From NCBI RefSeq assembly GCF_001027745.1, contig NZ_LECU01000002.1, positions 62,001-126,000 of the forward strand: 64,000 nucleotides of DNA, written 5' to 3'. The notes below the pieces were generated by a model. That model was not told the origin of the DNA. It saw nothing but the letters and a program-made list of their open reading frames with translations, and ran no database searches. Source of the stretch: Pedobacter sp. BMA (GTDB taxonomy: Bacteria; Bacteroidota; Bacteroidia; Sphingobacteriales; Sphingobacteriaceae). Below, piece after piece: positions 1-64,000 of this stretch (its first letter is position 1; each line of letters starts with the position of its first letter). Position numbers and translations under genes: made by a program.

Positions 1-119
1 ACTAAATAACTCCTGATTTTACGATTTTGGGTTATCAGATATGTTATTATCCTGAATCACATTGCATTATCATTTTTTAATAATCTTCATTTTACCAGAG
101 CAGAAACAACTAATTTTCC

Positions 120-127
120 TACCTTTG
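120..127 (+). promoter_or_regulatory. -7 promoter element of pyrG
   Basis: TACCTTTG matches the Bacteroidota -7 consensus TAnnTTTG exactly and lies 54 bases before the pyrG start. No clear TTG -33 element sits at the usual 19-21 base spacing, so this is a partial promoter call. Confidence 0.5.
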
Positions 128-181
128 TATCCCGTACAAAAAGCAGCAATAAGAACACTTTTGCTGTAAAAAATCAAAATC

Positions 182-1798
182 ATGACTAAGTATATTTTTG
201 TTACGGGCGGTGTTACTTCCTCTTTAGGTAAGGGCATCATATCCGCATCTTTAGCTAAACTTTTACAGGCACGGGGCTACCGTGTAACCATTCAAAAATT
301 CGATCCGTACATTAATATCGATCCCGGAACATTAAATCCATATGAACACGGCGAATGTTTTGTTACGGAAGATGGTGCAGAAACAGATTTAGATCTTGGT
401 CATTATGAGCGTTTCCTAAACGTTCCAACATCACAAGCCAATAATATTACAACAGGCCGTATTTATCAAAACGTAATTCAAAAAGAACGTAAAGGCGAAT
501 ATCTGGGTAAAACAGTGCAGGTGGTTCCTCATATTACAGATGAGATTAAACGTAACATGCGCATTTTAGGTGAAAGCGGAGATTACGATATTGTGATTAC
601 GGAGCTTGGCGGTACTGTTGGCGATATTGAATCCTTACCTTTTATTGAAGCGGTTAGGCAGTTCAAATGGGAGGAAGGAAGTTCAAATGCAATTGTTATT
701 CACCTCACATTAGTACCATACCTGGCGGCCGCTGGCGAATTAAAAACGAAGCCTACACAGCACTCAGTAAAAGCTTTACTTGAATATGGAATTCAACCAG
801 ATATTCTGGTTTGCAGAACGGAACACCACCTTGGCCCAGACCTTAGAAAAAAAATAGCATTATTTTGTAACGTTAACATTAATGCGGTAGTCGAATCGAT
901 GGATGCATCCACTATTTATGATGTGCCATTGTTAATGTTAAAAGAACAATTAGATAAAACTGTTTTAGCAAAATTAAAGCTGCCAACTAAAAACGATCCG
1001 GACATGGAAAGCTGGAAAGATTTTCTTGGTCGCTTAAAAAATCCAACTGCCGAAGTTAAAATCGGCTTGGTTGGTAAATATGTAGAATTACCTGATGCTT
1101 ATAAGTCAATTATTGAATCATTTGTTCATGCAGGTTCTAAAAACGAATGTAAAGTAAAGGTGGAGTATATACACTCGGAAAGTATTTTTCCGGATAATGT
1201 GAAAGAAAAGCTTGGACATTTACAGGGCGTATTAGTTGCCCCTGGTTTCGGAAGCCGTGGAATTGAAGGTAAAATTGATACCATTAAATACGTAAGAGAG
1301 AATAATGTTCCCTTCTTTGGTATCTGTTTAGGAATGCAATGTGCGGTGATTGAATACGGACGTAATGTGCTGGGCTTAAAAGGCGCACATACTACCGAGA
1401 TTGATCCTGAGGCTGCAAACCCTGTGATCAATATGATGGAAGAACAAAAGAGTATTGTAAATATGGGCGGTACCATGCGTTTAGGTTCTTATCCTTGCGA
1501 CATTAAAAAGGGATCAAAGGCGTTTGCGATATATGGTAAACAACATATTAATGAGCGTCACCGTCACCGTTATGAATTCAATAATGCTTATCTCAAACAA
1601 TACGAAGAAGCAGGAATGGTTGCTTCAGGAATTAATCCGCAAACCAACCTGGTTGAAATAGTTGAACTTAAAAATCACCCGTTTTTTGTTGGCGGGCAGT
1701 TTCACCCAGAATTAAAGTCAACAGTTGCTAATCCTCACCCACTTTTTGTTAAATTTGTCGCCGCTGCAATGGAGTATGCGAAAAAGAAAACAAATTAA
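182..1798 (+). CDS. pyrG: CTP synthase (glutamine-hydrolysing)
   Basis: Makes CTP from UTP with ATP and ammonia drawn from glutamine, the last step of pyrimidine nucleotide synthesis in the cytosol. The N-terminal synthetase domain (about 1-270) starts with the phosphate-binding SLGKG loop at residues 14-18 and has the conserved YINIDPGT stretch. The C-terminal class I glutamine amidotransferase domain (about 290-535) has its nucleophile Cys382 in GICLGMQ and the His508/Glu510 pair in QFHPE, so both active sites look intact. 538 residues is normal for the family. The start is the ATG right before the conserved TKYIFVTGG; there is no Shine-Dalgarno sequence, as usual in this phylum. yidC follows after 20 bases on the same strand and is probably co-transcribed. 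Confidence 0.98.
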
Positions 1799-1818
1799 AA
1801 GCAGTACAAATAAATATA

Positions 1819-3615
1819 ATGGATAGAAATACCTTTACAGGAATGTTCCTGATTATGATCATATTGGCAGGATCATTCTACTTTTTTAGGCCAAGCGAGG
1901 CCGAAATGAAAAAAGCCCGCGAAATTGAGCACCAAGACTCTTTAAAAAAGGCTGGTATAGCACCAGTTGTTAAAGATACTACTGCCGCTAAAACTATCGC
2001 TACGGTTCCAACAGTTGACTCTCTGGCACTAAAAGGTCCGTTTGGCACTGCTTTAGCCGGTACAAGTACCAACACCGTACTCGAAAACGAAAATTTATTG
2101 ATTAACCTCAGCAACAAGGGCGGTAGAATTTCATCTGTTGAAGTTAAAGGTCAGAAAACATTTGCGGGTAAACCCTTAATCTTGTTTGATGGTGAAGCCA
2201 ATAAATTTGGGTTGACTTTAAATGGAGCAGGTAAAGTAATCAATACAAATGATTTGTATTTTAAACCAGTTAAAGCTGGTAATACTGTTACAATGCGTGC
2301 CGATTACGGTGCCAATGCGTATATTGAATATGTTTATAGTTTGAAAGGCTTGAGTAACAAGGTTGATTTCAAAATCAATCTGGTTGGCCTTCAGCAAGTG
2401 ATAGCAGGTAATGCGGTTAATTTAAACTGGTCTACGGTATTATTACAGCAAGAAAAGTCGATCGAGAGTGAACACAGATATTCAGCACCATATTACAAGT
2501 ATGTTGATGGAGATGTAGACCACCTGAGTGTTTCTAAGGATGAGAAAGAAGAACTTACCAAAGGTAAAATACAGTGGTTTTCCTTTAAACAGCATTTTTT
2601 CTCGGCATCTTTAATTTCTAAACAAGGTTTTGATAAGGGAAGTCTGGAAGTTAAAATCCCGACTGCTCCCGGACAGGTGAAGTTTTATGATGCTAACATG
2701 GAATTGGCCTATGCACACGCTGCAAACCAAAGCTATGACATGGAATTTTACTTTGGAACCAATAAATTTTCTGCGTTAAAGGATCAGGGTTATGATTTGG
2801 AAAAACAGGTTGATCTTGGTTACTGGCCATTAAAATACATCAATCGTTTTATCGTATTGCCTGTTTTTAATTTCCTTAACAATTTCGGCTGGAACTTCGG
2901 TTTAATCATTTTGGTATTAACGATTTTGTTAAAGGTTGCATTGTCTCCGTTAACTTACAAATCTTACCTGTCTATGGCCAAAATGAGAGTTTTGAAGCCG
3001 GAAATGGATGAAATCAAAGCTAAGGTAGGTGAAGATAATCAAACCCTTGTTCAGCAGGAATATTTGAAATTATATAAAAAAGCTGGTGTAAATCCGCTTG
3101 GTGGTTGTTTGCCTATGGTATTACAGTTGCCACTCGTAATGGCTTTCTTCTTCTTTTTTCCTAACCTGTTTGAGTTGCGCGGAGAAAGTTTCTTGTGGAT
3201 GAAAGATCTATCAACTTACGACGAATTCATCAAGTTTGGTGTGAAGCTACCTTTTATCGGTGATCACTTAAGTTTGATGTGCGTATTGATGACGATTTCG
3301 ACATTAATCATGACCTATTTCAACAACCAGACATCTGGTGCTACCGGTCAGATGAAGTATATCGGTTACATTATGCCGGTTATTTTTCTTGGTGTTTTAA
3401 ATAGTTATCCATCAGGATTGAACTACTACTATTTCCTGGCGAATTTAATGACATTCGGTCAGCAGATTTTAATTCGTAAAATGGTTGATGACGATAAGAT
3501 TCATGCTTTAATTCAACAAAATAAAGCAAGACCAGCTGATGAAAAAAAGAAAAAATCTAAATTCCAACAGCGTTTAGATGATTATATGCGTCAGCAGCAG
3601 CAAGCTAAAAAATAA
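1819..3615 (+). CDS. yidC: Membrane protein insertase YidC
   Basis: Inserts and folds inner-membrane proteins, alone or with SecYEG. 598 residues, the long Gram-negative form. An N-terminal anchor helix (about residues 6-24) is followed by the large periplasmic beta-sandwich domain (about 60-330). The conserved insertase core (about 345-560) has several membrane segments, including the hydrophobic helix with FGLIILVLTILLK and the segment LGGCLPMVLQLPL typical of the family. The tail is rich in Lys and Gln, as expected for a ribosome-contacting C-terminus. It lies 20 bases after pyrG and is followed by a strong terminator, so the two genes form a transcription unit. Confidence 0.97.
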   Translation: MDRNTFTGMFLIMIILAGSFYFFRPSEAEMKKAREIEHQDSLKKAGIAPVVKDTTAAKTIATVPTVDSLALKGPFGTALAGTSTNTVLENENLLINLSNKGGRISSVEVKGQKTFAGKPLILFDGEANKFGLTLNGAGKVINTNDLYFKPVKAGNTVTMRADYGANAYIEYVYSLKGLSNKVDFKINLVGLQQVIAGNAVNLNWSTVLLQQEKSIESEHRYSAPYYKYVDGDVDHLSVSKDEKEELTKGKIQWFSFKQHFFSASLISKQGFDKGSLEVKIPTAPGQVKFYDANMELAYAHAANQSYDMEFYFGTNKFSALKDQGYDLEKQVDLGYWPLKYINRFIVLPVFNFLNNFGWNFGLIILVLTILLKVALSPLTYKSYLSMAKMRVLKPEMDEIKAKVGEDNQTLVQQEYLKLYKKAGVNPLGGCLPMVLQLPLVMAFFFFFPNLFELRGESFLWMKDLSTYDEFIKFGVKLPFIGDHLSLMCVLMTISTLIMTYFNNQTSGATGQMKYIGYIMPVIFLGVLNSYPSGLNYYYFLANLMTFGQQILIRKMVDDDKIHALIQQNKARPADEKKKKSKFQQRLDDYMRQQQQAKK

Positions 3616-3636
3616 TTCCACTATTAAAATTGAATA

Positions 3637-3672
3637 GAAGCCACGATTGTTTAACAGTCGTGGCTTCTTTGC
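3637..3672 (+). terminator. Rho-independent terminator after yidC
   Basis: GAAGCCACGA (3637-3646) pairs perfectly with TCGTGGCTTC (3658-3667). The inner bases extend the stem to about 14 pairs with a 3-base loop, and a T-rich tail follows. Confidence 0.85.
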
Positions 3673-3801
3673 TTTACATCCCCTCGAATAGCTTGCCCTG
3701 GCGGTTTATTGTAATATTTGGCATACAAGTTTTTAAATAAGCCAAAAAATTCCAATTTTAGACGATTAGAACTTCACCAACAAATTAATTTACATTCCAA
3801 A

Positions 3802-6660
3802 ATGCAAAAAAGACTAACAGTTATTCTGCTTTTCGTTGTCACTTTTGCCTACGCACAAAAAAAACCTCTGGATCATAGCGTTTATGATACCTGGGAATCG
3901 GTAGGAAGCAAGCAATTATCAAATAATGGTCAGTGGGCCATGTATGGCGTTATACAGCAGGAAGGCGATGCACAATTGTACATCAGCAACCTGAAGACTA
4001 ATGCGAAGATTAATATCGCAAGGGGAATGAATGCGCAATTTAGTAATGATTCTAAATTTGCTGCTTTTAATATCCGTCCTTTTAATAAAGACCTGCGTCA
4101 GGCGAGGATAAAAAAAAGAAAGCCAGATGAAATGCCAAAAGATTCATTAGGGCTTGTTAACCTGAATTCGGGATTGGTTTCAAAGTTTCCGAGAGTAAAA
4201 TCTTTTAAATTTCCGGAGGAAGGCGCTGGCGTACTGGCTTATCTGACGGATAAACCAGATACAGCAAGGAAAAATGTAAAACCAGCGGATAAAAAAGATG
4301 GCATATCTGATTTTGCAGACGACGAACCTGCTGCAAAAGGAAAATCAGAAGAAGGAACCGATCTTATCGTTAAGAATCTGACTACTGGAATAGACAAAAC
4401 CTACAAGTTTGTTACTGAATATGCTTTCAGTAAAGACGGCAAACAACTTGTATTTTCCTGCAGCGGTTCGAAAAAAGATAAGCTGGCGCCTCAGGGTGTA
4501 TTTCTATTGAATACAGAAAAAGGCACTTTAAAAACTTTAATTAAAGGCAAAGGAACCTTTAGAAGTTTCACTTTTGATGAGGATAGCGAACATTTAGCTT
4601 TTGTTGGTGAACAGGATCCTGAGAAGCAGGAGATTAAAAACTATAATATTTACTACAACTCTTTAAGTTTAGATACGGCACAGATTCTGGTTGATTTTGA
4701 TATGCCGGGGTTACCTTCAAAGTGGTCGGTAAGTGGAGATGGCAGAGTGAATTTCAGTAAGGATGGAAAGAAACTTTTCTTTGGAATTGCTCCTGTAAAA
4801 AAGCCGAAAGATACTACGATAGTTGATTTCGAGGTGGCAAAGGTTGATGTGTGGAACTACAAAGATGATTATCTTCAGCCCATGCAGCTAAAGAATGCAG
4901 AGCGCGACAGTAAAAAAAGTTATCTTTCAGTAATCGATGTGTTCAGCAGTGATCCTAAAGTGGTGCCCTTAACGGATGTTACACTTCCAGATGCCAGCTT
5001 GATAGCAGAAGGTGATGTTAACCTGGTATTGGCTTCAACAGATTACGGACATCGTATTGAATCTCAATGGAGTGGTTCTACATCAAAAGATTATTATCTG
5101 GTAGACACCAAAACCGGACAACGGAAAAAGATTATTTCAGGTCTGAATGGCAATGCTATGGCATCTCCTGGTGGCAATTACATTTTATACTTCGACCGGA
5201 AAGCCGCAAACTGGTATACTTACAACGTAGCAAATGGCAGAATCGTTGCCCTTACGGAAAGTTTGAATGTTAAATTTGTTGATGAAGATAATGACGTGCC
5301 TGACCTCCCGGGATCTTATGGCATTGCAACATGGACAGAAGGCGATAAAGCTGTTTTGTTGAATGACAGGTATGATATATGGTCTTTTTCACCAGATGGA
5401 AAAAGCCCGGCTAAAAACATTACTGCCGGTTTTGGAAGAGCAAACAATATCACATTTCGTTACGAAAGAGTTCAGCAGGAAAACCGTTTCGAGCGTAATG
5501 CAGATACCAAATTTGTGAAAGCGAATGAACTGGTTTGGCTGAATGGTTTCAATAACGCTACTAAAGAAAACGGCTTTTATAAAACTACCGTTGGCTCTGT
5601 TAAAGCGCCTGACCTGGTAGTGATGGGAAAAACAAAATACTCTAATTTGCTAAAGGCTAAAGACGCTGATGTTTATATTTACGATAGAGGTAATTACGTT
5701 GAATCGCCTAATGTATATGTAACCAACGATTTTAAAACCGAGACCAAATTAACCAATACAAATCCACAACAAAAGAATTACAATTGGGGCACTGCAGAAT
5801 TGGTGAAATGGGTCACTCCAAAAGGTTATAAGGCGGAAGGCATTTTGTACAAACCTGAGAATTTCGACCCAAATAAGAAATATCCGATGATTGCTTATTT
5901 TTACGAGAAGTTGTCTGATGGCTTATATAGTTATCAGGCACCTGCCCCAACCCCGTCCCGCCTGAACATTTCTTTTTTTGTTAGTAACGGCTATCTTGTT
6001 TTTGCGCCAGATATCAGTTACGAAGCAGGACATCCAGGCCAATCGGCAGTAGAGTATATCAACTCAGGGGTAGAAAGCTTAAAGAAAAATAATTGGGTAG
6101 ACGGAACTAAGATTGGTATTCAAGGTCAGAGCTGGGGAGGTTATCAGGTTGCGTATTTAATTACGCAAAACAACATGTATGCGGCCGCCTGGGCTGGTGC
6201 ACCAGTAGCAAATATGACATCTGCTTATGGTGGTATTCGTTGGGAAACCGGTATGAACCGGCAGTTCCAGTATGAAAAAACACAAAGTCGTATCGGTGCT
6301 ACCCTTTGGGAGAAACCTGAGCTTTATATTGAGAACTCTCCCTTGTTTATGTTTCCAAAGGTGAGTACGCCAGTGGTTGTGATGGCAAACGATGCCGATG
6401 GTGCTGTGCCATGGTATCAGGGCATTGAAATGTTTACGGGTTTACGCCGTTTAGGTAAACCGGTTTGGATGTTAAATTATAATGGTGAAGCACATAATCT
6501 TGTACAGCGCCAGAACCGAAAAGATATTCAGATTCGCGAGCAACAGTTTTTTGATTACTACCTTAAGGGAGCCAAGGCACCTGCCTGGATGACCAATGGT
6601 ATTCCGGCAACTGAAAAAGGAAAGACCTGGGGTTTTGAATTAACTGATGATAAGCCTTAA
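3802..6660 (+). CDS. Secreted S9 family (prolyl oligopeptidase-like) serine peptidase
   Basis: Predicted exported alpha/beta-hydrolase peptidase of 952 residues. The chosen ATG begins MQKRLTVILLFVVTFAYAQ, a clean signal peptide; a longer in-frame reading from 3718 would put 28 non-hydrophobic residues before it and is unlikely. Residues about 40-640 are a degenerate beta-propeller (TolB/WD40-like). The C-terminal S9 catalytic domain has the nucleophile Ser777 in GQSWGGYQ, the Asp in NDADGAVPW and the His in GEAHNL, so the triad is intact. Such enzymes cleave short peptides in the periplasm; the exact specificity (dipeptidyl or acylaminoacyl) cannot be read from the sequence. It is a single gene flanked by terminators on both sides. 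Confidence 0.9.
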   Translation: MQKRLTVILLFVVTFAYAQKKPLDHSVYDTWESVGSKQLSNNGQWAMYGVIQQEGDAQLYISNLKTNAKINIARGMNAQFSNDSKFAAFNIRPFNKDLRQARIKKRKPDEMPKDSLGLVNLNSGLVSKFPRVKSFKFPEEGAGVLAYLTDKPDTARKNVKPADKKDGISDFADDEPAAKGKSEEGTDLIVKNLTTGIDKTYKFVTEYAFSKDGKQLVFSCSGSKKDKLAPQGVFLLNTEKGTLKTLIKGKGTFRSFTFDEDSEHLAFVGEQDPEKQEIKNYNIYYNSLSLDTAQILVDFDMPGLPSKWSVSGDGRVNFSKDGKKLFFGIAPVKKPKDTTIVDFEVAKVDVWNYKDDYLQPMQLKNAERDSKKSYLSVIDVFSSDPKVVPLTDVTLPDASLIAEGDVNLVLASTDYGHRIESQWSGSTSKDYYLVDTKTGQRKKIISGLNGNAMASPGGNYILYFDRKAANWYTYNVANGRIVALTESLNVKFVDEDNDVPDLPGSYGIATWTEGDKAVLLNDRYDIWSFSPDGKSPAKNITAGFGRANNITFRYERVQQENRFERNADTKFVKANELVWLNGFNNATKENGFYKTTVGSVKAPDLVVMGKTKYSNLLKAKDADVYIYDRGNYVESPNVYVTNDFKTETKLTNTNPQQKNYNWGTAELVKWVTPKGYKAEGILYKPENFDPNKKYPMIAYFYEKLSDGLYSYQAPAPTPSRLNISFFVSNGYLVFAPDISYEAGHPGQSAVEYINSGVESLKKNNWVDGTKIGIQGQSWGGYQVAYLITQNNMYAAAWAGAPVANMTSAYGGIRWETGMNRQFQYEKTQSRIGATLWEKPELYIENSPLFMFPKVSTPVVVMANDADGAVPWYQGIEMFTGLRRLGKPVWMLNYNGEAHNLVQRQNRKDIQIREQQFFDYYLKGAKAPAWMTNGIPATEKGKTWGFELTDDKP

Positions 6661-6688
6661 TTAATCACGAGGTTTTTACGTAGCGTTA

Positions 6689-6738
6689 AGCGTCCATAGT
6701 GCTGGTTTACATATCCGCATTATGGACGCTTTTTATTT
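6689..6738 (+). terminator. Rho-independent terminator after the S9 peptidase
   Basis: AGCGTCCATA (6689-6698) pairs perfectly with TATGGACGCT (6721-6730), followed by TTTTATTT. The loop is 22 bases. Confidence 0.8.
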
Positions 6739-6843
6739 AGGAACAACTGGCGAGAGGCTTTTCAAGAACTGACTATTTGATTTATGCCGAGAAATTAAAC
6801 TAAAAAACCTATTTTCACCAATCATAAAAACGAAACAAATTAA

Positions 6844-8115
6844 ATGGCATTAAGCAGGATCTGGTCGGGATTTATTATTGTAGCTATTGTTGTAGCAAGT
6901 ATCAAATGCTTTTTCTTCGGGCAAACTGATATTTTTAACTGGATGGTAATTGGTAAGGCTGATGATGCTGCTAATCCATTGAAGCTGGATGGGGTGATTC
7001 AAACCTCTTGGGTTGCGGTTGAACTTTGCCTGAAACTCATCGGTATTTTAGCATTGTTTATGGGATTAATGAGTATTGCAGAGAAGGCCGGTGGAATTCG
7101 TTTATTATCACGAATTGTAGGTCCGTTCTTTTCAAAGCTATTTCCTGATATACCTAAGGGGCATCCATCAATGGGGCACATGATTATGAATTTTTCTGCC
7201 AATTTATTGGGGCTTGACAATGCGGCTACACCATTTGGGTTGAAGGCTATGGAGAGCCTTCAGGAGCTCAATCCTAAAAAGGATATGGCTTCCAATGCGC
7301 AGATCATGTTTTTGTGTTTACATGCAGCCGGATTGAGTTTAATTCCCGTAAGCGTAATTGCCATCCGCGCATCTCAAAATGCTTCCAATCCAACAGATGT
7401 ATTCATTCCTTGTCTGATTGTAACTTTTGTGGGTACCATGGCTGCCATGCTCATTGTATCCTTCAAACAAAGAATTAATATTTTTCAACCTGTTGTGATC
7501 GGTTGGATACTCGGACTCTCGCTGATCATAGCAAGTCTGGTACTCTACATCCGTTCGCTGGATGCTGTTGGAATCCAGTCATTTTCCGGTTTGCTGAGTA
7601 ATGGTTTAATCCTATTTATATTTCTCGTCATCGTAATTGGTGCCTTATATAAAAAGATCGATGTATTTGATGCATTTATAGATGGTGCGAAGGATGGTTT
7701 CAATACTGCAATCAACATTATCCCCTATCTGGTAGGGATGCTGGTAGCCATAAGTTTACTACGAACCAGTGGTACTTTTGATGTGGTAATTAATGCCATA
7801 AAGAGCGTATTTGTTTATTTAGGCACTGATACCCGTTTTGTAGAAGGGCTGCCAACGGCTTTAATCAGGCCCTTGAGTGGTGGCGCTGCAAGGGGCATGA
7901 TGGTGAGTACAATGGAAACCTATGGGGCGGATTCCTTTGCTAGCAGGCTATCCGGAATATTTCAAGGAGCATCTGATACTACTTTTTATGTGGTAGCCGT
8001 TTATTTCGGGTCAGTAAAAATCAAAAATACCAGATATGCCATTGGATCGATGTTACTTGCAGATCTGGTAGGTGTTTGTACTGCTATAGGCATATGCTAC
8101 CTGTTTTTTGGTTAA
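6844..8115 (+). CDS. Fused SpmA/SpmB-like membrane protein (nucleoside recognition / Gate domains)
   Basis: Multi-pass inner-membrane protein of 423 residues. The N-terminal half (about 1-200) resembles spore maturation protein A, with the conserved Gate segment GLDNAATPFGLKAM. The C-terminal half (about 230-423) resembles SpmB, with IDVFDAFIDGAKDG, PTALIRPLSGGAARG and SGIFQGASDTTFYV. In sporulating Firmicutes these are two proteins; here they form one chain. Bacteroidota do not sporulate, so the name says nothing of its role; the Gate family includes nucleoside and small-solute transporters, and its substrate here is unknown. It stands alone, with a terminator on each side. Confidence 0.85.
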   Translation: MALSRIWSGFIIVAIVVASIKCFFFGQTDIFNWMVIGKADDAANPLKLDGVIQTSWVAVELCLKLIGILALFMGLMSIAEKAGGIRLLSRIVGPFFSKLFPDIPKGHPSMGHMIMNFSANLLGLDNAATPFGLKAMESLQELNPKKDMASNAQIMFLCLHAAGLSLIPVSVIAIRASQNASNPTDVFIPCLIVTFVGTMAAMLIVSFKQRINIFQPVVIGWILGLSLIIASLVLYIRSLDAVGIQSFSGLLSNGLILFIFLVIVIGALYKKIDVFDAFIDGAKDGFNTAINIIPYLVGMLVAISLLRTSGTFDVVINAIKSVFVYLGTDTRFVEGLPTALIRPLSGGAARGMMVSTMETYGADSFASRLSGIFQGASDTTFYVVAVYFGSVKIKNTRYAIGSMLLADLVGVCTAIGICYLFFG

Positions 8116-8133
8116 TAAGCTTGCCTGAACACA

Positions 8134-8170
8134 AAAAAATCCCGGCTTCTTTAAAAGCTGGGATTTTTTT
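8134..8170. terminator. Bidirectional terminator between the Spm-like gene and the minus-strand genes
   Basis: An A-run, the stem AATCCCGGCTT / AAGCTGGGATT with one G-T pair, a short loop and a T-run. The symmetrical A and T tracts suit termination from both sides between convergent genes. Confidence 0.8.
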
Positions 8171-8207
8171 ACGGGCGTTGTATTAAATGGGTTGAATTTT
8201 TAGGTAC

Positions 8208-8441
8208 TCAGGCTGGCAAAGATAACCTATTGATAATTTCATCGATAGCATCAGGCTCAATAGCGACATTTTTGGATGCACACCATTTTTCCGATCTCGT
8301 ATCAAGCCAGATACAGAATGAATGGTAACCATCTAAAACAACGGCATAGGTTTCATGAAAGTCATCTTGAATGCGCATGCAAAATCCCTTGAAGATCTTG
8401 CCTCTAACAATAAATTGCAGGGTTGAATAATTTTCTAACAT
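8208..8441 (-). CDS. Hypothetical protein, 77 residues
   Basis: I do not recognise this protein. It is small and soluble-looking, with no signal peptide or membrane segment, three Cys spread through the chain and an aromatic-rich N-terminal half that could form a small beta-sheet. It is kept as a gene because it fills an otherwise empty stretch between a terminator and the thioesterase gene, starts with ATG and has no competing frame. It has its own upstream gap of 100 bases. Confidence 0.5.
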   Translation of the reverse strand: MLENYSTLQFIVRGKIFKGFCMRIQDDFHETYAVVLDGYHSFCIWLDTRSEKWCASKNVAIEPDAIDEIINRLSLPA

Positions 8442-8541
8442 GGCTCATTATATTTTTGGTTAAGTTACAACAATGTATTAATGAGAATGTTTTGTTAATT
8501 TAAAGGAATCAATAAATAATTCTTAACTAAATTCAGGAAGC

Positions 8542-8982
8542 TTAACCTATGTTTAACATGTTCGAGTAGCCTCTTGCTATTAAACGCTTTTTCGAAGGCA
8601 AATGTATCTCACATTGGAGATTTAATATGATCCTTCCTTTTTTTACGATTACTGTTTCCGCAATGATTTCATCCCCTTCTGCTGCTGGTGCAAAATAGTC
8701 GATATAGTTACTAACTGTTGTATAGCGATCATTTAGACCCATAGTATAAACAGTAGCTCCAATTAAATCATCTATTATCCCTGCTGTAACACCGCCGTGC
8801 AGAATCTGGTATGGGTTTGTCATTTCTTGTCGAACAGTGTATCTACATGCCAAAACTCCGTTTTCGGCTTTAATTAAAACCGGTGCAAGCCAATTCATAA
8901 AGTTGGAAGGCGAATTTGTAATAATTTGCCCTAAAGACTGACGTAAGAAATTTAAACGCTGTTCACTTAATGATTCATCCAT
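8542..8982 (-). CDS. PaaI-family hotdog-fold thioesterase
   Basis: Cytosolic acyl-CoA thioesterase-like protein of 146 residues, the normal length for a single hotdog domain. The family motif HGGVTAGIIDDLIG is present; its His-Gly-Gly and following Asp make up the usual active-site region. The central strand with VSNYIDYFAPAAEGDEI is the expected conserved beta-hairpin. The substrate is unknown. The paaI gene is part of a phenylacetate cluster in other bacteria, but no such gene is nearby, so only the general thioesterase call is safe. Confidence 0.8.
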   Translation of the reverse strand: MDESLSEQRLNFLRQSLGQIITNSPSNFMNWLAPVLIKAENGVLACRYTVRQEMTNPYQILHGGVTAGIIDDLIGATVYTMGLNDRYTTVSNYIDYFAPAAEGDEIIAETVIVKKGRIILNLQCEIHLPSKKRLIARGYSNMLNIG

Positions 8983-9068
8983 AGTGATAAGAAAATGTAT
9001 ATCGTAAAGTTAAAGATTTGTGCCATATCCAGAAACGATTAATTTTTGGATCGACTATCTTTACCAGT

Positions 9069-11525
9069 TTAAAACGGCAAAACCAGTTTAAAGCTAAAGT
9101 TTCTACCCATATTATAAATCCCTGACCGGCCATTTGGCGAGGACTGGTAGTACTCAAAATACTTCAACCTGTTTAAATGGGATTGATAAGCAATATTGAA
9201 AATGTTTTCGGCCTGAAAAAATACCTCAGCAATTCGTTTACCAGACTTGCCCCTGATTGCTGAGCCAATGCCAGCATTAAACAACGTATAGCCACTTGTG
9301 AAGGTTTCTGTATTGTCGAGCGCATAGAACTTATGCTGAGCGGAAGTAATGGCCACGTCCATTTTGATAAAAGGTTTATCCAGTAATCCAGATTGTTTTT
9401 GAGCAGTCAGTTTTAATTCAGATCTAATTTGAAGCGGTGGGATAAATGGTAAATACCTGGCATCCCTCCCATGCAGTCGCAATAATTCACTGTTTTGATT
9501 TATTCCTGTTACGTAGGCTATACTGTTATTCAGACTGAGCCATTTTAGTGAAGATGGATGGAGATTTACTGAAAATTCTGTACCATACAACCTGGCTTTT
9601 GATTGTTGATATTGATAAGTCAGATTGCCGGGTACAATTACTACCGGATTACCGTTTTCATCAGTTAATCGTGATTGATAGATATAGTTCTGGATATGGT
9701 TATTAAAAACTTCAAGGCTAATATCCAGATCTTTGAGATAGGCGATCGTGCCCAGGTCTTGCTGAAGGTTAAACTCCGGCTTAAAGTTTCTGTTGCCCAA
9801 GTAAACGATATGAGCTCCCGGATCCAGACCGTTAGACCCGATTTCTGTGATGTTGGGCGCACGATATCCGCGGGCTATATTGGCTTTTATGACAACCCTT
9901 TTTGAAATGTTGTAAGTGAAACCCAGGCTTCCTGACATTCCGTAGTAACTTTTGTCGAACGAGGGAAATTGTAAGTTGCTGTTTGCTGATTGTGATGTAA
10001 CCTGTTTACCAAATCCGGTATCAGGATCCGTACCTACGTAAAAATTATTCCAATAAGTGTTTCTACGATCTACCCTCACTCCGCCTGATATGTCAAGTTT
10101 ATCGAATGTTTTTTTTATAAAATAGAATGCACCGATGTCAAAAAGATTATAATCTGGAATTGGAAAATCAGTAGCCGATTTACTCCTGTTGGTTTGGTAC
10201 ATGCCATTTATACCAATTGTACTCTCGAAACCCGAGAAGTCTGGCAAATTATATTTTACATCATAATTTAAGGTATTAAGTACCACATATAAACCAGCCT
10301 GATCAGGAGCAGTCGGATGGTTGAATTCTTTTCTTACACTCTGCTGGCCGCCAATTAGCCAATGCAAATCGCTGTTACGAAATTTCAGCCGGCTTGAGTT
10401 GTATAAGCGGAAATGTTGAATATGCTGATGAAGAGGATTAATGCTATATTTTTTAAGCGACTCATCCCCAACAACTGGTCTGCTTCTAATGTCATCACCC
10501 TCGTCAAGTGTTTGCACGGTAAATCTGCGTGTTATCGAGTCTCTGCTTCCGTCAGGAATTTCCATTAAGTTGTTATAGAATGTTACTGCTGTTTTCGAAT
10601 AAAATCCTGATTGATCCAGGACGGCACTTCCTGATAGATTATATTCTTTAAATGCTGTACCATAGACATACCTGTCAATTTTATTGTAATAATTATGTGC
10701 CGCTTTTGAAGTTGCCCGGGCAGAAAATTTCCAGTGGTCAGTATTATAATTTAATCCGAGCGAGGCACCGTACATTCCATTATTGGATTGGTAGTTCGAC
10801 GTGAAATCACCGTCAAGGCTGGCACTTTCTGTATTTGCAACATCAGGAATCATATTAATTACGCCTGCCAGCGCGTCAGAACCGTAAGTTAAACTAGCAG
10901 GCCCTTTTATTACCTCCACCCTGGCGATACCATATTCATCTACTTCTATTCCATGCTCATCGCCCCATTGCTGCCCCTCTTGCCTTAAGCCATCATAAAG
11001 TGTTAAAACACGATTATAGCCCAGCCCCCTGATAAATGGTTTGGAGACATTTGGGCCGGTTGTTACTGCCGAAACGCCGGGAATGCCTTTTACAATAGCA
11101 TCAATCAGATTGGTATTCATATTCTGATTCATCGCTGATTTATTTAAAACTGCAATTGGAACCGGATTTTTTCTAAGTTGCGTCGCCCGATTAACGCCAG
11201 TTACCACAACTTCATCAAGTTCCGAACTGAGATTGATCATTTCTAAATCTAACACCACAGTGTCCTGGTTCAAGTCAAGTTTCAGTTTTCTGTTTTGATA
11301 ACCAATGCCGCTGAATACAATCGACCATTCGCCTTTTGGTAAGTCTTCAAAATAATAATGACCTTTATTGTCAGATTTCACAAGTTTTTTCAGAGCTGGT
11401 AATTGGATGTTAATATTCGCAATAGGCAGACCCATAGATGTAACTGTCCCGCTCAGGCGAATATCCTGGGCTTTAACATTCAAGTTGCAAACAAAAGCAA
11501 ATAGTATCAGGTAGTAGTATTTCAT
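9069..11525 (-). CDS. TonB-dependent outer-membrane receptor
   Basis: Energy-coupled outer-membrane importer of 818 residues. A signal peptide (1-19, ending VKAQ) precedes a carboxypeptidase-regulatory-like domain (about 20-100), a plug domain (about 110-230) with the usual RGLGYNRVLTLYDG and YGSDALAGVIN segments, and a 22-stranded barrel ending in Phe (FKLVLPF). There is no STN domain, so it is not itself a sigma-factor transducer, and it has no SusD partner. Both argue for a metal, metal-chelate or cofactor ligand rather than a glycan. A complete promoter and an overlapping inverted-repeat operator lie just upstream (11538-11586), suggesting direct repression by a DNA-binding regulator. The actual ligand is unknown. 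Confidence 0.92.
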   Translation of the reverse strand: MKYYYLILFAFVCNLNVKAQDIRLSGTVTSMGLPIANINIQLPALKKLVKSDNKGHYYFEDLPKGEWSIVFSGIGYQNRKLKLDLNQDTVVLDLEMINLSSELDEVVVTGVNRATQLRKNPVPIAVLNKSAMNQNMNTNLIDAIVKGIPGVSAVTTGPNVSKPFIRGLGYNRVLTLYDGLRQEGQQWGDEHGIEVDEYGIARVEVIKGPASLTYGSDALAGVINMIPDVANTESASLDGDFTSNYQSNNGMYGASLGLNYNTDHWKFSARATSKAAHNYYNKIDRYVYGTAFKEYNLSGSAVLDQSGFYSKTAVTFYNNLMEIPDGSRDSITRRFTVQTLDEGDDIRSRPVVGDESLKKYSINPLHQHIQHFRLYNSSRLKFRNSDLHWLIGGQQSVRKEFNHPTAPDQAGLYVVLNTLNYDVKYNLPDFSGFESTIGINGMYQTNRSKSATDFPIPDYNLFDIGAFYFIKKTFDKLDISGGVRVDRRNTYWNNFYVGTDPDTGFGKQVTSQSANSNLQFPSFDKSYYGMSGSLGFTYNISKRVVIKANIARGYRAPNITEIGSNGLDPGAHIVYLGNRNFKPEFNLQQDLGTIAYLKDLDISLEVFNNHIQNYIYQSRLTDENGNPVVIVPGNLTYQYQQSKARLYGTEFSVNLHPSSLKWLSLNNSIAYVTGINQNSELLRLHGRDARYLPFIPPLQIRSELKLTAQKQSGLLDKPFIKMDVAITSAQHKFYALDNTETFTSGYTLFNAGIGSAIRGKSGKRIAEVFFQAENIFNIAYQSHLNRLKYFEYYQSSPNGRSGIYNMGRNFSFKLVLPF

Positions 11526-11537
11526 GACGGAAGCTTA

Positions 11538-11565
11538 TCTAAATATATTTTTAGACAAATCTAAA
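11538..11565. promoter_or_regulatory. Inverted-repeat operator over the TonB receptor promoter
   Basis: Three alternating half-sites lie here: TCTAAA (11538-11543), TTTAGA (11550-11555) and TCTAAA (11560-11565). The last two form a perfect 16-base inverted repeat, TTTAGA-CAAA-TCTAAA, that contains the -7 element. Binding there would block RNA polymerase. The TTTAG/CTAAA form resembles operators of the DtxR/MntR metalloregulators, but that is only an inference. Confidence 0.55.
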
Positions 11566-11586
11566 TTTATATTTATGTAAATCAAA
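11556..11586 (-). promoter_or_regulatory. Promoter of the TonB receptor gene
   Basis: On the minus strand, TTTG (11583-11586) and TAGATTTG (11556-11563) are separated by exactly 19 bases, which fits the Bacteroidota -33/-7 promoter fully. Transcription would start near 11550, about 25 bases before the ATG. Confidence 0.8.
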
Positions 11587-11658
11587 TTTTATTTGTCTGC
11601 ACTTCCATAATATTGATCTGTCAGCATTTATGGCTTGAATTTTGTTAAACCGTATCCT

Positions 11659-11892
11659 ATGGAAGACAATCAATATCCCGAAAAAAGAATTCTGAAGCCA
11701 TCAGTAATTCATGATGATTTGCCAGGAGTTAGAAAGCCTGAACACCTGAGGAAAGCCTTGCCTAACCATGATGACTTACTTCCAGAAAATCCAGAGCGAA
11801 ATTATCACCACGAAGACTTAGGGAATAGCGCGCCTATCCATGATAGTATTGAACATGCTGATGATGATGTTTGGAATGGAGAAGACGCCTGA
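11659..11892 (+). CDS. Small acidic His/Asp-rich repeat protein
   Basis: I do not recognise this 77-residue protein. It has no signal peptide or membrane segment, is strongly charged and likely disordered. A short motif recurs at regular distance: IHDDLPG, NHDDLLP, HHEDLGN and IHDSIEH, followed by an acidic tail. Such spaced His-Asp pairs could bind metal ions, but nothing proves this. The ATG at 11659 (MEDNQ) is preferred to an upstream in-frame ATG at 11635. The gene is divergent from the TonB receptor and shares its regulatory gap, which would fit a link to metal uptake. Confidence 0.5.
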   Translation: MEDNQYPEKRILKPSVIHDDLPGVRKPEHLRKALPNHDDLLPENPERNYHHEDLGNSAPIHDSIEHADDDVWNGEDA

Positions 11893-11951
11893 GTAGGAAA
11901 TGACTGGTGATTCACCTTTATTTTCAGCCCCACAAATTCCATTAAAAAGCA

Positions 11952-11966
11952 TATCTTTGCGCAAAG
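11952..11966 (+). promoter_or_regulatory. -7 element directly in front of lepA; leaderless transcript likely
   Basis: TATCTTTG (11952-11959) matches TAnnTTTG exactly. Only 7 bases separate it from the lepA ATG, so transcription should begin at or next to the start codon. The perfect 12-base palindrome CTTTGCGCAAAG (11955-11966) overlaps the box and ends at the base before the ATG. Confidence 0.6.
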
Positions 11967-13754
11967 ATGAAGCATATACGTAATTTTTGCATTATTGCAC
12001 ATATCGACCACGGTAAAAGTACCCTGGCAGATAGGTTATTAGAATATACGGCAACAATTTCGCAGCGTGAAGCGCAGGCGCAGTTGCTGGATAACATGGA
12101 TTTGGAGCGTGAGCGAGGCATTACGATTAAAAGTCATGCTATACAAATGAATTATAAGGTTGGAGATATTGAATATAACTTTAACTTAATTGATACTCCC
12201 GGACACGTGGATTTCTCATATGAGGTATCACGTTCAATTGCAGCCTGTGAAGGGGCATTACTTATTGTTGATGCATCGCAGGGTATTCAGGCGCAAACTA
12301 TATCCAACTTATACCTGGCCCTTGAGCACGATCTTGAGATTATACCCATACTTAATAAAATGGACTTACCTGGCGCAATGCCTGAAGAGGTAAAGGATCA
12401 GATTATTGATTTGATTGGTTGTAAACGAGAAGACATTATTCCTGCATCTGGTAAAACAGGTATGGGGATTCCTGATATAATTCAAGCTATTGTTGACCGC
12501 GTTCCTGCTCCGGTTGGCGATCCTGAAGCGCCTTTACAAGCATTGATTTTTGACTCCGTTTTTAACTCATTCAGAGGAATTATCGCTTACTATAAGGTGG
12601 TTAACGGTGAGATCAAAAAAGGCGACAAAGTAAAATTTATCAATACCGGTAAAGAGTATCTGGCTGATGAGGTTGGTATTTTAAAACTGGATATGGCACC
12701 ACGGAATGTGGTCAAAACCGGGGACGTAGGTTACATTATTTCCGGCATTAAAGAAGCCAGGGAAGTAAAAGTTGGTGATACGATCACGACTACTGCAAGA
12801 CCTTCGTTAGATGCAATCCAGGGTTTTGAAGAGGTTAAACCAATGGTTTTCGCGGGGATTTATCCTGTTGATACTGATGAGTTTGAAGAGCTTCGTGAAG
12901 CGATGCACAAGTTGCAGCTAAATGATGCATCAATAGTTTTCGAACCTGAAAGTTCTGCTGCTCTGGGCTTTGGTTTCCGTTGTGGATTCCTTGGAATGTT
13001 GCACATGGAAATTATTCAGGAACGTTTGGAACGTGAATTTGACATGACGGTAATCACCACCGTTCCCAACGTATCTTACGTTGCCCATACTACCAAAGGC
13101 GATGAAATTTTCGTAAATAATCCTTCAGATTTGCCTGATCCAAGTAAATTGGATTCGGTTGAAGAGCCATTTATCAAAGCTAACATTATTACCAAAGCTG
13201 ATTTTGTTGGGCCTGTGATGTCACTTTGTATTCAGAAAAGGGGAACAATTGTAAATCAATCATACTTAACATCTGATAGGGTTGAATTGGTGTTTGAAAT
13301 GCCAATGGGCGAAATAGTATTCGATTTCTATGATAAATTGAAAACCATTTCAAAGGGTTATGCCTCTTTCGATTACCATCAGATTGGATACCGAAAGTCA
13401 GATTTGGTTCGTTTGGATATGCTAATCAATGATGAACCGGTTGATGCTTTATCATCACTAATCCACAGAAGTAATGCTTACGATTTCGGAAAGAAAATTT
13501 GTGAAAAATTGAGAGAATTAATCCCTCGTCAGCAGTTCGAGATTAAAATTCAGGCATCTATTGGAGCTAAAGTTATCGCCCGTGAAACGCTTAGTGCTTT
13601 ACGTAAAGATGTAACAGCTAAATGTTATGGTGGTGATATTTCCCGTAAACGTAAATTACTGGAGAAACAGAAAAAAGGTAAAAAACGCATGCGTCAGGTT
13701 GGAAACGTAGAAATTCCCCAATCAGCGTTTATGGCAGTGTTGAAATTAGATTAA
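11967..13754 (+). CDS. lepA: Elongation factor 4 (LepA), ribosome back-translocase GTPase
   Basis: Translational GTPase of 595 residues, the standard length. GTP-binding motifs are intact: P-loop AHIDHGKST (about 11-19), switch I with [12 protein letters not shown] (G3) and NKMDLP (G4). EF-G-like domains II, III and V follow. The LepA-specific C-terminal domain ends in the basic stretch [20 protein letters not shown] typical of the family. The start agrees exactly with the conserved MKxIRNF. It has its own -7 element a few bases before the ATG and probably a leaderless mRNA. folD follows 78 bases downstream. Confidence 0.98.
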
Positions 13755-13763
13755 ATCAGATAG

Positions 13764-13812
13764 CAGATATTAGATTTGAGATGCCTGAGGTACAATCTCA
13801 AACCAATATCTG
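13764..13812. repeat. Imperfect inverted repeat with AGATATT cores between lepA and folD
   Basis: CAGATATTAGATTTGAGAT (13764-13782) is nearly complementary to ATCTCAAACCAATATCTG (13795-13812), giving about 17 pairs with one bulge. A related AGATATTA inverted repeat lies at 18712-18747. It has no T-run and is not a normal terminator. Confidence 0.6.
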
Positions 13813-13832
13813 GCATCTCACATTTTATAAGA

Positions 13833-14714
13833 ATGAAATTATTAGACGGTAAATACGTATCTGAAAAGGTTAAGGTTCAAATCGCAAAAGAAGCTGCAGA
13901 ATTTTTAAATGAAAGTGGCAGGAAGCCCCACCTGGTTGCCATCTTAGTAGGTAATGACGGTGGCAGTGAAACCTATGTGGCCAGCAAAATGAAAAACTGT
14001 GAAAAGGTTGGTTTCCGGTCTTCACTTCACAGATATGATGATTCAGTATCTGAAGCGGAATTATTGGCTAAAATCGAAGAAATTAACCAGGATGATGAGG
14101 TTGATGGATTAATCGTCCAATTGCCTCTGCCTAAGCATATCGATCCGGAAAAGGTCACTGAAAAGATCGACCACCGGAAAGATGTTGATGGTTTCCACCC
14201 GGTGAATCTGGGTAGAATGATGCGCAATTTACCATGCTTTATTCCTGCTACCCCTTATGGCATTATGTTGATGCTTGAAGAATACAACATTGACACTACA
14301 GGAATGCATTGTGTTGTAGTGGGTAGAAGTAATATTGTGGGTAGCCCGATGAGTATTCTGATGGCTCGCAACGCTAATCCTGGAAATTGTACGGTAACAT
14401 TGACACACTCGCGTACAAAAGATTTAAAAGAACAGGTGTTGCAGGCTGATATCATTATTGCTGCGATTGGTAAAAAGAATTTTATCACAGCAGATATGGT
14501 GAAACCTGGAGCGATTATTATAGATGTTGGTATCAACCGCGAAACTTCGACAGAAACCAAATCAGGATTTAAACTATATGGTGATGTGGATTTCGAACAT
14601 GTTGCACCAATATCGTCTTTCATAACCCCCGTTCCCGGTGGAGTGGGTTTAATGACAATTGTGGGCTTGCTTAAAAATACATTGGCATCGGCCAGAAAAG
14701 AGATTTATGCTTAA
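13833..14714 (+). CDS. folD: Bifunctional methylenetetrahydrofolate dehydrogenase / cyclohydrolase
   Basis: Interconverts 5,10-methylene-, methenyl- and 10-formyl-tetrahydrofolate using NADP in the cytosol. 293 residues, normal for FolD. The N-terminal catalytic domain has [13 protein letters not shown], with the catalytic Lys, and the conserved [10 protein letters not shown]. The Rossmann domain has [12 protein letters not shown], and the chain ends with the conserved [11 protein letters not shown]. The ATG chosen ([10 protein letters not shown]) matches the family N-terminus; the longer in-frame reading from 13776 runs through the upstream inverted repeat and is rejected. It may be read through from lepA. 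Confidence 0.97.
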
Positions 14715-14752
14715 AGCAAATCCCGGGGCTTAAGCTTCGATACTTCGGCAAT

Positions 14753-14787
14753 AAAAAACGGTTCAATATATTGGGCCGTTTTTTTTT
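14753..14787. terminator. Bidirectional terminator after folD
   Basis: A-run, 9-pair stem (14758-14766 with 14771-14779, two G-T pairs), TATA loop, then a run of nine T. It lies between convergent folD and the Rieske gene and reaches the stop codon of the latter. Confidence 0.8.
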
Positions 14788-15124
14788 AGCCCCATAATTT
14801 AGTCCACCAGTTTTCTTCAAAGCCTACATATAAGCCGTCTTTGCGTAATTCTGTAGGGTAGATATCAATATAGTCTCCCTGTCCCTCTGCTCCTCTTCCG
14901 GTGGTTAAATTGTATTCGTAACGATGTACAGGACAGACTAGGTGACCGCTTTTGCACCATCCTCCTGAAAAATGCCCACCGGCATGCGGACACTGAGATT
15001 GTGTAGCGGTAAACTTCCCGTCAGCATTTATTATACACAACTGCTTGCCGTTTACATCCGACATTTTTATTGTGCCTGAGCCTGGAAGCTGTACTTTGTT
15101 TAATGCTTTGAACCACTTCATCAA
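14786..15124 (-). CDS. Small Rieske [2Fe-2S] ferredoxin-like protein
   Basis: Single-domain Rieske protein of 112 residues. The two cluster-binding boxes are complete: Cys45-Pro-His47 and Cys64-Pro-Val-His67. It has no signal peptide or membrane anchor, so it is cytosolic and resembles the ferredoxin components of dioxygenases and the small NirD-like proteins rather than cytochrome bc1 Rieske subunits. No oxygenase or nitrite reductase gene is near, so the electron partner is unknown. It is convergent with folD and divergent from queE. Confidence 0.85.
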   Translation of the reverse strand: MMKWFKALNKVQLPGSGTIKMSDVNGKQLCIINADGKFTATQSQCPHAGGHFSGGWCKSGHLVCPVHRYEYNLTTGRGAEGQGDYIDIYPTELRKDGLYVGFEENWWTKLWG

Positions 15125-15226
15125 GCTAAAATATCAATTAAATATCAGTGTTATTTCATCTTTGCATTAATTTTCGAATGAGAAACCGCTTCACCATATT
15201 TTTTTAAGATATTTGCATCCTCAAAA

Positions 15227-15850
15227 ATGAAACAAGACATACCAGAAGACGGCACATTACTTCCTTTAATGGAAGAGTTTTATACCATACAAGGCGAAGG
15301 ATTTAATACGGGCAAAGCAGCATATTTTATTCGCTTAGGTGGATGCGATGTAGGCTGCCACTGGTGCGATGTGAAAGAAAGCTGGGATGCCGAAATGCAC
15401 CCTCTTACTCCTGCCGATGTAATTGTTGAAAACGCGGACCGCTTTCCTGGTAAAGCTGTTGTCATCACTGGTGGCGAACCCTTAATTTACAATCTGGATT
15501 ATTTAACAAACAGCCTTAAAGAACGCGGCATATTAACCTTTATTGAAACTTCTGGTGCTTATCCGCTTTCGGGGAATTGGGATTGGATTTGTTTATCCCC
15601 AAAGAAATTTAAAGCACCTCGCCCTGATATCACGCCGTTTGCCCACGAACTAAAAGTAATTGTTTTTAACAAAAGTGATTTTAAATGGGCGGAAGAATAC
15701 GCTGCAATGGTGTCTCCGACATGCAAACTATATTTGCAGCCCGAATGGTCAAAATCAAAGGAGATTACCCCACTGATTATTGATTACGTGATGGCTAATC
15801 CGAAATGGGAAATTTCTTTACAAACACACAAATTTTTAAATATTCCGTAA
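15227..15850 (+). CDS. queE: 7-carboxy-7-deazaguanine synthase
   Basis: Radical SAM enzyme that contracts the ring of 6-carboxytetrahydropterin to 7-carboxy-7-deazaguanine on the path to preQ0 and queuosine. 207 residues. The cluster motif is Cys40-x3-Cys44-x2-Cys47 (CDVGCHWC), following the family signature EEFYTIQGEG. The SAM-binding GGEP motif (residues about 83-86) is present. Other queuosine genes are not in the window. A T-rich stretch with ATTTG lies 12-16 bases upstream, so the leader may be very short. Confidence 0.95.
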   Translation: MKQDIPEDGTLLPLMEEFYTIQGEGFNTGKAAYFIRLGGCDVGCHWCDVKESWDAEMHPLTPADVIVENADRFPGKAVVITGGEPLIYNLDYLTNSLKERGILTFIETSGAYPLSGNWDWICLSPKKFKAPRPDITPFAHELKVIVFNKSDFKWAEEYAAMVSPTCKLYLQPEWSKSKEITPLIIDYVMANPKWEISLQTHKFLNIP

Positions 15851-15888
15851 ATAGTTTACATTAGCTTTGATATCCAAATGTTAATGTA

Positions 15889-17775
15889 ATGAAATACTGG
15901 TGTCTTCTATCGCTTACATTTCTGAGTATTTTTACAAATGCCCAGAATTCTTCTAATAAAAAAGCATTAAACTTTTTCGAAAGGGCAAATCCTTTTATCC
16001 AGAAACAGGATTACGCATCTGCAGAGCAGGTACTGAAAAATGCTATTGAAGCAGATCCCCATTTTCAGGATGCCTATGCGTTGCTTGCAGGAGTTTACAA
16101 AGCGCAACGAAAATACAGCGATGCTAAGCAAGCGTTTCAAAAAGTGCTTGCTTTAAGTAAAAATGTATCTCCTGAAATACTTTTTGGAACCGCGGAGATG
16201 GAGTTTGCCACTCAGGAATATGCAAAGGCCAGGCAGCATTTTACTGAGTTCCTGAATTTGGATGCATCTTCAGACCGTGCGAAGAAAGCTACGAAATACC
16301 TGATGGATTGTGACTTTTCAGTTTTGGCAATAAAGAAGCCATTCAAATACACCCCAACTAACCTGGGAAGTGGTGTAAATACAACTGACGCCGAATATTT
16401 TCCAGCGCTAACGGCTGATGGAGAAACTCTGGTTTTCACGAGACAGGTAAATGGTAATGAAGATTTCTGGACTTCCCAATTTAAAAACAATTCCTGGACA
16501 ATGGCTACGCGTTTGTCGCCCAAAATAAATACTGCAAGGTATAATGAAGGTGCTCAAACCATATCGCCTGATGGAAAATATCTTTTTTTTACAGGATGCA
16601 ATCGCCCCGATGGTTTAGGCAGGTGTGACATATATGTTTCCCATCGTGAAGGTAACGACTGGGGGGAACCGTATAATGTTGGTAAGCCAGTTAATTCTGA
16701 ATACTGGGAATCGCAACCTGCAATCAGTCCTGATGGCAGAACACTGTATTTTATCAGTAATCGTCCAGGTGGTTCTGGTGGATACGATATCTGGAAAAGC
16801 ACCATTACGGATGATGCAAAGTGGGGCCCCGCCATAAACCTCGGCACCGACATCAACACCTCTTATGACGAAAATACCCCTTTTCTCCATGCCGATGGTA
16901 AAACGCTGTACTTCTCTTCTGATGGCTGGCCTGGATTTGGGAATAAAGACATCTATTTCAGTAGAATGGATGATAGCGGTAAGTTTACAACCCCAGTTAA
17001 TCTGGGATTTCCGTTAAATTCATTTGATGATGAGAGCGGTTTGATTGTAAGTGCCGACGGCAATTTAGGAATGTTTTCCTCTAACCTGAAAGATGGTTTT
17101 GGAGCTCAGGATATTTATAGTTTTGGCATTCCTGAGGCAGCAAAACCTTCGAAGGTCTCTTATGTCAAAGGTATTGTTCGCGATAAGGACAGCAAAAAGA
17201 CGATAGAAAGCAATGTTCAGGTAGTAGATCTAAAAACGAATAAAACTGTTTTTGATGATTATACTGATCCTGAAACCGGTGAGTTTTTAGCTGTAATGCC
17301 AATTGGAAGTGATTATCTTTTTAACGTGAATGCTGAAGGATACCTATTTTATTCTGAGAACTTTGAGCTTAAGGCTGGCGACATTAATAAACCTTACCAG
17401 ATTGAGGTTTACATTGAAAAAATTAAGCCAGGCGGAAATGTTACATTGAGGAATATTTTCTTTGACACCAATAAATACAACCTGCTCCCCGCTTCAATAA
17501 GAGAACTTAATTTATTAATCGACTTCTTGAATCAGAATACAACTGTAAATATCGAAATCCAGGGTCATACAGATAATATCGGCGACGCAAAACTCAACGA
17601 AAAGCTTTCGCTAAACAGGGCAAATGCTGTTTACGATTATTTGCTGAAAAATGGCATTGACCTGAGGAGACTTACTTTTAAAGGATTTGGCGCCAACAAG
17701 CCGGTTGCAGATAATAAGACTGAGATAGGAAGAAAGAATAACCGCAGAACATCATTTGTGATTACAAAAATATAG
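15889..17775 (+). CDS. TPR / PD40 beta-propeller / CRD / OmpA-like envelope protein (PorE-like)
   Basis: Exported 628-residue protein with four parts: signal peptide (about 1-18), TPR repeats (about 25-140), a PD40 beta-propeller (about 155-415) with repeated SPDGKYLFF-type blades, a carboxypeptidase-regulatory domain (about 420-510) and a C-terminal OmpA domain (about 520-628). The OmpA domain keeps the peptidoglycan-binding GHTDNIGD and RANAVYDYL segments. This order matches PorE of the type IX secretion system, which anchors the trans-envelope complex to peptidoglycan. The match is by architecture only; Bacteroidota carry several such paralogues and no PorP/SprF partner is next to it, so a T9SS role is an inference. 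Confidence 0.85.
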   Translation: MKYWCLLSLTFLSIFTNAQNSSNKKALNFFERANPFIQKQDYASAEQVLKNAIEADPHFQDAYALLAGVYKAQRKYSDAKQAFQKVLALSKNVSPEILFGTAEMEFATQEYAKARQHFTEFLNLDASSDRAKKATKYLMDCDFSVLAIKKPFKYTPTNLGSGVNTTDAEYFPALTADGETLVFTRQVNGNEDFWTSQFKNNSWTMATRLSPKINTARYNEGAQTISPDGKYLFFTGCNRPDGLGRCDIYVSHREGNDWGEPYNVGKPVNSEYWESQPAISPDGRTLYFISNRPGGSGGYDIWKSTITDDAKWGPAINLGTDINTSYDENTPFLHADGKTLYFSSDGWPGFGNKDIYFSRMDDSGKFTTPVNLGFPLNSFDDESGLIVSADGNLGMFSSNLKDGFGAQDIYSFGIPEAAKPSKVSYVKGIVRDKDSKKTIESNVQVVDLKTNKTVFDDYTDPETGEFLAVMPIGSDYLFNVNAEGYLFYSENFELKAGDINKPYQIEVYIEKIKPGGNVTLRNIFFDTNKYNLLPASIRELNLLIDFLNQNTTVNIEIQGHTDNIGDAKLNEKLSLNRANAVYDYLLKNGIDLRRLTFKGFGANKPVADNKTEIGRKNNRRTSFVITKI

Positions 17776-17788
17776 GAACACGGTATAG

Positions 17789-17858
17789 ATCTCAAAAGTA
17801 TTTCTCTGGTCAAATGCAGTGATGTTACAAGGTTGACTCCGGGAGATACTTTTGAGAT
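17789..17858. repeat. Long inverted repeat (hairpin) between convergent genes
   Basis: Left arm 17789-17813 and right arm 17833-17858 match over about 25 positions; the outer 13 bases (ATCTCAAAAGTAT) are perfect, and two of the differences would be G-U pairs in RNA. The loop is 19 bases. There is no T-run. It may end transcription from both sides, or be a remnant of a small mobile or REP-like element. Confidence 0.7.
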
Positions 17859-17865
17859 AGAAACT

Positions 17866-18678
17866 TTATATTATCGCTTGTCTGATGCGAATTAGTTTGC
17901 TCAATGTTTCTTCCAGCAAATCCAAATGTAACATATTAGCGCCATCAGATTTTGCGTTTGCGGGATCCGGGTGTGTTTCGATGAATAAGCCATCTGCACC
18001 AACTGCAATTGCAGCTTTAGCAATGGTAGATATCAGTTCTGGTTTACCGCCTGTAACACCGCTACTTTGATTAGGCTGTTGCAAGGAATGTGTACAATCC
18101 ATTACCACAGGAACACCAAAACCTTGCATCTCCGGTAAACCACGATAATCAACGATCAGGTCCTGGTAGCCGAAGGTATTCCCCCGGTCAGTTAAAATAA
18201 CTTTATTGTTTCCCGCCTCTTTAATTTTCTCCACTGCAAATTTCATCGATCCGGCTGAAAGAAACTGACCTTTTTTTACATTGACAACTTTTCCTGTTTG
18301 CGCTGCTGCGATTAATAAATCAGTTTGGCGACAAAGGAAAGCCGGAATCTGCAATACATCTACGTAAGCGGCCGCCATAGCGGCCTCGTCACTTTCATGA
18401 ATGTCTGTTACGGTTGGTACGCCAAACTCCCGCCCAATACGCTCTAAAATACGTAACGCTTTCTCATCTCCAATACCTGTAAAAGAACTCCCTTTACTTC
18501 GGTTTGCCTTGCGGTACGAGCCTTTAAAAATATATGGAATTTGAAGCTTATCAGTAATTGTTATGATTTTCTCTGCAATGCGCATGGCTATATCTTCACC
18601 CTCAATGGCACATGGGCCAGCCATCAAAAAGAAATTTCCTGATTCTGTATTTTTTATTTTATCTAAATAGTTAAGCAT
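17866..18678 (-). CDS. kdsA: 3-deoxy-8-phosphooctulonate (Kdo-8-P) synthase
   Basis: Condenses arabinose 5-phosphate with phosphoenolpyruvate to Kdo-8-phosphate for lipopolysaccharide. 270 residues in one TIM barrel, typical length. Conserved motifs are GPCAIEG near the N-terminus, FKGSYRKANRSKGSSF (PEP and A5P binding), DCTHSLQQPN and the IETHPDPANAKSDG segment near the C-terminus. Its substrate supplier kdsD lies 2.4 kb away on the other strand, beyond recQ. The promoter was not identified; the upstream gap holds an AGATATTA inverted repeat. Confidence 0.97.
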   Translation of the reverse strand: MLNYLDKIKNTESGNFFLMAGPCAIEGEDIAMRIAEKIITITDKLQIPYIFKGSYRKANRSKGSSFTGIGDEKALRILERIGREFGVPTVTDIHESDEAAMAAAYVDVLQIPAFLCRQTDLLIAAAQTGKVVNVKKGQFLSAGSMKFAVEKIKEAGNNKVILTDRGNTFGYQDLIVDYRGLPEMQGFGVPVVMDCTHSLQQPNQSSGVTGGKPELISTIAKAAIAVGADGLFIETHPDPANAKSDGANMLHLDLLEETLSKLIRIRQAII

Positions 18679-18711
18679 AGTTGCAATTTGAGATTTGAAA
18701 AATGAGATATC

Positions 18712-18747
18712 AGATATTAAACTTCGGCAGTCTAAAATCTAATATCT
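18712..18747. repeat. AGATATTA inverted repeat between kdsA and recQ
   Basis: AGATATTA (18712-18719) and TAATATCT (18740-18747) form an inverted repeat in a low-complexity stretch with further AGATAT and AATCTAA words. The same core occurs in the lepA-folD gap. Confidence 0.5.
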
Positions 18748-18765
18748 ATCCTCTTAAATCTAATG

Positions 18766-20955
18766 TTAGTTTCCTAATTCCGACATGAATTTAATTCTCA
18801 TCAATTGAATTTCTTCACGGGTGTAATCAGTTTCGCCAAGTTCATTTAAGGCATCATCGATAGAGTCGCTTTCGGCAGCCCGGAAATAATCGAATACCTC
18901 GTCTTGTCTGTCATCGTCAATTACTTCATCGATAAAATAATTGAGATTAAGCTTTGTTCCTGAATTTACAATTGACTCAACCTCCTTTAGGATCTCTTCG
19001 TAAGTAATGCCTTTTGAATCAGCAATATCTTCTAAACCAATCTGCCGGTCAATATTTTGAATGATAGATACTTTCATTTGCGATTTATTTGCCTGAGTTT
19101 TAATGATCAGGTCTATAGGTCGCTCAACGTCATTATCTTCAACATATTTTTTTATCAGCTCAATAAACGGTCCGCCAAACTTCATTGCTTTACCAGAGCC
19201 CACTCCAGAAATCTGGCGTAACTCTTCCATAGTGATGGGATAATGCGTACACATTTCTTCTAGCGATGGATCCTGAAAAACAACAAATGGCGGAACACTT
19301 TTCTGCTTTGCAATTTTCTTTCTCAGATCTTTAAGTAACTGGAGCAAATGAGTATCCAATGCACCGGTACCCTGTTTGGCATCATCTTCATCTTCCTCTA
19401 CTCCGTCGCCTATAGGTTCATTTAGAATAAACTTCAAACTATAAGGATTAACTATAAAATCTCTCCCCTGTTTGGTTAACTTTAAGAGTCCGTAATTATC
19501 AATGTCTTTATACAGATAGTTGTTTAAAACGGCTTGACGGATAACCGATTTCCATAATAATTCACCCTCACCTTTGCCAATTCCAAATTCCGGAACTTTG
19601 CTATGCTCGTAGGCGATAGTCTGCGCAGTTTCCAAACCTAAAAATACATTCAGCAGATGTGCATCATCAAATTTCTCTCCTGTAGTCTCAATAAACTTCA
19701 GCAGTACAGATAGCTGTTCTTCGGCTTCAAATTGCTTTTTCGGTTTCTTGCAATTATCGCACATGCAGTTACAGCCTGTTTCATTAAAGTTTTCACCGAA
19801 ATAATGAAGGATTTGCTTACGGCGGCACACACCTGACTCAGCATAATCGATTACTTCTTTAAGGATCTGAGTCCCGATTTCGCGTTCTGAAACCGGCTTA
19901 TCTTTCATGAATTTGGCAAGTTTATCTACATCTTTTTGAGAATAAAAAGCAATACATACACCTTCCCCACCATCACGGCCAGCCCTGCCAGTCTCCTGGT
20001 AATAGCCTTCCATACTCTTCGGAACATCATGGTGGATCACAAAACGAACATCAGGTTTATCAATTCCCATTCCAAAAGCAATTGTAGCGACAATAACCTC
20101 AGCATCTTCCATTAAAAACCTGTCCTGGGTTTCTGCTCTTACTTTAGGCTCCAAACCTGCATGATAAGGCAAGGCACTAATTCCGTTGAGATTTAATGCC
20201 TCGGCAACTTCCTCAACTTTTTTGCGACTTAGGCAATAAATAATGCCAGATTTACCAGGATTAGATTTAATATATTTTATAATTTCTTTTGTGATGTCTC
20301 GCTTGGGGCGGATCTCATAGAATAAATTCGGTCTGTTAAATGACGACTTAAATAAGGTAGCCTCACTCATTCCAAGATTTTTCATGATGTCTTGCTGCAC
20401 CTTTGGTGTTGCGGTAGCTGTTAAAGCGATTATCGGAATATTGTTTCCTAATCCTCCAATCACCTGTTTTATTTTCCGGTATTCCGGCCTGAAATCGTGT
20501 CCCCACTCTGAAATACAGTGCGCCTCATCGACTGCAACAAATGAGATTTTAATCAGATTGAGAAATTCTATATTTTCCTGTTTCGCAAGAGACTCAGGCG
20601 CTACATAAAGTAATTTGGTTTGACCGCTTAAAAGATCAGACTTAACTTGAGTAATTTCGGATTTGTTTAAAGACGAATTAAGAAAATGAGCAATGCTGTC
20701 ACTACCACCGAAGGCCCTTAACTGATCTACCTGATTCTTCATCAGCGCAATTAATGGTGAAATCACTATTGCAGTTCCGTCACTCATTAAAGCAGGTAGT
20801 TGATAGCAAATAGACTTCCCTCCGCCCGTTGGCATAATCACAAACGTGTTGTTGCCCTCTAAAATATTTGTAATGATCGACTCTTGATCACCTTTGAAAT
20901 TATCAAACCCAAAGAAATTTTGCAGGTTATCAAATAACGACTTTTTCACGTCCAT
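18766..20955 (-). CDS. recQ: ATP-dependent DNA helicase RecQ
   Basis: 3'-5' superfamily 2 helicase for recombination and fork repair. 729 residues from the ATG at 20955 (MDVKKSLFDN); an in-frame TTG 39 bases earlier gives a longer reading that I judge unlikely. Helicase motifs are clear: MPTGGGKSICYQLP (motif I), VDEAHCISEWGHDFR (motif II with aromatic loop), TATATP (III) and the QETGRAGRDG motif VI. The RQC region has the zinc-binding Cys set (CRRKQ, CNCMCDNC), and an HRDC domain follows (about 525-605 of the chain). A C-terminal extension of about 120 residues has a helix-turn-helix-like region and an acidic tail. Confidence 0.96.
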   Translation of the reverse strand: MDVKKSLFDNLQNFFGFDNFKGDQESIITNILEGNNTFVIMPTGGGKSICYQLPALMSDGTAIVISPLIALMKNQVDQLRAFGGSDSIAHFLNSSLNKSEITQVKSDLLSGQTKLLYVAPESLAKQENIEFLNLIKISFVAVDEAHCISEWGHDFRPEYRKIKQVIGGLGNNIPIIALTATATPKVQQDIMKNLGMSEATLFKSSFNRPNLFYEIRPKRDITKEIIKYIKSNPGKSGIIYCLSRKKVEEVAEALNLNGISALPYHAGLEPKVRAETQDRFLMEDAEVIVATIAFGMGIDKPDVRFVIHHDVPKSMEGYYQETGRAGRDGGEGVCIAFYSQKDVDKLAKFMKDKPVSEREIGTQILKEVIDYAESGVCRRKQILHYFGENFNETGCNCMCDNCKKPKKQFEAEEQLSVLLKFIETTGEKFDDAHLLNVFLGLETAQTIAYEHSKVPEFGIGKGEGELLWKSVIRQAVLNNYLYKDIDNYGLLKLTKQGRDFIVNPYSLKFILNEPIGDGVEEDEDDAKQGTGALDTHLLQLLKDLRKKIAKQKSVPPFVVFQDPSLEEMCTHYPITMEELRQISGVGSGKAMKFGGPFIELIKKYVEDNDVERPIDLIIKTQANKSQMKVSIIQNIDRQIGLEDIADSKGITYEEILKEVESIVNSGTKLNLNYFIDEVIDDDRQDEVFDYFRAAESDSIDDALNELGETDYTREEIQLMRIKFMSELGN

Positions 20956-21046
20956 TTTGTGTAATAAAATATGCGATGCTATTTTTCTATCCAAAATAAC
21001 ATAATTTTACAAGAAATTCAAGTATCACAAAACATTTTTTTTCTCT

Positions 21047-22015
21047 TTGAAAAGTAAAAAATCAATAATACAGTCAGCTATAGGCACTTTGGAGCTAGAG
21101 GCAGCAGCAATTTTGAATGTCGCCAAAAATCTAAATGATGATTTTGAAAAAGCAGTACGCACCATTTTATCGTGCGATGGAAGAGTCATTGTAACCGGCA
21201 TTGGAAAAAGTGCCATTATCGCACAAAAAATTGTCGCCACTTTTAATTCTACCGGTACGCCAGCAATTTTTATGCATGCCGCCGATGCCATACATGGTGA
21301 TTTAGGTATGATACAGCGTAACGATGTAATTATCTGTCTCTCTAAAAGCGGTAACACACCAGAAATCAAAGTTTTGATTCCGCTACTTAAAGCAGCGGAA
21401 AATAAACTGATCGGAATGGTTGGTGAGGTTAAATCCTTTCTTGCTGAACAATCTGATATTGTATTAAATACTTCATTCGAGAAAGAGGCTTGCCCACATA
21501 ATCTTGCCCCTACAACAAGCACAACTGCTCAGTTGGCAATGGGTGATGCACTCGCCATTTGTTTGCTTGAATGCCGTGAATTTAATGAAGCCGATTTTGC
21601 AAAATACCATCCCGGGGGCTCTTTAGGTAAAAAACTTTATCTGAGAGCCAAAGATTTGGCTGCTCTGAATGAAAAACCATCAATCTCTGCATCAGCACCA
21701 GTAAAAGATGTATTGATCGAAATTAGTAAAAACCGTTTGGGTGCTGTTGCTGTTGTAGATGAAAGCCGGCAGGTAATTGGAGTAGTTACCGATGGGGATA
21801 TTAGGCGTATGCTGGAAAATAATGGTTCAATAGCCAATTTAACTGCAAGTGATATTATGGGGAAATCACCTAAAAGTGTGCAGTATGATGCACTTGCGGT
21901 TGATGCACTCGATATCATTAAACAAAATAATATTACCCAATTGCTAGTTCTCAAACAAAATACTTACTTTGGCATCATCCATTTACACGACCTGCTAAAC
22001 GAAGGTATAGTGTAA
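21047..22015 (+). CDS. kdsD: D-arabinose 5-phosphate isomerase (KpsF/GutQ family)
   Basis: Converts ribulose 5-phosphate to arabinose 5-phosphate, the substrate of KdsA. 322 residues: a SIS sugar-isomerase domain (about 40-190) with VTGIGKSAII, STGTPAIFMHAADAIHGD and SKSGNTPE, then a pair of CBS domains (about 205-322). The start must be the TTG at 21047: no ATG or GTG occurs upstream in frame or within the first 75 codons, and the length to the first conserved block then agrees with E. coli KdsD. manC follows after 14 bases and is co-transcribed. Confidence 0.93.
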   Translation: MKSKKSIIQSAIGTLELEAAAILNVAKNLNDDFEKAVRTILSCDGRVIVTGIGKSAIIAQKIVATFNSTGTPAIFMHAADAIHGDLGMIQRNDVIICLSKSGNTPEIKVLIPLLKAAENKLIGMVGEVKSFLAEQSDIVLNTSFEKEACPHNLAPTTSTTAQLAMGDALAICLLECREFNEADFAKYHPGGSLGKKLYLRAKDLAALNEKPSISASAPVKDVLIEISKNRLGAVAVVDESRQVIGVVTDGDIRRMLENNGSIANLTASDIMGKSPKSVQYDALAVDALDIIKQNNITQLLVLKQNTYFGIIHLHDLLNEGIV

Positions 22016-22029
22016 TTTTAAAACCTAAA

Positions 22030-23121
22030 ATGAATAAAGATTATTACGCACTTATCATGGCCGGCGGCGTTGGAAGCCGTTTTTGGCCAGTGAGCAGAAC
22101 CGAATATCCAAAACAGTTTATTGATTTCTTCGGGGTAGGAAAAACATTAATTCAAAGTACCTATGAAAGGTTTTTGAAAATCTGCCCGCCAGAAAATATT
22201 TTTATTGTTACCAATGAGATTTATTCAGGTTTAATAAAAGAGCAACTGCCAGAACTAAGTAACAATCAAATACTGGCCGAACCGCTTATGCGTAATACTG
22301 CTCCCTGTATTGCCTACGGTAGTCTTAAAATACATGAGTTAAATCCGAATGCAACAATTGTTGTTGCACCATCCGACCATACTATTGCCAACATTGATGG
22401 GTTTATCGATTCAATACAGCAGTCACTGAATGCCGCATCGAAAAACGATTGCCTGATTACGCTAGGTATAAAGCCGAACAGACCTGACACGGGATATGGC
22501 TATATTCAGCATACCGAGTATGTGTTGAATACAGATACCGATTTACATAAAGTTAAAACCTTTACCGAGAAGCCAAATCTTGATTTGGCAAAGTCGTTTA
22601 TCCAGAGTGGCGATTTTCTATGGAACGCAGGAATTTTTATTTGGTCATCAAGGTCAATACTTAAAGCTTTTGAAAAACATCTTCCGGATATGTACGAGAT
22701 ATTCAATGTCGGAAAATCTGAATTAAATACTGGCAGTGAGAAAGAGTTTATCAATAACGCCTATCTGCAGTGTACCAACATTTCTATCGACTTCGGTATA
22801 ATGGAAAAAGCCGATAATGTTTATGTACTTCCCGCTGACTTTGGCTGGTCTGATTTAGGAACCTGGGCATCTATATATGAGATGGCAGATAAAGATTATG
22901 TCGGCAATGCAGTAATACCTTCAGAGCAAGTGATCATGTTTGATTCATCTAATTGTATGGTAAATGTACCGAAAGATAAACTGGTTATTTTAAATGGATT
23001 ACACGATTATATTGTTGTAGAAAATAACAATATGCTGATGGTTTGTCCAAGAAATGAAGAGCAAAAAGTTAAACAATTTGTCGCTGAAGTGAAATCACGC
23101 TTTGGTAATAGATTTATTTAG
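22030..23121 (+). CDS. manC: Mannose-1-phosphate guanylyltransferase
   Basis: Makes GDP-mannose from mannose 1-phosphate and GTP for surface polysaccharides. 363 residues, the monofunctional form without the isomerase domain. The nucleotidyltransferase signature MAGGVGSRFWPVSR followed by the catalytic Lys in YPKQF is at the N-terminus. VAPSDHTI, KPNRPDTGYGYI, TFTEKP and WNAGIFIW are the expected sugar-nucleotide binding segments. Being paired with kdsD places it in envelope sugar supply. A strong terminator ends the pair. Confidence 0.95.
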   Translation: MNKDYYALIMAGGVGSRFWPVSRTEYPKQFIDFFGVGKTLIQSTYERFLKICPPENIFIVTNEIYSGLIKEQLPELSNNQILAEPLMRNTAPCIAYGSLKIHELNPNATIVVAPSDHTIANIDGFIDSIQQSLNAASKNDCLITLGIKPNRPDTGYGYIQHTEYVLNTDTDLHKVKTFTEKPNLDLAKSFIQSGDFLWNAGIFIWSSRSILKAFEKHLPDMYEIFNVGKSELNTGSEKEFINNAYLQCTNISIDFGIMEKADNVYVLPADFGWSDLGTWASIYEMADKDYVGNAVIPSEQVIMFDSSNCMVNVPKDKLVILNGLHDYIVVENNNMLMVCPRNEEQKVKQFVAEVKSRFGNRFI

Positions 23122-23140
23122 CGAAAACTGAGCCCATAAA

Positions 23141-23172
23141 AAAGCCTGACTATTCTTTAATAGTCAGGCTTT
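23141..23172. terminator. Bidirectional terminator between manC and lysA
   Basis: Perfect 14-pair stem, AAAGCCTGACTATT with AATAGTCAGGCTTT, and a 4-base loop, with A and T tracts at its ends. It sits between convergent genes. Confidence 0.9.
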
Positions 23173-23189
23173 CACATTTGTAGCAGTAA

Positions 23190-24356
23190 TTAAATCTCAT
23201 TACTGTAAACTGATCTAATTGCGTCTCTTAGATTGTATTTTGATGCCATAACCTCGCCGTAAGCGCCGGCACTGCGAATAGCGAAAATATCTCCCCTGAA
23301 TGATTCCGGCTGCTCAACTTCTTTGCCGAAGCAGTCTGTACTTTCACAAATTGGACCCACAATATCATATTTAATCAAAGCCTGAGATTCTGGACCTGAG
23401 ATTTGTGACAGATTCTGAATCTTATGGTAGGCCTGATATAATGCCGGTCGCATTAATTCCGTCATGCCCGCATCTAAAATCACAAAGTTCTTCTTTTTAC
23501 CATTCTTGATATATAACGCTCTGGTAATTAATGATGCTGATTGGCCAACTAATGCTCTACCCAATTCAAAATGAACTTCCTGGTTAGGTTTAATTTCCAA
23601 AAATTCTTTAAATATTTTAAAGTAAGATTTAAAGTCAGGAATCTGATGGTCAGGATTGTAGTAGTCGATACCTAAACCTCCGCCTACGTTTAAAACCTGA
23701 ACGATAAAACCTTTATCCTCAAACCAGGTACAAAATTCATTTACCCTAACACAAAGGTTTTTGTATACATCAAGGTTAGTGATCTGAGAACCTATATGGA
23801 AATGGATTCCAATAAACTTAAGGTTTGATGATTCTTTCAGGGTATCAGCACACTCGGGTAAGTCCCAGGAGTTAATGCCGAATTTATTTTCATCTAAACC
23901 AGTAGTAATGTTGTGGTGTGTATGTGCATCAACATTCGGATTGATACGGATAGCTACCTGAGCTATTTTACCTTTAGCTGCTGCAAGTTCGTTTAAAACC
24001 TCCAGTTCCTGAATGGATTCTACGTTGAAGCAGAATATATCCAGATCCAACGCTTCATTTATCTCTTTGTCAGATTTTCCAACGCCAGCGAAAACTATTT
24101 TTTTATTGTCGAAACCAACCTCTACAGCCCTCCTCACTTCTCCGGCACTTACGCAATCTGCACCAAAACCGATGGTTTTGATCTGTTCAAGCAAAACGGC
24201 ATTAAAGTTTGCTTTTAAAGCATAGTGGATATGGAAATGATAAGGAGCAGCAGCTTCAGCACAAGTGCTTAAAGTTTGCTGAAGCAAATCTGTATCGTAA
24301 TAGTAAAATGGCGTTTCTATATTGTCAAACTTTGATATATCTTTATCGGCAAACAT
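23190..24356 (-). CDS. lysA: Diaminopimelate decarboxylase
   Basis: PLP enzyme that decarboxylates meso-diaminopimelate to lysine. 388 residues, alanine racemase-like barrel plus beta domain. The PLP lysine lies in HYALKANFN; the phosphate-binding NVGGGLGIDY and the C-terminal GPICESTDCF with ISGP are conserved, and the catalytic Cys is in ESTDCF. I prefer the ATG at 24356; the in-frame TTG two codons earlier is less likely. The start codon overlaps head-to-head with the ATG of a small membrane protein (shared CATG), so the promoters of the two must lie inside each other's coding regions. lysC is close by on the same strand. Confidence 0.95.
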   Translation of the reverse strand: MFADKDISKFDNIETPFYYYDTDLLQQTLSTCAEAAAPYHFHIHYALKANFNAVLLEQIKTIGFGADCVSAGEVRRAVEVGFDNKKIVFAGVGKSDKEINEALDLDIFCFNVESIQELEVLNELAAAKGKIAQVAIRINPNVDAHTHHNITTGLDENKFGINSWDLPECADTLKESSNLKFIGIHFHIGSQITNLDVYKNLCVRVNEFCTWFEDKGFIVQVLNVGGGLGIDYYNPDHQIPDFKSYFKIFKEFLEIKPNQEVHFELGRALVGQSASLITRALYIKNGKKKNFVILDAGMTELMRPALYQAYHKIQNLSQISGPESQALIKYDIVGPICESTDCFGKEVEQPESFRGDIFAIRSAGAYGEVMASKYNLRDAIRSVYSNEI

Positions 24357-24525
24357 GTTCAAATTCCTTATTATATTTTTAATTCTATTTTTTGGGCTGG
24401 TCTACGTTGGTAACTACCTCGACTTAAAGAATGGAAGAATTACACAAAAACAATTCAATGGAAAAATCCGGTTTCTGATCGTTTTGATCCTGATTGTATT
24501 ATTCCTTTTATTTATTAAAAAATGA
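24355..24525 (+). CDS. Tiny two-helix membrane protein A
   Basis: I do not recognise this 56-residue protein. From the ATG at 24355 it has two strongly hydrophobic segments (about 2-20 and 36-54) joined by a polar, Lys/Asn-rich loop, a helical hairpin in the inner membrane. A longer reading from 24322 would overlap lysA further and add a polar N-terminus, so it is less likely. The stop overlaps the start of the next small gene (ATGA), which suggests translational coupling and supports both as real genes. It is divergent from lysA, sharing the CATG at the starts. Confidence 0.55.
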   Translation: MFKFLIIFLILFFGLVYVGNYLDLKNGRITQKQFNGKIRFLIVLILIVLFLLFIKK

Positions 24526-24686
24526 AAATAGTAGCAGCCCTATTTATTATACTGATTATTTCCCTTGGATTATTAAATTCCTACAAGAAATATAAAAACC
24601 AGTTATTACCATCTGGCTTCCTGGCTTGTCATTTCCTGATTGGCTTAATGGTAATAATTGGTGCATTTTATTTACTATTCGAATAA
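24522..24686 (+). CDS. Tiny two-helix membrane protein B
   Basis: 54 residues, MKIVAALFIILIISL... with a first hydrophobic helix (about 3-19), a short basic loop (SYKKYKNQ) and a second hydrophobic helix (about 32-52) ending FYLLFE. I know no homologue. Its ATG overlaps the stop of the preceding small gene by one base pattern (ATGA). Its last 12 bases overlap the 3' end of lysC, which is convergent. The tight fit between two genes and the shared membrane character argue that A and B are a coupled pair rather than chance frames. Confidence 0.5.
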   Translation: MKIVAALFIILIISLGLLNSYKKYKNQLLPSGFLACHFLIGLMVIIGAFYLLFE

Positions 24687-25988
24687 ACGGTTGTGTAGGC
24701 TTCGCAAAGCTTCAGTTTTGTATTCGCTTAAAATCAGAAGGGACACATTATAATTACTTCCGCCATACGAGATCATTCGGATTGGAATGTGCTTTAATCC
24801 CTCTAAAACCCTGCTTGCAAAGCCATGTTTCTCTGATCCGAAATCACCTACAACGCATACGATGCTATGATTAGTATCAACCTCAACAGTTCCAAAACTT
24901 TCTAATTCCTCAATAATTTTCGACAGATTTCCCGTTTCATCAATTGTTAAAGAAACAGCCACCTCTGAGGTGGTAATCATGTCAATAGGTGTTTTATAAC
25001 GCTCAAATACCTCGAATACACGACGCAGGAATCCGTAGGCTAACAACATCCTGCTCGATTGAATCCGGATAGCTGTAATGCCATCTTTTGCTGCTATAGA
25101 CTTAATTTTACCTCTTTCACTGTCGTGTGTAATTAAAGTACCAGCAGCGGTTGGCTCCATCGTATTTAATAAACGGACAGGGATTTTATATTTTTGTGCA
25201 GGGAAAACTGACTGCGGGTGTAAAATTTTTGCACCGAAATAAGCCAATTCAGCAGCCTCATCAAACGAAAGTTGCGCGATAGGTTTGGTACCTTTTACTA
25301 TTCTTGGGTCATTATTGTGCATACCGTCTATGTCAGTCCATATTTGAACTTCTTCCGCTAAAATTGCAGCACCTAGTAAAGATGCGGTATAATCACTACC
25401 TCCACGACGTAAGTTATCCACTTCACCAAAGCTATTGCGGCAAATGAAACCTTGCGTAATGAAAAGCTTATTGTCTTGATATTGCTCCAACAGCGGAGTT
25501 AAGTGTTTTGTGGTGAATGGAATATCGGGTTCATTATCCTCATCAGTTTTCATAAAATCAAGCGCGGGTAACAAGACCGATTGCACGCCTATGGATTTCA
25601 AATAAATGTGATATAATGTCGTTGATAGTAACTCACCTTGTGCCAAAACAACCTTTTCTTCAATAGGTGTGAAAATGTCGTTTGCCAATCCGGCTAAAAA
25701 TCCGAAATGATAATCAATAACTTCGTTACCTTGTTCCTGAAATTCTGCCGATGGTAATAATTCGACAACAAAATCTTTATATTTTGTATATAGATTTTCA
25801 ACCGCAACACTACCCTTCTTCTTATCTCCAGCTAAAAAATAATTTGCAATTTCTACTAAACTATTTGTGGTGCCAGACACGGCTGACAATACCACAATCT
25901 GCTCTTCATTTGGATTAATAATATCCAATAATTTCGTCATGCGCTCAGGACTACCTACAGAAGTACCCCCAAATTTTAAAATTTTCAT
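24675..25988 (-). CDS. lysC: Aspartate kinase
   Basis: Phosphorylates aspartate, the first step to lysine/DAP, threonine and methionine. 437 residues, monofunctional with no homoserine dehydrogenase fused. The kinase domain starts with KILKFGGTSVG and carries RGGSDYTASLLG and the EVQIWTDIDG segment. Two ACT domains (about 300-437) provide feedback control by end-product amino acids. lysA is about 0.3 kb downstream on the same strand, with two tiny genes on the other strand between them. A hairpin lies in the leader. Confidence 0.96.
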   Translation of the reverse strand: MKILKFGGTSVGSPERMTKLLDIINPNEEQIVVLSAVSGTTNSLVEIANYFLAGDKKKGSVAVENLYTKYKDFVVELLPSAEFQEQGNEVIDYHFGFLAGLANDIFTPIEEKVVLAQGELLSTTLYHIYLKSIGVQSVLLPALDFMKTDEDNEPDIPFTTKHLTPLLEQYQDNKLFITQGFICRNSFGEVDNLRRGGSDYTASLLGAAILAEEVQIWTDIDGMHNNDPRIVKGTKPIAQLSFDEAAELAYFGAKILHPQSVFPAQKYKIPVRLLNTMEPTAAGTLITHDSERGKIKSIAAKDGITAIRIQSSRMLLAYGFLRRVFEVFERYKTPIDMITTSEVAVSLTIDETGNLSKIIEELESFGTVEVDTNHSIVCVVGDFGSEKHGFASRVLEGLKHIPIRMISYGGSNYNVSLLILSEYKTEALRSLHNRLFE

Positions 25989-26323
25989 TTCTTGCTTATT
26001 GTTTTTTAATGGTGATGAGCTATTACGATTTCTCAGTTACTGAAAAATCAGGTCACATCATCTGATTATTTTTTGGTTATTACCCGCAATGATACGCCGT
26101 TGAGAAAATTTTTATAACTATTTTGAAAAAGTTACAATAGCATCACTTTAATACTGGATTTTCTTTATTATTGTATCGGGGCGTGAAAATAAACAAAAGC
26201 AACTTAAAAGCAACATCCTCAACAAAATAAAATTTGGACAGACTGAAATTATTTTCATGCTGCCAAACTTCAAAGCATAAATATTGTTCAACACCAGATA
26301 TTAAATTTAAAACATAAAGCTCA
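25989..26323. other. Divergent intergenic region lysC / phosphohexomutase
   Basis: 335 bases without a gene I can support. It must contain the promoters of both flanking genes, but no full TTTG-N19-TAnnTTTG pair is visible in either direction. The only clear structure is the hairpin at 26027-26049 in the lysC leader. The rest is AT-rich. Confidence 0.5.
26027..26049 (-). promoter_or_regulatory. Hairpin in the lysC leader
   Basis: GATTTCTCAG (26027-26036) and CTGAAAAATC (26040-26049) pair over 10 positions (one G-U pair in RNA) with a 3-base loop, about 40 bases before the lysC ATG. There is no T-run behind it, so it is not a plain terminator; control of translation or mRNA stability is possible. 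Confidence 0.35.
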
Positions 26324-28060
26324 ATGCAATCAATTGACCAATCAACACAGGCCACCATTAATCAATGGCTAAGTGGAAATTACGATGAGAAAACGAAGTC
26401 AGAAATCCAGGAATTAGTAGATAAAGATGCAACTACCGAACTTACAGACGCTTTTTACAGAAGCCTGGAGTTTGGAACCGGCGGTTTACGCGGTATTATG
26501 GGTGCAGGCTCTAACCGGATTAACAAATATACCATCGGAACAGCAACCCAGGGATTGGCAAATTACCTGAACAATAAATACCCTAATGAAAAAATCAGTG
26601 TTGCCATTGCACATGATAGCCGTAATAATTCTGATTACTTTGCTAAAATTACAGCCGATGTATTCTCTGCAAATGGAATCCATGTTTATTTTTTCGAAGA
26701 ATTAAGACCTACACCTGAATTATCTTTTGCTGTTCGCCATTTCGGTTGTAAAAGTGGGGTGATGTTAACTGCCTCACACAACCCAAAAGAATATAACGGT
26801 TATAAAGCCTATGGTGCCGATGGTGGTCAGTTTACTTCTCCAGACGATAAATTAGTAATTGACGAAGTAAATAAAATTAAAAGCATCGATGACGTTAAAT
26901 TCGACCGCGTTGATGCAAATGTGGAACTGATTGGCCAGGAGGTGGATAAACTTTATCTGGATGGTATTACTGCCCTTTCAATTTCTCCTGAAGCAATAAA
27001 AAGACAGCATGATCTTAAAATTGTATACTCTCCTATCCATGGTACTGGTATCACATTGGTTCCTAAAGCACTGGAGCAGTTTGGTTTCACCAACGTTACT
27101 GTTGTTGAAGAACAAAGTAAACCTGATGGTAATTTTCCAACAGTGGTTTATCCTAACCCCGAGGAAAAAGATGCTTTAACCCTGGCAATGAATAAAGCGA
27201 AAGAAATTGATGCTGATTTGGTGCTAGCTACCGACCCGGACGCTGACCGTGTGGGTATCGCCGTAAAAGATAATGCTGGTGAGTGGGTTCTGCTAAATGG
27301 CAACCAGACAGGAAGTTTATTAATTAACTATCTGTTATCTGCATGGCAGGAAAGTGGCAAACTAGATGGTAATCAGTTTATTGTTAAAACAATAGTAACC
27401 TCAAACCTGATCGAAGAAATTGCGAAGAAAAAGAACGTTACCTATTACAATACCTTAACAGGATTTAAATATATCGGACAGTTAATGACTGAGCTTGAAG
27501 GTAAAAAGTATTTCATCGGAGGTGGCGAAGAAAGTTATGGTTATCTCATCGGGGATTTAGTGCGCGATAAAGATGCTGTTGTTTCTGCTGCTTTTATTTC
27601 GGAAATGACTGCTTATTATAAAGATAAAGGCGCAAGTTTGTACAATGCTTTATTAGATATGTATGTAGAATATGGCATTTACAAAGAAGATCTGGTATCA
27701 CTTACCAAAAAGGGTAAATCTGGCGCAGAAGAAATTAAAGCCATGATGGTGAAATTCCGCGAGAATCCGCCAGCAACTTTAGGTGGCTCAAAAGTTTCGG
27801 TACTAAAGGATTATGAATTAGGTCAGGAAACGGATTTAGCTACTGGCAAAGTAACTAAACTGGATTATCCAACCTCTGATGTTTTGCAGTTTATTACAGA
27901 AGATGGTAGCATCGTGTCGGCACGTCCGAGTGGTACCGAACCCAAAATCAAATTTTACTGTAGCGTTAATGCCCCTTTATCCGATAGAGGAGATTTCGCG
28001 AAAGTTAATGATGAACTCGGTGAAAAAATAAAAACAGTAATGGCAGATTTGCAGGCATAG
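26324..28060 (+). CDS. Phospho-sugar mutase (phosphoglucomutase / phosphomannomutase)
   Basis: Interconverts hexose 1- and 6-phosphates. 578 residues, the long four-domain alpha-D-phosphohexomutase type. The phosphoserine Ser151 is in TASHNPKEYNGYK; the metal-binding loop is DPDADRVGIA; the sugar-binding loop is GGGEESYGYL; and the phosphate-binding loop RPSGTEPKIKFY is near the C-terminus. The length and GTGGLRG near residue 51 resemble the phosphoglucomutases of the PgcA type, but glucose and mannose specificity cannot be told apart here. It would supply glucose 1-phosphate or, with manC, mannose 1-phosphate. Confidence 0.92.
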   Translation: MQSIDQSTQATINQWLSGNYDEKTKSEIQELVDKDATTELTDAFYRSLEFGTGGLRGIMGAGSNRINKYTIGTATQGLANYLNNKYPNEKISVAIAHDSRNNSDYFAKITADVFSANGIHVYFFEELRPTPELSFAVRHFGCKSGVMLTASHNPKEYNGYKAYGADGGQFTSPDDKLVIDEVNKIKSIDDVKFDRVDANVELIGQEVDKLYLDGITALSISPEAIKRQHDLKIVYSPIHGTGITLVPKALEQFGFTNVTVVEEQSKPDGNFPTVVYPNPEEKDALTLAMNKAKEIDADLVLATDPDADRVGIAVKDNAGEWVLLNGNQTGSLLINYLLSAWQESGKLDGNQFIVKTIVTSNLIEEIAKKKNVTYYNTLTGFKYIGQLMTELEGKKYFIGGGEESYGYLIGDLVRDKDAVVSAAFISEMTAYYKDKGASLYNALLDMYVEYGIYKEDLVSLTKKGKSGAEEIKAMMVKFRENPPATLGGSKVSVLKDYELGQETDLATGKVTKLDYPTSDVLQFITEDGSIVSARPSGTEPKIKFYCSVNAPLSDRGDFAKVNDELGEKIKTVMADLQA

Positions 28061-28093
28061 TTAAGCCGAAGATTTGCATATCAAGAACATGCT

Positions 28094-28127
28094 AACCGGA
28101 TGCAGAACGCCTGCATCCGGTTTTTTT
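28094..28127 (+). terminator. Rho-independent terminator after the phosphohexomutase
   Basis: Perfect 12-pair stem AACCGGATGCAG (28094-28105) with CTGCATCCGGTT (28111-28122), a 5-base loop and seven T from 28121. Confidence 0.92.
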
Positions 28128-28226
28128 ATGATGGATAATTTACAATACCTAGTCAATTGAATCAGGGAATGAAAATTATTTTCTATGATTTAAAATCTAA
28201 GAATATGGGGCATTCTGGGTTTTTTC

Positions 28227-28257
28227 TTTGCAGCAATCAATTTCTTTAATACTTTTG
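28227..28257 (+). promoter_or_regulatory. Promoter of the copper-type cluster
   Basis: TTTG (28227-28230) and TACTTTTG (28250-28257) are separated by exactly 19 bases, a full Bacteroidota promoter. The ATG is only 11 bases beyond the -7 element, so the 5' leader should be about 5 bases or less. Confidence 0.8.
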
Positions 28258-28268
28258 CAGCAAATACA

Positions 28269-28640
28269 ATGTTCAAAAAGCTCCTGATATATTTATTAAT
28301 CATTTGCTCAGTTTCAAACGGAGCAATGCAATTGGTAGTATACTCAGGTTACAAAATGAATAAAGCATACATTACCAGTGTATTTTGTATCAATAAAGAA
28401 CATCCTGAATTGCATTGCGACGGGCAGTGTTTCCTCGCTAAAAAGCTAAAAGATTTAGAGTCGAAAAATAAACAAGCCCAGGAAAGTCTTAGACGTGTTG
28501 CAGAGGCTGAACCGAAATTTCAATCTTTAGCAGTCAACCATCAACTCCCATATTTTATCATTAAAACAGAAACGGGTTACCTGGAAAAACCAGTAAAAGA
28601 CCTTTCTGCATCTGTCTTTCATCCTCCGAAAACGGTTTAA
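28269..28640 (+). CDS. Small membrane-anchored or exported Cys-motif protein
   Basis: 123 residues with an N-terminal hydrophobic segment (about 5-22) that is either a signal peptide or an anchor. The mature part has the pattern C-x8-C-x3-C with nearby His residues (FCINKEHPELHCDGQCFLAKKL), which could bind a soft metal such as copper. The following region is a Lys/Glu-rich helix. I do not know its function; proteins of this shape are common in Bacteroidota near copper and haem genes. It has its own strong promoter and is first in line before the MbnP/MbnH pair. Confidence 0.65.
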   Translation: MFKKLLIYLLIICSVSNGAMQLVVYSGYKMNKAYITSVFCINKEHPELHCDGQCFLAKKLKDLESKNKQAQESLRRVAEAEPKFQSLAVNHQLPYFIIKTETGYLEKPVKDLSASVFHPPKTV

Positions 28641-28817
28641 GTAATTTTTCAAGCGACGGTTTTGCTGTCGAACAGTTTAGCTCGTTAAATATGATGCAAT
28701 TAAAGCATATTGTAGTTACTCGAAGCTGAGCAAAAACGATCTGTGCCGTTAATTCTTTCAAACCATAAGTTTTGACGTTGTACAGGCTTACTTTTTACTT
28801 ATCCAATTTTCGAAATA

Positions 28818-29588
28818 ATGAAATTATCACAATACCTCCTGGCATTGCTATGCCCTATTATTATGCTCTCATCATGCAAAAAAAATGATGATGCCGTCAC
28901 AGCCGACACTAAATCGAGTTTTACCATTGAGTTTGAACATCAGGTTAATGGCGCTGCGCTGTCCTTAAACACCACGAGATACAAAAATGCCAAAGGTGAA
29001 GATTTTAGTATCTCCACTTTTAAATATTATGTCAGTAATATCAAATTAACTAAAGCAGATGGCACAAGCTATTTAATACCAGAAAGCTATTTCCTGATTG
29101 ACGAATCAAAAAGCACATCAAAAACTATTACCCTTACTGATGTACCAACTGGTGATTATACCAGGATAGAATATACTATTGGCGTAGATTATGCACGCAA
29201 CTTTGCTGGTGCCCAAACAGGTGCTTTAGATCCCATCAACGGGATGTTCTGGACATGGAACAGCGGTTACATATTCGTTAAACTGGAAGGTACGTCGCCC
29301 CTTTCTACCGCAACCGGGAAAGCCTTAACGTTCCATATCGGAGGCGTTCTAGACCCAAATAATACCATTAGAACGTTCTCAGCCGAAATAAATGCGGCTA
29401 ACCCATTAAGGGTAAGGACCGACGCAAAACCTAACATGCACTTCATCGTAAACGCGGCTTCTTTGTTTACAGGGGTAACGGATATCAGTTTTGCAACCTT
29501 AAACTTCACAATGGGTGGTGCAAACTCAGTTGTTGTAGCAGACAATTACGCTAAAGGATTGTTTCGCCTGGATCATATTCATAACTAG
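28818..29588 (+). CDS. MbnP-like copper-binding lipoprotein
   Basis: 256-residue lipoprotein; the lipobox MLSSC puts the lipidated Cys at residue 20. The body matches the MbnP family: the N-terminal strand FTIEFEHQVNG (His41), a conserved ISTFKYYVSNI segment, the Trp-rich GMFWTWNSGYIFVKLEG (Trp145, Trp147) and TFHIGG (His173). In methanotrophs MbnP binds copper after its partner MbnH turns a Trp into kynurenine. The partner gene follows after one base, which strongly supports the call. The modified Trp in this homologue cannot be told from sequence; the WTW pair is the natural candidate. Confidence 0.8.
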   Translation: MKLSQYLLALLCPIIMLSSCKKNDDAVTADTKSSFTIEFEHQVNGAALSLNTTRYKNAKGEDFSISTFKYYVSNIKLTKADGTSYLIPESYFLIDESKSTSKTITLTDVPTGDYTRIEYTIGVDYARNFAGAQTGALDPINGMFWTWNSGYIFVKLEGTSPLSTATGKALTFHIGGVLDPNNTIRTFSAEINAANPLRVRTDAKPNMHFIVNAASLFTGVTDISFATLNFTMGGANSVVVADNYAKGLFRLDHIHN

Positions 29589-29589
29589 T

Positions 29590-30624
29590 ATGCCAAAGAA
29601 ATCAATCGTTTTTGCAATGCTTATTCTAAGCATTGCATTAATGTATGCCTGCAGCAAAAATGATGATGATGCAATTGCCGGAGAAACACTGGTTAAGTTT
29701 ACCATTCCATCTAATTTTCCAGCCCCCGCATACAATTTCGAAGACAATATACTAACTAATGCTGGTTTTACTTTAGGTAAAAAGTTGTTTTACGATGCCA
29801 GGCTCTCTGCTGATAAAAGTGTTTCCTGTGGTAGCTGCCATCAGCAATTTGCCGCATTTGCCAATCTCGACCACAAGGTTAGTCACGGCGTAAACAACTG
29901 CCAGGGCAAACGAAATGCGCCTCCACTCTTTAATCTGGTCTGGCAGAAAGCTTTTTTTTGGGATGGAGGTGTTAAGAATATCGAAACTTCACCTCTCAAC
30001 GCCATCACCGATACTTGTGAGATGGGTACCGATATTGCAACGATAATTGCTTTTTTGAAAAATACTGCTCCATATCCTGAGTTATTCAGAAAGGCTTTTG
30101 GCACTGCAGAAATCAATTCGCAATTACTGCTGAAGTCAATTACCCAATTTACAGCTGTGTTAGTATCGGGGAATTCAAAGTATGATAAGGTAATACGTAA
30201 TGAAGGAGCTGCATTTACAGCTACTGAGTTGGCTGGTTATAATCTTTTTAAAGAAAAGTGCTCCTCCTGCCACACTGAGCCTTTGTTTACCGACTTCTCT
30301 TACCGGAGTAACGGACTTGACCTGGTGAGTAATGATGAAGGTCGGGCAAATATTACAGGCTTAAGTGCTGATTTAGGGACATTTCGTGTTCCGACTTTGC
30401 GGAATATTGAATACACTTTCCCTTACATGCACGATGGACGCTTTTACAGTCTGGACGAAGTATTAGAGCATTATAACTCCGGCGTTAAACAAGCTAAGAA
30501 TTTAGATGAAAAGCTTAAAGGTGGTATCGCTTTAAGTGCCGCTGAAAAAGAACAAATCAAAGCATTTCTAAAAACATTAACAGACAATGAATTTATCAAA
30601 AACACTTTTTATAGCGAATCGTAA
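29590..30624 (+). CDS. MbnH-like di-haem enzyme (cytochrome c peroxidase / MauG superfamily)
   Basis: 344-residue lipoprotein with lipidated Cys21 (LMYAC). Two haem c sites are present, Cys80-x2-Cys83-His84 (SCGSCH) and Cys224-x2-Cys227-His228 (KCSSCH), as in bacterial di-haem peroxidases. The family segments GKKLFYDARLSADKSVSC and the C-terminal YTFPYMHDGRFYSLDEVLEHYN are conserved. Because it directly follows an MbnP gene, it is best read as MbnH, which makes a high-valent di-haem state and oxidises a Trp of MbnP, rather than as a hydrogen peroxide scavenger. Its end overlaps the next gene by 38 bases. Confidence 0.82.
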   Translation: MPKKSIVFAMLILSIALMYACSKNDDDAIAGETLVKFTIPSNFPAPAYNFEDNILTNAGFTLGKKLFYDARLSADKSVSCGSCHQQFAAFANLDHKVSHGVNNCQGKRNAPPLFNLVWQKAFFWDGGVKNIETSPLNAITDTCEMGTDIATIIAFLKNTAPYPELFRKAFGTAEINSQLLLKSITQFTAVLVSGNSKYDKVIRNEGAAFTATELAGYNLFKEKCSSCHTEPLFTDFSYRSNGLDLVSNDEGRANITGLSADLGTFRVPTLRNIEYTFPYMHDGRFYSLDEVLEHYNSGVKQAKNLDEKLKGGIALSAAEKEQIKAFLKTLTDNEFIKNTFYSES

Positions 30625-31564
30625 GCTATTAGCTATCGCATTCCTTTTTTTTAGCACCAATATTTTCGCCTGCGATATTTGCGGTTGTTTTATGGGTATT
30701 ACGCCATACTATAATAGGAACAGTATTAGTTTGTTATATCGGTATCGCTCATTTAATGGTTACGATGGACAATCTCATTCGTTGTTCCCGAATGGTGGAA
30801 ATTTCTTTATTCCTGCACGTAGCCAGAATAACCCCATCACTAATCATGCTGGTAATCCTTCCGATTACGAATTATATCGCTCAGTTGAAGTTAGAGGCAA
30901 GTATTTTATCAATAACAGACTTGAAATAAACGCCATTTTACCTTATGTTTCAAATAGCGAGCGGTATAATGGCTATACCTCGTCTATTTCCGGAGTGGGT
31001 GACGTAAACATCTATGCAGGGTACCATCTGTTACAAAAGCTGGAGAGTAACTTTAAGCAACAACTAGTTGCAGGTGCAGGAATTAAACTTCCAACAGGAA
31101 AAAACGATCTGAAAAATAACGAGGGTATCCGTTATTCATCACTTATGCAGGGCGGTACAGGTAGCACTGATGGATTTGTTTACCTGAATTATATGGTTGG
31201 CATAGGCAAGTTTGGCGCAAGCCTTAATACTTCATATAAAGTAATCGGAACAAATAGCCGTAATGAAGGTATAGCCAACAGTACTACCAGTTTTCTGAAT
31301 GTATTTTATACGCAAAGAATTGGGGAAGATATACAGGCAATGCCATCGGCCCAGTTTTTTTACGAATATTCAGGGGGAGAGAAATATAATGGCGTAAAAA
31401 CAGGTGAGCATGTGATGAATAATTTAATGGGTGGTGTTGGTGCAGATATCTATTATAAAAATGTTGCCCTCAATGCAGGAATACAGAAAAATATTTGGGA
31501 AGCAGAAACAGACCATCCAATGAGTGCAGGAAAGGTTTATGTTGGAATGACTTATAATTTTTAA
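30587..31564 (+). CDS. Outer-membrane beta-barrel (transporter-like) protein
   Basis: 325 residues. A signal peptide (about 1-28, with AIAFLFFSTNIFA) is followed at once by the Cys-rich motif CDICGCFMGITP, then alternating beta-strands that suit a small porin of the phenol-degradation MetA-type/transporter family, ending in Phe (GMTYNF). The start lies 38 bases inside the preceding gene; no later start would keep the signal peptide. The N-terminal CxxCxC of the mature protein could bind a metal ion at the periplasmic face. The role is likely in copper passage across the outer membrane, but this is inferred from the neighbours. Confidence 0.65.
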   Translation: MNLSKTLFIANRKLLAIAFLFFSTNIFACDICGCFMGITPYYNRNSISLLYRYRSFNGYDGQSHSLFPNGGNFFIPARSQNNPITNHAGNPSDYELYRSVEVRGKYFINNRLEINAILPYVSNSERYNGYTSSISGVGDVNIYAGYHLLQKLESNFKQQLVAGAGIKLPTGKNDLKNNEGIRYSSLMQGGTGSTDGFVYLNYMVGIGKFGASLNTSYKVIGTNSRNEGIANSTTSFLNVFYTQRIGEDIQAMPSAQFFYEYSGGEKYNGVKTGEHVMNNLMGGVGADIYYKNVALNAGIQKNIWEAETDHPMSAGKVYVGMTYNF

Positions 31565-31575
31565 AATCTATAATA

Positions 31576-32025
31576 ATGAAGAGAATATTAATACTGGCAA
31601 TCGCCATTAGTGCGCTAATTCATAGCGGATGTAATACTGACCCTGATTCAAATGCAATTAAAAAAGAAGTACTTAACATTCACGATAAATTGATGATGGA
31701 CGGAGAGAAAGTTGTGAAAAACCGGATTAAGCTGGATTCGGTATTGAAATCAGATCAACTTAATTCCTTATCAGATGCTAAGCGAATTACATTGCTGATT
31801 ACACGTTTAAATGCAGCTGATGAAAATATGATGGACTGGATGCATTTTTTTAAGGATGACTTCAAGGGTAAAAGTGAACAAGAAGCCCTGGCGTACTACA
31901 AATCTGAGATGCTGAAAATAAGAGCTGTAGAAGATGAATATATCAGGATTATCAGAGAATCAGATTCAGTGCTTAAGGCTCATCATGTGTCGCCATCAGC
32001 GAAAATGGAACATCATAAAAACTAA
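31576..32025 (+). CDS. Helical lipoprotein of unknown function
   Basis: 149-residue lipoprotein; lipobox IHSGC puts the lipidated Cys at residue 19. The rest is predicted mostly helical, with heptad-like spacing and Met/His clusters (KLMMDG, ENMMDWMHFF, KMEHHKN at the end) that would suit Cu(I) or Cu(II) binding. Similar Bacteroidota proteins are often labelled 'viral A-type inclusion protein', a name without functional meaning. It follows the barrel gene by 11 bases and is surely in the same operon. Confidence 0.6.
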   Translation: MKRILILAIAISALIHSGCNTDPDSNAIKKEVLNIHDKLMMDGEKVVKNRIKLDSVLKSDQLNSLSDAKRITLLITRLNAADENMMDWMHFFKDDFKGKSEQEALAYYKSEMLKIRAVEDEYIRIIRESDSVLKAHHVSPSAKMEHHKN

Positions 32026-32090
32026 ATTTATACGCTTTAAATTCCGTCCTCCATCACAGAGGTTGTATATTTACACTTTAATAAAATATC

Positions 32091-32741
32091 ATGAATAAAA
32101 TTGTTTTTTCAATATCAGTTTGCTTATCAGCTGCTGTCATATTTTCATCTTGTCAGCAAGATAAGAAATTACCCTTTTACGGAGAACGCCATGCTGAAAC
32201 TGTTAGAGATGCTTCGGGGGCTGAAAAGATTGATACGGTTTATCAAACCATTCCCAATTGGTCGTTTCTAAATCAGGATAGTGTTGTGACTACCAATACA
32301 GTAACAGATGGTAAAGTTTATGTTGCTGATTTTTTCTTTACGTCTTGCACAACCATCTGCCCTACTATGCACCGCAATTTAATGACGGTTTATAATGACT
32401 TCAAAAGTAATCCCGATGTGATGTTTATCTCACATACCATCGATTTTAAATATGATAAGCCATCAGCCCTTAAAAAATATGCCCGGAAATTAGGCGTAGA
32501 TGGACCTAAATGGCAGTTCCTTTATGGAAGTAAAGACAGTGTTTATACACTTGCAGAAAAAAACTATCTCGTTGCTGTTGGAGAAGACAGTACAGCAAAG
32601 GACGGTTACATACATCAGGGTTATCTGGTTTTAATCGACAAAGACAGGCGCATCCGCGGTGCTTACGATGGCACCAAAGAAGATCAGGTTGAACAGTTAA
32701 AGAAAGATATTCCACTACTATTGGCGGAATATAAAAAATAA
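32091..32741 (+). CDS. SCO1/SenC family copper-binding thioredoxin-like lipoprotein
   Basis: 216-residue lipoprotein (lipidated Cys21 in FSSC). The thioredoxin fold carries the SCO copper site: Cys86-x3-Cys90-Pro (SCTTICP) and the downstream His175 (GYIHQGYLV). SCO proteins deliver copper to, or reduce, the CuA site of cytochrome oxidase in the periplasm. No oxidase gene is in the window, so here it may serve another target. It follows the helical lipoprotein by 65 bases and is part of the copper-type cluster. Confidence 0.9.
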   Translation: MNKIVFSISVCLSAAVIFSSCQQDKKLPFYGERHAETVRDASGAEKIDTVYQTIPNWSFLNQDSVVTTNTVTDGKVYVADFFFTSCTTICPTMHRNLMTVYNDFKSNPDVMFISHTIDFKYDKPSALKKYARKLGVDGPKWQFLYGSKDSVYTLAEKNYLVAVGEDSTAKDGYIHQGYLVLIDKDRRIRGAYDGTKEDQVEQLKKDIPLLLAEYKK

Positions 32742-32745
32742 TATA

Positions 32746-32826
32746 TTTTGTAACGGAGACACAGATTGTACTTGGATTAAAGTGTATATTTTTCCGCTGT
32801 CTCTGATGTTTCCGTTGCAATACAAA
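32746..32826. repeat. Imperfect inverted repeat between SCO and cytochrome c genes
   Basis: Left arm TTTTGTAACGGAGACACAGA (32746-32765) and right arm 32797-32826 (CTCTGATGTTTCCGTT...TACAAA) are complementary with two gaps. It fills most of the gap and could attenuate transcription or be a degenerate repeat element. Confidence 0.4.
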
Positions 32827-32837
32827 CCACAAATTAC

Positions 32838-33260
32838 ATGCGTAAGTATATCATCAATTCTCTTTCTCTACTTTCTATTCTCGCGATTGTTATTTCCTGC
32901 CAGAATCAGGAAACAATTGATCTGCAAAACTATATGTCTAATGGCAAAGATATCTATATCGCCAGGTGTCAGAATTGTCACGGTAAAAATGGAGAAGGAT
33001 TGGGTGAACTCGCACCTCCGTTAACGGATTCCATTTTTCTGAAAACTAACAAAAGCCGTTTAGCTTGTATGATTAGAAACGGGGCAAATGAAAGTCTTTT
33101 AATTAGCGGTAAAACATATAAAGAAAAAATGCCAGCTTTTCCGGAATTAGCCGATATTGATGTTGCTCAGGTAATGGTGTTCATCACGAACTCTTTTGGT
33201 AACAACCAAGGCTTTGTACCTTACAAAGAAGTATCTGTCCAGTTGCAAAGTTGTAGATAG
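32838..33260 (+). CDS. Mono-haem cytochrome c lipoprotein
   Basis: 140-residue lipoprotein (lipidated Cys21 in VISC). One haem c site, Cys44-x2-Cys47-His48 (RCQNCHGKNGEGLGELAPPL), with the usual Gly-rich turn after it; the Met of KMPAFPEL is the probable sixth ligand. It is a small class I cytochrome and would pass electrons in the periplasm, possibly to or from the MbnH-like enzyme or SCO in the same cluster. It is the last gene of the block; rnpB follows. Confidence 0.88.
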   Translation: MRKYIINSLSLLSILAIVISCQNQETIDLQNYMSNGKDIYIARCQNCHGKNGEGLGELAPPLTDSIFLKTNKSRLACMIRNGANESLLISGKTYKEKMPAFPELADIDVAQVMVFITNSFGNNQGFVPYKEVSVQLQSCR

Positions 33261-33320
33261 ATTCAAAAACTTTGCATTTCTAATAGCTTTTTGATTTAAA
33301 AAAGTCATATTTGCACGAAA

Positions 33321-33700
33321 ATGCAGGTTGTTCTATCGCTGTTTCGGGTAAAACCGGAAGAGAGGAAAGTCCGGGCAACGCAGGGCATCCCGCTTTCTAA
33401 CGGAAAGGGATTGAGGAATGAAAACCTGAATCACGGATTAGTGCAACAGAAAATATACCGTCCTGGGTTTAGTAGGGATAAGGGTGAAAACGTGTGGTAA
33501 GAGCGCACGAGCATCGCAGGTGACTGCGGTGGTTTGTAAACCCCGGGAGTTGAAAGACCAAATAGGCTAACGCATGTAGGGCTGCCCGTCCGATGTTAGT
33601 GGGTAGGTCGTTAGAGGTAAACGGCAACGTTTACAGTGGATAAATGATAGAAATCTTAAGAAATTAAGAAACAGAACCCGGCTTATAGACCTGCATTTTT
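33321..33700 (+). ncRNA. rnpB: RNase P RNA (type A)
   Basis: Catalytic RNA of ribonuclease P, which trims tRNA 5' ends. Conserved elements are seen in order: the P1 helix ATGCAGGT (33321-33328) with ACCTGCAT (33689-33696); the 5' conserved block GAGGAAAGTCCGGG (33362-33375); the mid-region GCAACAGAAAATATACCG; and the 3' block ACAGAACCCGGCTTATAG (33671-33688) that forms P4 with the 5' block. Six T follow P1, so the P1 region also works as the terminator. The 3' end abuts the stop codon of the convergent ppk2. A weak -7 element CATATTTG lies at 33306-33313. Confidence 0.95.
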
Positions 33701-34579
33701 TTATTCTCCCAATAACGCCAGCTTTGTTTCGCTCAGCTTGGCCTGTTCTGCTTCATCCAGTATGGGGTATTGTATTTTTAACTGTTTCATTCTATCTTCT
33801 ATGATTTCGCTGATAGCTAGTCGGGCAAACCACTTTTTATCTGCCGGAATAATGTGCCAGGGGGCATCTTTGGTACTGGTTTCATTAATAGCATCTTCAT
33901 ATGCATTCATATAATCATTCCATAATGCACGCTCCTTTATGTCTCCCGATGAAAACTTCCAGTTTTTTGAAGGGTCTTCGATTCTTTCCAGAAACCTTTT
34001 CTTCTGTTCCTCTTTACTTACATTTAGAAAAAACTTTAGAATAACTGTCCCATTGGCAGTCAAATGTTCTTCAAAGTTTCTGATGCTTTCGTAGCGCTTT
34101 TTCCAGAATGCCTTATTCACTTTTTTTACATCATCGATATTAGGAATGTTTTCGCTTAGAATATATTCAGGATGAACTTTGCATACCAGCACATTTTCAT
34201 AATGAGACCGGTTATGAATGCCAATCCTGCCGCTTTCAGGTAAAGCTCTGTAATGTCGCCACAAAAAATCGTGCTTGTATTCTTCTGATGTGGGTGTTTT
34301 AAAACTAAAAACCTGGCATCCCTGCGGATTTAAGCCACTCATAACATGTTCAATAGCGCTGTCTTTACCGGCTGCATCCATAGCCTGAAAAATAATTAAC
34401 AGCGAACGTGTTCCTGAAGCGTATAGCTTTTCCTGCAAGTGATTAATTTCAATTTTCGACTTCACCAAAGCATCTTTAGCCTTTTCTTTGGTGTATCCGC
34501 CCGTAAAATCAGTTTTATTATTCTTCAGCAGGAATTTCTTTCCGCCATTTACGATTAAGTCTTTAAATTCGTTTTTCAT
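33701..34579 (-). CDS. Polyphosphate kinase 2 family protein (polyP:nucleotide phosphotransferase)
   Basis: Uses polyphosphate to phosphorylate nucleotides (class I: NDP to NTP; class II: NMP to NDP; class III: both). 292 residues, one P-loop kinase domain. Walker A is MDAAGKDS (67-74), with a conserved Asp right after the Lys; the Walker B/lid region has GRIGIHNRSHYENVLV and the basic lid KKRYESIRNFE. The class cannot be told with confidence. It is convergent with rnpB and divergent from the PBP1A gene. Other polyphosphate genes lie at 53.9 and 61.6-64 kb. Confidence 0.92.
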   Translation of the reverse strand: MKNEFKDLIVNGGKKFLLKNNKTDFTGGYTKEKAKDALVKSKIEINHLQEKLYASGTRSLLIIFQAMDAAGKDSAIEHVMSGLNPQGCQVFSFKTPTSEEYKHDFLWRHYRALPESGRIGIHNRSHYENVLVCKVHPEYILSENIPNIDDVKKVNKAFWKKRYESIRNFEEHLTANGTVILKFFLNVSKEEQKKRFLERIEDPSKNWKFSSGDIKERALWNDYMNAYEDAINETSTKDAPWHIIPADKKWFARLAISEIIEDRMKQLKIQYPILDEAEQAKLSETKLALLGE

Positions 34580-34725
34580 ACAAAGGGAACAGTTATAATG
34601 GTTGTCTTAGGTCCTGTTGTCAATAAATATAGAACAAAAAATAGTATATTAAATACGCTGATTTGCATGTATAGTTTTTTATATTTAACCTTTTCAGCAT
34701 TTACCCAAATATCATCTTACGCATT

Positions 34726-37173
34726 ATGTTTAAAGAGATAAAAAACAAGTACTTACGATATTCTTTAATCACCTTATTTTTTATAATCATTTTCTTCTCG
34801 GCGCTCCAACTTAACTTTTTGTGGTTATTTGGTTACTCTCCGAGTGTCAAAGATATCAAAGCACCTACACTCCGTGTGGGATCTGAGCTTTACACCGCGG
34901 ACGGAAAGCTGATAGGAAGGTACTTTAAAGAAAACAGAACTCCTGTAAATTACAATGAGATTTCTCACAGCGTGGTTAATGCATTAGTAGCTACAGAGGA
35001 TGTCCGTTTTTACAAACACTGGGGTATCGATGTGCAAGCGGTTGCACGTGCTGTTATTGGGCTTGGAAAAGATGGCGGTGCAAGTACAATTACACAGCAG
35101 CTTGCTAAAAATCTTTACCGTACTAGATATAATAAGTCGCAGGGATTCCTGGTTAAGATTCCGGTTGTTAGAACGCTTATAGTGAAGTTAAAAGAGTGGA
35201 TGACAGCTGTGAAGCTGGAATCTAACTACTCAAAGAATGACATCATTACCATGTACCTCAATACGGTTTCATTTGGCAATAATGCATATGGTATCAAAAC
35301 AGCCAGCAGAATTTATTTTGATAAAGAAGCAAAAGAACTATCAACTACAGATGCTGCTTTACTTGTTGGAATGTTGAAAGGCACAACGCTTTATAATCCG
35401 ACTAAAAATCCGGAGAAAGCCTTAGAAAGAAGAAACGTTGTCCTTGCTCAAATGGGTAAATATAACCTTTTAAGTAAAGATAGTCTTGGGATGTTAACGA
35501 AAGAACCCATTAAGCTTAAAGAAGGTAAAATGCAGGATGGCAGCGATGGCGATTCTTATCTACGGAGTGCAGTTGCAAAATATTTAGAAAAATGGTGTAC
35601 GGATAACGGTTATGATTTATATGAAGATGGTTTAAAGATTTACACAACTATTGATTCTAAACTGCAGAAATACGCTGAAGAGGCTGTAGCAGATCAGATG
35701 CGGATTCTTCAACGCCGATTCTACAGTGTTTGGGGTAACGAAGACCCATGGTACGACTCTGAGAAACAGAAAGTAAACTACCCAGAACGGGCAATGAAAA
35801 ACCTGTCGGTTTATACAATGCTTCAAAAGAAATTCCCAAATAATCCCGATTCTGTATTAGCTTATTTCAATAAGAAAAAACGAATGCAGATTTTTACTTA
35901 CAAGGGCGACCGCGACACCTTGTTCTCTACACTCGATTCTATTCGCTATTACGGCAAAATCATGAATACGGGTATGATGACGATGGAACCTGCCAGTGGC
36001 AAAATTAAAGTTTGGGTTGGTGGTATTGATCATAAATTTTTTAAATACGATCACGTGAATCAGGCTAAACGTCAGGCGGGTTCTACCTTTAAGCCGTTCG
36101 CTTATTTAACTGCGCTTGAGCAAGGCATGAGTCCTTGTGACAAATTTACTGATAAACCAGTGAAAATTGCGTATCAGGATAAAGGCGAAACAAAATATTG
36201 GGAACCAAAAAACGCTGATTACAGTGTTACCTATCAGGAGATGAGCTTGCGCTGGGCTATGGCAAGATCAGTGAATACCATTACAGCCCAGGTAACTGAG
36301 AAAGTTGGATGGGATAATGTGGTAAAATATGCTCATGAGTGTGGTATTGATAGTCACCTGGAATCAGTACCATCGGTGAGTTTAGGTTCAAATGACGTTA
36401 CCGTTTATGAAATGGTTAAAGCGTATGCCACCTTCATGAATAAAGGAGTGAAAACTGACCCCATATTAGTTGAAAAAATTACCGATCAGGATAATAATGT
36501 TATCGACGAATTTAAACCTAAGACCACAAGGGTACTTACCGAAGAAATTGCCTGGTTAATGACTTACATGTTCCGTGGAGGTATGGAAGAACCAAGGGGA
36601 ACTTCGCAAGCGTTATGGGAATGGCCTGACTTGTTCAAAAAAAATAATCAGATTGGTGGCAAAACAGGTACATCATCTGATTATGTTGATGCCTGGTATA
36701 TGGGCTTAACTAAAGACCTGGTAACCGGAGTATGGGTAGGATGTGATGAGCGTACCGCACATTTTAAAAATGGTGAACAAGGTGAAGGTTCCAGAACTGC
36801 ACTTCCTATTTTTGCTAAGTTTATGGAAAAAGTATACCTGGATCCATCAAGCGGATATACGTATGGTGCTTTTCCTAAGGCTACTGTGGAAATTACACGT
36901 TCCTACAATTGTCCAAGCCCACAATTTGTCAGGGATACAACTACAACGGATACCGTTGTTGTAGATTCGACCGAATTTGTTGTACCAGAAACTGCCCCAG
37001 CAGAAACTCAACCTGCAGCTGATCAAACTGAGGTTAAAAAAGAAGAGAAAAAAACCGAACCCGCACAAAATCAACCTGCTGCAACTGTTCCCCTAACAAA
37101 GAAAGAAGAACGTGAACTACGCAGGAAACAAAGGCAGGAAGAAAGAGATAAGAAGAAGAGCGGTGAGAATTAA
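34726..37173 (+). CDS. Penicillin-binding protein 1A-type bifunctional transglycosylase/transpeptidase
   Basis: Polymerises and cross-links peptidoglycan. 815 residues: a short cytosolic N-terminus, one membrane helix (about 12-34), a GT51 glycosyltransferase domain (about 60-240) with catalytic Glu91 in ATEDVRFYKHWG and GGASTITQQLAKNL, then a transpeptidase domain with the three active-site motifs SxxK (AGSTFKPF), SxN (RSVNTI) and KTG (GGKTGTSSDYVDAW). All catalytic residues are in place. The C-terminal tail (about 735-815) is Pro/Glu/Lys-rich and disordered, as often in this phylum. Confidence 0.95.
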   Translation: MFKEIKNKYLRYSLITLFFIIIFFSALQLNFLWLFGYSPSVKDIKAPTLRVGSELYTADGKLIGRYFKENRTPVNYNEISHSVVNALVATEDVRFYKHWGIDVQAVARAVIGLGKDGGASTITQQLAKNLYRTRYNKSQGFLVKIPVVRTLIVKLKEWMTAVKLESNYSKNDIITMYLNTVSFGNNAYGIKTASRIYFDKEAKELSTTDAALLVGMLKGTTLYNPTKNPEKALERRNVVLAQMGKYNLLSKDSLGMLTKEPIKLKEGKMQDGSDGDSYLRSAVAKYLEKWCTDNGYDLYEDGLKIYTTIDSKLQKYAEEAVADQMRILQRRFYSVWGNEDPWYDSEKQKVNYPERAMKNLSVYTMLQKKFPNNPDSVLAYFNKKKRMQIFTYKGDRDTLFSTLDSIRYYGKIMNTGMMTMEPASGKIKVWVGGIDHKFFKYDHVNQAKRQAGSTFKPFAYLTALEQGMSPCDKFTDKPVKIAYQDKGETKYWEPKNADYSVTYQEMSLRWAMARSVNTITAQVTEKVGWDNVVKYAHECGIDSHLESVPSVSLGSNDVTVYEMVKAYATFMNKGVKTDPILVEKITDQDNNVIDEFKPKTTRVLTEEIAWLMTYMFRGGMEEPRGTSQALWEWPDLFKKNNQIGGKTGTSSDYVDAWYMGLTKDLVTGVWVGCDERTAHFKNGEQGEGSRTALPIFAKFMEKVYLDPSSGYTYGAFPKATVEITRSYNCPSPQFVRDTTTTDTVVVDSTEFVVPETAPAETQPAADQTEVKKEEKKTEPAQNQPAATVPLTKKEERELRRKQRQEERDKKKSGEN

Positions 37174-37315
37174 TAATCCGAAGGTTTTTTAGGAAAGTGA
37201 CCTTCCTGTAAGTTGTTAAATTTTTACCGGAAGGCTAAATATTTATTATTTTTAATTTCTGAAAAGTTCATGATCAGTTCTTTAAACTCCTGAATAACAA
37301 TAGAAAAACTAGCAT

Positions 37316-40300
37316 ATGAAAATAAGCGCTACTTTTATTAGAAATTGCCTCACGCTGTTACTGTTACTTATCCTTTCTGGGACAGCAAATGCACAATATT
37401 TCGGACAAAATAAGGTGAGGTACAAAAAGCTCGACTTTAAGGTTTTGCAGACTCCACACTTCGAAATTTATTATTACATCAAAAATGAAAATCTTTTAAA
37501 AAGGTTTTCCCAGGATGCCGAAACCTGGTACAAAATGCATCAGGAGGTTTTCAGGGATACATTCCTGAAAAAAAATCCCCTGATCCTTTATAATAACCAC
37601 CCGGATTTTCAGCAAACTACAGTTCTGAATGGCGAGATAGGAATTGGTACAGGAGGAGTTACGGAAGCATTGAAAAACAGAGTTATCATGCCCGTAATGG
37701 AACTGAATAGCCAAACACGTCACGTGCTGGGTCATGAACTGGTACACGCCTTTCAATACCATGTACTCCTTGAAAAAGATTCAATCAGCCTCGAAAATGT
37801 CGGACAAACACCACTGTGGATGGTCGAAGGAATGGCCGAATATCTATCTATAGGAAAAAAGGATGCTTTTACTTCAATGTGGATGCGTGATGCCATGCTC
37901 AACCGTGATATTCCATCATTGAAAGATTTAACCAACTCTAATAAATATTTTCCATACCGTTATGGCCAGGCATTCTGGACTTATATCGGATCCCAATACG
38001 GCGATACCACAATTGTTCCGCTATTTAAAAACACAGCCAAGTACGGTTATGAAAACGCCATCAGATATACCTTCGGATACGATGACAAAACCTTGTCAGG
38101 ATTGTGGAAAAATGCGATCGACGGTCATTATAAACCATTGTTGAAAGCAGATAGCTCCCAAATCAAGATAACCGGAACTAAAATTATTGATAATAAGAAT
38201 GCAGGAAATATGAACGTTGCCCCTGCCCTTAGTCCCGACGGTAAATATGTGGCTTTTATGTCGGAAAAGGATTTGTTTGGTATCGACTTGTTCTTGGCAG
38301 ATGCAAAAACCGGTAGAATCATAAGGAAATTAAGTAGCCAGATATCGAACGGACATATCGATGATTTTAATTTTATTGAATCCGCAGGGGCCTGGTCGCC
38401 CGATAGCAAACAGTTCGCATTTAGTATTTTTAGTCACGGGAAAAACCAAATGATGATCATTGATGTGGCCAATGGTTCGACCATTTCTCAAACAGCAATG
38501 AACCAGGTAGCACAATTCGGAAATTTAACATGGTCTTCCAATGGGAAGGATATTGCATTTTCGGGAATGGTTGAAGGACAAAGCGACATATTCTCCTATA
38601 ATCTGGATACAAAACAGGTAACGCAAATCACAAACGATGTTTTCTCGGATTATGCACCAAGCTTTTCTCCTGATGGAAAGAAAATTGTTTTCTCTTCCGA
38701 TCGTGCAGCAATCCAGGCTCAATCCGTTAATGCTGTATCGCCCATAAATCTTGCAGTCTACGATATAGCTTCTAAATCAGTCACTAATCTCAACGTTTTT
38801 CCGGGTGCAAATAATCTTAACGCTCAGTTTTCATCCGACAGCGAGAATATTTATTTCCTTTCAAACAGAGACGGTTTCAGAAATCTCTATAAGTATAACT
38901 TCCCAGATAACACGGTAGACCAGTTAACTGATTATTTTACCGGAATTAGTGGGATTACTGAATTTTCTCCGGCTATTTCTATTTCTCGTACTGATGACAT
39001 CGTATACAGTTATTATCGTTACCAACGCTATACATTGTATAATGCCCAACTAAGTAGTTTTAAAGCGAAAAGAGTTGGTAATCAGGAAGAGAACTTCGAT
39101 GCGGCCATTTTGCCGCCAATGGAAAATATAGGAGTCAACATCATTAATTCTAACCTTAACAATTTCGATCGCTTCGAAAAAATTATCGCCGATTCCATGA
39201 GAACTGTGCCATACACACCAAAATTCAGACTTGATTATTTGGCAAACAGTGGTGTAGGTGTTTCAACAAGCCGTTTTGGTACCGGCGTTTCAGGAGGTAT
39301 TGTTGGGATGTTCAGTGACATCCTCGGCACTAATCAGATCATTGCAAACTTGTCTGTTAATGGCGAAATTTACGACGCTGGAGGGCTTGTAGGGTATATC
39401 AACCAGAAAAGCCGAATTAACTGGGGTGCTGCCATCTCACATATACCATACGTATCGGGATTTAATTCCTACGCTTATGAAAAATTGCCAGCCGAAAATA
39501 ATACTACTGTCGAGGCATTAAATCAGAGAACGGATATCATTCGTACGTTCGAGGATCAGCTTCAGCTATTCGCGGCATACCCTTTCAGCAAAATACACCG
39601 TTTCGAGTTGGGTGGAGCTTTTTCTCACTATAGTTACCGGATTGATCGATACAGTAATTATTATGATAACGCTGGATACTATCTTGGATCAGACAGAAGT
39701 AGAATCTCCAATGATGAAGCCTCTGCGGATTATGGAATCCCATTTAATTCTTTTACTCTGTTTCAGGTGAATGCTGGATTTGTGGGGGATAACTCCATCT
39801 TCGGACTAACAGGTCCTCTTGATGGCTTCAGGTACCGTGTTAGCGGAGAGAAATACTTCGGGACTTATAACTTTGCAGGAGCTACGGTAGACTTAAGAAA
39901 ATACTGGCGGTTAAAGCCAGTTACTATCGCCGCAAGGTCTTATAATACATTGCGAATTGGCAAAGATGCAGATCGTTTGTACCCCATGTATGTTGGATAT
40001 CCTTATCTAATCCGCGGTTACGAATCGAACTCAATATATAAAACAACCTCAGCACAGTCATCAGAGTCTTTCGATATTAATCAGTTAACAGGTAGTAAAA
40101 TTGCTGTGTTCAACTTCGAGTTACGGTTACCGTTTACCGGCCCGAAAAAGCTTGCGGCCATCCCCTCTAAGTTACTTTTCTCTGATCTGAACTTGTTTTT
40201 CGATGCCGGATTAGCGTGGACCAACGATACCAAAGTAAAATTCAAAAGTGAACCAACATACACCACAGAACCAGTGTTGGACGCAAATGGGCAGCCGGCT

Positions 40301-40489
40301 GTTGATAGTGATGGGAAAAAGGTGACTTATCAAAATACTACTGAACGTGTACCAGCCATGAGCGTTGGTGTTTCGTTAAGGGTAAATATATTTGGCTATT
40401 TCGTACTCGAACCCTATTATGCAATACCATTTCAGCGTAAAGACGTAAAGGGCGGAGTATTCGGATTAACATTTGCGCCAGGATGGTAA
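37316..40489 (+). CDS. Three-part protein: gluzincin-like metallopeptidase, beta-propeller, outer-membrane barrel
   Basis: 1057 residues with a signal peptide (1-27, ending ANAQ). Residues about 40-270 form a peptidase MA-like domain with the zinc motif His140-Glu141-x2-His144 (HELVH) and a downstream WMVEGMAEYL, in which Glu171 or Glu175 would be the third ligand. Residues about 285-560 are a TolB/PD40 beta-propeller with repeated SPDGKYVAF-like blades. Residues about 620-1057 look like a BamA/Omp85-type surface-antigen barrel, ending in FGLTFAPGW. All zinc ligands are intact, so activity is plausible. Substrate and real role are unknown; such fusions are found in Bacteroidota and usually labelled 'translocation protein TolB-like'. 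Confidence 0.82.
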   Translation: MKISATFIRNCLTLLLLLILSGTANAQYFGQNKVRYKKLDFKVLQTPHFEIYYYIKNENLLKRFSQDAETWYKMHQEVFRDTFLKKNPLILYNNHPDFQQTTVLNGEIGIGTGGVTEALKNRVIMPVMELNSQTRHVLGHELVHAFQYHVLLEKDSISLENVGQTPLWMVEGMAEYLSIGKKDAFTSMWMRDAMLNRDIPSLKDLTNSNKYFPYRYGQAFWTYIGSQYGDTTIVPLFKNTAKYGYENAIRYTFGYDDKTLSGLWKNAIDGHYKPLLKADSSQIKITGTKIIDNKNAGNMNVAPALSPDGKYVAFMSEKDLFGIDLFLADAKTGRIIRKLSSQISNGHIDDFNFIESAGAWSPDSKQFAFSIFSHGKNQMMIIDVANGSTISQTAMNQVAQFGNLTWSSNGKDIAFSGMVEGQSDIFSYNLDTKQVTQITNDVFSDYAPSFSPDGKKIVFSSDRAAIQAQSVNAVSPINLAVYDIASKSVTNLNVFPGANNLNAQFSSDSENIYFLSNRDGFRNLYKYNFPDNTVDQLTDYFTGISGITEFSPAISISRTDDIVYSYYRYQRYTLYNAQLSSFKAKRVGNQEENFDAAILPPMENIGVNIINSNLNNFDRFEKIIADSMRTVPYTPKFRLDYLANSGVGVSTSRFGTGVSGGIVGMFSDILGTNQIIANLSVNGEIYDAGGLVGYINQKSRINWGAAISHIPYVSGFNSYAYEKLPAENNTTVEALNQRTDIIRTFEDQLQLFAAYPFSKIHRFELGGAFSHYSYRIDRYSNYYDNAGYYLGSDRSRISNDEASADYGIPFNSFTLFQVNAGFVGDNSIFGLTGPLDGFRYRVSGEKYFGTYNFAGATVDLRKYWRLKPVTIAARSYNTLRIGKDADRLYPMYVGYPYLIRGYESNSIYKTTSAQSSESFDINQLTGSKIAVFNFELRLPFTGPKKLAAIPSKLLFSDLNLFFDAGLAWTNDTKVKFKSEPTYTTEPVLDANGQPAVDSDGKKVTYQNTTERVPAMSVGVSLRVNIFGYFVLEPYYAIPFQRKDVKGGVFGLTFAPGW

Positions 40490-40521
40490 ATCACATAATC
40501 AGAAGATAAATTCATAATTAT

Positions 40522-40550
40522 AAAGGCGATCATCAAGGTCGCCTTTTATA
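40522..40550. terminator. Terminator between the barrel fusion gene and the GIY-YIG-like gene
   Basis: AAAGGCGATC (40522-40531) pairs with GGTCGCCTTT (40537-40546) with one G-T pair and a 5-base loop, followed by TATATA. It lies between convergent genes. Confidence 0.7.
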
Positions 40551-40598
40551 TATACTTACTATTTTTTTACAAAAAATCTCAACATATGTGCGTCATAA

Positions 40599-40949
40599 TT
40601 AAGACATGCTGGTGAAAGCAAGCTTAACCTGATTAGTGATATTTCTTTGCAGCAGAATATTCTCAAAATCCAATCCAATAGTGAGATCAATCCAGTCTGG
40701 ATTACATGACCTTACTAAACGCTCTTTTTGCATTCTGGTGAATCTGCTGATGGTTTTGAAACGAACTAAAGCAAGTTCTTCAGTTTTGAATTCCTCGAAA
40801 TAAACCAAACGTGTCAATTGCTTTCCATTATCAAAAAATAAGTTAGGCATCTGCTTGTAAAAATCCAGGGTTTTCATCAAATCCGAACTCATGCCTACAT
40901 GCATACAAGTGCGGTTTCTGTCGGTAACGATGTAAACAAACTTTTTCAT
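40599..40949 (-). CDS. Degenerate GIY-YIG domain protein
   Basis: 116 residues that follow the GIY-YIG/UvrC-like fold along the whole length (KKFVYIVTD, HVGMSSDL, LVYFEEF, NPDWIDL). The catalytic positions look lost: the second motif reads HVG in place of YIG, the Arg expected soon after it is missing, and the Glu of the usual 'RE-K-IK' helix is Phe in LVRFKTISRF. It is therefore probably not an active nuclease but may still bind DNA. It is divergent from the XRE-S24 regulator and shares its operator-rich gap. Confidence 0.7.
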   Translation of the reverse strand: MKKFVYIVTDRNRTCMHVGMSSDLMKTLDFYKQMPNLFFDNGKQLTRLVYFEEFKTEELALVRFKTISRFTRMQKERLVRSCNPDWIDLTIGLDFENILLQRNITNQVKLAFTSMS

Positions 40950-40993
40950 AATAATGGATCTAAAATTAAAACTAAACTATTTAGTATGTGTTC

Positions 40994-41054
40994 TTGCAAT
41001 TTAAAATAAAATTACTAACTTTATGAGCATAAAATTACTAACTAATTTAGTAAT
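40994..41054 (+). promoter_or_regulatory. Promoter and repeated operator of the XRE-S24 regulator
   Basis: TTG (40994-40996) and TAACTTTA (41016-41023, 7 of 8 to consensus) are 19 bases apart. Over them lie two 15-base direct repeats ATAAAATTACTAACT (41006-41020 and 41029-41043), and an inverted repeat ATTACTAA (41034-41041) / TTAGTAAT (41047-41054). The sites cover the -7 box and the likely start point, so self-repression by the regulator is likely. Confidence 0.65.
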
Positions 41055-41082
41055 TCCAAATTTATTTTAAAATTTATTTTTT

Positions 41083-41859
41083 ATGTCAAATATTTCCAAC
41101 AACCTGAAATACCTTAGAAAGAAAAAAGGCCATACACAGCAAAATTTCGCTGATATTATGGAGATTAAGAGATCTTTGATCGGCGCCTATGAAGAAGACC
41201 GCGCTGAACCTAAATATGAATTGCTAAAAAAAATAGCTGAATATTTCGATTTAACCATCGATGAATTTATCAATGAAAAGATATCAGACACCTGGAAACC
41301 TAAGCCGAAGAGTTCAGGTTCGAACTTAAGGGTATTAAGTATATCGGTTGATCAGAATGATAAAGAGAATATTGAACTCGTGCCTGTGAAGGCAAGTGCA
41401 GGGTATTTAAACGGTTTCTCTGATCCTCAATACATCAGCGACCTGCCAAAGTTCCAACTTCCTATTCCCGCTTTACGTCAGGGTACATTCCGTGCTTTCG
41501 AAATCATGGGCGATAGTATGTTGCCGGTTCAACCCGGAAGTGTAATTATTGGTGAGTATATGGATAACTGGAATGAAGTTAAAACCGGAGAAACATATAT
41601 AGTTATAAGTAAAAACGAGGGCGTAGTATATAAGAGAGCTGGCAACCGTTTCAAAGAAAATAAGGATTTGAAACTGGTTTCAGATAATAAAGTTTATGAT
41701 ACATATTCCATTGCTGCTGACGATATCCTTGAAATTTGGCGCGCTAAGGCTTACATTTCTACTACATTGCCTGAGCCAACCCCAGATCCTACAATGGAAA
41801 CACTTACTCAGATGATGTCGCAAATGCAAAAATCAATTTCGCAGCTCAACAAAAATTAA
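41083..41859 (+). CDS. XRE-family regulator with LexA-like S24 peptidase domain
   Basis: 258 residues. The N-terminal helix-turn-helix (about 5-65) is Cro/CI type (QNFADIMEIKRSLIGAYE). The C-terminal S24 domain (about 95-220) has a likely Ala106-Gly107 cleavage site (KASAGY), Ser145 in MGDSM and Lys184 in VVYKRA, the full self-cleavage set of LexA and CI repressors. It may therefore be inactivated by RecA filaments on DNA damage. A 30-residue Gln/Met-rich tail follows. No prophage genes are nearby. Repeats over its promoter suggest autoregulation. Confidence 0.88.
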   Translation: MSNISNNLKYLRKKKGHTQQNFADIMEIKRSLIGAYEEDRAEPKYELLKKIAEYFDLTIDEFINEKISDTWKPKPKSSGSNLRVLSISVDQNDKENIELVPVKASAGYLNGFSDPQYISDLPKFQLPIPALRQGTFRAFEIMGDSMLPVQPGSVIIGEYMDNWNEVKTGETYIVISKNEGVVYKRAGNRFKENKDLKLVSDNKVYDTYSIAADDILEIWRAKAYISTTLPEPTPDPTMETLTQMMSQMQKSISQLNKN

Positions 41860-41935
41860 CACTTTTTAACACACTGTAGTTAAACCGTTCACCCATTTCC
41901 ATATCTATATAAACAAACACAAAAGAAATAAAACT

Positions 41936-42388
41936 ATGAAAAAGGCGATTTTAACAATAGCAATTGCTGTGATGGGCTTAAGTGCTGCACTGGCTCAGGA
42001 CACTACGAAGAGAATGAGGCGGCCAATGCCTAAAATGACTGCTGAGCAACGTGCAGAAAGAGTTGCTGAGCGCATGGAAAAGCAATTGAGTTTAACCGCA
42101 GATCAGAAAACCAAAATCTATGCAATAGAACTAGATAATGCAAAAAAGATGGAGGCATGGAGATCTGCTGATCAGGGGGATGTAAAAGGTAAAATGAAAG
42201 AACGTAAAGCAGAAATGGATGCTCAAAAAGCTAAAGTAGATGCGGTGTTAACTGCAGATCAAAAAACTAAACTTGATTCATTTCGTGCAGAGGCAAAAGA
42301 AAAAGGAGGAAAAATGCGAAAAGGACTTGGAGAAAGAGGAAGAAAAGCAAAACCTCCTGTAGTTTCTGATCCACCAGTTCAGGGGTAA
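41936..42388 (+). CDS. Small exported Spy/CpxP-like helical protein
   Basis: 150 residues with a signal peptide (1-20, ending LAQ). The mature part is very basic and helical, with two LTADQKTK motifs (at about 52-59 and 104-111) that correspond to the LTxxQ motif of the Spy/CpxP periplasmic chaperones. The spacing between the two motifs fits a helical hairpin of that family. The Arg/Lys-rich C-terminal tail is probably disordered. The function is likely periplasmic protein protection or stress sensing, inferred only from the motif. Confidence 0.65.
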   Translation: MKKAILTIAIAVMGLSAALAQDTTKRMRRPMPKMTAEQRAERVAERMEKQLSLTADQKTKIYAIELDNAKKMEAWRSADQGDVKGKMKERKAEMDAQKAKVDAVLTADQKTKLDSFRAEAKEKGGKMRKGLGERGRKAKPPVVSDPPVQG

Positions 42389-42416
42389 AAACAATAAGTA
42401 ATAATTAATTTTTCGG

Positions 42417-42450
42417 AAAGCGTACCCATTATGGATACGCTTTTTGTTTT
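42417..42450. terminator. Terminator after the Spy-like gene
   Basis: AAAGCGTA...CCA pairs with TGG...TACGCTTT (11 pairs, one mismatch), with TTTTTG following. It lies between convergent genes and probably serves both. Confidence 0.75.
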
Positions 42451-42502
42451 TAACCGCGAAAGATTATGATCTTAGAAAATCTCATTTATCAGGCAGCATA
42501 AA

Positions 42503-43912
42503 TTAACCAGTGTATTCTGCTTCAAAAGTCTCACCGAAACGATCTGTGGCTACAACCTTTACAGTTTTAATTGATGGTTCAAAATGGGCCATAAATAAAT
42601 GGTCAGTCGACCTAGGCTCTACAAACGGCCTTGGATTGGGTAATTTATCACCTTTGTACAGTTTAACAGCGAGTGGGTCAAAGCCATCTTGCTGCGCAAG
42701 TGCGCCCATTGATTTTCCATCAAGAAAATATTCTACTTTCCATTCAGGATCATAATTCCATACGTTTGCAATTAATCTTTTTTGATTGGTCAGTGTATCC
42801 ACGTAGATATCCATTTGCTCTTTTCTATCTCTACCTGTAGATTTGTAGTACCATTTCAATTTTGTCCCATCGACTTCATAAACGCCATATCCACGCGGCG
42901 TACCGTCTTCACAGATGGGGCCGGTCCACCAGCCTCCGCATACAGTTCCATGATTATGTTCAAATACCCCATTTTTGATCACATTTGTGTTGAAGTGCGT
43001 ATGCCCCGACATAATATGAACGTTTTTAAAGCCTTTGATCACTGCGTAAAAATCATCATTGTTTTTTACAGAATTGTGAACAGGTATGTGCAAACAGATA
43101 ATCAATAAGGCATCTTTAGCCACAAACTGCAGATCTTTTGCCAGCCACTCAAGCTGTGTTGGTGTAATGTATCCATCATAATTTCTTTCTGTTCCCAGGT
43201 ATCGCACATCATCTAAAACAACATAATGTGCTTTACCCCTGTTAAATGAGTAGTAGGTTGGGCCATAATGAGCCTGGAAAGTTCTGTCGGAGGTATCATC
43301 ACCTCCTTGGCGATAATCCTGGTCGTGGTTACCTAAAGCCTGAAAGAACGGAATACCAATTTTTGCTATTGCTTCGTCGTAATCAGGAAACAAATCGAAA
43401 TTATCCCATACTAAATCACCGACACCAATTCCATGCACAAGGGTTTTACCCATTTCGCGAACAACTCTTTGGGTATCTGGAACTGATGTTTCCATCATCT
43501 GAGCCACATCCTTTTTATTCTTCACCTGCGGATCTGCCCAAATAATGAAGTTATGCTTATCATCCTTCTGTTTTAATGGTTTTAAATCGAAGTTTAATTT
43601 GCCGGCAGTATCTGGTTTATAGTAATGACGGGAAATACTGCTTTCTGTTTTAAATTCGTAGCCTGATGGTGTACTGATCCAAACGAAACGAGCAAGTTCA
43701 TGAAGTCTGATTTCATAATTACCCTTTTTATCAGTTTGTACAACGCTATAACCATCCGAGATAACTGCTCCAACTACGGCTTTGCCTTTGGTAGTGACAG
43801 CACCCGAAACAACCCCTTCCTCTGCAAACAAAGTGGAAGGAAAGGTTTTTAGGCTAATAAATATAGTAGAAGTTAATAAAGTTGATTTTTGGATGAAGGA
43901 TCTTCTGTTCAT
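42503..43912 (-). CDS. Exported calcineurin-like metallophosphoesterase
   Basis: 469 residues from the ATG at 43912 (MNRRSFIQKS), which gives a signal with a twin-Arg start; 14 extra residues of an upstream in-frame start are rejected. An N-terminal beta domain (about 30-105), the central metallophosphoesterase domain and a C-terminal beta domain (about 330-469) follow the known three-part form of this family. The metal-binding motifs are complete: WADPQ, GVGDLVWDN, LGNHDQD, CLHIPVHN and SGHTHF. It hydrolyses phosphomono- or diesters outside the cytosol. It is the last gene of the SusC/SusD locus, 79 bases after the DUF5689-like gene. Confidence 0.88.
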   Translation of the reverse strand: MNRRSFIQKSTLLTSTIFISLKTFPSTLFAEEGVVSGAVTTKGKAVVGAVISDGYSVVQTDKKGNYEIRLHELARFVWISTPSGYEFKTESSISRHYYKPDTAGKLNFDLKPLKQKDDKHNFIIWADPQVKNKKDVAQMMETSVPDTQRVVREMGKTLVHGIGVGDLVWDNFDLFPDYDEAIAKIGIPFFQALGNHDQDYRQGGDDTSDRTFQAHYGPTYYSFNRGKAHYVVLDDVRYLGTERNYDGYITPTQLEWLAKDLQFVAKDALLIICLHIPVHNSVKNNDDFYAVIKGFKNVHIMSGHTHFNTNVIKNGVFEHNHGTVCGGWWTGPICEDGTPRGYGVYEVDGTKLKWYYKSTGRDRKEQMDIYVDTLTNQKRLIANVWNYDPEWKVEYFLDGKSMGALAQQDGFDPLAVKLYKGDKLPNPRPFVEPRSTDHLFMAHFEPSIKTVKVVATDRFGETFEAEYTG

Positions 43913-43991
43913 AAAGAAAAATGTGATTAAATTTAAATAAATCAACCATAGCATTTCTATGGCTGATTTATTATATCAAATACAAATAAAA

Positions 43992-45533
43992 TTATTTTGT
44001 TAGTCTTGATGCACCCGACATTGTTTCAAGTGAAGCTTGAGTTGTAGTTGTAACCGATAGAGACAATGTATTGTGGATTCTGGAAGTGGTCCATGTTTGA
44101 CTGGTAGTATTATAAACACCACCAAGATAACTGAATTTCCCAGCTTCAATAACGGGAAATATTGGCGTATTTGTACCTTGTCGAAAAAAGGGCTGGTATG
44201 CTGTACCATTATAAACTTTATAAAACTCATTAGTTGCAATAGAATACCCTGCACCAGGGCTGTACATCGACCCACTCATTCCACCAAAAAATATGGCATC
44301 TGAGGGTACTGTGGTAAGGCTTACAGTTGTAGTAGGGAAAATAGCAATACCGGCGGGGTTTCCACTGTTAGCCAATAAATTGATTGTTACTGAACCAATG
44401 CCATCGTCTCCTGGAACAGAGGCATATAGTTTATTTGCCACCCATTTCGCTGAACTGATATCCTTTGAACCGATTCCATAAGCAAGTTTGTAACCTCCGA
44501 CATAAAAAAACTGGCCCTTAGAAACTGTACCTTTTGTAATATTGAATTTGAAAGTTCTTAAATCCCCTGTGTTCCATCCCGCGGTTGGAAAGCCGGTAGG
44601 TGTTGAAGCCCCTGCATTGTTACAGGCATATACACTGAAAGGAGTTCGTCTAAAATCCAAATCCTGGGTTGCCATAAACTGAATATACTCATAGTTCGCA
44701 TCTGTACTCTGTGGATCAGCCAGATAACCTGTTACAATCGCAGGGTGCAATCCTAAGGGAATTGTTGGATCAACTACGATGCTGGTAGCCACAAAATCGC
44801 CAGCGGTTCTAGGCCATATTTGTGGTTTACCCGTTGATGAAGATGGGAGGCACAAACCGGATACATTTGCCGAATAAGGTAGGAATGTGCTTTTAAACGT
44901 TGCTGTGCCCCCTACATGCATTTCCATATCTCCAGATCCATCATTGTATTTTTTATCTCCCTCCAGTGTTTCGACACCTATATTAGGATCAAAATTACAA
45001 TCGTAGGCCACTACAAGGCATGATTCGAAGTTCTCTGGTTTTGCAACTACTAATACTGCTGTGGCCGATGTAATAAAAGGTTTGATATTCGTTGCAACCT
45101 TGGTAACATTTGCAGAAGATATACCAGTGATCTGTAAAATACCATTTACCCGTTTCAATACTCCGCCCTCTATATTCACATGAACTGAATCGCCTGGTAT
45201 ATAGCTCGATGCGACAGAGCCGATATTAACAGCAATACCCCGAAGAGAATCAATTCCATTTCCAGATGTTCTTTTGTTCTGAATAAAAAGCAATCCCGAA
45301 GGGATGTTGCCGGCAGAATGATCGGATACTACCTGCCCCTTAACGATATAGGCATCCCTCATTATTTCCTTTGTAAGGGTTATGTCGTTACCTTTATATA
45401 GCTTACGTAAATCTAAATTTGAGATGTATGATCCCGGAGAGCTTAAAATATAATCGCTGTCCCGTTTGCACGCAGCTAATACAGCTGTAAAACAAGCTAT
45501 AGCAACTGTTATATAAATAGAAATCTTTTTCAT
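43992..45533 (-). CDS. DUF5689-like surface lipoprotein
   Basis: 513-residue lipoprotein (VLAAC, lipidated Cys21). The N-terminal half (about 35-250) with DAYIVKGQVVSDHSAGNIPSG and GLLFIQNK resembles the OB-fold-like DUF5689 domain. The second half has an all-beta domain with EYIQFMATQDLDFR, which resembles a lamin-tail or other Ig-like fold. The gene directly follows the SusD gene (12 bases) on the same strand, so it is likely a third, surface-exposed binding subunit of the same uptake complex. The ligand is unknown. Confidence 0.65.
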   Translation of the reverse strand: MKKISIYITVAIACFTAVLAACKRDSDYILSSPGSYISNLDLRKLYKGNDITLTKEIMRDAYIVKGQVVSDHSAGNIPSGLLFIQNKRTSGNGIDSLRGIAVNIGSVASSYIPGDSVHVNIEGGVLKRVNGILQITGISSANVTKVATNIKPFITSATAVLVVAKPENFESCLVVAYDCNFDPNIGVETLEGDKKYNDGSGDMEMHVGGTATFKSTFLPYSANVSGLCLPSSSTGKPQIWPRTAGDFVATSIVVDPTIPLGLHPAIVTGYLADPQSTDANYEYIQFMATQDLDFRRTPFSVYACNNAGASTPTGFPTAGWNTGDLRTFKFNITKGTVSKGQFFYVGGYKLAYGIGSKDISSAKWVANKLYASVPGDDGIGSVTINLLANSGNPAGIAIFPTTTVSLTTVPSDAIFFGGMSGSMYSPGAGYSIATNEFYKVYNGTAYQPFFRQGTNTPIFPVIEAGKFSYLGGVYNTTSQTWTTSRIHNTLSLSVTTTTQASLETMSGASRLTK

Positions 45534-45545
45534 AATTCTTGAGTT

Positions 45546-47117
45546 TTAAGGTTTTTGCCACCAGACATTTGTATTGATATCATCAGCACCTTGCGATGCT
45601 ACAGCTTTAGCATAGTTCGTTGGATTTGTAGACTGAGTGATTATTGGGTAAAATAATCTGGCAGGCATCCTGCCGCCGTTCACTAATCCAGGTCCCGTGG
45701 GCAAAACCGGATGCTTCGTGCGTCTGTATTCGATCCATTGCTGAAAGTCAACTAGGAAATTGGCATAGTACTTTTGCTGGTGTATCATTTCCATTTGGCT
45801 ATTGCCACCCGTAAGGTTGTCCAATGGCAGGGCTGAGTTCCACTTAAGATTCGCCGCAGTTTGAAATGCTGCGAACTTTGCACGTGTATAAGTAGGCAGC
45901 CAATAGTTGATGGCCTGAAACATCCCTTCGTCGTAATAGTGGGATACTGTATTCCTTGAAATCCAACCCTTCGCAGCAGCCTCTGCTAATATGAAATATA
46001 CCTCAGCACTGTTCATAATGATACCTGTATACTTATCAGTTTGTAATGTAGGATAATAAGTTGTACCTGATATAAGCTGTCCTTGCGAATAAAAGTATGC
46101 CTGTTTTATTACATCAACGCCAGCTGCATAACCACTCGGTACACCAACATAACCATCCGTTCCCCTGCCGATAGCCCAGCGTGGTACACTATTCGTACCC
46201 AACGTTGGGTCAACGCGAGGGTCTGTCCAGGTAACTAACTTGCCCAAAAAGTAATCGCAGATAGCGACACCCCTAAAATCAACGGGGCGCACATTTACCA
46301 TAAATGGTGACGAGTATACATCTGTACTGCTCTCTGTGCCGTTCCATAGTATTTTTGCCGTTTGATCGCTGCTCTCCATTAATGGAAAATTGGCAGGGTT
46401 TGTATCGATCATTTCCTTTATTGTGGCAATTGTTGCCTGTGCAACTTCTGATTTGCCCGAAATCCGTAGCAATAACCTGAGGCGTAAAGAGTTCGCAAGC
46501 CTTCTCCACTTCGCAACATCCCCACTATACACAGGATCACTGCTTGCTGAGATTGAAGTTCCTGTTTTAAGTAGCTCATTGGCTTCAGCTAGTTTTGCAA
46601 TTAAATCAGCATAGATATCTTTTTGTTTGTCAAATATTGGCTCGTATATACCCAGATGCCCTTTATTAGCTTCTGTATACGGAACATCGCCGTAAGTGTC
46701 AGTAAGTAATTGATATATCCACGCTTGTAAAATCAGGGATATGCCTTGATAAGATTTGTTTAGCGTTGCTGGCTGGCTTGATATCGTATAGATGTCCTTA
46801 ATATCTGTAAGGCTAACATACCAATTGTTCCAGGTATAATCTGCCAGCGTACGCCTCAAATCGTATCTGAAAACTTTTCCATCGGCATCGCTGATGTCAA
46901 CCGTAACCTGCATCAGTTCATTGTTGAAATTCCGGTTACGAACCATATTGGTACTTAAAATATTTACCAGAGAAGATGCCAGCAATTGCTCTGGTTTTAC
47001 AGTGCTTTTTCCAAGCGGATCTGTATTTACTTCGTTAAAATCTTTTTTACACGAAAGGGAAAAAAGTGTCGATAACCCAATTAAAAAGTATATGATCGAT
47101 TTTTTGTTATTTTTCAT
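45546..47117 (-). CDS. SusD/RagB-family nutrient-binding lipoprotein
   Basis: 523 residues; the ATG at 47117 (MKNNKKS) gives a clean lipoprotein signal with Cys23 in FSLSC, so the 7 extra residues of an earlier start are rejected. The rest is the TPR-helix scaffold of the SusD fold, with the segments LQAWIYQLLTDTYGDVPYTEA and LRLRLLLRISG, most like the SusD-like 2 family. It is lipid-anchored on the cell surface and closes over the SusC barrel as a lid. It follows the SusC gene by only 10 bases. Confidence 0.92.
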   Translation of the reverse strand: MKNNKKSIIYFLIGLSTLFSLSCKKDFNEVNTDPLGKSTVKPEQLLASSLVNILSTNMVRNRNFNNELMQVTVDISDADGKVFRYDLRRTLADYTWNNWYVSLTDIKDIYTISSQPATLNKSYQGISLILQAWIYQLLTDTYGDVPYTEANKGHLGIYEPIFDKQKDIYADLIAKLAEANELLKTGTSISASSDPVYSGDVAKWRRLANSLRLRLLLRISGKSEVAQATIATIKEMIDTNPANFPLMESSDQTAKILWNGTESSTDVYSSPFMVNVRPVDFRGVAICDYFLGKLVTWTDPRVDPTLGTNSVPRWAIGRGTDGYVGVPSGYAAGVDVIKQAYFYSQGQLISGTTYYPTLQTDKYTGIIMNSAEVYFILAEAAAKGWISRNTVSHYYDEGMFQAINYWLPTYTRAKFAAFQTAANLKWNSALPLDNLTGGNSQMEMIHQQKYYANFLVDFQQWIEYRRTKHPVLPTGPGLVNGGRMPARLFYPIITQSTNPTNYAKAVASQGADDINTNVWWQKP

Positions 47118-47127
47118 TTTTCTATAA

Positions 47128-50100
47128 TTATATACCAACTACCAAACGTAAACCATATGTCCTGGTAGATGGCAATTGTCCTACCTCAAATCCTTGTACA
47201 ATATCGGTACCTGATAATGTTCCGAATTCAGGATCAAATCCCGGCCATGGTGACCAGATAAAGAGGTCACGTCCGTAAGCACCCAATGATAGTTTGCTGA
47301 ATCCTATTTTCCTCAAAAACCGTTTTTTGAAGTTATATGTTAAATTTGCTTCTCTAAATTTTAAATAATCAGTCCTGAACACGCTTCCTTCGGCCTGATC
47401 AGATCCGTACAATGATGTATAATAGCTTTCAAAATCAGTGGCGATAACATCATTTTTCCGGTATGTTCCATCAGCATTCATCACTACTCCATCTCCTATT
47501 ACACCGTTATACCTACCTGGTAATGTGATGTTCAGCTTGCCCAGAGCAGCCATTCTGGAAAAAGTAAGTGAGTGTGCAACTGCACCTAATTGCGCATCGA
47601 AAAGGACATTCAAACTAACTTCCTTATAACTAACTCCTGTTCCAAAACTGAACCTGAACTTCGGAGTGGTATTGCCTAGATATATCAGCTCTGTTGAAGT
47701 TTTGGCGTTCCCAGTTGTAGAATCAAATACAATCTGCCCGTCAGGTGACCGTTGAAAGCCTAAGCCATATAGATCGCCCATGCTGCCGCCAACTTTAGCA
47801 ACAATTTGTCCGCTTCCTAAATTACCGGTGCGAAGCACAACGGAACTATCTGCTAATTCTTTAATTTTGTTTCGGTTCGCAGTAAATGTTCCGTTCACAG
47901 TCCACTTAAAATTCTTTGTTTGGTAAGGTATTGCATTTAATGCAAGTTCAATTCCTTTGTTGTCTACCCTTCCCACATTAAATACACCCACGTTGTAACC
48001 TGTCGATCTATCGACAATTCTATTCAGGATCTGATTTTTAGTGTTTCCTGAATAAACTGCCAGGTCAAAATTTAATCTGTTTTGGAATAATTTCAAATCC
48101 AAACCAAGCTCTACCGTTGTAGTAATAAGTGGTTTTAAGTTTGGGTTAGGTAAAACGGTAGGATTGGTCATTGCATTTCCTGGGTAAATGCCATTTGCCG
48201 CAATTAAGTAATTGTAAGCAGTTAAATAAGGGTTCGTGCTTCCACTACCTACCTGAGCAATTGAGCCTCTTAATTTTGCAAAGCTGATTGCTTTTGGTAG
48301 CTTCCAGTAATCTGATGCAATAAATGCTAAACTGGCTGAAGGATAAAAAAAGCCAACGTTATCAGTTCTGGTTACTGTTGCTAAGGTACTATTCCAATCC
48401 TGGCGGGCGGTAAGGTCTAAATATAGATAGTTCTTATAAGAGAGTGATGCTGTGGAGTATAAACTATTGATTCTATATCTGGCTGTATCTGGTACGTAAA
48501 TTAAAGGACTAACATTATTATCCAGTGAATATACGTTTGGAACAACTAAACCATCAGCACGTGTCTCTTGTTTATCATATTCATTTCTCATCTGACTGCC
48601 GCCTAAAGTAGTCGTCAGGTTGAAATCTTTGCCAATATTTGTATTGTATTTGAACATGAAATCTGCATTGATTTCATAAGATCTTACGTTTGTTAAACGA
48701 TAAGATCCCTGAACAAATTTACCTCCGGAGGCATCCCACGGACGACGGGTGTCACGAATATCTTTGTTAAGATCTCCAGAAGCTCGAACCATCAGGCTAA
48801 AATGGTTGTCAAACTGATAGTTCGCGGAAATATTTCCCAGCCAACCATTTCTGCGTTGTCCATTTAAGTATTCATATGAAACTGCATAAGGGCTTTCTGG
48901 ATTGGTGGTTGTAATGTTAATAAGCTTTGTGTTTTCTGATCCGCGTACCCAATAATCCCTGTACCAATCTGTATTCACGTTTGGCTGTGCAAACATAAAC
49001 CAATACATTAATGATTGATTACCATATCCGGTTGCCGGCAAATTGTCGCTGTTCCTGTTGCTGTATTGTGCTTTAATATTAATGCTCAGTTTTTTAGTAA
49101 TGTTGGTGCTCGCATTATAAGCGATCGTAGTGCGTTCCAGTCCTGTGTTTGGAACAATCCATTCATTGCGTCCATGGCTCGCTGACAAACGCATAGATAT
49201 TTGTTTATAAGTCCCGTCTAAGCTAACCGAATTGGATGACTGGAATCCGGTTTGAAAGAAAGATTCGATCGGATCTTCATATGCTATCCACGGTGTTCTA
49301 TTTATACCCCTTGTCTGGGTCACAGGATCGTACTGATAATACATCCCCCCGTTAGAAAATGGAGCTCCCCACGTGGCACTGGTTGCGTTGGTAGTGGTTC
49401 CATCTACCGTAGCTCCATACGAGAAGTAGGAAACACCGTACTGTCCCTGTCCATATTGATTTTGCCTGTCTACATTACGATTAACCCCTTCCCATGAACT
49501 GTTGGATGTGAAACTAATACCAATTGTTTTTCTGTTCTTACTCGCCGATTTGGTAGTAACGATGATTGCTCCATTAGCACCTCTTTGTCCGTATAATGCA
49601 GAAGCAGCTGGACCTTTCAAAACGGTTACAGCTTCAATGTCATCAGGATTTAAATCATTTAAACCACTCCCAAAATCTGCAGGCATGATATCACCCGATG
49701 TTCCATATACACCCCCGCCGGTTGCCGCAGTTCTTCTTGAACTGCTACTTGCAACCACTCCGTCTATTACAATAAGCGCCTCATTGTCTCCGGTAAGATT
49801 GTTCTCTCCTCTTAAGATAATTTTATTCGAGCCAGCGGGACCACTATTTCTTACCAGGTTTAAACCGGCTACTTTGCCGGATAATGCATCGGTCCAGTTG
49901 CTGGATATTGCATCTGTAAGCTGAGTGCTATCAACTTTAGTTATAGCATACCCTAAAGACTTCTCTTCTCTTTTTATTCCCAGCGCGGTTACCACAACAT
50001 CATCCAGAGAATTATCTGATTGCTTCAGTTGAATGTTCAGCTTAATTGTTGCTCCGGTAGAAACGTTTACGTTTTGAATCTTGCTTTTCTCATAGGAAAT

Positions 50101-50610
50101 GTAACTTGCTTCAATTGTATATGATCCAGCAGGTACGGTAATACTGAAATTACCATCATTATTAGTTTGGGATACCTGGTTTAGTTCAACAAATTTAATG
50201 GTTGCAGCAGGTATTGGTTGCTTATTTTCATCTAAAACCTTCCCGCTGATAATTCCTGATGTTGCACTCTTAGCTACGATTAAGATATTACCTGATGCAT
50301 TTACCTTATAGTCAAATGGCAGATTCTTAAACATGATCTTAATGATTTCCGTAAGAGAGCGTTCACCCCGGGCAACATAAACCTTTCTTTGATCATTTAG
50401 CTGCGTATTGTTGTAGCTTATACTACGGCCACTTAACTTCTCTATTTCTTCAAAAGCCTTCTTTAATGTAATTCCATCTGCTTCAAACAGAATTTTTTTG
50501 TCCGTCTGCGCATTGGCCAGTTGAACTTGCAGCAATACTATAGCAAGTATAATGGTGAGTTTTGATGAGTACTGATGGATAATTTTTAGCCACCTCGTAT
50601 TAATTTTCAT
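47128..50610 (-). CDS. SusC/RagA-family TonB-dependent transporter with STN signalling domain
   Basis: 1160 residues. A long signal peptide (1-35, ANAQ), an STN domain (about 40-113) that contacts the FecR-type anti-sigma factor, a carboxypeptidase-regulatory-like domain (about 117-205), the plug (about 215-350; LRGENNLTGDNEALIVIDGVV, GPAASALYGQRGANGAI) and the barrel. The STN domain makes it a transducer: ligand binding outside signals through FecR to the ECF sigma factor upstream, which then raises expression of this locus. It is the core of the 42.5-52.4 kb uptake system. Confidence 0.94.
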   Translation of the reverse strand: MKINTRWLKIIHQYSSKLTIILAIVLLQVQLANAQTDKKILFEADGITLKKAFEEIEKLSGRSISYNNTQLNDQRKVYVARGERSLTEIIKIMFKNLPFDYKVNASGNILIVAKSATSGIISGKVLDENKQPIPAATIKFVELNQVSQTNNDGNFSITVPAGSYTIEASYISYEKSKIQNVNVSTGATIKLNIQLKQSDNSLDDVVVTALGIKREEKSLGYAITKVDSTQLTDAISSNWTDALSGKVAGLNLVRNSGPAGSNKIILRGENNLTGDNEALIVIDGVVASSSSRRTAATGGGVYGTSGDIMPADFGSGLNDLNPDDIEAVTVLKGPAASALYGQRGANGAIIVTTKSASKNRKTIGISFTSNSSWEGVNRNVDRQNQYGQGQYGVSYFSYGATVDGTTTNATSATWGAPFSNGGMYYQYDPVTQTRGINRTPWIAYEDPIESFFQTGFQSSNSVSLDGTYKQISMRLSASHGRNEWIVPNTGLERTTIAYNASTNITKKLSINIKAQYSNRNSDNLPATGYGNQSLMYWFMFAQPNVNTDWYRDYWVRGSENTKLINITTTNPESPYAVSYEYLNGQRRNGWLGNISANYQFDNHFSLMVRASGDLNKDIRDTRRPWDASGGKFVQGSYRLTNVRSYEINADFMFKYNTNIGKDFNLTTTLGGSQMRNEYDKQETRADGLVVPNVYSLDNNVSPLIYVPDTARYRINSLYSTASLSYKNYLYLDLTARQDWNSTLATVTRTDNVGFFYPSASLAFIASDYWKLPKAISFAKLRGSIAQVGSGSTNPYLTAYNYLIAANGIYPGNAMTNPTVLPNPNLKPLITTTVELGLDLKLFQNRLNFDLAVYSGNTKNQILNRIVDRSTGYNVGVFNVGRVDNKGIELALNAIPYQTKNFKWTVNGTFTANRNKIKELADSSVVLRTGNLGSGQIVAKVGGSMGDLYGLGFQRSPDGQIVFDSTTGNAKTSTELIYLGNTTPKFRFSFGTGVSYKEVSLNVLFDAQLGAVAHSLTFSRMAALGKLNITLPGRYNGVIGDGVVMNADGTYRKNDVIATDFESYYTSLYGSDQAEGSVFRTDYLKFREANLTYNFKKRFLRKIGFSKLSLGAYGRDLFIWSPWPGFDPEFGTLSGTDIVQGFEVGQLPSTRTYGLRLVVGI

Positions 50611-50660
50611 ATTTTTACTAAGTTTTACTTTGTCGTTTTAAATGGAGTTTAACTCTTTAA

Positions 50661-50690
50661 AGGCCTGAAATGTGTCCAGCATTTCGGGTC
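50661..50690 (-). terminator. Hairpin between fecR-like and susC-like genes
   Basis: CCTGAAATG (50664-50672) pairs with CATTTCGGG (50680-50688) with one G-T pair and a 7-base loop; outer bases can extend it. On the minus strand it follows the FecR stop by about 45 bases. It could be a partial terminator that separates the regulatory pair from the transport genes. Confidence 0.45.
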
Positions 50691-50734
50691 TTTTGCTCTG
50701 GTAAGGTTTAATTCATGTTTGGTTTTTTAGGGTT

Positions 50735-51733
50735 TTAATAAATAGTTATCTTTTTTCCATAGATGCTGTATTTTGAATTTGATAACTGTGCAATCATATC
50801 CATCAGTTGTATTACCGAACATTTATCGAACTTTGTTGTAAGTTTAATATGTTTTAAGGCTTGGTTTTTAAAAGTGATGTCTACATCATATTCACGCTCA
50901 ATTACCCGCATAATTTCCGATAATAGCTGATCATAGAAAACTATTTTATATATGCGCCATGAATCAATTTCATCAGCATCCACATTTGCTTTCCTGATCG
51001 AGACTCCGTTATTTAATACGCTCAATTGCTCATTCGGCAAGAGGTAGGTTACATGTTTCGTTTTTCCCTGACTGAAAACCACACCTACTTTTCCCGTCTT
51101 CACAGTAATCTTTACTTTATCTGCATCTTTGTACGCATTAACATTGAAAGATGTTCCCAGCACCGAAGTGGCTACTTTTCCGCTGTAAACTACAAAGGGC
51201 TGCCCAGGCCTGTGCTGTACATCAAAAAACGCCTCACCTTCCAGATAGACAATTCTCTTTCCTTTATCATAGCTTTCCAGATATTTTATTCTACTGTCAC
51301 CATTTAGGTAGATATTCGAACCATCCGGCATGGTTACAAGACGCTTTTGTCCCTTTGGATTATAGATTTCGTGAAAGACAGTTGCTGTTTTCGTCTTTTG
51401 GTTTTGCAACTGAAAATAGGTGATAGAAACAGAAAAAATCACAATAATAGCTGCCGCTATCAACATCCATCGATTAAACGATCGCGTTTTAACTGATGAA
51501 AATTCTTCAGGCTCCTGATTATTAGTTCTCTGCTGAATTTTAGCCCAGCTTTGCTGTTGTTTTAGCGGAGCGTCAAAAAAGCTATCTGCAGCCTCATAAA
51601 TTTTAACCACCTCCCTGAAAGTTTGCTGGTTCTCCCTGCTTTGATCTACCCACAACATTAAATCAGCAAGATCTTCGCTGCTGATATTCTTTTGGGTAAA
51701 GTCTTCAATTAATTTGTAATAATGTTTATCCAT
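50735..51733 (-). CDS. FecR-family anti-sigma factor
   Basis: 332 residues from the ATG at 51733 (MDKHYYKL). A cytosolic N-terminal sigma-binding part (about 1-75), one membrane helix (about 78-98), the periplasmic FecR domain with IYLNGDSRIKYLESYDKGKRIVYLEGEAFFDV, and a C-terminal DUF4974 domain with the STN-interacting segment. It holds the ECF sigma factor inactive until the SusC-like transporter signals. It lies between the sigma gene (118 bases upstream) and the transporter gene. Confidence 0.93.
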   Translation of the reverse strand: MDKHYYKLIEDFTQKNISSEDLADLMLWVDQSRENQQTFREVVKIYEAADSFFDAPLKQQQSWAKIQQRTNNQEPEEFSSVKTRSFNRWMLIAAAIIVIFSVSITYFQLQNQKTKTATVFHEIYNPKGQKRLVTMPDGSNIYLNGDSRIKYLESYDKGKRIVYLEGEAFFDVQHRPGQPFVVYSGKVATSVLGTSFNVNAYKDADKVKITVKTGKVGVVFSQGKTKHVTYLLPNEQLSVLNNGVSIRKANVDADEIDSWRIYKIVFYDQLLSEIMRVIEREYDVDITFKNQALKHIKLTTKFDKCSVIQLMDMIAQLSNSKYSIYGKKITIY

Positions 51734-51851
51734 GTGATAGCGTTGTTCTAACACTAAGACAGGATTATGCCTACTGCTACGTAGCGAAAGCGGTTAAGAT
51801 ATTATTAAGAAAACGTTAACTGTTTTTTCAAAGGCTGGTCGTGCCTGGAAA

Positions 51852-52424
51852 TTAAAAAGTAGAACTTTGGTTAGGACGGGAAATAAGTGTCCTTAGATTT
51901 TTAACCGCTTGATAAAGTAATGTTTCAACAGTCCTTATGGTGATACCCAATACTTCGGATATGGTACTCTTTTCGAACATTTCAAGGCGGCTCATTAGCA
52001 GCACCTCTTTCTGGCGCTCCGGTAATTGATGAATAAGGTCGATAATTTCTTTGTATGACTCACGGCTGCTCATCAATTCGAAAGGGTTCAGCCGTTCATC
52101 GGATATAAGCAAGCTTTCTTCGTGATCATCAAGGCGGGAGGTGTCTAGTTTAACCCGATTAATTTCATTCAGTGCAGTATTTCTCGCTGAAACGAAGAGA
52201 TAGTTCTTCAATGATTTAACATCGATCGTCGCACGTTTATCCCAGAGTTTGATAAACAAATCCGCAATAAGCTCTTCGGCCTTACTGTAATCATTTAAAT
52301 AAATAGAAGTAAACTTGCATAGCTGACTATAGTACCGCTCAAAAAGCGTCTCCAGAGCACCCGCATCATCGCATTTTAATAAAGACATCAGGTCTTCATC
52401 ACTCTTTAGAATATACTCCCTCAT
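51852..52424 (-). CDS. ECF sigma-70 factor (FecI-like)
   Basis: 190 residues. Region 2 (about 20-90) has the -10 recognition helix with LFERYYSQLCKFTSIYL and AEELIADLFIKLWDKR; region 4 (about 125-180) has LPERQKEVLLMSRLEMFEKSTISEVLGITIRTVETLL, a typical helix-turn-helix. It likely drives the SusC/SusD genes below when released by the FecR protein. A -7 element lies only 7 bases before its ATG, so its mRNA is probably leaderless. Confidence 0.94.
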   Translation of the reverse strand: MREYILKSDEDLMSLLKCDDAGALETLFERYYSQLCKFTSIYLNDYSKAEELIADLFIKLWDKRATIDVKSLKNYLFVSARNTALNEINRVKLDTSRLDDHEESLLISDERLNPFELMSSRESYKEIIDLIHQLPERQKEVLLMSRLEMFEKSTISEVLGITIRTVETLLYQAVKNLRTLISRPNQSSTF

Positions 52425-52431
52425 TTGTACG

Positions 52432-52459
52432 CAAATGTAACCCCGTAATATTATGCCAA
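52432..52459 (-). promoter_or_regulatory. Promoter of the ECF sigma gene
   Basis: On the minus strand, TACATTTG (52432-52439) fits TAnnTTTG exactly; a TTG (52457-52459) stands 17 bases upstream, slightly short of the usual spacing. Seven bases separate the box from the ATG. Confidence 0.6.
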
Positions 52460-52503
52460 TGTTAAATCTATTTGGCGTTTAGGTTATGGAAGTATTAATT
52501 TTG

Positions 52504-53712
52504 TTAGGTTTGAAATACGTACCGCGTATACATTTTACTGATTGAATACCAGCGTTCCAGTAACATAAGCATAGCTATAGGCAAAATTGTCAGCGAAACA
52601 GCATGATATAAATTGAATACATAGGCAGATATTAGTACGATACGGATAAATTCAAGGTAGTAAATCCATTTTCGTTGCTCCAGCAACGCACCAATATTTA
52701 TCAGGGTAAGTAAGGCAAACAGAAGTGCCGCAATCCGGTCTGCCGCGCCTATCGAACCAAATGAGGCAGTTAGTAGGGTAAGCAAAGCCACCACCCCAAT
52801 AAGCTGTACATTTAAATAAATCTTGAATCTGATTTTGCCAGACTTGTTTTGTTTGTTTTGAGCAAAACGACGCTCTAATATGGGCCGAATATTCTGATCC
52901 ATTAAAGCAGGACTGCCGAAAACTGCATTCCATTTTTCTTTAAATCCTTTCCCTCTGCGATATGCTTCAGCAATTTCAAGGTAATAGTGAAAATGCTGCC
53001 ATAAAAAACTGTAACTCTTAATTGGATGCGTCAATCCGTAACTTGGTTTTTCTTCTTCCTGTTGAAATGTCCCGAATAATTTGTCCCAAAATACAAAAAC
53101 ATCACCATAGTTCTTATCAAGGTACTGCTCGTTCGATGCGTGATGCACCCCGTGCAATGATGGTGTAATAAATATATTTTCTAGCCAGCCCAGCTTACCG
53201 ATCAACTGAGTATGCGTAAAAAAAGAATAAGCTCCGTGTACCAGCAAAATGGTAATAATCATATTGGGATGAAACCCAATCAACGGCAGCACACACCAGA
53301 AAACGTTCCTGAAAATGGCTTGAATAGTGGTAATTCTTGCAGCAGCAGTCAGGTTGAACTCTTCACTTTGATGGTGTACGATATGTGCCGCCCATAAAAA
53401 ATTGATTTCGTGCCCTAATCTGTGATACCAGTACCATACAAAATCTGTGGTCAGTAAAAGCAAAATCCACACATACCACTTATTGCTGATATCTAACAAT
53501 GCATATTCGTTATATACCCAGCGATACACCTGGTAAAAACTCGCTGCTATAAAGAGATTAAGCAACCGTTCTGCAATACCAACGCTAAAATTTGCAATGG
53601 AACTTTCATATTTAAAAATCCCACTACTATTTTTATATTTGGCTATTTTGAATTCTATGTATACAAATATAAAGAAAGCAGGAATTGCAAAAGCCAGATA
53701 GTTGATAGTCAT
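52504..53712 (-). CDS. Fatty acid hydroxylase / sterol desaturase superfamily membrane protein
   Basis: 402-residue integral membrane di-iron enzyme. The His-box motifs are complete: HRLGHE (about 98-103), HIVHH (about 112-116) and HGVHHA (about 186-191), with several membrane helices before, between and after them. The family hydroxylates or desaturates lipids, with oxygen and electrons from a redox partner. The extended C-terminal part (about 290-402) has four or more extra helices. The substrate is unknown; Bacteroidota relatives act on sphingolipid or carotenoid-like chains. It is followed by the sigma gene but has no evident link to it. Confidence 0.87.
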   Translation of the reverse strand: MTINYLAFAIPAFFIFVYIEFKIAKYKNSSGIFKYESSIANFSVGIAERLLNLFIAASFYQVYRWVYNEYALLDISNKWYVWILLLLTTDFVWYWYHRLGHEINFLWAAHIVHHQSEEFNLTAAARITTIQAIFRNVFWCVLPLIGFHPNMIITILLVHGAYSFFTHTQLIGKLGWLENIFITPSLHGVHHASNEQYLDKNYGDVFVFWDKLFGTFQQEEEKPSYGLTHPIKSYSFLWQHFHYYLEIAEAYRRGKGFKEKWNAVFGSPALMDQNIRPILERRFAQNKQNKSGKIRFKIYLNVQLIGVVALLTLLTASFGSIGAADRIAALLFALLTLINIGALLEQRKWIYYLEFIRIVLISAYVFNLYHAVSLTILPIAMLMLLERWYSISKMYTRYVFQT

Positions 53713-53821
53713 ATATTGTCAGTGTTTTAAAATTTAAACGCTGTAAACTTAGAAATATTCTACTAAATATGTCGACATTATATATTATTTATTTACATAT
53801 AAATTACTTCCATCACCAATT

Positions 53822-53829
53822 TATATTTG
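53822..53829 (+). promoter_or_regulatory. -7 element of ppgK
   Basis: TATATTTG fits TAnnTTTG exactly, about 47 bases before the chosen ATG. No good -33 element is present. Confidence 0.5.
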
Positions 53830-53876
53830 TTGTTTAGAATTATTTGCAGAACTTCGGCACACACAATTTAACAACC

Positions 53877-54632
53877 ATGGCGACTAAAACACAAGCTGGG
53901 AATAACATCCTCTCCATTGATATCGGCGGTACAAGCATAAAATCGGTTCTTTTAGATGAAGGAGGCAACATGCTTAATGAATATGTAAAAACCAAAACGC
54001 CAGCCGAAGCAACACCAAAGGATATTGTAAATGGTATTGTCGAATTGGTGAAGCCTTTTCCCGATACGTATAACAGGGTTTCCATAGGATTTCCCGGTTA
54101 CGTAAAGAACGGAATCGTTAAAACCGCTCCTAATCTTGCTAAAAACAAATGGGCAGATGTCGACCTCGCGCAACGCGTTGCTAATGCACTAATGAAACCT
54201 GTCAGACTAGTTAACGATGCAGACCAGCAGGGACTTGGCGTGGTTGAAGGTAAAGGTTTTGAAATTATGTTTACCGTTGGTACAGGCTTCGGGACCGCGT
54301 TATTATTTGATGGCGACCTACTTCCTCACCTGGAACTAGCCCATTTTCCCATTAATAAAGAAGAAGATTACGACGATTATATAGGCAACCGCGCATTTGA
54401 AAAACATGGTAGCGAGCGCTGGAATAAACGGCTGAAAAAAGTAATTGAAATCTATAAAACGGTGTTTAATTACGATACCCTTTATATCGGCGGTGGCAAC
54501 TCGAAACAGATTGATTTTAAACTTGAAAGCAATATTAAACTGGTTACCAACCGCGATGGAATCAAAGGCGGTGCTAAGCTTTGGAAACTGGCAGATAAGT
54601 ATAATATCTTCACTATAAATCCAGAAGTGTAA
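53877..54632 (+). CDS. ppgK: Polyphosphate glucokinase (ROK family)
   Basis: Phosphorylates glucose to glucose 6-phosphate with polyphosphate and/or ATP. 251 residues from the ATG at 53877 (MATKTQ); the earlier in-frame TTG at 53844 would add 11 residues and is unlikely. The phosphate motif DIGGTSIK is at 15-22, the catalytic Asp114 is in VNDADQQG, and GTGFGT is at 135-140. The Cys-rich zinc motif of other ROK kinases is absent, as in known PPGKs. The three following genes, gnd-zwf-pgl, consume its product in the oxidative pentose phosphate pathway, which fits the call well. Whether ATP is also used cannot be seen. Confidence 0.85.
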   Translation: MATKTQAGNNILSIDIGGTSIKSVLLDEGGNMLNEYVKTKTPAEATPKDIVNGIVELVKPFPDTYNRVSIGFPGYVKNGIVKTAPNLAKNKWADVDLAQRVANALMKPVRLVNDADQQGLGVVEGKGFEIMFTVGTGFGTALLFDGDLLPHLELAHFPINKEEDYDDYIGNRAFEKHGSERWNKRLKKVIEIYKTVFNYDTLYIGGGNSKQIDFKLESNIKLVTNRDGIKGGAKLWKLADKYNIFTINPEV

Positions 54633-54703
54633 TTTGTACACTATCAAACAGGATTTATTGCATTCATTTAACATCAATGCATAAAATATTGATTTGTAAA
54701 CCC

Positions 54704-54711
54704 TAATTTTG
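54704..54711 (+). promoter_or_regulatory. -7 element of gnd
   Basis: TAATTTTG fits TAnnTTTG exactly and lies 21 bases before the gnd ATG. The 100-base gap after ppgK therefore probably holds a separate promoter. Confidence 0.45.
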
Positions 54712-54732
54712 ACTATATAATAATAATGAAAA

Positions 54733-56148
54733 ATGGCAAGTAACGATTTAAAAAAATATAAATTGGGAATGATCGGTTTAGGCACAATGGGCCGGAACCT
54801 TTTATTAAACATGGCTGATAAAGGCTTTTCTGTTACAGGTTACGATAAGGATCAGAAAATGATCGCTAAACTTGAAGAAGAAGGAAAAGAACATAACCTG
54901 GAAGGATTTGGTGACATTGAGAAATTTATCGATAGCTTACAAACTCCACGAACGTTAATCCTGTTAGTTCCAGCCGGACCAATTGTAGATAGCGTTATTG
55001 CTGAATTGAAACCACTTTTGAGCAAGGGTGATATCATTATCGACAGTGGGAATTCTCACTTTACAGATACCAACCGTCGTGTTGACGAGCTAGAAAAAGA
55101 TGGCTTACACTTCTTTGGAATGGGTATTTCTGGTGGTGAGGAAGGTGCCCGATTTGGCCCTAGTATGATGCCCGGTGGAGATAAACAAGCTTATAATGTA
55201 GTAAAAGAAGTTTTTGATGCCGTAGCTGCCAAAGTTGGTACCGATCCTTGTGTAACATACATCGGTCCGGGCGCTTCTGGTCACTTTGTTAAAATGGTAC
55301 ACAATGGTATCGAATACGCCATTATGGAACTCCTTGCCGAAGCATATGGTATTCTTAAAAACGGATTAGGTTACTCAAATCAGGATATCTATAAAGTATT
55401 TAAAAAATGGAATGAAGGCCGTTTGCAATCATTCTTGCTGGAGATTACCGCAGAAATCTTTTTAGTTAAAGACACAGAAACTGAAAGTGATCTATTGGAT
55501 GTCATCAAAGATGAAGCACGTTCAAAAGGAACAGGGAAATGGACTTCTGAAGTGTCTATGGAACTTCAGTTGCCGATACCTACCATTAATGAAGCGGTTT
55601 CCAATCGCGACTTATCTAAATTCAAAAAACTAAGGGTTTCTTTAGAAGAAGGATTTGGCAAAAAAGACACGAAAATCGATGTTACAGTGGCTGAGTTGGA
55701 AGATGCTTTCTATTTTTCAATGATCAGTGCATATGCGCAAGGTTTACACTTGCTAGCACAAGCGTCTAAAGAGTACCAATACGATTTGAAACTCGACGAG
55801 ATCGCAAAAATATGGAGAGGCGGATGTATCATCAGAGCAACATTCCTGGCTGACATTTACAAAGCATATGGCAAAGATAATTCCTTAGAGCATTTATTTG
55901 CAGATGCCGGCATTCAGGAGATCATCAAAGGTACACTGGCGGGAACGCGTAGAACTGTTTCTGCATGCATTAATTCAGGCCTGGGTATTCCCGCGTTTGC
56001 CTCTACCCTTACCTATTTTGATACCATTTCCACAGGTAGAATGCCATCCAATTTAATACAGGCACAGAGAGATTTCTTTGGTGCACATACGTTCGAACGT
56101 ATTGATAAAGACGGCGTGTTCCATGCAGACTGGAACAAACTATCATAA
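54733..56148 (+). CDS. gnd: 6-phosphogluconate dehydrogenase (decarboxylating)
   Basis: Oxidises 6-phosphogluconate to ribulose 5-phosphate and CO2 with NADP or NAD. 471 residues, the long homodimeric type. GLGTMGRNL is the dinucleotide-binding motif near residues 16-24; FGMGISGGEEGARFGPSMMPGG and HFVKMVHNGIEYA hold the substrate and catalytic residues (Lys and Glu), and the C-terminal helical domain is complete. It is followed by zwf after 31 bases and pgl, in the order opposite to the pathway. Confidence 0.97.
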   Translation: MASNDLKKYKLGMIGLGTMGRNLLLNMADKGFSVTGYDKDQKMIAKLEEEGKEHNLEGFGDIEKFIDSLQTPRTLILLVPAGPIVDSVIAELKPLLSKGDIIIDSGNSHFTDTNRRVDELEKDGLHFFGMGISGGEEGARFGPSMMPGGDKQAYNVVKEVFDAVAAKVGTDPCVTYIGPGASGHFVKMVHNGIEYAIMELLAEAYGILKNGLGYSNQDIYKVFKKWNEGRLQSFLLEITAEIFLVKDTETESDLLDVIKDEARSKGTGKWTSEVSMELQLPIPTINEAVSNRDLSKFKKLRVSLEEGFGKKDTKIDVTVAELEDAFYFSMISAYAQGLHLLAQASKEYQYDLKLDEIAKIWRGGCIIRATFLADIYKAYGKDNSLEHLFADAGIQEIIKGTLAGTRRTVSACINSGLGIPAFASTLTYFDTISTGRMPSNLIQAQRDFFGAHTFERIDKDGVFHADWNKLS

Positions 56149-56179
56149 TTCACAAAAGACTCACGAAGCTTTACATAAA

Positions 56180-57694
56180 ATGAAAACCAAAACCGCATTA
56201 AATCCTACAATATTTGTAATATTTGGAGGTACAGGTGATTTAAATAAAAGAAAACTCGCACCTGCACTTTACAACCTGTTTATTGAAGGTTATATGCCAG
56301 ATAAGTTCGCCATCATTGGTACCGGCAGAACTGAATTTACTGACGATAGTTACAAAACAGCTTTAGAAGAGGCTGTTAATCAGTTTTCCAGATCGGGAAA
56401 GGTTAAAAAAGAAAAGTGGGAAGATTTTGGAAACACCATTCACTATTGCCCTACCGATTTCGCACAACCTAAAACATTTGAAAACTTAAAGGCTGCTGTA
56501 GAAAAATACCAAAAAGAATATGGCGCTGGTACACAGGTAATATTCTATTTGGCTGTTGCACCTAATTTTTTCCCGATTATCGCCGAATGCCTGCAAAAAT
56601 ACAAACTTACGCAAGATGAAGATAACAGCCGTATTGTAATTGAAAAACCTTTCGGTCATGATCTTGAATCTGCTAAGGAATTAAATGCTTTATTAAGCAC
56701 CATCTTCACCGAGAAACAGATTTACCGTATAGATCATTATTTGGGCAAAGAAACGGTACAAAATATGATGGCTTTCCGCTTTGCCAACGCATTGTTTGAA
56801 CCCCTTTGGAACAGGTCGTACATTGATCATGTGCAAATATCTGTAACCGAACAATTGGGTGTACAGGATCGTGGAGGATACTATGAAGGTTCAGGTGCCT
56901 TGAGAGATATGATCCAGAATCACCTGCTGCAATTGCTTTGCCTTATTGGTATGGAAGCACCAATTAATTTTGATGCCGATGAAATCAGAAACCGAAAAGT
57001 AGAAGTTTTAAAAGCAATGCGTCCTTTCTCTGCCGAAGATATTCGTTTTCATACTGTCCGCGGCCAATACAGCAAAGGCTGGGTAGAAGGAAAAGAGGTT
57101 CCAGGTTACCGTCAGGAAAAAGGCGTCGATCCACATTCCAATACGGAAACTTTCGCTGCAGTTAAATTCCATATTGATAACTGGAGATGGCAAGGTATCC
57201 CGTTTTATCTAAGAACAGGTAAACGACTTAACCAAACATCATCTTTAATCACTGTTCAGTTCAGAGATGTTCCACACCAGATATTTTCATCAGGTGTTAC
57301 TGAAAACTGGCAACAAAATCGTCTGGTAATCAGTATCCAGCCAGAAATGAGTATCCGTCTGCAAGTTCAGGCAAAGAGGCCAGGCCTAGATATGGTATTA
57401 AACCCAGTTGATATGGTATTTGATTATAAAGGAACTTATGAAGGTGATACCCCGGAAGCTTACGAAACTTTATTATTGGATGCCATGATGGGTGATCAGA
57501 CTTTATTCATGCGTGGCGACCAGGTAGAAGCGGCATGGGAATTGGTAATGCCAATTTTAAACACTTGGGAAAGCAAAAAGTCTATTAATTTCCCTAATTA
57601 CCCTGCAGATAGCTGGGGACCTGAAGAAGCAGAAGCACTCATCGCGAGAGACGGCTTCCATTGGTTCAACTTACCATTAAAAAACAAAGATTAG
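56180..57694 (+). CDS. zwf: Glucose-6-phosphate 1-dehydrogenase
   Basis: First step of the oxidative pentose phosphate pathway; makes 6-phosphogluconolactone and NADPH. 504 residues from the ATG at 56180 (MKTKTALNPT); the longer reading from 56078 overlaps gnd and has no family match. The nucleotide-binding GGTGDLNKRKL is at the N-terminus, the substrate/catalytic motif is RIDHYLGKETVQN, and EKPFGHD and the C-terminal conserved segments are present. Product of ppgK is its substrate. Confidence 0.97.
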   Translation: MKTKTALNPTIFVIFGGTGDLNKRKLAPALYNLFIEGYMPDKFAIIGTGRTEFTDDSYKTALEEAVNQFSRSGKVKKEKWEDFGNTIHYCPTDFAQPKTFENLKAAVEKYQKEYGAGTQVIFYLAVAPNFFPIIAECLQKYKLTQDEDNSRIVIEKPFGHDLESAKELNALLSTIFTEKQIYRIDHYLGKETVQNMMAFRFANALFEPLWNRSYIDHVQISVTEQLGVQDRGGYYEGSGALRDMIQNHLLQLLCLIGMEAPINFDADEIRNRKVEVLKAMRPFSAEDIRFHTVRGQYSKGWVEGKEVPGYRQEKGVDPHSNTETFAAVKFHIDNWRWQGIPFYLRTGKRLNQTSSLITVQFRDVPHQIFSSGVTENWQQNRLVISIQPEMSIRLQVQAKRPGLDMVLNPVDMVFDYKGTYEGDTPEAYETLLLDAMMGDQTLFMRGDQVEAAWELVMPILNTWESKKSINFPNYPADSWGPEEAEALIARDGFHWFNLPLKNKD

Positions 57695-57703
57695 CAACAA
57701 ATA

Positions 57704-58429
57704 ATGAATTTATTAATATATAAAACCCTCGAGGAACTTAACCAGGATCTGGCAGATTACGTAATCAAGATTGCGGAAATGTCGATCGAAGAAAACGATC
57801 GGTTCAATTTTGTGCTCACAGGTGGTAGCTCACCGAAAGCATTATACCAATACCTGGCTACAGAATGCGAACACCGTATAGATTGGGAAAAGGTTTATTT
57901 CTTTTTCGGCGATGAACGTAACGTCCCTGCCGATCACAAAGACTATAACGGACTAATGGCTAAGAACTCGCTTCTTGATCCCCTGGGAATCAAAGAAGAT
58001 CATATCTTTTATGTAAATACATCGTTGGCACCAGAAAAAGCAGCAATAGAATATAAAAAAGCAATTGATGCACATTTCAAAGGCGAAGACCCTGCATTTG
58101 ATCTAATTCTTTTAGGAATGGGTGATGATGCACATACCGCTTCAATTTTCCCGCATACAACATTGGTAAAAGATGAGGAGGTTAATATTTCATCTGTATA
58201 TGTAGAGAAACTGGATTCCTACCGGATAAGCTTTACTGCTCCCCTTATCAATAAAGCCGATCATGTTGCATTCCTTGTATTTGGTGAGAATAAGGCAGAA
58301 GCCATTAAACACGTTGTTGGTGACAAAGAAAAAAACTTCGACTTATACCCTTCTCAGCTAATTGATCCGATAGATGGCAAGCTTACTTTCTTTGTTGATG
58401 AGAAAGCAACTGCACTTTTGGAAGGGTAA
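57704..58429 (+). CDS. pgl: 6-phosphogluconolactonase
   Basis: Hydrolyses 6-phosphogluconolactone. 241 residues of the DevB/SOL type. VLTGGSSPKALY near residues 38-49, FFGDERNVP and LILLGMGDDAHTASIFP are the family motifs with the catalytic His. It follows zwf by 9 bases and ends the operon before a strong terminator. Together with gnd and zwf it completes the oxidative branch. Confidence 0.95.
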   Translation: MNLLIYKTLEELNQDLADYVIKIAEMSIEENDRFNFVLTGGSSPKALYQYLATECEHRIDWEKVYFFFGDERNVPADHKDYNGLMAKNSLLDPLGIKEDHIFYVNTSLAPEKAAIEYKKAIDAHFKGEDPAFDLILLGMGDDAHTASIFPHTTLVKDEEVNISSVYVEKLDSYRISFTAPLINKADHVAFLVFGENKAEAIKHVVGDKEKNFDLYPSQLIDPIDGKLTFFVDEKATALLEG

Positions 58430-58434
58430 AAAAT

Positions 58435-58490
58435 ATATCTTAGGCTACAATTGGTGTGCATATTCCATTTGTAGCCTAAGATATTTTCTT
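58435..58490. terminator. Strong bidirectional terminator after pgl
   Basis: Perfect 16-pair stem ATATCTTAGGCTACAA (58435-58450) with TTGTAGCCTAAGATAT (58469-58484), an 18-base loop, and A and T tracts on the two sides. It lies between convergent operons. Confidence 0.9.
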
Positions 58491-58553
58491 TGACATAGTT
58501 TCTGTCCGTTTTTCTCAATATCTGAATCTGAAAATAACCGGACCTTTAAAAAA

Positions 58554-59057
58554 TTACTTGAAGTACTCTTCCAACACCTCCACCAGCTTACTCTTTTTCA
58601 TCTGTACGGATACCTTGTAGGTTTTGTTCTTTTCATCATAAGTTTCAGACAACACCTCTACTTCTTTCAGATAAGTACTGATTCTACTTTGTACGAAATC
58701 AGTAGTTTCAAAATCTTTCATGGTTGTGGTGGCATTTAACTTGATATTGCTCACCTTCTCCGCCAGTTTTCGCTGCGCATCTAATAACGCACCTTTCTTT
58801 GCAAGTTGCTTGTTACGCTCGGGTTCGGGATACTTATTCAACACCATAGATTCACCTGTTTCAGTAAGTATCTCATCCTGCCATTCTTCTTTTATGGTAG
58901 AAAGATCTTGCTTGCCAAACGCCATTTTGGACGTTATCGTCCTGTTACCGCCATTATTCTCAACACGTTGCTGGTTCACGTAAGCCTTTGGGGTACATGC
59001 TAAAGCAGCCATGCATAATAATGCTGCTACAAACTTTAATGTTTTATTATTTTTCAT
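58554..59057 (-). CDS. Envelope lipoprotein of unknown function
   Basis: 167 residues from the ATG at 59057 (MKNNKTLKF), which gives a lipoprotein signal with Cys21 in ALAC; 12 extra residues of an earlier start are rejected. The mature part has a helical segment with QLAKKGALLDAQRKLAEKV, in which an Ala/Lys-rich helix recalls LPP20-like and FlgT N-terminal domains, then alternating strands (SVQMKKSKLVEVL). I do not know the function. It is the third gene of the operon that starts at 60294, with a 2-base gap from the gene before. Confidence 0.6.
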   Translation of the reverse strand: MKNNKTLKFVAALLCMAALACTPKAYVNQQRVENNGGNRTITSKMAFGKQDLSTIKEEWQDEILTETGESMVLNKYPEPERNKQLAKKGALLDAQRKLAEKVSNIKLNATTTMKDFETTDFVQSRISTYLKEVEVLSETYDEKNKTYKVSVQMKKSKLVEVLEEYFK

Positions 59058-59059
59058 TG

Positions 59060-59896
59060 TTATAATTTTAAGATGGCCTTTATGAGCACACATTGGAAAT
59101 GATCATTCGATTGTTTATTGAATCCCGTTAAGTGCTCAAATTGAAGTATATTCCCATTGATCGATTCTTTAATCACCTCCGTAACGTTACCCATATCAAC
59201 CATCGTTGTCTCACTCTGTATTTTTCTGCCAAAGACATTTGAAGAGGCTTTTATTAAAGCATTTGCAATGGCTTCATTTTTAGCTTTTGAAACATTATCA
59301 TTTAATATGGCCGCTTTCCCAAAAGCAATTACTTCAAAAATTCTTGCTCCGCCGGTTTTCAAAATTTCTTTAAACTCATTAGATAGCTGTTTTGCCAAAC
59401 TCATATTTAAATCAGACTCTGCCTTGTTCATCAGGCTAATATTCTTATTGTTCATCAGCCTTTTTAATGAAAAATCACTAATCAGGATATCATCGGAGAT
59501 TTTAACTTCTTTCGTTTCGGTGAGAAAGTCTCCCTTACCTACCGTTACGTTCAAAATTCCCTTTACAATTACGTTTCCCGATGTACTCTCTGTGTAGTTT
59601 AAATAACTCACATCAACGTTTAGCTGAACCGGAATAATATTCTTCAGTGTGTCATTAATGTCGTCAATCACATTAAGCGATTCTTTTTCAAAGGCATTTG
59701 TAATATTTGATAATAGTGCTGGTAAAGGCAACTTGTTAAGTTGATAATCTCTTTTGTCAACCACAGATAATTTTACATAACTGGAAAGCTTGATTGTTTT
59801 TTCATAAGCTTTCCAGTCCTGTTCAATCTTTAATGCACTTTGAGCTACAACGTTAAACTTTATACATACCAAAAGAAGCATTAAAAATAAACGCAT
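59060..59896 (-). CDS. Secreted protein with LPP20/FlgT-like C-terminal part
   Basis: 278 residues; signal peptide (1-19, ending VVAQ). The N-terminal part is a beta-rich domain (LNVDVSYLNY, VIVKGILNVTV). The C-terminal part (about 195-278) with KAKNEAIANALIKASSNVFGRK and SNDHFQCVLIKAILKL follows the pattern of the FlgT_N/LPP20 families (an alpha-beta envelope domain). No function can be named. The middle position in a tight three-gene operon with two lipoproteins suggests a small envelope complex. Confidence 0.55.
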   Translation of the reverse strand: MRLFLMLLLVCIKFNVVAQSALKIEQDWKAYEKTIKLSSYVKLSVVDKRDYQLNKLPLPALLSNITNAFEKESLNVIDDINDTLKNIIPVQLNVDVSYLNYTESTSGNVIVKGILNVTVGKGDFLTETKEVKISDDILISDFSLKRLMNNKNISLMNKAESDLNMSLAKQLSNEFKEILKTGGARIFEVIAFGKAAILNDNVSKAKNEAIANALIKASSNVFGRKIQSETTMVDMGNVTEVIKESINGNILQFEHLTGFNKQSNDHFQCVLIKAILKL

Positions 59897-59901
59897 ATTA
59901 A

Positions 59902-60294
59902 TTAGCGTTTAATGATCGTTCCGGTAATGTACAACGTAGATGGTTTAGCTAGTAAACCTAATATCCCATTGGTTGATGGTGTATAATTAAGCTTCATATT
60001 AATCAGCCCATCCCCTCCGGATTCTTTTATCTTCGTAGTTACTCTTTGTCTCAATACCTCTTCCGCATCTACACTCTTGATATTTAATAGTCCAATAAGC
60101 GGCAAACCAATTTTATATCCACTCTCAGCATAAACGAATTCTCCGATTGGGGTATATGGCTTTTGAATATTTCCATCACCAGATGTAATGAACACATCTT
60201 TAGCTGGTGGAAATGTTACGAGTTGCTGATAAGGTGCACAACTTGTCAGAAAAATGCTTATAGCACAAATCATGAGTAATGTTTTAATTTTCAT
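59902..60294 (-). CDS. Small lipoprotein
   Basis: 130 residues; lipobox FLTSC, lipidated Cys19. The mature domain has IGEFVYAESGYKIGLPL and IKESGGDGLINMKLNYTPS, a pattern seen in YbjQ-like (DUF74-type) small beta-alpha domains, though I would not insist on it. First gene of the operon; its promoter is the strong one at 60364-60393. Five bases separate it from the next gene. Confidence 0.6.
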   Translation of the reverse strand: MKIKTLLMICAISIFLTSCAPYQQLVTFPPAKDVFITSGDGNIQKPYTPIGEFVYAESGYKIGLPLIGLLNIKSVDAEEVLRQRVTTKIKESGGDGLINMKLNYTPSTNGILGLLAKPSTLYITGTIIKR

Positions 60295-60363
60295 TTTGTT
60301 TGGTTTAATTTTATGCCTACTCTTTGTTTCAGTTTTCAGCCTCCCTGCTACTAATTATGAGGC

Positions 60364-60393
60364 CAAAATTATCTTCTGTAGAAAATCATACAA
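60364..60393 (-). promoter_or_regulatory. Promoter of the three-gene lipoprotein operon
   Basis: On the minus strand, TTG (60391-60393) and TAATTTTG (60364-60371) are exactly 19 bases apart. The transcript would start near 60358, about 64 bases before the first ATG. Confidence 0.75.
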
Positions 60394-60410
60394 TAGCTAT
60401 TTATAGCTAT
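60393..60410. promoter_or_regulatory. Tandem palindromic operator ATAGCTAT x2
   Basis: ATAGCTAT occurs at 60393-60400 and 60403-60410. Each copy is a perfect 8-base palindrome, and the two are one helical turn (10 bases) apart. They touch the -33 element of the minus-strand promoter and lie about 33 bases upstream of the LuxR -7 box. A dimeric regulator could bind here. Confidence 0.5.
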
Positions 60411-60442
60411 AAGTTTTAAGCTAATTAGTTAATGCACTTTTG

Positions 60443-60450
60443 TATCTTTG
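60443..60450 (+). promoter_or_regulatory. -7 element of the LuxR-type regulator gene
   Basis: TATCTTTG fits TAnnTTTG exactly, 27 bases before the ATG. No good TTG at the -33 position. Confidence 0.5.
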
Positions 60451-60477
60451 GGCTAACAAACTAAATTATAGTAGATT

Positions 60478-61281
60478 ATGAAGGTAAAACGGTCTAAAGA
60501 CCTTACTTTTAAAAATCATCTCCAAAAAATTTATTATACCAAAGAACTAATCGAAGAAAATGAAATAACCAATATTTTAAACCAATTTAACGGCCTCAAC
60601 CTCGCATTAAATCATTCCGCACCCTTATTGTTTGCCATTGATTATACTAGGTCAGATTATATGATCATTACGCAAAATGCTCAGTTAATCACTGGATATG
60701 ATCCAAGGTCATTTCTTGAAAGCGGTATTCCAATGCTTTTGGATATCTACCAGAAAGACGATTTCAAAATTTATAATGAACAGGTTTTTACGCGCAATGC
60801 GGCATTTTTGGTCTCGCAGCCGCAATCAGATCATCATAAATTTATTTTTTCCTATAACTTTAGGATACGACACATGAATGGTACCTATATCCCACTTTAC
60901 CAGCGGGGTTGTTATATCACATCGAAAGAAACCGGCCTGCCCTTGTATAGCCTCGGAATGGTAATCGATATTACCATGTTCAAACGCGATACAATGATGT
61001 ATCATTCCATTGAAAAAGTAGAAAATGAGAATGGGTTCCCGATTAAAACCCTTTTAGAGGAAAATCATTATTTCCCTTTAAATGAAGATAAGATATTGTC
61101 ACCGCAGGAACTAAGAGTATTAGAATGTATGGCAGAAGGTTATAGTAGTAAGCAGATTGCCTGGAAAATGAAAATTGCTGAGAACACAGTTGCTAACCAC
61201 CGCAAAAGTATGCTAAAGAAAACCAATACCAAGAATGTAGCAGAACTGATTGCCTTTGCCTGCGGTAGTCACTTATTGTAG
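60478..61281 (+). CDS. LuxR-type regulator with N-terminal PAS-like sensor domain
   Basis: 267 residues. The N-terminal part (about 30-190) looks like a PAS sensor fold (SDYMIITQNAQLITGYDPRSFLESG is a PAS-type core). The C-terminal LuxR helix-turn-helix (about 203-262) has LSPQELRVLECMAEGYSSKQIAWKM and IAENTVANHRKSMLKKTNTKN. There is no receiver domain, so it probably senses a ligand or redox state directly in the cytosol. It is divergent from the lipoprotein operon, and two palindromes lie in the shared gap, so that operon is its likely target. Confidence 0.85.
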   Translation: MKVKRSKDLTFKNHLQKIYYTKELIEENEITNILNQFNGLNLALNHSAPLLFAIDYTRSDYMIITQNAQLITGYDPRSFLESGIPMLLDIYQKDDFKIYNEQVFTRNAAFLVSQPQSDHHKFIFSYNFRIRHMNGTYIPLYQRGCYITSKETGLPLYSLGMVIDITMFKRDTMMYHSIEKVENENGFPIKTLLEENHYFPLNEDKILSPQELRVLECMAEGYSSKQIAWKMKIAENTVANHRKSMLKKTNTKNVAELIAFACGSHLL

Positions 61282-61440
61282 TTAGCCATACTGATGCACG
61301 GTCGTCAACTGTAATGGATGATCGTATGTTTTAGTATTTGAAAATATTATCAGTAGCTTTTAATGAATTTCAACTAAATTTTGACTATTTTCATTGTTAA
61401 AATTTGGCACATCGCTTTAAGTCAAATGCAGCTGTTAGCT

Positions 61441-61522
61441 AGTCCACCCCAAGTCCACCCCAAGTTTACCTCTTCACTACCTTCAATCTACACCAACCCC
61501 GACCTAGCCTTGCACTAGCCCC
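61441..61522. repeat. C-rich stretch with 11-base tandem repeat
   Basis: AGTCCACCCCA is repeated in tandem (61441-61451, 61452-61462) and is followed by a C-rich, G-poor run up to 61522 with four CCCC blocks (61447, 61458, 61497, 61519). The minus strand, which is the sense of ppx, would carry four GGGG runs just past the ppx stop. The rest of the 61282-61568 gap shows no gene. Confidence 0.65.
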
Positions 61523-61568
61523 GGGTAATTAAAGGCAACACTTAGCCAGGGCTATTCATCAGGTATGT

Positions 61569-62450
61569 TTAATCTAGCTTTTCCTCAATCAGCAACTTAA
61601 TAATACCGTCAGCCATACCAACCTTAGGCACGTATATCTGTTTAATCCCTGTCCACTTCATCAAAGTTAAGTAGATTTCGCTCGCAGGAATAATTACATC
61701 CGCGCGGTCAGTGTTTAAACCCAATACATTAATTCTTTCTTTAAGTGAATAACTGGTCAGCTTATTATATAGTGCGTTTAGTTTTTGTAAAGACATTGGC
61801 GCACCTTCCTTTTCCTCACTCATGCGGAACAATTTATTGATGTTTCCCCCCGTACCAATGGCTGCCAAATGTTTGTGGTGTTTAGTATGGTCCTTAACCC
61901 ATTCTCTCATTTCGTCCCAGGTTTCTTCCTTATCCTGGTTGTCCAGCATCCTGATTGTTCCGATATTAAATGATCGCGAAGCCTCTGGAACACCTTTTAC
62001 AAACACAGAAAGTTCAGTGCTTCCTCCGCCCACATCTATGTACAGATAGGTCTTGTTTTCATCCAGGTCGGCTTCGATATGGTTGGCATAAATGATATTT
62101 GCTTCGCGCTGTCCCTCTATAATCTCCAGCTTTAGGTTAGCTTGTTCTTGAATTTGTTTAACAATCTCCACGCCGTTCCTGGCCTCACGCATCGCTGAAG
62201 TTGCGCATGCCAGATACTCTGAAACATGATAAACATCCATTAAGTGCTTAAACGCCTGCATGGTTTTGATCAGGTCACCAGCCTTTTTCTCAGAAATATG
62301 CTGATCTAAAAATGCGTCGTCTCCCAATCTTAAGGGTACGCGAATCAGCGTGTTCTTTTTGTATTTATATTCTCCATCTTGTTTGCTGATATCGGCAATG
62401 AGTAATCTCACCGCGTTTGAACCGACATCAACAGCTGCATATCTTAACAT
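61569..62450 (-). CDS. ppx: Exopolyphosphatase (Ppx/GppA family)
   Basis: 293 residues, the short form that lacks the C-terminal HD-like domain of E. coli Ppx. Acetate kinase-like fold with AAVDVGSNAVRLLIADI (P-loop 1), the GGGSTELSVF loop (about 142-151) and the catalytic Glu in REANIIYANHIE. It releases phosphate from polyphosphate or hydrolyses pppGpp; the two activities cannot be separated by sequence. Its ATG overlaps the stop of ppk1 (TAATG), so the two are translationally coupled. Confidence 0.9.
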   Translation of the reverse strand: MLRYAAVDVGSNAVRLLIADISKQDGEYKYKKNTLIRVPLRLGDDAFLDQHISEKKAGDLIKTMQAFKHLMDVYHVSEYLACATSAMREARNGVEIVKQIQEQANLKLEIIEGQREANIIYANHIEADLDENKTYLYIDVGGGSTELSVFVKGVPEASRSFNIGTIRMLDNQDKEETWDEMREWVKDHTKHHKHLAAIGTGGNINKLFRMSEEKEGAPMSLQKLNALYNKLTSYSLKERINVLGLNTDRADVIIPASEIYLTLMKWTGIKQIYVPKVGMADGIIKLLIEEKLD

Positions 62451-64000
62451 TAGGACTGGTGCTTGGTTTTTAAATAATTGTAAATATCTACCTGGGCTCT
62501 TATTTTTTTACTTTGCCTGTTCTTATGGTACTTATTGCTATTTGTAGCATTGATTTGCCGCGACTTGGTATTATCCTGAAGTTGCAGGTCTATCATATCC
62601 TGTATTTCTTGCTTTACCTCAGCATCAAGAACGGGAAAACCCACTTCCACCCGGTGTTCAAAGTTTCTGCTCATCAAATCAGCTGACGACAAATACATGT
62701 CATTTTTCCCGTTGTTACTGAAAATGTAAACGCGGGCATGTTCTAAAAACTTATCAATAATGCTGATTGCAGTAATGTTTTCGCTAAAACCTTTAATTCC
62801 GGGAACCAGACAACAAATGCCTCTTATAATCAACTGAATTTTTACCCCCGCGTTGCTGGCGTCATAAAGTTTACTGATAATTCCCTCATCAGCAAGACTA
62901 TTTACTTTTAACATGATATAGGCAAGTTTTCCCGCTTTCGCATTTCTAATTTCCCGGTTTATGAAGTTGATAATTTTAGAACGGCTTTCCAAAGGAGATA
63001 CAATCAGGTGCTTAAAGCCTTTCGTAACAGTCCGTTTAGAAAGTGCATCGAACAGTTTTACCAGATCATTGGTAATTTCTTTCTTAGCGGTAAAAATACT
63101 GTGATCACAATATAAACCGGCAGTCTTTTCATTGAAGTTGCCCGTAGCCAGGTTGGCATAATACACTGGTCTGTCTTTCTCAATCCGTTTTACCAGACAG
63201 ATTTTAGAATGCACCTTGTAATCTGTTAGTCCATAGTTTACCTTAACGCCCTCCTCCATCAATCTGCTCGTCCAAAAAATATTGGCTTGCTCATCAAACC
63301 GGGCCTTTAGCTCAACAAGTACCGATACAGATTTCCCATTCTTTGCCGCATTAATCAAAGCATTGATTACTTTAGAGTTTTCAGCAAGGCGATATAACGT
63401 AATCTGAATCTCTGTCACCTTAGGGTCTATCGCTGCTTCACGAAGAAATAATATGATGTAGTCGTAAGACTGATATGGCAAGTTGACCAGGTAGTCTTTC
63501 TTTGCAATTTTTGCAAACACGCTTTCGGTCCGGTGTAAACCATGTACCTTCAATGGAACATTTGGCATGTATTCAAGTTCCTTCTTACCAACGTTAGGAA
63601 AGGCAATGAAGTCCCCGAATTTGTGATATCTGTTTCCAGGGATTAAGCTTTCTGCTTCGAGTTTTAGTTTATTTACCAGTACAGTAAGCATATTTAAAGG
63701 CATTGCCGAATCGTACAGTAAACGCATTGGTTTACCCTTTTTGCGTTTTTCAAGACTGCTCTTTAAATCTTCGATAAACTTATCATTAATATTCTTATCG
63801 ATATCCAGTTCAGCATCACGCGTAAGCTGAATCGAATAGGCTTCCAGACTATCATAGGTAAACACATAAAAGATATCGTCCAGGCAATAACGGATAATGT
63901 CCTCGGCAAGAATAATAAATTTTAGATCGTTTGTTTCGGGCAATACCAGAAACCTGGGTAGATTTGGTGGAATTTCTATAAGTGCATATTTCTCTCTAAC
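62450..64000 (-). CDS. ppk1: Polyphosphate kinase 1, 5' end beyond the window
   Basis: Makes polyphosphate from ATP at the inner membrane. The last 516 residues are present; the frame stays open to the window edge with the conserved VREKYALIEIPPNLPRFLVLP, so the start is outside (family length about 690). The two PLD-like catalytic domains are complete: the phosphorylated-His motif YKVHSKICLV with its partner loop ARFDEQAN, LATGNFNEKTAGLYCDHS, and the second domain with SSADLMSRNFEHRVE. A basic C-terminal tail of about 40 residues is a little longer than in E. coli. Coupled to ppx by TAATG. Confidence 0.95.
   Translation of the reverse strand, partial: VREKYALIEIPPNLPRFLVLPETNDLKFIILAEDIIRYCLDDIFYVFTYDSLEAYSIQLTRDAELDIDKNINDKFIEDLKSSLEKRKKGKPMRLLYDSAMPLNMLTVLVNKLKLEAESLIPGNRYHKFGDFIAFPNVGKKELEYMPNVPLKVHGLHRTESVFAKIAKKDYLVNLPYQSYDYIILFLREAAIDPKVTEIQITLYRLAENSKVINALINAAKNGKSVSVLVELKARFDEQANIFWTSRLMEEGVKVNYGLTDYKVHSKICLVKRIEKDRPVYYANLATGNFNEKTAGLYCDHSIFTAKKEITNDLVKLFDALSKRTVTKGFKHLIVSPLESRSKIINFINREIRNAKAGKLAYIMLKVNSLADEGIISKLYDASNAGVKIQLIIRGICCLVPGIKGFSENITAISIIDKFLEHARVYIFSNNGKNDMYLSSADLMSRNFEHRVEVGFPVLDAEVKQEIQDMIDLQLQDNTKSRQINATNSNKYHKNRQSKKIRAQVDIYNYLKTKHQS

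Follow-up and report, generated by a model that had tools for sequence, protein, structure and literature searches.

MbnH converts a Trp residue of its partner MbnP to kynurenine and thereby enables MbnP to bind copper, and the kynurenine in MbnP was reportedly described in a 2021 paper. The pair of Methylosinus trichosporium OB3b is represented by the structures 7L6G (MbnP) and 6E1C, the latter named 'di-heme enzyme', which we take to be MbnH of this species. MbnP/MbnH pairs far outside the methanobactin producers have been known since 2013 (PMC3621798), and MbnPH-like genes were placed in some copper operons headed by CruR in 2022 (PMC9426467); hence the use of the pair outside methanobactin, which an earlier note on this DNA had pointed out, is not new in itself. 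In methanotrophs, CorA/CorB and MopE/SACCP also combine a kynurenine copper(I) site with a di-haem partner, which is co-transcribed, and a role in copper acquisition has been proposed for them (PMC3912023). Their site has two His ligands, unlike that of MbnP, and the CorA/MopE sequences are described in PMC3621798 as not markedly similar to MbnP. Two kinds of small proteins ending near Pro-Pro (PP) are also relevant. The cruR-crtA(bfrG)-PepSY operon of Bordetella pertussis starts with a small exported ORF that carries a Cys motif and a C-terminal PP at fixed distance, followed by a long gap and an outer-membrane copper importer, with a link to haem-copper oxidases (PMC9426467 and PMC12914433). 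CutF-like proteins have many members in Bacteroidota, with TonB and PCuAC genes as neighbours, according to the survey PMC9973294, the main text of which does not mention MauG or mbn; copper raises the expression of CutF. Bacterial copper acquisition as a whole is described as little known in PMC12914433.

The window, a stretch of 64,000 nucleotides from Pedobacter sp. BMA, contains seven ORFs in a row (Table 1), and they bear out, gene by gene and position by position, the row proposed in the earlier note, including the di-haem enzyme gene one base after the stop codon of mbnP and the residues Trp145 and Trp147. Judging from the sequences, we regard this row as a probable copper-starvation operon (roughly 60%), in which outer-membrane copper capture would feed the CuA site of the oxidase and the first gene would be a copper-sensing leader with no working part in the pathway. 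In contrast to the OB3b system, the pair in Pedobacter is accompanied by the leader, a barrel, a helical lipoprotein (HEL) and SCO, and has neither a four-Cys motif nor a match to MbnB; the MbnB family PF05114 gave no match in the whole of its own genome, as the earlier note had supposed. We found no report of this operon in the open-access literature.

Table 1. Features of the predicted copper operon; positions count from the first base of the window.
Feature	Position	Strand	Match or remark
Terminator-like hairpin of the preceding gene, 12 pairs; operon boundary	28094..28122	+	
Promoter-like TTTG-N19-TAnnTTTG, 11 bases 5' of the CYS start	28227..28257	+	
CYS (123 aa), an ORF predicted to act as copper-sensing leader	28269..28640	+	
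CDGQC codons (CxGxC motif of CYS)	28416..28430	+	
C-terminal His-Pro-Pro codons of CYS, predicted stall site	28620..28628	+	
Leader-mbnP gap, 177 bases	28641..28817	+	105-346 bases across 36 Pedobacter loci, window included
MbnP-family lipoprotein, 256 aa	28818..29588	+	PF20243, E 7.2e-59
Met143-Phe-Trp145-Thr-Trp147 codons of MbnP	29244..29258	+	aligned to GMAWNW of 7L6G
His173 codon of MbnP, candidate copper ligand	29334..29336	+	matches a His of 7L6G in the alignment
Di-haem lipoprotein enzyme of the MbnH/MauG type (344 aa), with Tyr295	29590..30624	+	PF03150, E 2.7e-48
Predicted 12-strand outer-membrane barrel, 325 aa	30587..31564	+	
CDICGC codons behind the barrel signal, residues 29-34	30671..30688	+	
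HEL, Met/His-rich helical lipoprotein, 149 aa	31576..32025	+	
SCO copper chaperone, lipoprotein	32091..32741	+	PF02630, E 7.5e-21
Monohaem cytochrome c, lipoprotein	32838..33260	+	PF13442, E 2.8e-8

The barrel gene overlaps the gene of the di-haem enzyme by 38 bases. The row had been placed behind one strong promoter, and this holds in so far as a promoter-like element precedes CYS and a terminator-like hairpin lies upstream; of 72 loci, 63 have TAnnTTTG at most 60 nt from the start of CYS, and 36 have the full element. The case for one strong promoter is, however, weaker than claimed. On its own, the pattern occurs 8 times in the window, where 4.8 occurrences are expected, and a sigma-70 promoter scan gave 19 matches, with 19.2 expected. 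Moreover, the median length of the HEL-SCO gap across 38 relatives is 321 bases, so that a separate start for SCO and the cytochrome may lie there; in the window this gap is 65 bases long.

The MbnP of the window scores 199.3 bits against PF20243 (cut-off 27), and its proposed MbnP fold was upheld by computation. A PDB search with a diverse MbnP alignment found 7L6G, while searches with the single sequence or a close alignment gave no match. M143, W145, W147 and H173 align to 7L6G, covering the WxW motif and the candidate ligands, and we presume that M143, W145 and H173 correspond to the copper-holding residues of that structure. Trp145 is kept in 82 and His173 in 83 of 84 Bacteroidota MbnPs; WxW is absent from some PF20243 proteins. 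The mature protein has the lipid Cys as its only Cys, whereas 7L6G is named a four-Cys protein. According to the structure and the literature, the di-haem enzyme would oxidise Trp145 to kynurenine, and kynurenine together with Met143 and His173 would form the Cu(I) site. The pair might instead act without kynurenine, copper or another metal being held by Met143, His173 and the His-rich ends. We consider this improbable, even though the kynurenine reading in Bacteroidota is one by homology and the narrow NCBIfam cut-offs are missed by both proteins (57.7 bits against 140 for TIGR04052, MbnP_like_WxW; 205.1 bits against 362.85 for TIGR04039, MbnH, still the best among the NCBIfam models listed for the enzyme). 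The conservation of Trp145 speaks against it, as does the position of the enzyme gene directly 3' of MbnP in 79 of the 80 Bacteroidota loci of our first set; a reaction shared by MbnP and the enzyme is favoured because these two facts are hard to explain otherwise. The first set covers 82 of 100 MbnP places outside the own genome and leaves out 18, two from the middle of the list and 16 among the weakest.

The enzyme carries CxxCH at residues 80 and 224, and its Tyr295, which coincides with a Tyr of 6E1C in the alignment, stands in place of the peroxidase Met, which assigns it to the MauG/MbnH type of the CCP/MauG superfamily (PF03150), in line with the MbnH-like enzyme of the earlier note. 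The position holds Tyr in 80 of 89 cases, Phe in 8 and a gap in one. A cluster for protection against copper or peroxide, in which the enzyme would be a cytochrome c peroxidase that receives its electrons from the cytochrome c while MbnP sequesters excess copper, seems quite unlikely: the peroxidase Met is replaced, the neighbours are importers and copper chaperones of the oxidase, and the gene row is devoid of an efflux pump. This is so despite the similarity of the enzyme to solved di-haem peroxidases (best E 7.1e-41) and the presence of a superoxide dismutase gene in 3 of 81 MbnP loci.

The arrangement of MbnP and MbnH is beyond chance. In a second, named set, the best 80 of 461 confirmed loci, MbnH lies directly 3' of MbnP in 75, the order Cys-MbnP-MbnH-barrel is found in 62, and all seven genes follow in order in 35. 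A draw of 81 loci, consisting of the 80 Bacteroidota loci of the first set and the window, contains CYS in 45 and the barrel in 33 (36 and 48 are without them, respectively), while SCO is found in 9, HEL in 4 and a cytochrome of the window type in 4; owing to this rarity, the latter three are counted as genes of the Pedobacter neighbourhood. Sister loci carry PCuAC, YHS, DUF411 and TonB receptors. A copper receptor was the best NCBIfam match for half of the six TonB receptors tested, and three of the six looked siderophore-like. The suggested copper link of the homologous clusters thus passed a computed check, with SCO and these sister-locus genes as neighbours, and for the cluster itself the link is drawn from neighbours and homology.

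The first gene appears in the earlier note as a small protein with a Cys motif. A regulatory leader, and not a member of the copper relay, is its most likely role, since the spacing and the terminal Pro-Pro are kept while the linkers are unlike. The CYS motif reads C-x9-C-x-G-x-C with three invariant Cys. Among the matches listed, the distance from CxGxC to the C-terminal Pro-Pro is 66 ± 2 residues in 181 CYS proteins, the linkers between them being mostly dissimilar but of constant length, and Pro-Pro stands 1-8 residues from the end in 180 of the 181; one match without its C-terminal part (L076) was left out of the spacing count. The homologues were detected with profiles holding both motifs, and constant spacing is therefore favoured by the search. 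As a control, only 20 of 1616 other genes have Pro-Pro within the last ten residues. The layout is that of CruR (a leading gene whose Cys motif and C-terminal PP are a fixed distance apart, then a long gap and an importer), and CYS also agrees with three of the rules for CutF-like proteins in PMC9973294, namely less than 150 aa, PP at most 15 residues from the C terminus and a same-strand gene within 1000 nt: it has 123 aa, three residues after PP, and mbnP on the same strand 177 bases on. The rules of that survey also ask for a cleavable Sec signal peptide and for a place in one of its 29 network clusters. CYS is thus likely to be a copper-sensing upstream ORF rather than a structural part.

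As an alternative, CYS could itself do the work of binding copper, as a protein of the periplasm or anchored in the membrane, and hand the metal on to MbnP or the importer. Its N terminus, which by eye is hydrophobic, its three invariant Cys and its place among exported copper proteins would fit such a role, which we nevertheless hold to be unlikely. Between motif and end, family members mostly differ in sequence while length and terminal Pro-Pro are kept, CYS precedes the importer genes and is followed by a long gap, and in 6 of the 36 MbnP loci without CYS it is replaced by an unrelated small ORF ending in Pro-Pro, one of which is DUF2946. ORFs ending in RGPP precede MbnP in three loci (L089, L101 and L109). 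PMC12992588 states that copper genes of Bacteroidota were not found to have RAPP/RGPP leaders; CYS, with its FHPP end, is not of the kind treated there.

For the leader, the Cys motif would sample copper during translation. In its absence the ribosome would stall on the His-Pro-Pro near the C terminus, and the genes that follow would be expressed; copper would relieve the stall and shut them down. This direction is borrowed from CruR, and the opposite, CutF-like one is possible. CYS differs from CruR in not being DUF2946 and in its CxGxC-66-FHPP, compared with CXXC-45-RAPP in CruR. Homology to DUF2946 was rejected: a search of the genome with PF11162 gave no match at E 0.1, and a profile comparison built on only 7 and 18 sequences gave a probability of 0.5%. 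We also rejected an RNA stem that would pair the end of CYS with the leader of mbnP. In Pedobacter the two borders of the gap are conserved and complementary, with a mean duplex energy of -12.2 where shuffled letters give -6.2, but there is no covariation, own partners do not pair better than swapped ones (2446 of 5000 permutations), and the stem is broken in several species. In loci L123 and L140 the stem changes look compensatory by eye.

The barrel is predicted to fold as a 12-strand COG4313-type channel, an assignment by fold only, as no Pfam family matches at E 0.1. It differs from the COG4313 channel (4RL8) and FapF (5O65) in its CDICGC and its copper-gene neighbours, and from the importer of the cruR operon in being a 325-residue channel-type barrel and not a TonB receptor. 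CDICGC, CDVCGC or CDICGS is present in 66 of 68 barrels of the named set (best 80 of 461 loci); barrels L165 and L167, whose called ORFs extend far upstream, were left out of this count. Among 296 Bacteroidota genomes, the 33 best barrel matches all adjoin MbnP and the next three adjoin the leader alone, in a ranking by an alignment (A4) made from MbnP-linked barrels. Barrels of the wider family adjoin CYS also without MbnP/MbnH; the 60 CYS loci were chosen by hand, 16 for an adjoining barrel match and 44 among the remaining listed matches, with others left out. The barrel may be the outer-membrane route, with the N-terminal CDICGC as a landing site for Cu(I). In sister operons its place is occupied by a TonB-dependent receptor.

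At the oxidase end, the HEL motifs HDxxM and MxxWM are each found in 43 of 44 relatives, and in SCO proteins of the named set (best 80 of 461 loci) CxxxC is kept in 45 of 45 and a later His in 44 of 45. Of the SCO matches in the genome, the one in the operon is strong, and three weak ones elsewhere also exceed the family cut-off; the genome has one CuA-type oxidase subunit and no match to PCuAC. PCuAC and MbnP occur together in 3 of 296 genomes, where 19 are expected, a shortfall that reflects clade structure in part, and PCuAC is found in 0 of 73 genomes of the window's class, with or without MbnP, so that this avoidance is confounded by descent. MbnP and HEL would substitute for PCuAC and pass copper to SCO, which would load the single CuA-type subunit, and the cytochrome c might serve the di-haem enzyme or the oxidase. 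Copper acquisition or delivery, as the earlier note had read the locus, is supported in part, by the MbnP fold, the enzyme Tyr, the copper neighbours and the lack of an MbnB match; its novelty is not. The likely leader role of the Cys protein, and the barrels beside it without the pair, add to that reading.

A wider proposal, which we put forward as tentative and slightly against the odds, is that Bacteroidota own a nascent-chain copper switch (CxGxC-66 residues-FHPP), unrelated in sequence to CruR, heading a family of interchangeable outer-membrane copper importers, which would be either TonB receptors or channels of the COG4313 type that have no plug but a landing site of Cys or His/Met. In one branch the switch would govern a kynurenine copper protein matured by the di-haem enzyme, and this copper protein and the Met/His lipoprotein would together replace PCuAC as donor to SCO and the oxidase. 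In culturable Pedobacter, the locus would connect oxidase assembly with three things studied separately so far, a kynurenine copper site, a ribosome-level copper sensor and a channel-type outer-membrane importer. It opens tests of MbnP serving an oxidase outside methanotrophs, of FHPP as a copper-tuned arrest motif in Bacteroidota, and of copper import by a barrel without a TonB plug.

The export signal of Bacteroidetes lipoproteins is position-sensitive (C-X-K-(D/E)2-X, PMC5080379). Surface exposure of MbnP and MbnH through this signal was considered and kept as a hint only, the proteins of the window fitting it inexactly. Among the proteins of the named set in which a lipobox was recognised, 26 of 73 MbnP and 32 of 80 MbnH have at least three acids no more than eight residues from the lipid Cys; the same count is reached by 0 of 45 SCO, 2 of 40 HEL and 2 of 43 cytochrome proteins.

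The small Cys-motif ORF that heads the operon (CYS), which we read as a likely copper-sensing leader, matched no family in our family-model searches, and its homologues occur in at least 117 of the 296 genomes. Across 181 distinct proteins, the distance from the final Cys of CxGxC to a Pro-Pro is 66.1 +/- 2.2 residues (range 61-73), and in 180 of them this Pro-Pro falls 1-8 residues from the end; the three sets taken separately give 66.6 +/- 2.0 (n = 50), 65.0 +/- 1.5 (n = 68, mostly Pedobacter) and 66.9 +/- 2.4 (n = 63, loci without MbnP). The median linker identity over sampled pairs is 14%. As a control we looked at 1616 other genes: 20 have a Pro-Pro within the last ten residues, 14 of these among the 382 genes of 90-200 residues. 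TAnnTTTG is present at most 60 nt from the CYS start in 63, and a full promoter-like element near it in 36, of the 72 named loci from the best 80 of 461.

CYS shares its plan, a Cys motif and a C-terminal Pro-Pro followed by a gap and then an importer, with CruR and with CutF (PMC9973294). In CruR, CXXC and RAPP are described as 45 residues apart, copper works on the nascent chain and the ORF lies 162 bases ahead of a TonB receptor gene (partial text of PMC9426467); its Pro-Pro stalling has been demonstrated in vitro (PMC12992588, in part). Neither a PF11162 search of the Pedobacter genome nor profile comparison detected a relationship between CYS and CruR. Many CutF-like proteins were counted in Bacteroidota (PMC9973294), and CYS may therefore be among those listed there; the main text of that paper names neither MauG nor mbn.

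Of 60 CYS loci without MbnP, 16 had been picked for an adjoining barrel; in the 44 others the next gene encodes a TonB receptor in 38 and neither a receptor nor a barrel in 6, and SCO (10), PCuAC (7) and PepSY_TM (7) follow downstream in the 60. Six of these receptors were tested: for three, NCBIfam ranked the copper receptor model TIGR01778 first, with a score under its cut-off, and the other three looked siderophore-like. Pro-Pro-ended small ORFs take the place of CYS before MbnP in 6 of 36 CYS-less loci, two others (L065, L105) gave chance-looking matches and 28 gave none. In L194-L198 the barrels after CYS start with a His/Met-rich stretch, not Cys; SCO and PCuAC come next, and four of the five also have DUF411 genes close by. 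Another layout (L081, L085-L088, L092) reads CYS, YtkA-like lipoprotein, TonB receptor, MbnP and MbnH, the receptor occupying the barrel's role, with a second CYS between receptor and MbnP in L085-L088; the YtkA-like cluster is found in 12 of 81 MbnP loci. L071, L080 and L084 carry, in a single row, CYS, YHS lipoprotein, SCO, exported Fe/Mn superoxide dismutase, CYS, MbnP, MbnH and barrel.

Boundaries of the operon and small ORFs standing in for CYS
Feature	Position or loci	Strand	Remark
Terminator-like hairpin, 12 pairs	end of preceding gene		upstream boundary
RNase P RNA, bacterial class A	33320-33701	+	268.5 bits; starts 59 bases past cytochrome gene; downstream boundary
Stand-ins, RGPP or RDPP end	L089, L101, L106, L109		L109 ORF matches PF11162
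Stand-in, FHPP end	L091		
Stand-in, TPP end	L097		

The seven ORFs of the earlier note are all present as it described them, judged by the window sequence and family matches, and its statement that MbnB is lacking agrees with the absence of a PF05114 match in the Pedobacter genome. That genome has one PF20243 and two PF03150 matches; the only other di-haem gene of CCP/MauG type found there (G000:C6:405309-405752) lies away from the cluster. The closest named MbnP is that of P. aquatilis (88% identity). PF20243 was found in 78 of 296 Bacteroidota genomes (47 of 139 genera), and MbnH directly follows MbnP in 79 of 80 fetched loci. Among NCBIfam models the di-haem enzyme scores highest with MbnH (205.1 bits), followed by MauG, both below cut-off. 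Its Tyr295 aligns with Tyr in 6E1C and with Met in the peroxidases shown, and of 89 di-haem genes of the fetched loci, paralogues counted, 80 have Tyr at this position, 8 have Phe and 1 has a gap. MbnP variants with Asn143 in place of the candidate ligand Met occur in L089, L098, L101, L104, L106 and L109; His immediately precedes Trp (NNHWxW) in five of the six, and their loci are headed by an RGPP/RDPP-ended ORF in four and CYS in two.

MbnP/MbnH pairs outside methanobactin (PMC3621798, in part) and MbnPH-like genes within CruR operons (PMC9426467, in part) are already described. Our searches, confined to an open-access library, turned up no description of the CYS-MbnP-MbnH-barrel arrangement, no account that recognises the family by its FHPP end and nothing connecting this barrel with copper. 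The mechanism proposed for the operon is open to immediate testing.

As for the destination of copper, the Pedobacter genome has one strong SCO match, the operon's own (E 9.8e-21), and three weak ones elsewhere (8e-7 to 1e-4, also above cut-off). It has a single COX2, with a CuA-type CxxxC, and a search for PCuAC at E 0.001 found nothing. Five sister operons read CYS-barrel-SCO-PCuAC, and the window reads CYS-MbnP-MbnH-barrel-HEL (the Met/His-rich helical lipoprotein)-SCO-cytochrome. PCuAC occurs in 73 and MbnP in 78 of the 296 genomes, and both in 3, versus 19.2 expected if independent (3 versus 11.1 in the 223 genomes outside the window's class). This avoidance is partly due to descent, because PCuAC was found in no genome of the window's class, with or without MbnP. 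Our weakly held reading is that MbnP and HEL fill the PCuAC role.

Five of the seven products (MbnP, MbnH, HEL, SCO and the cytochrome) are probably lipoproteins, since inspection of each sequence revealed a lipobox-like Cys close to the start of the protein. Across 36 Pedobacter loci, the window among them, 105-346 bases separate CYS from mbnP; the medians at the next two junctions are 1 and -38 bases. Some of the CYS-mbnP gaps (e.g. L112, L117, L118) hold long hairpins resembling inserted intergenic repeats.
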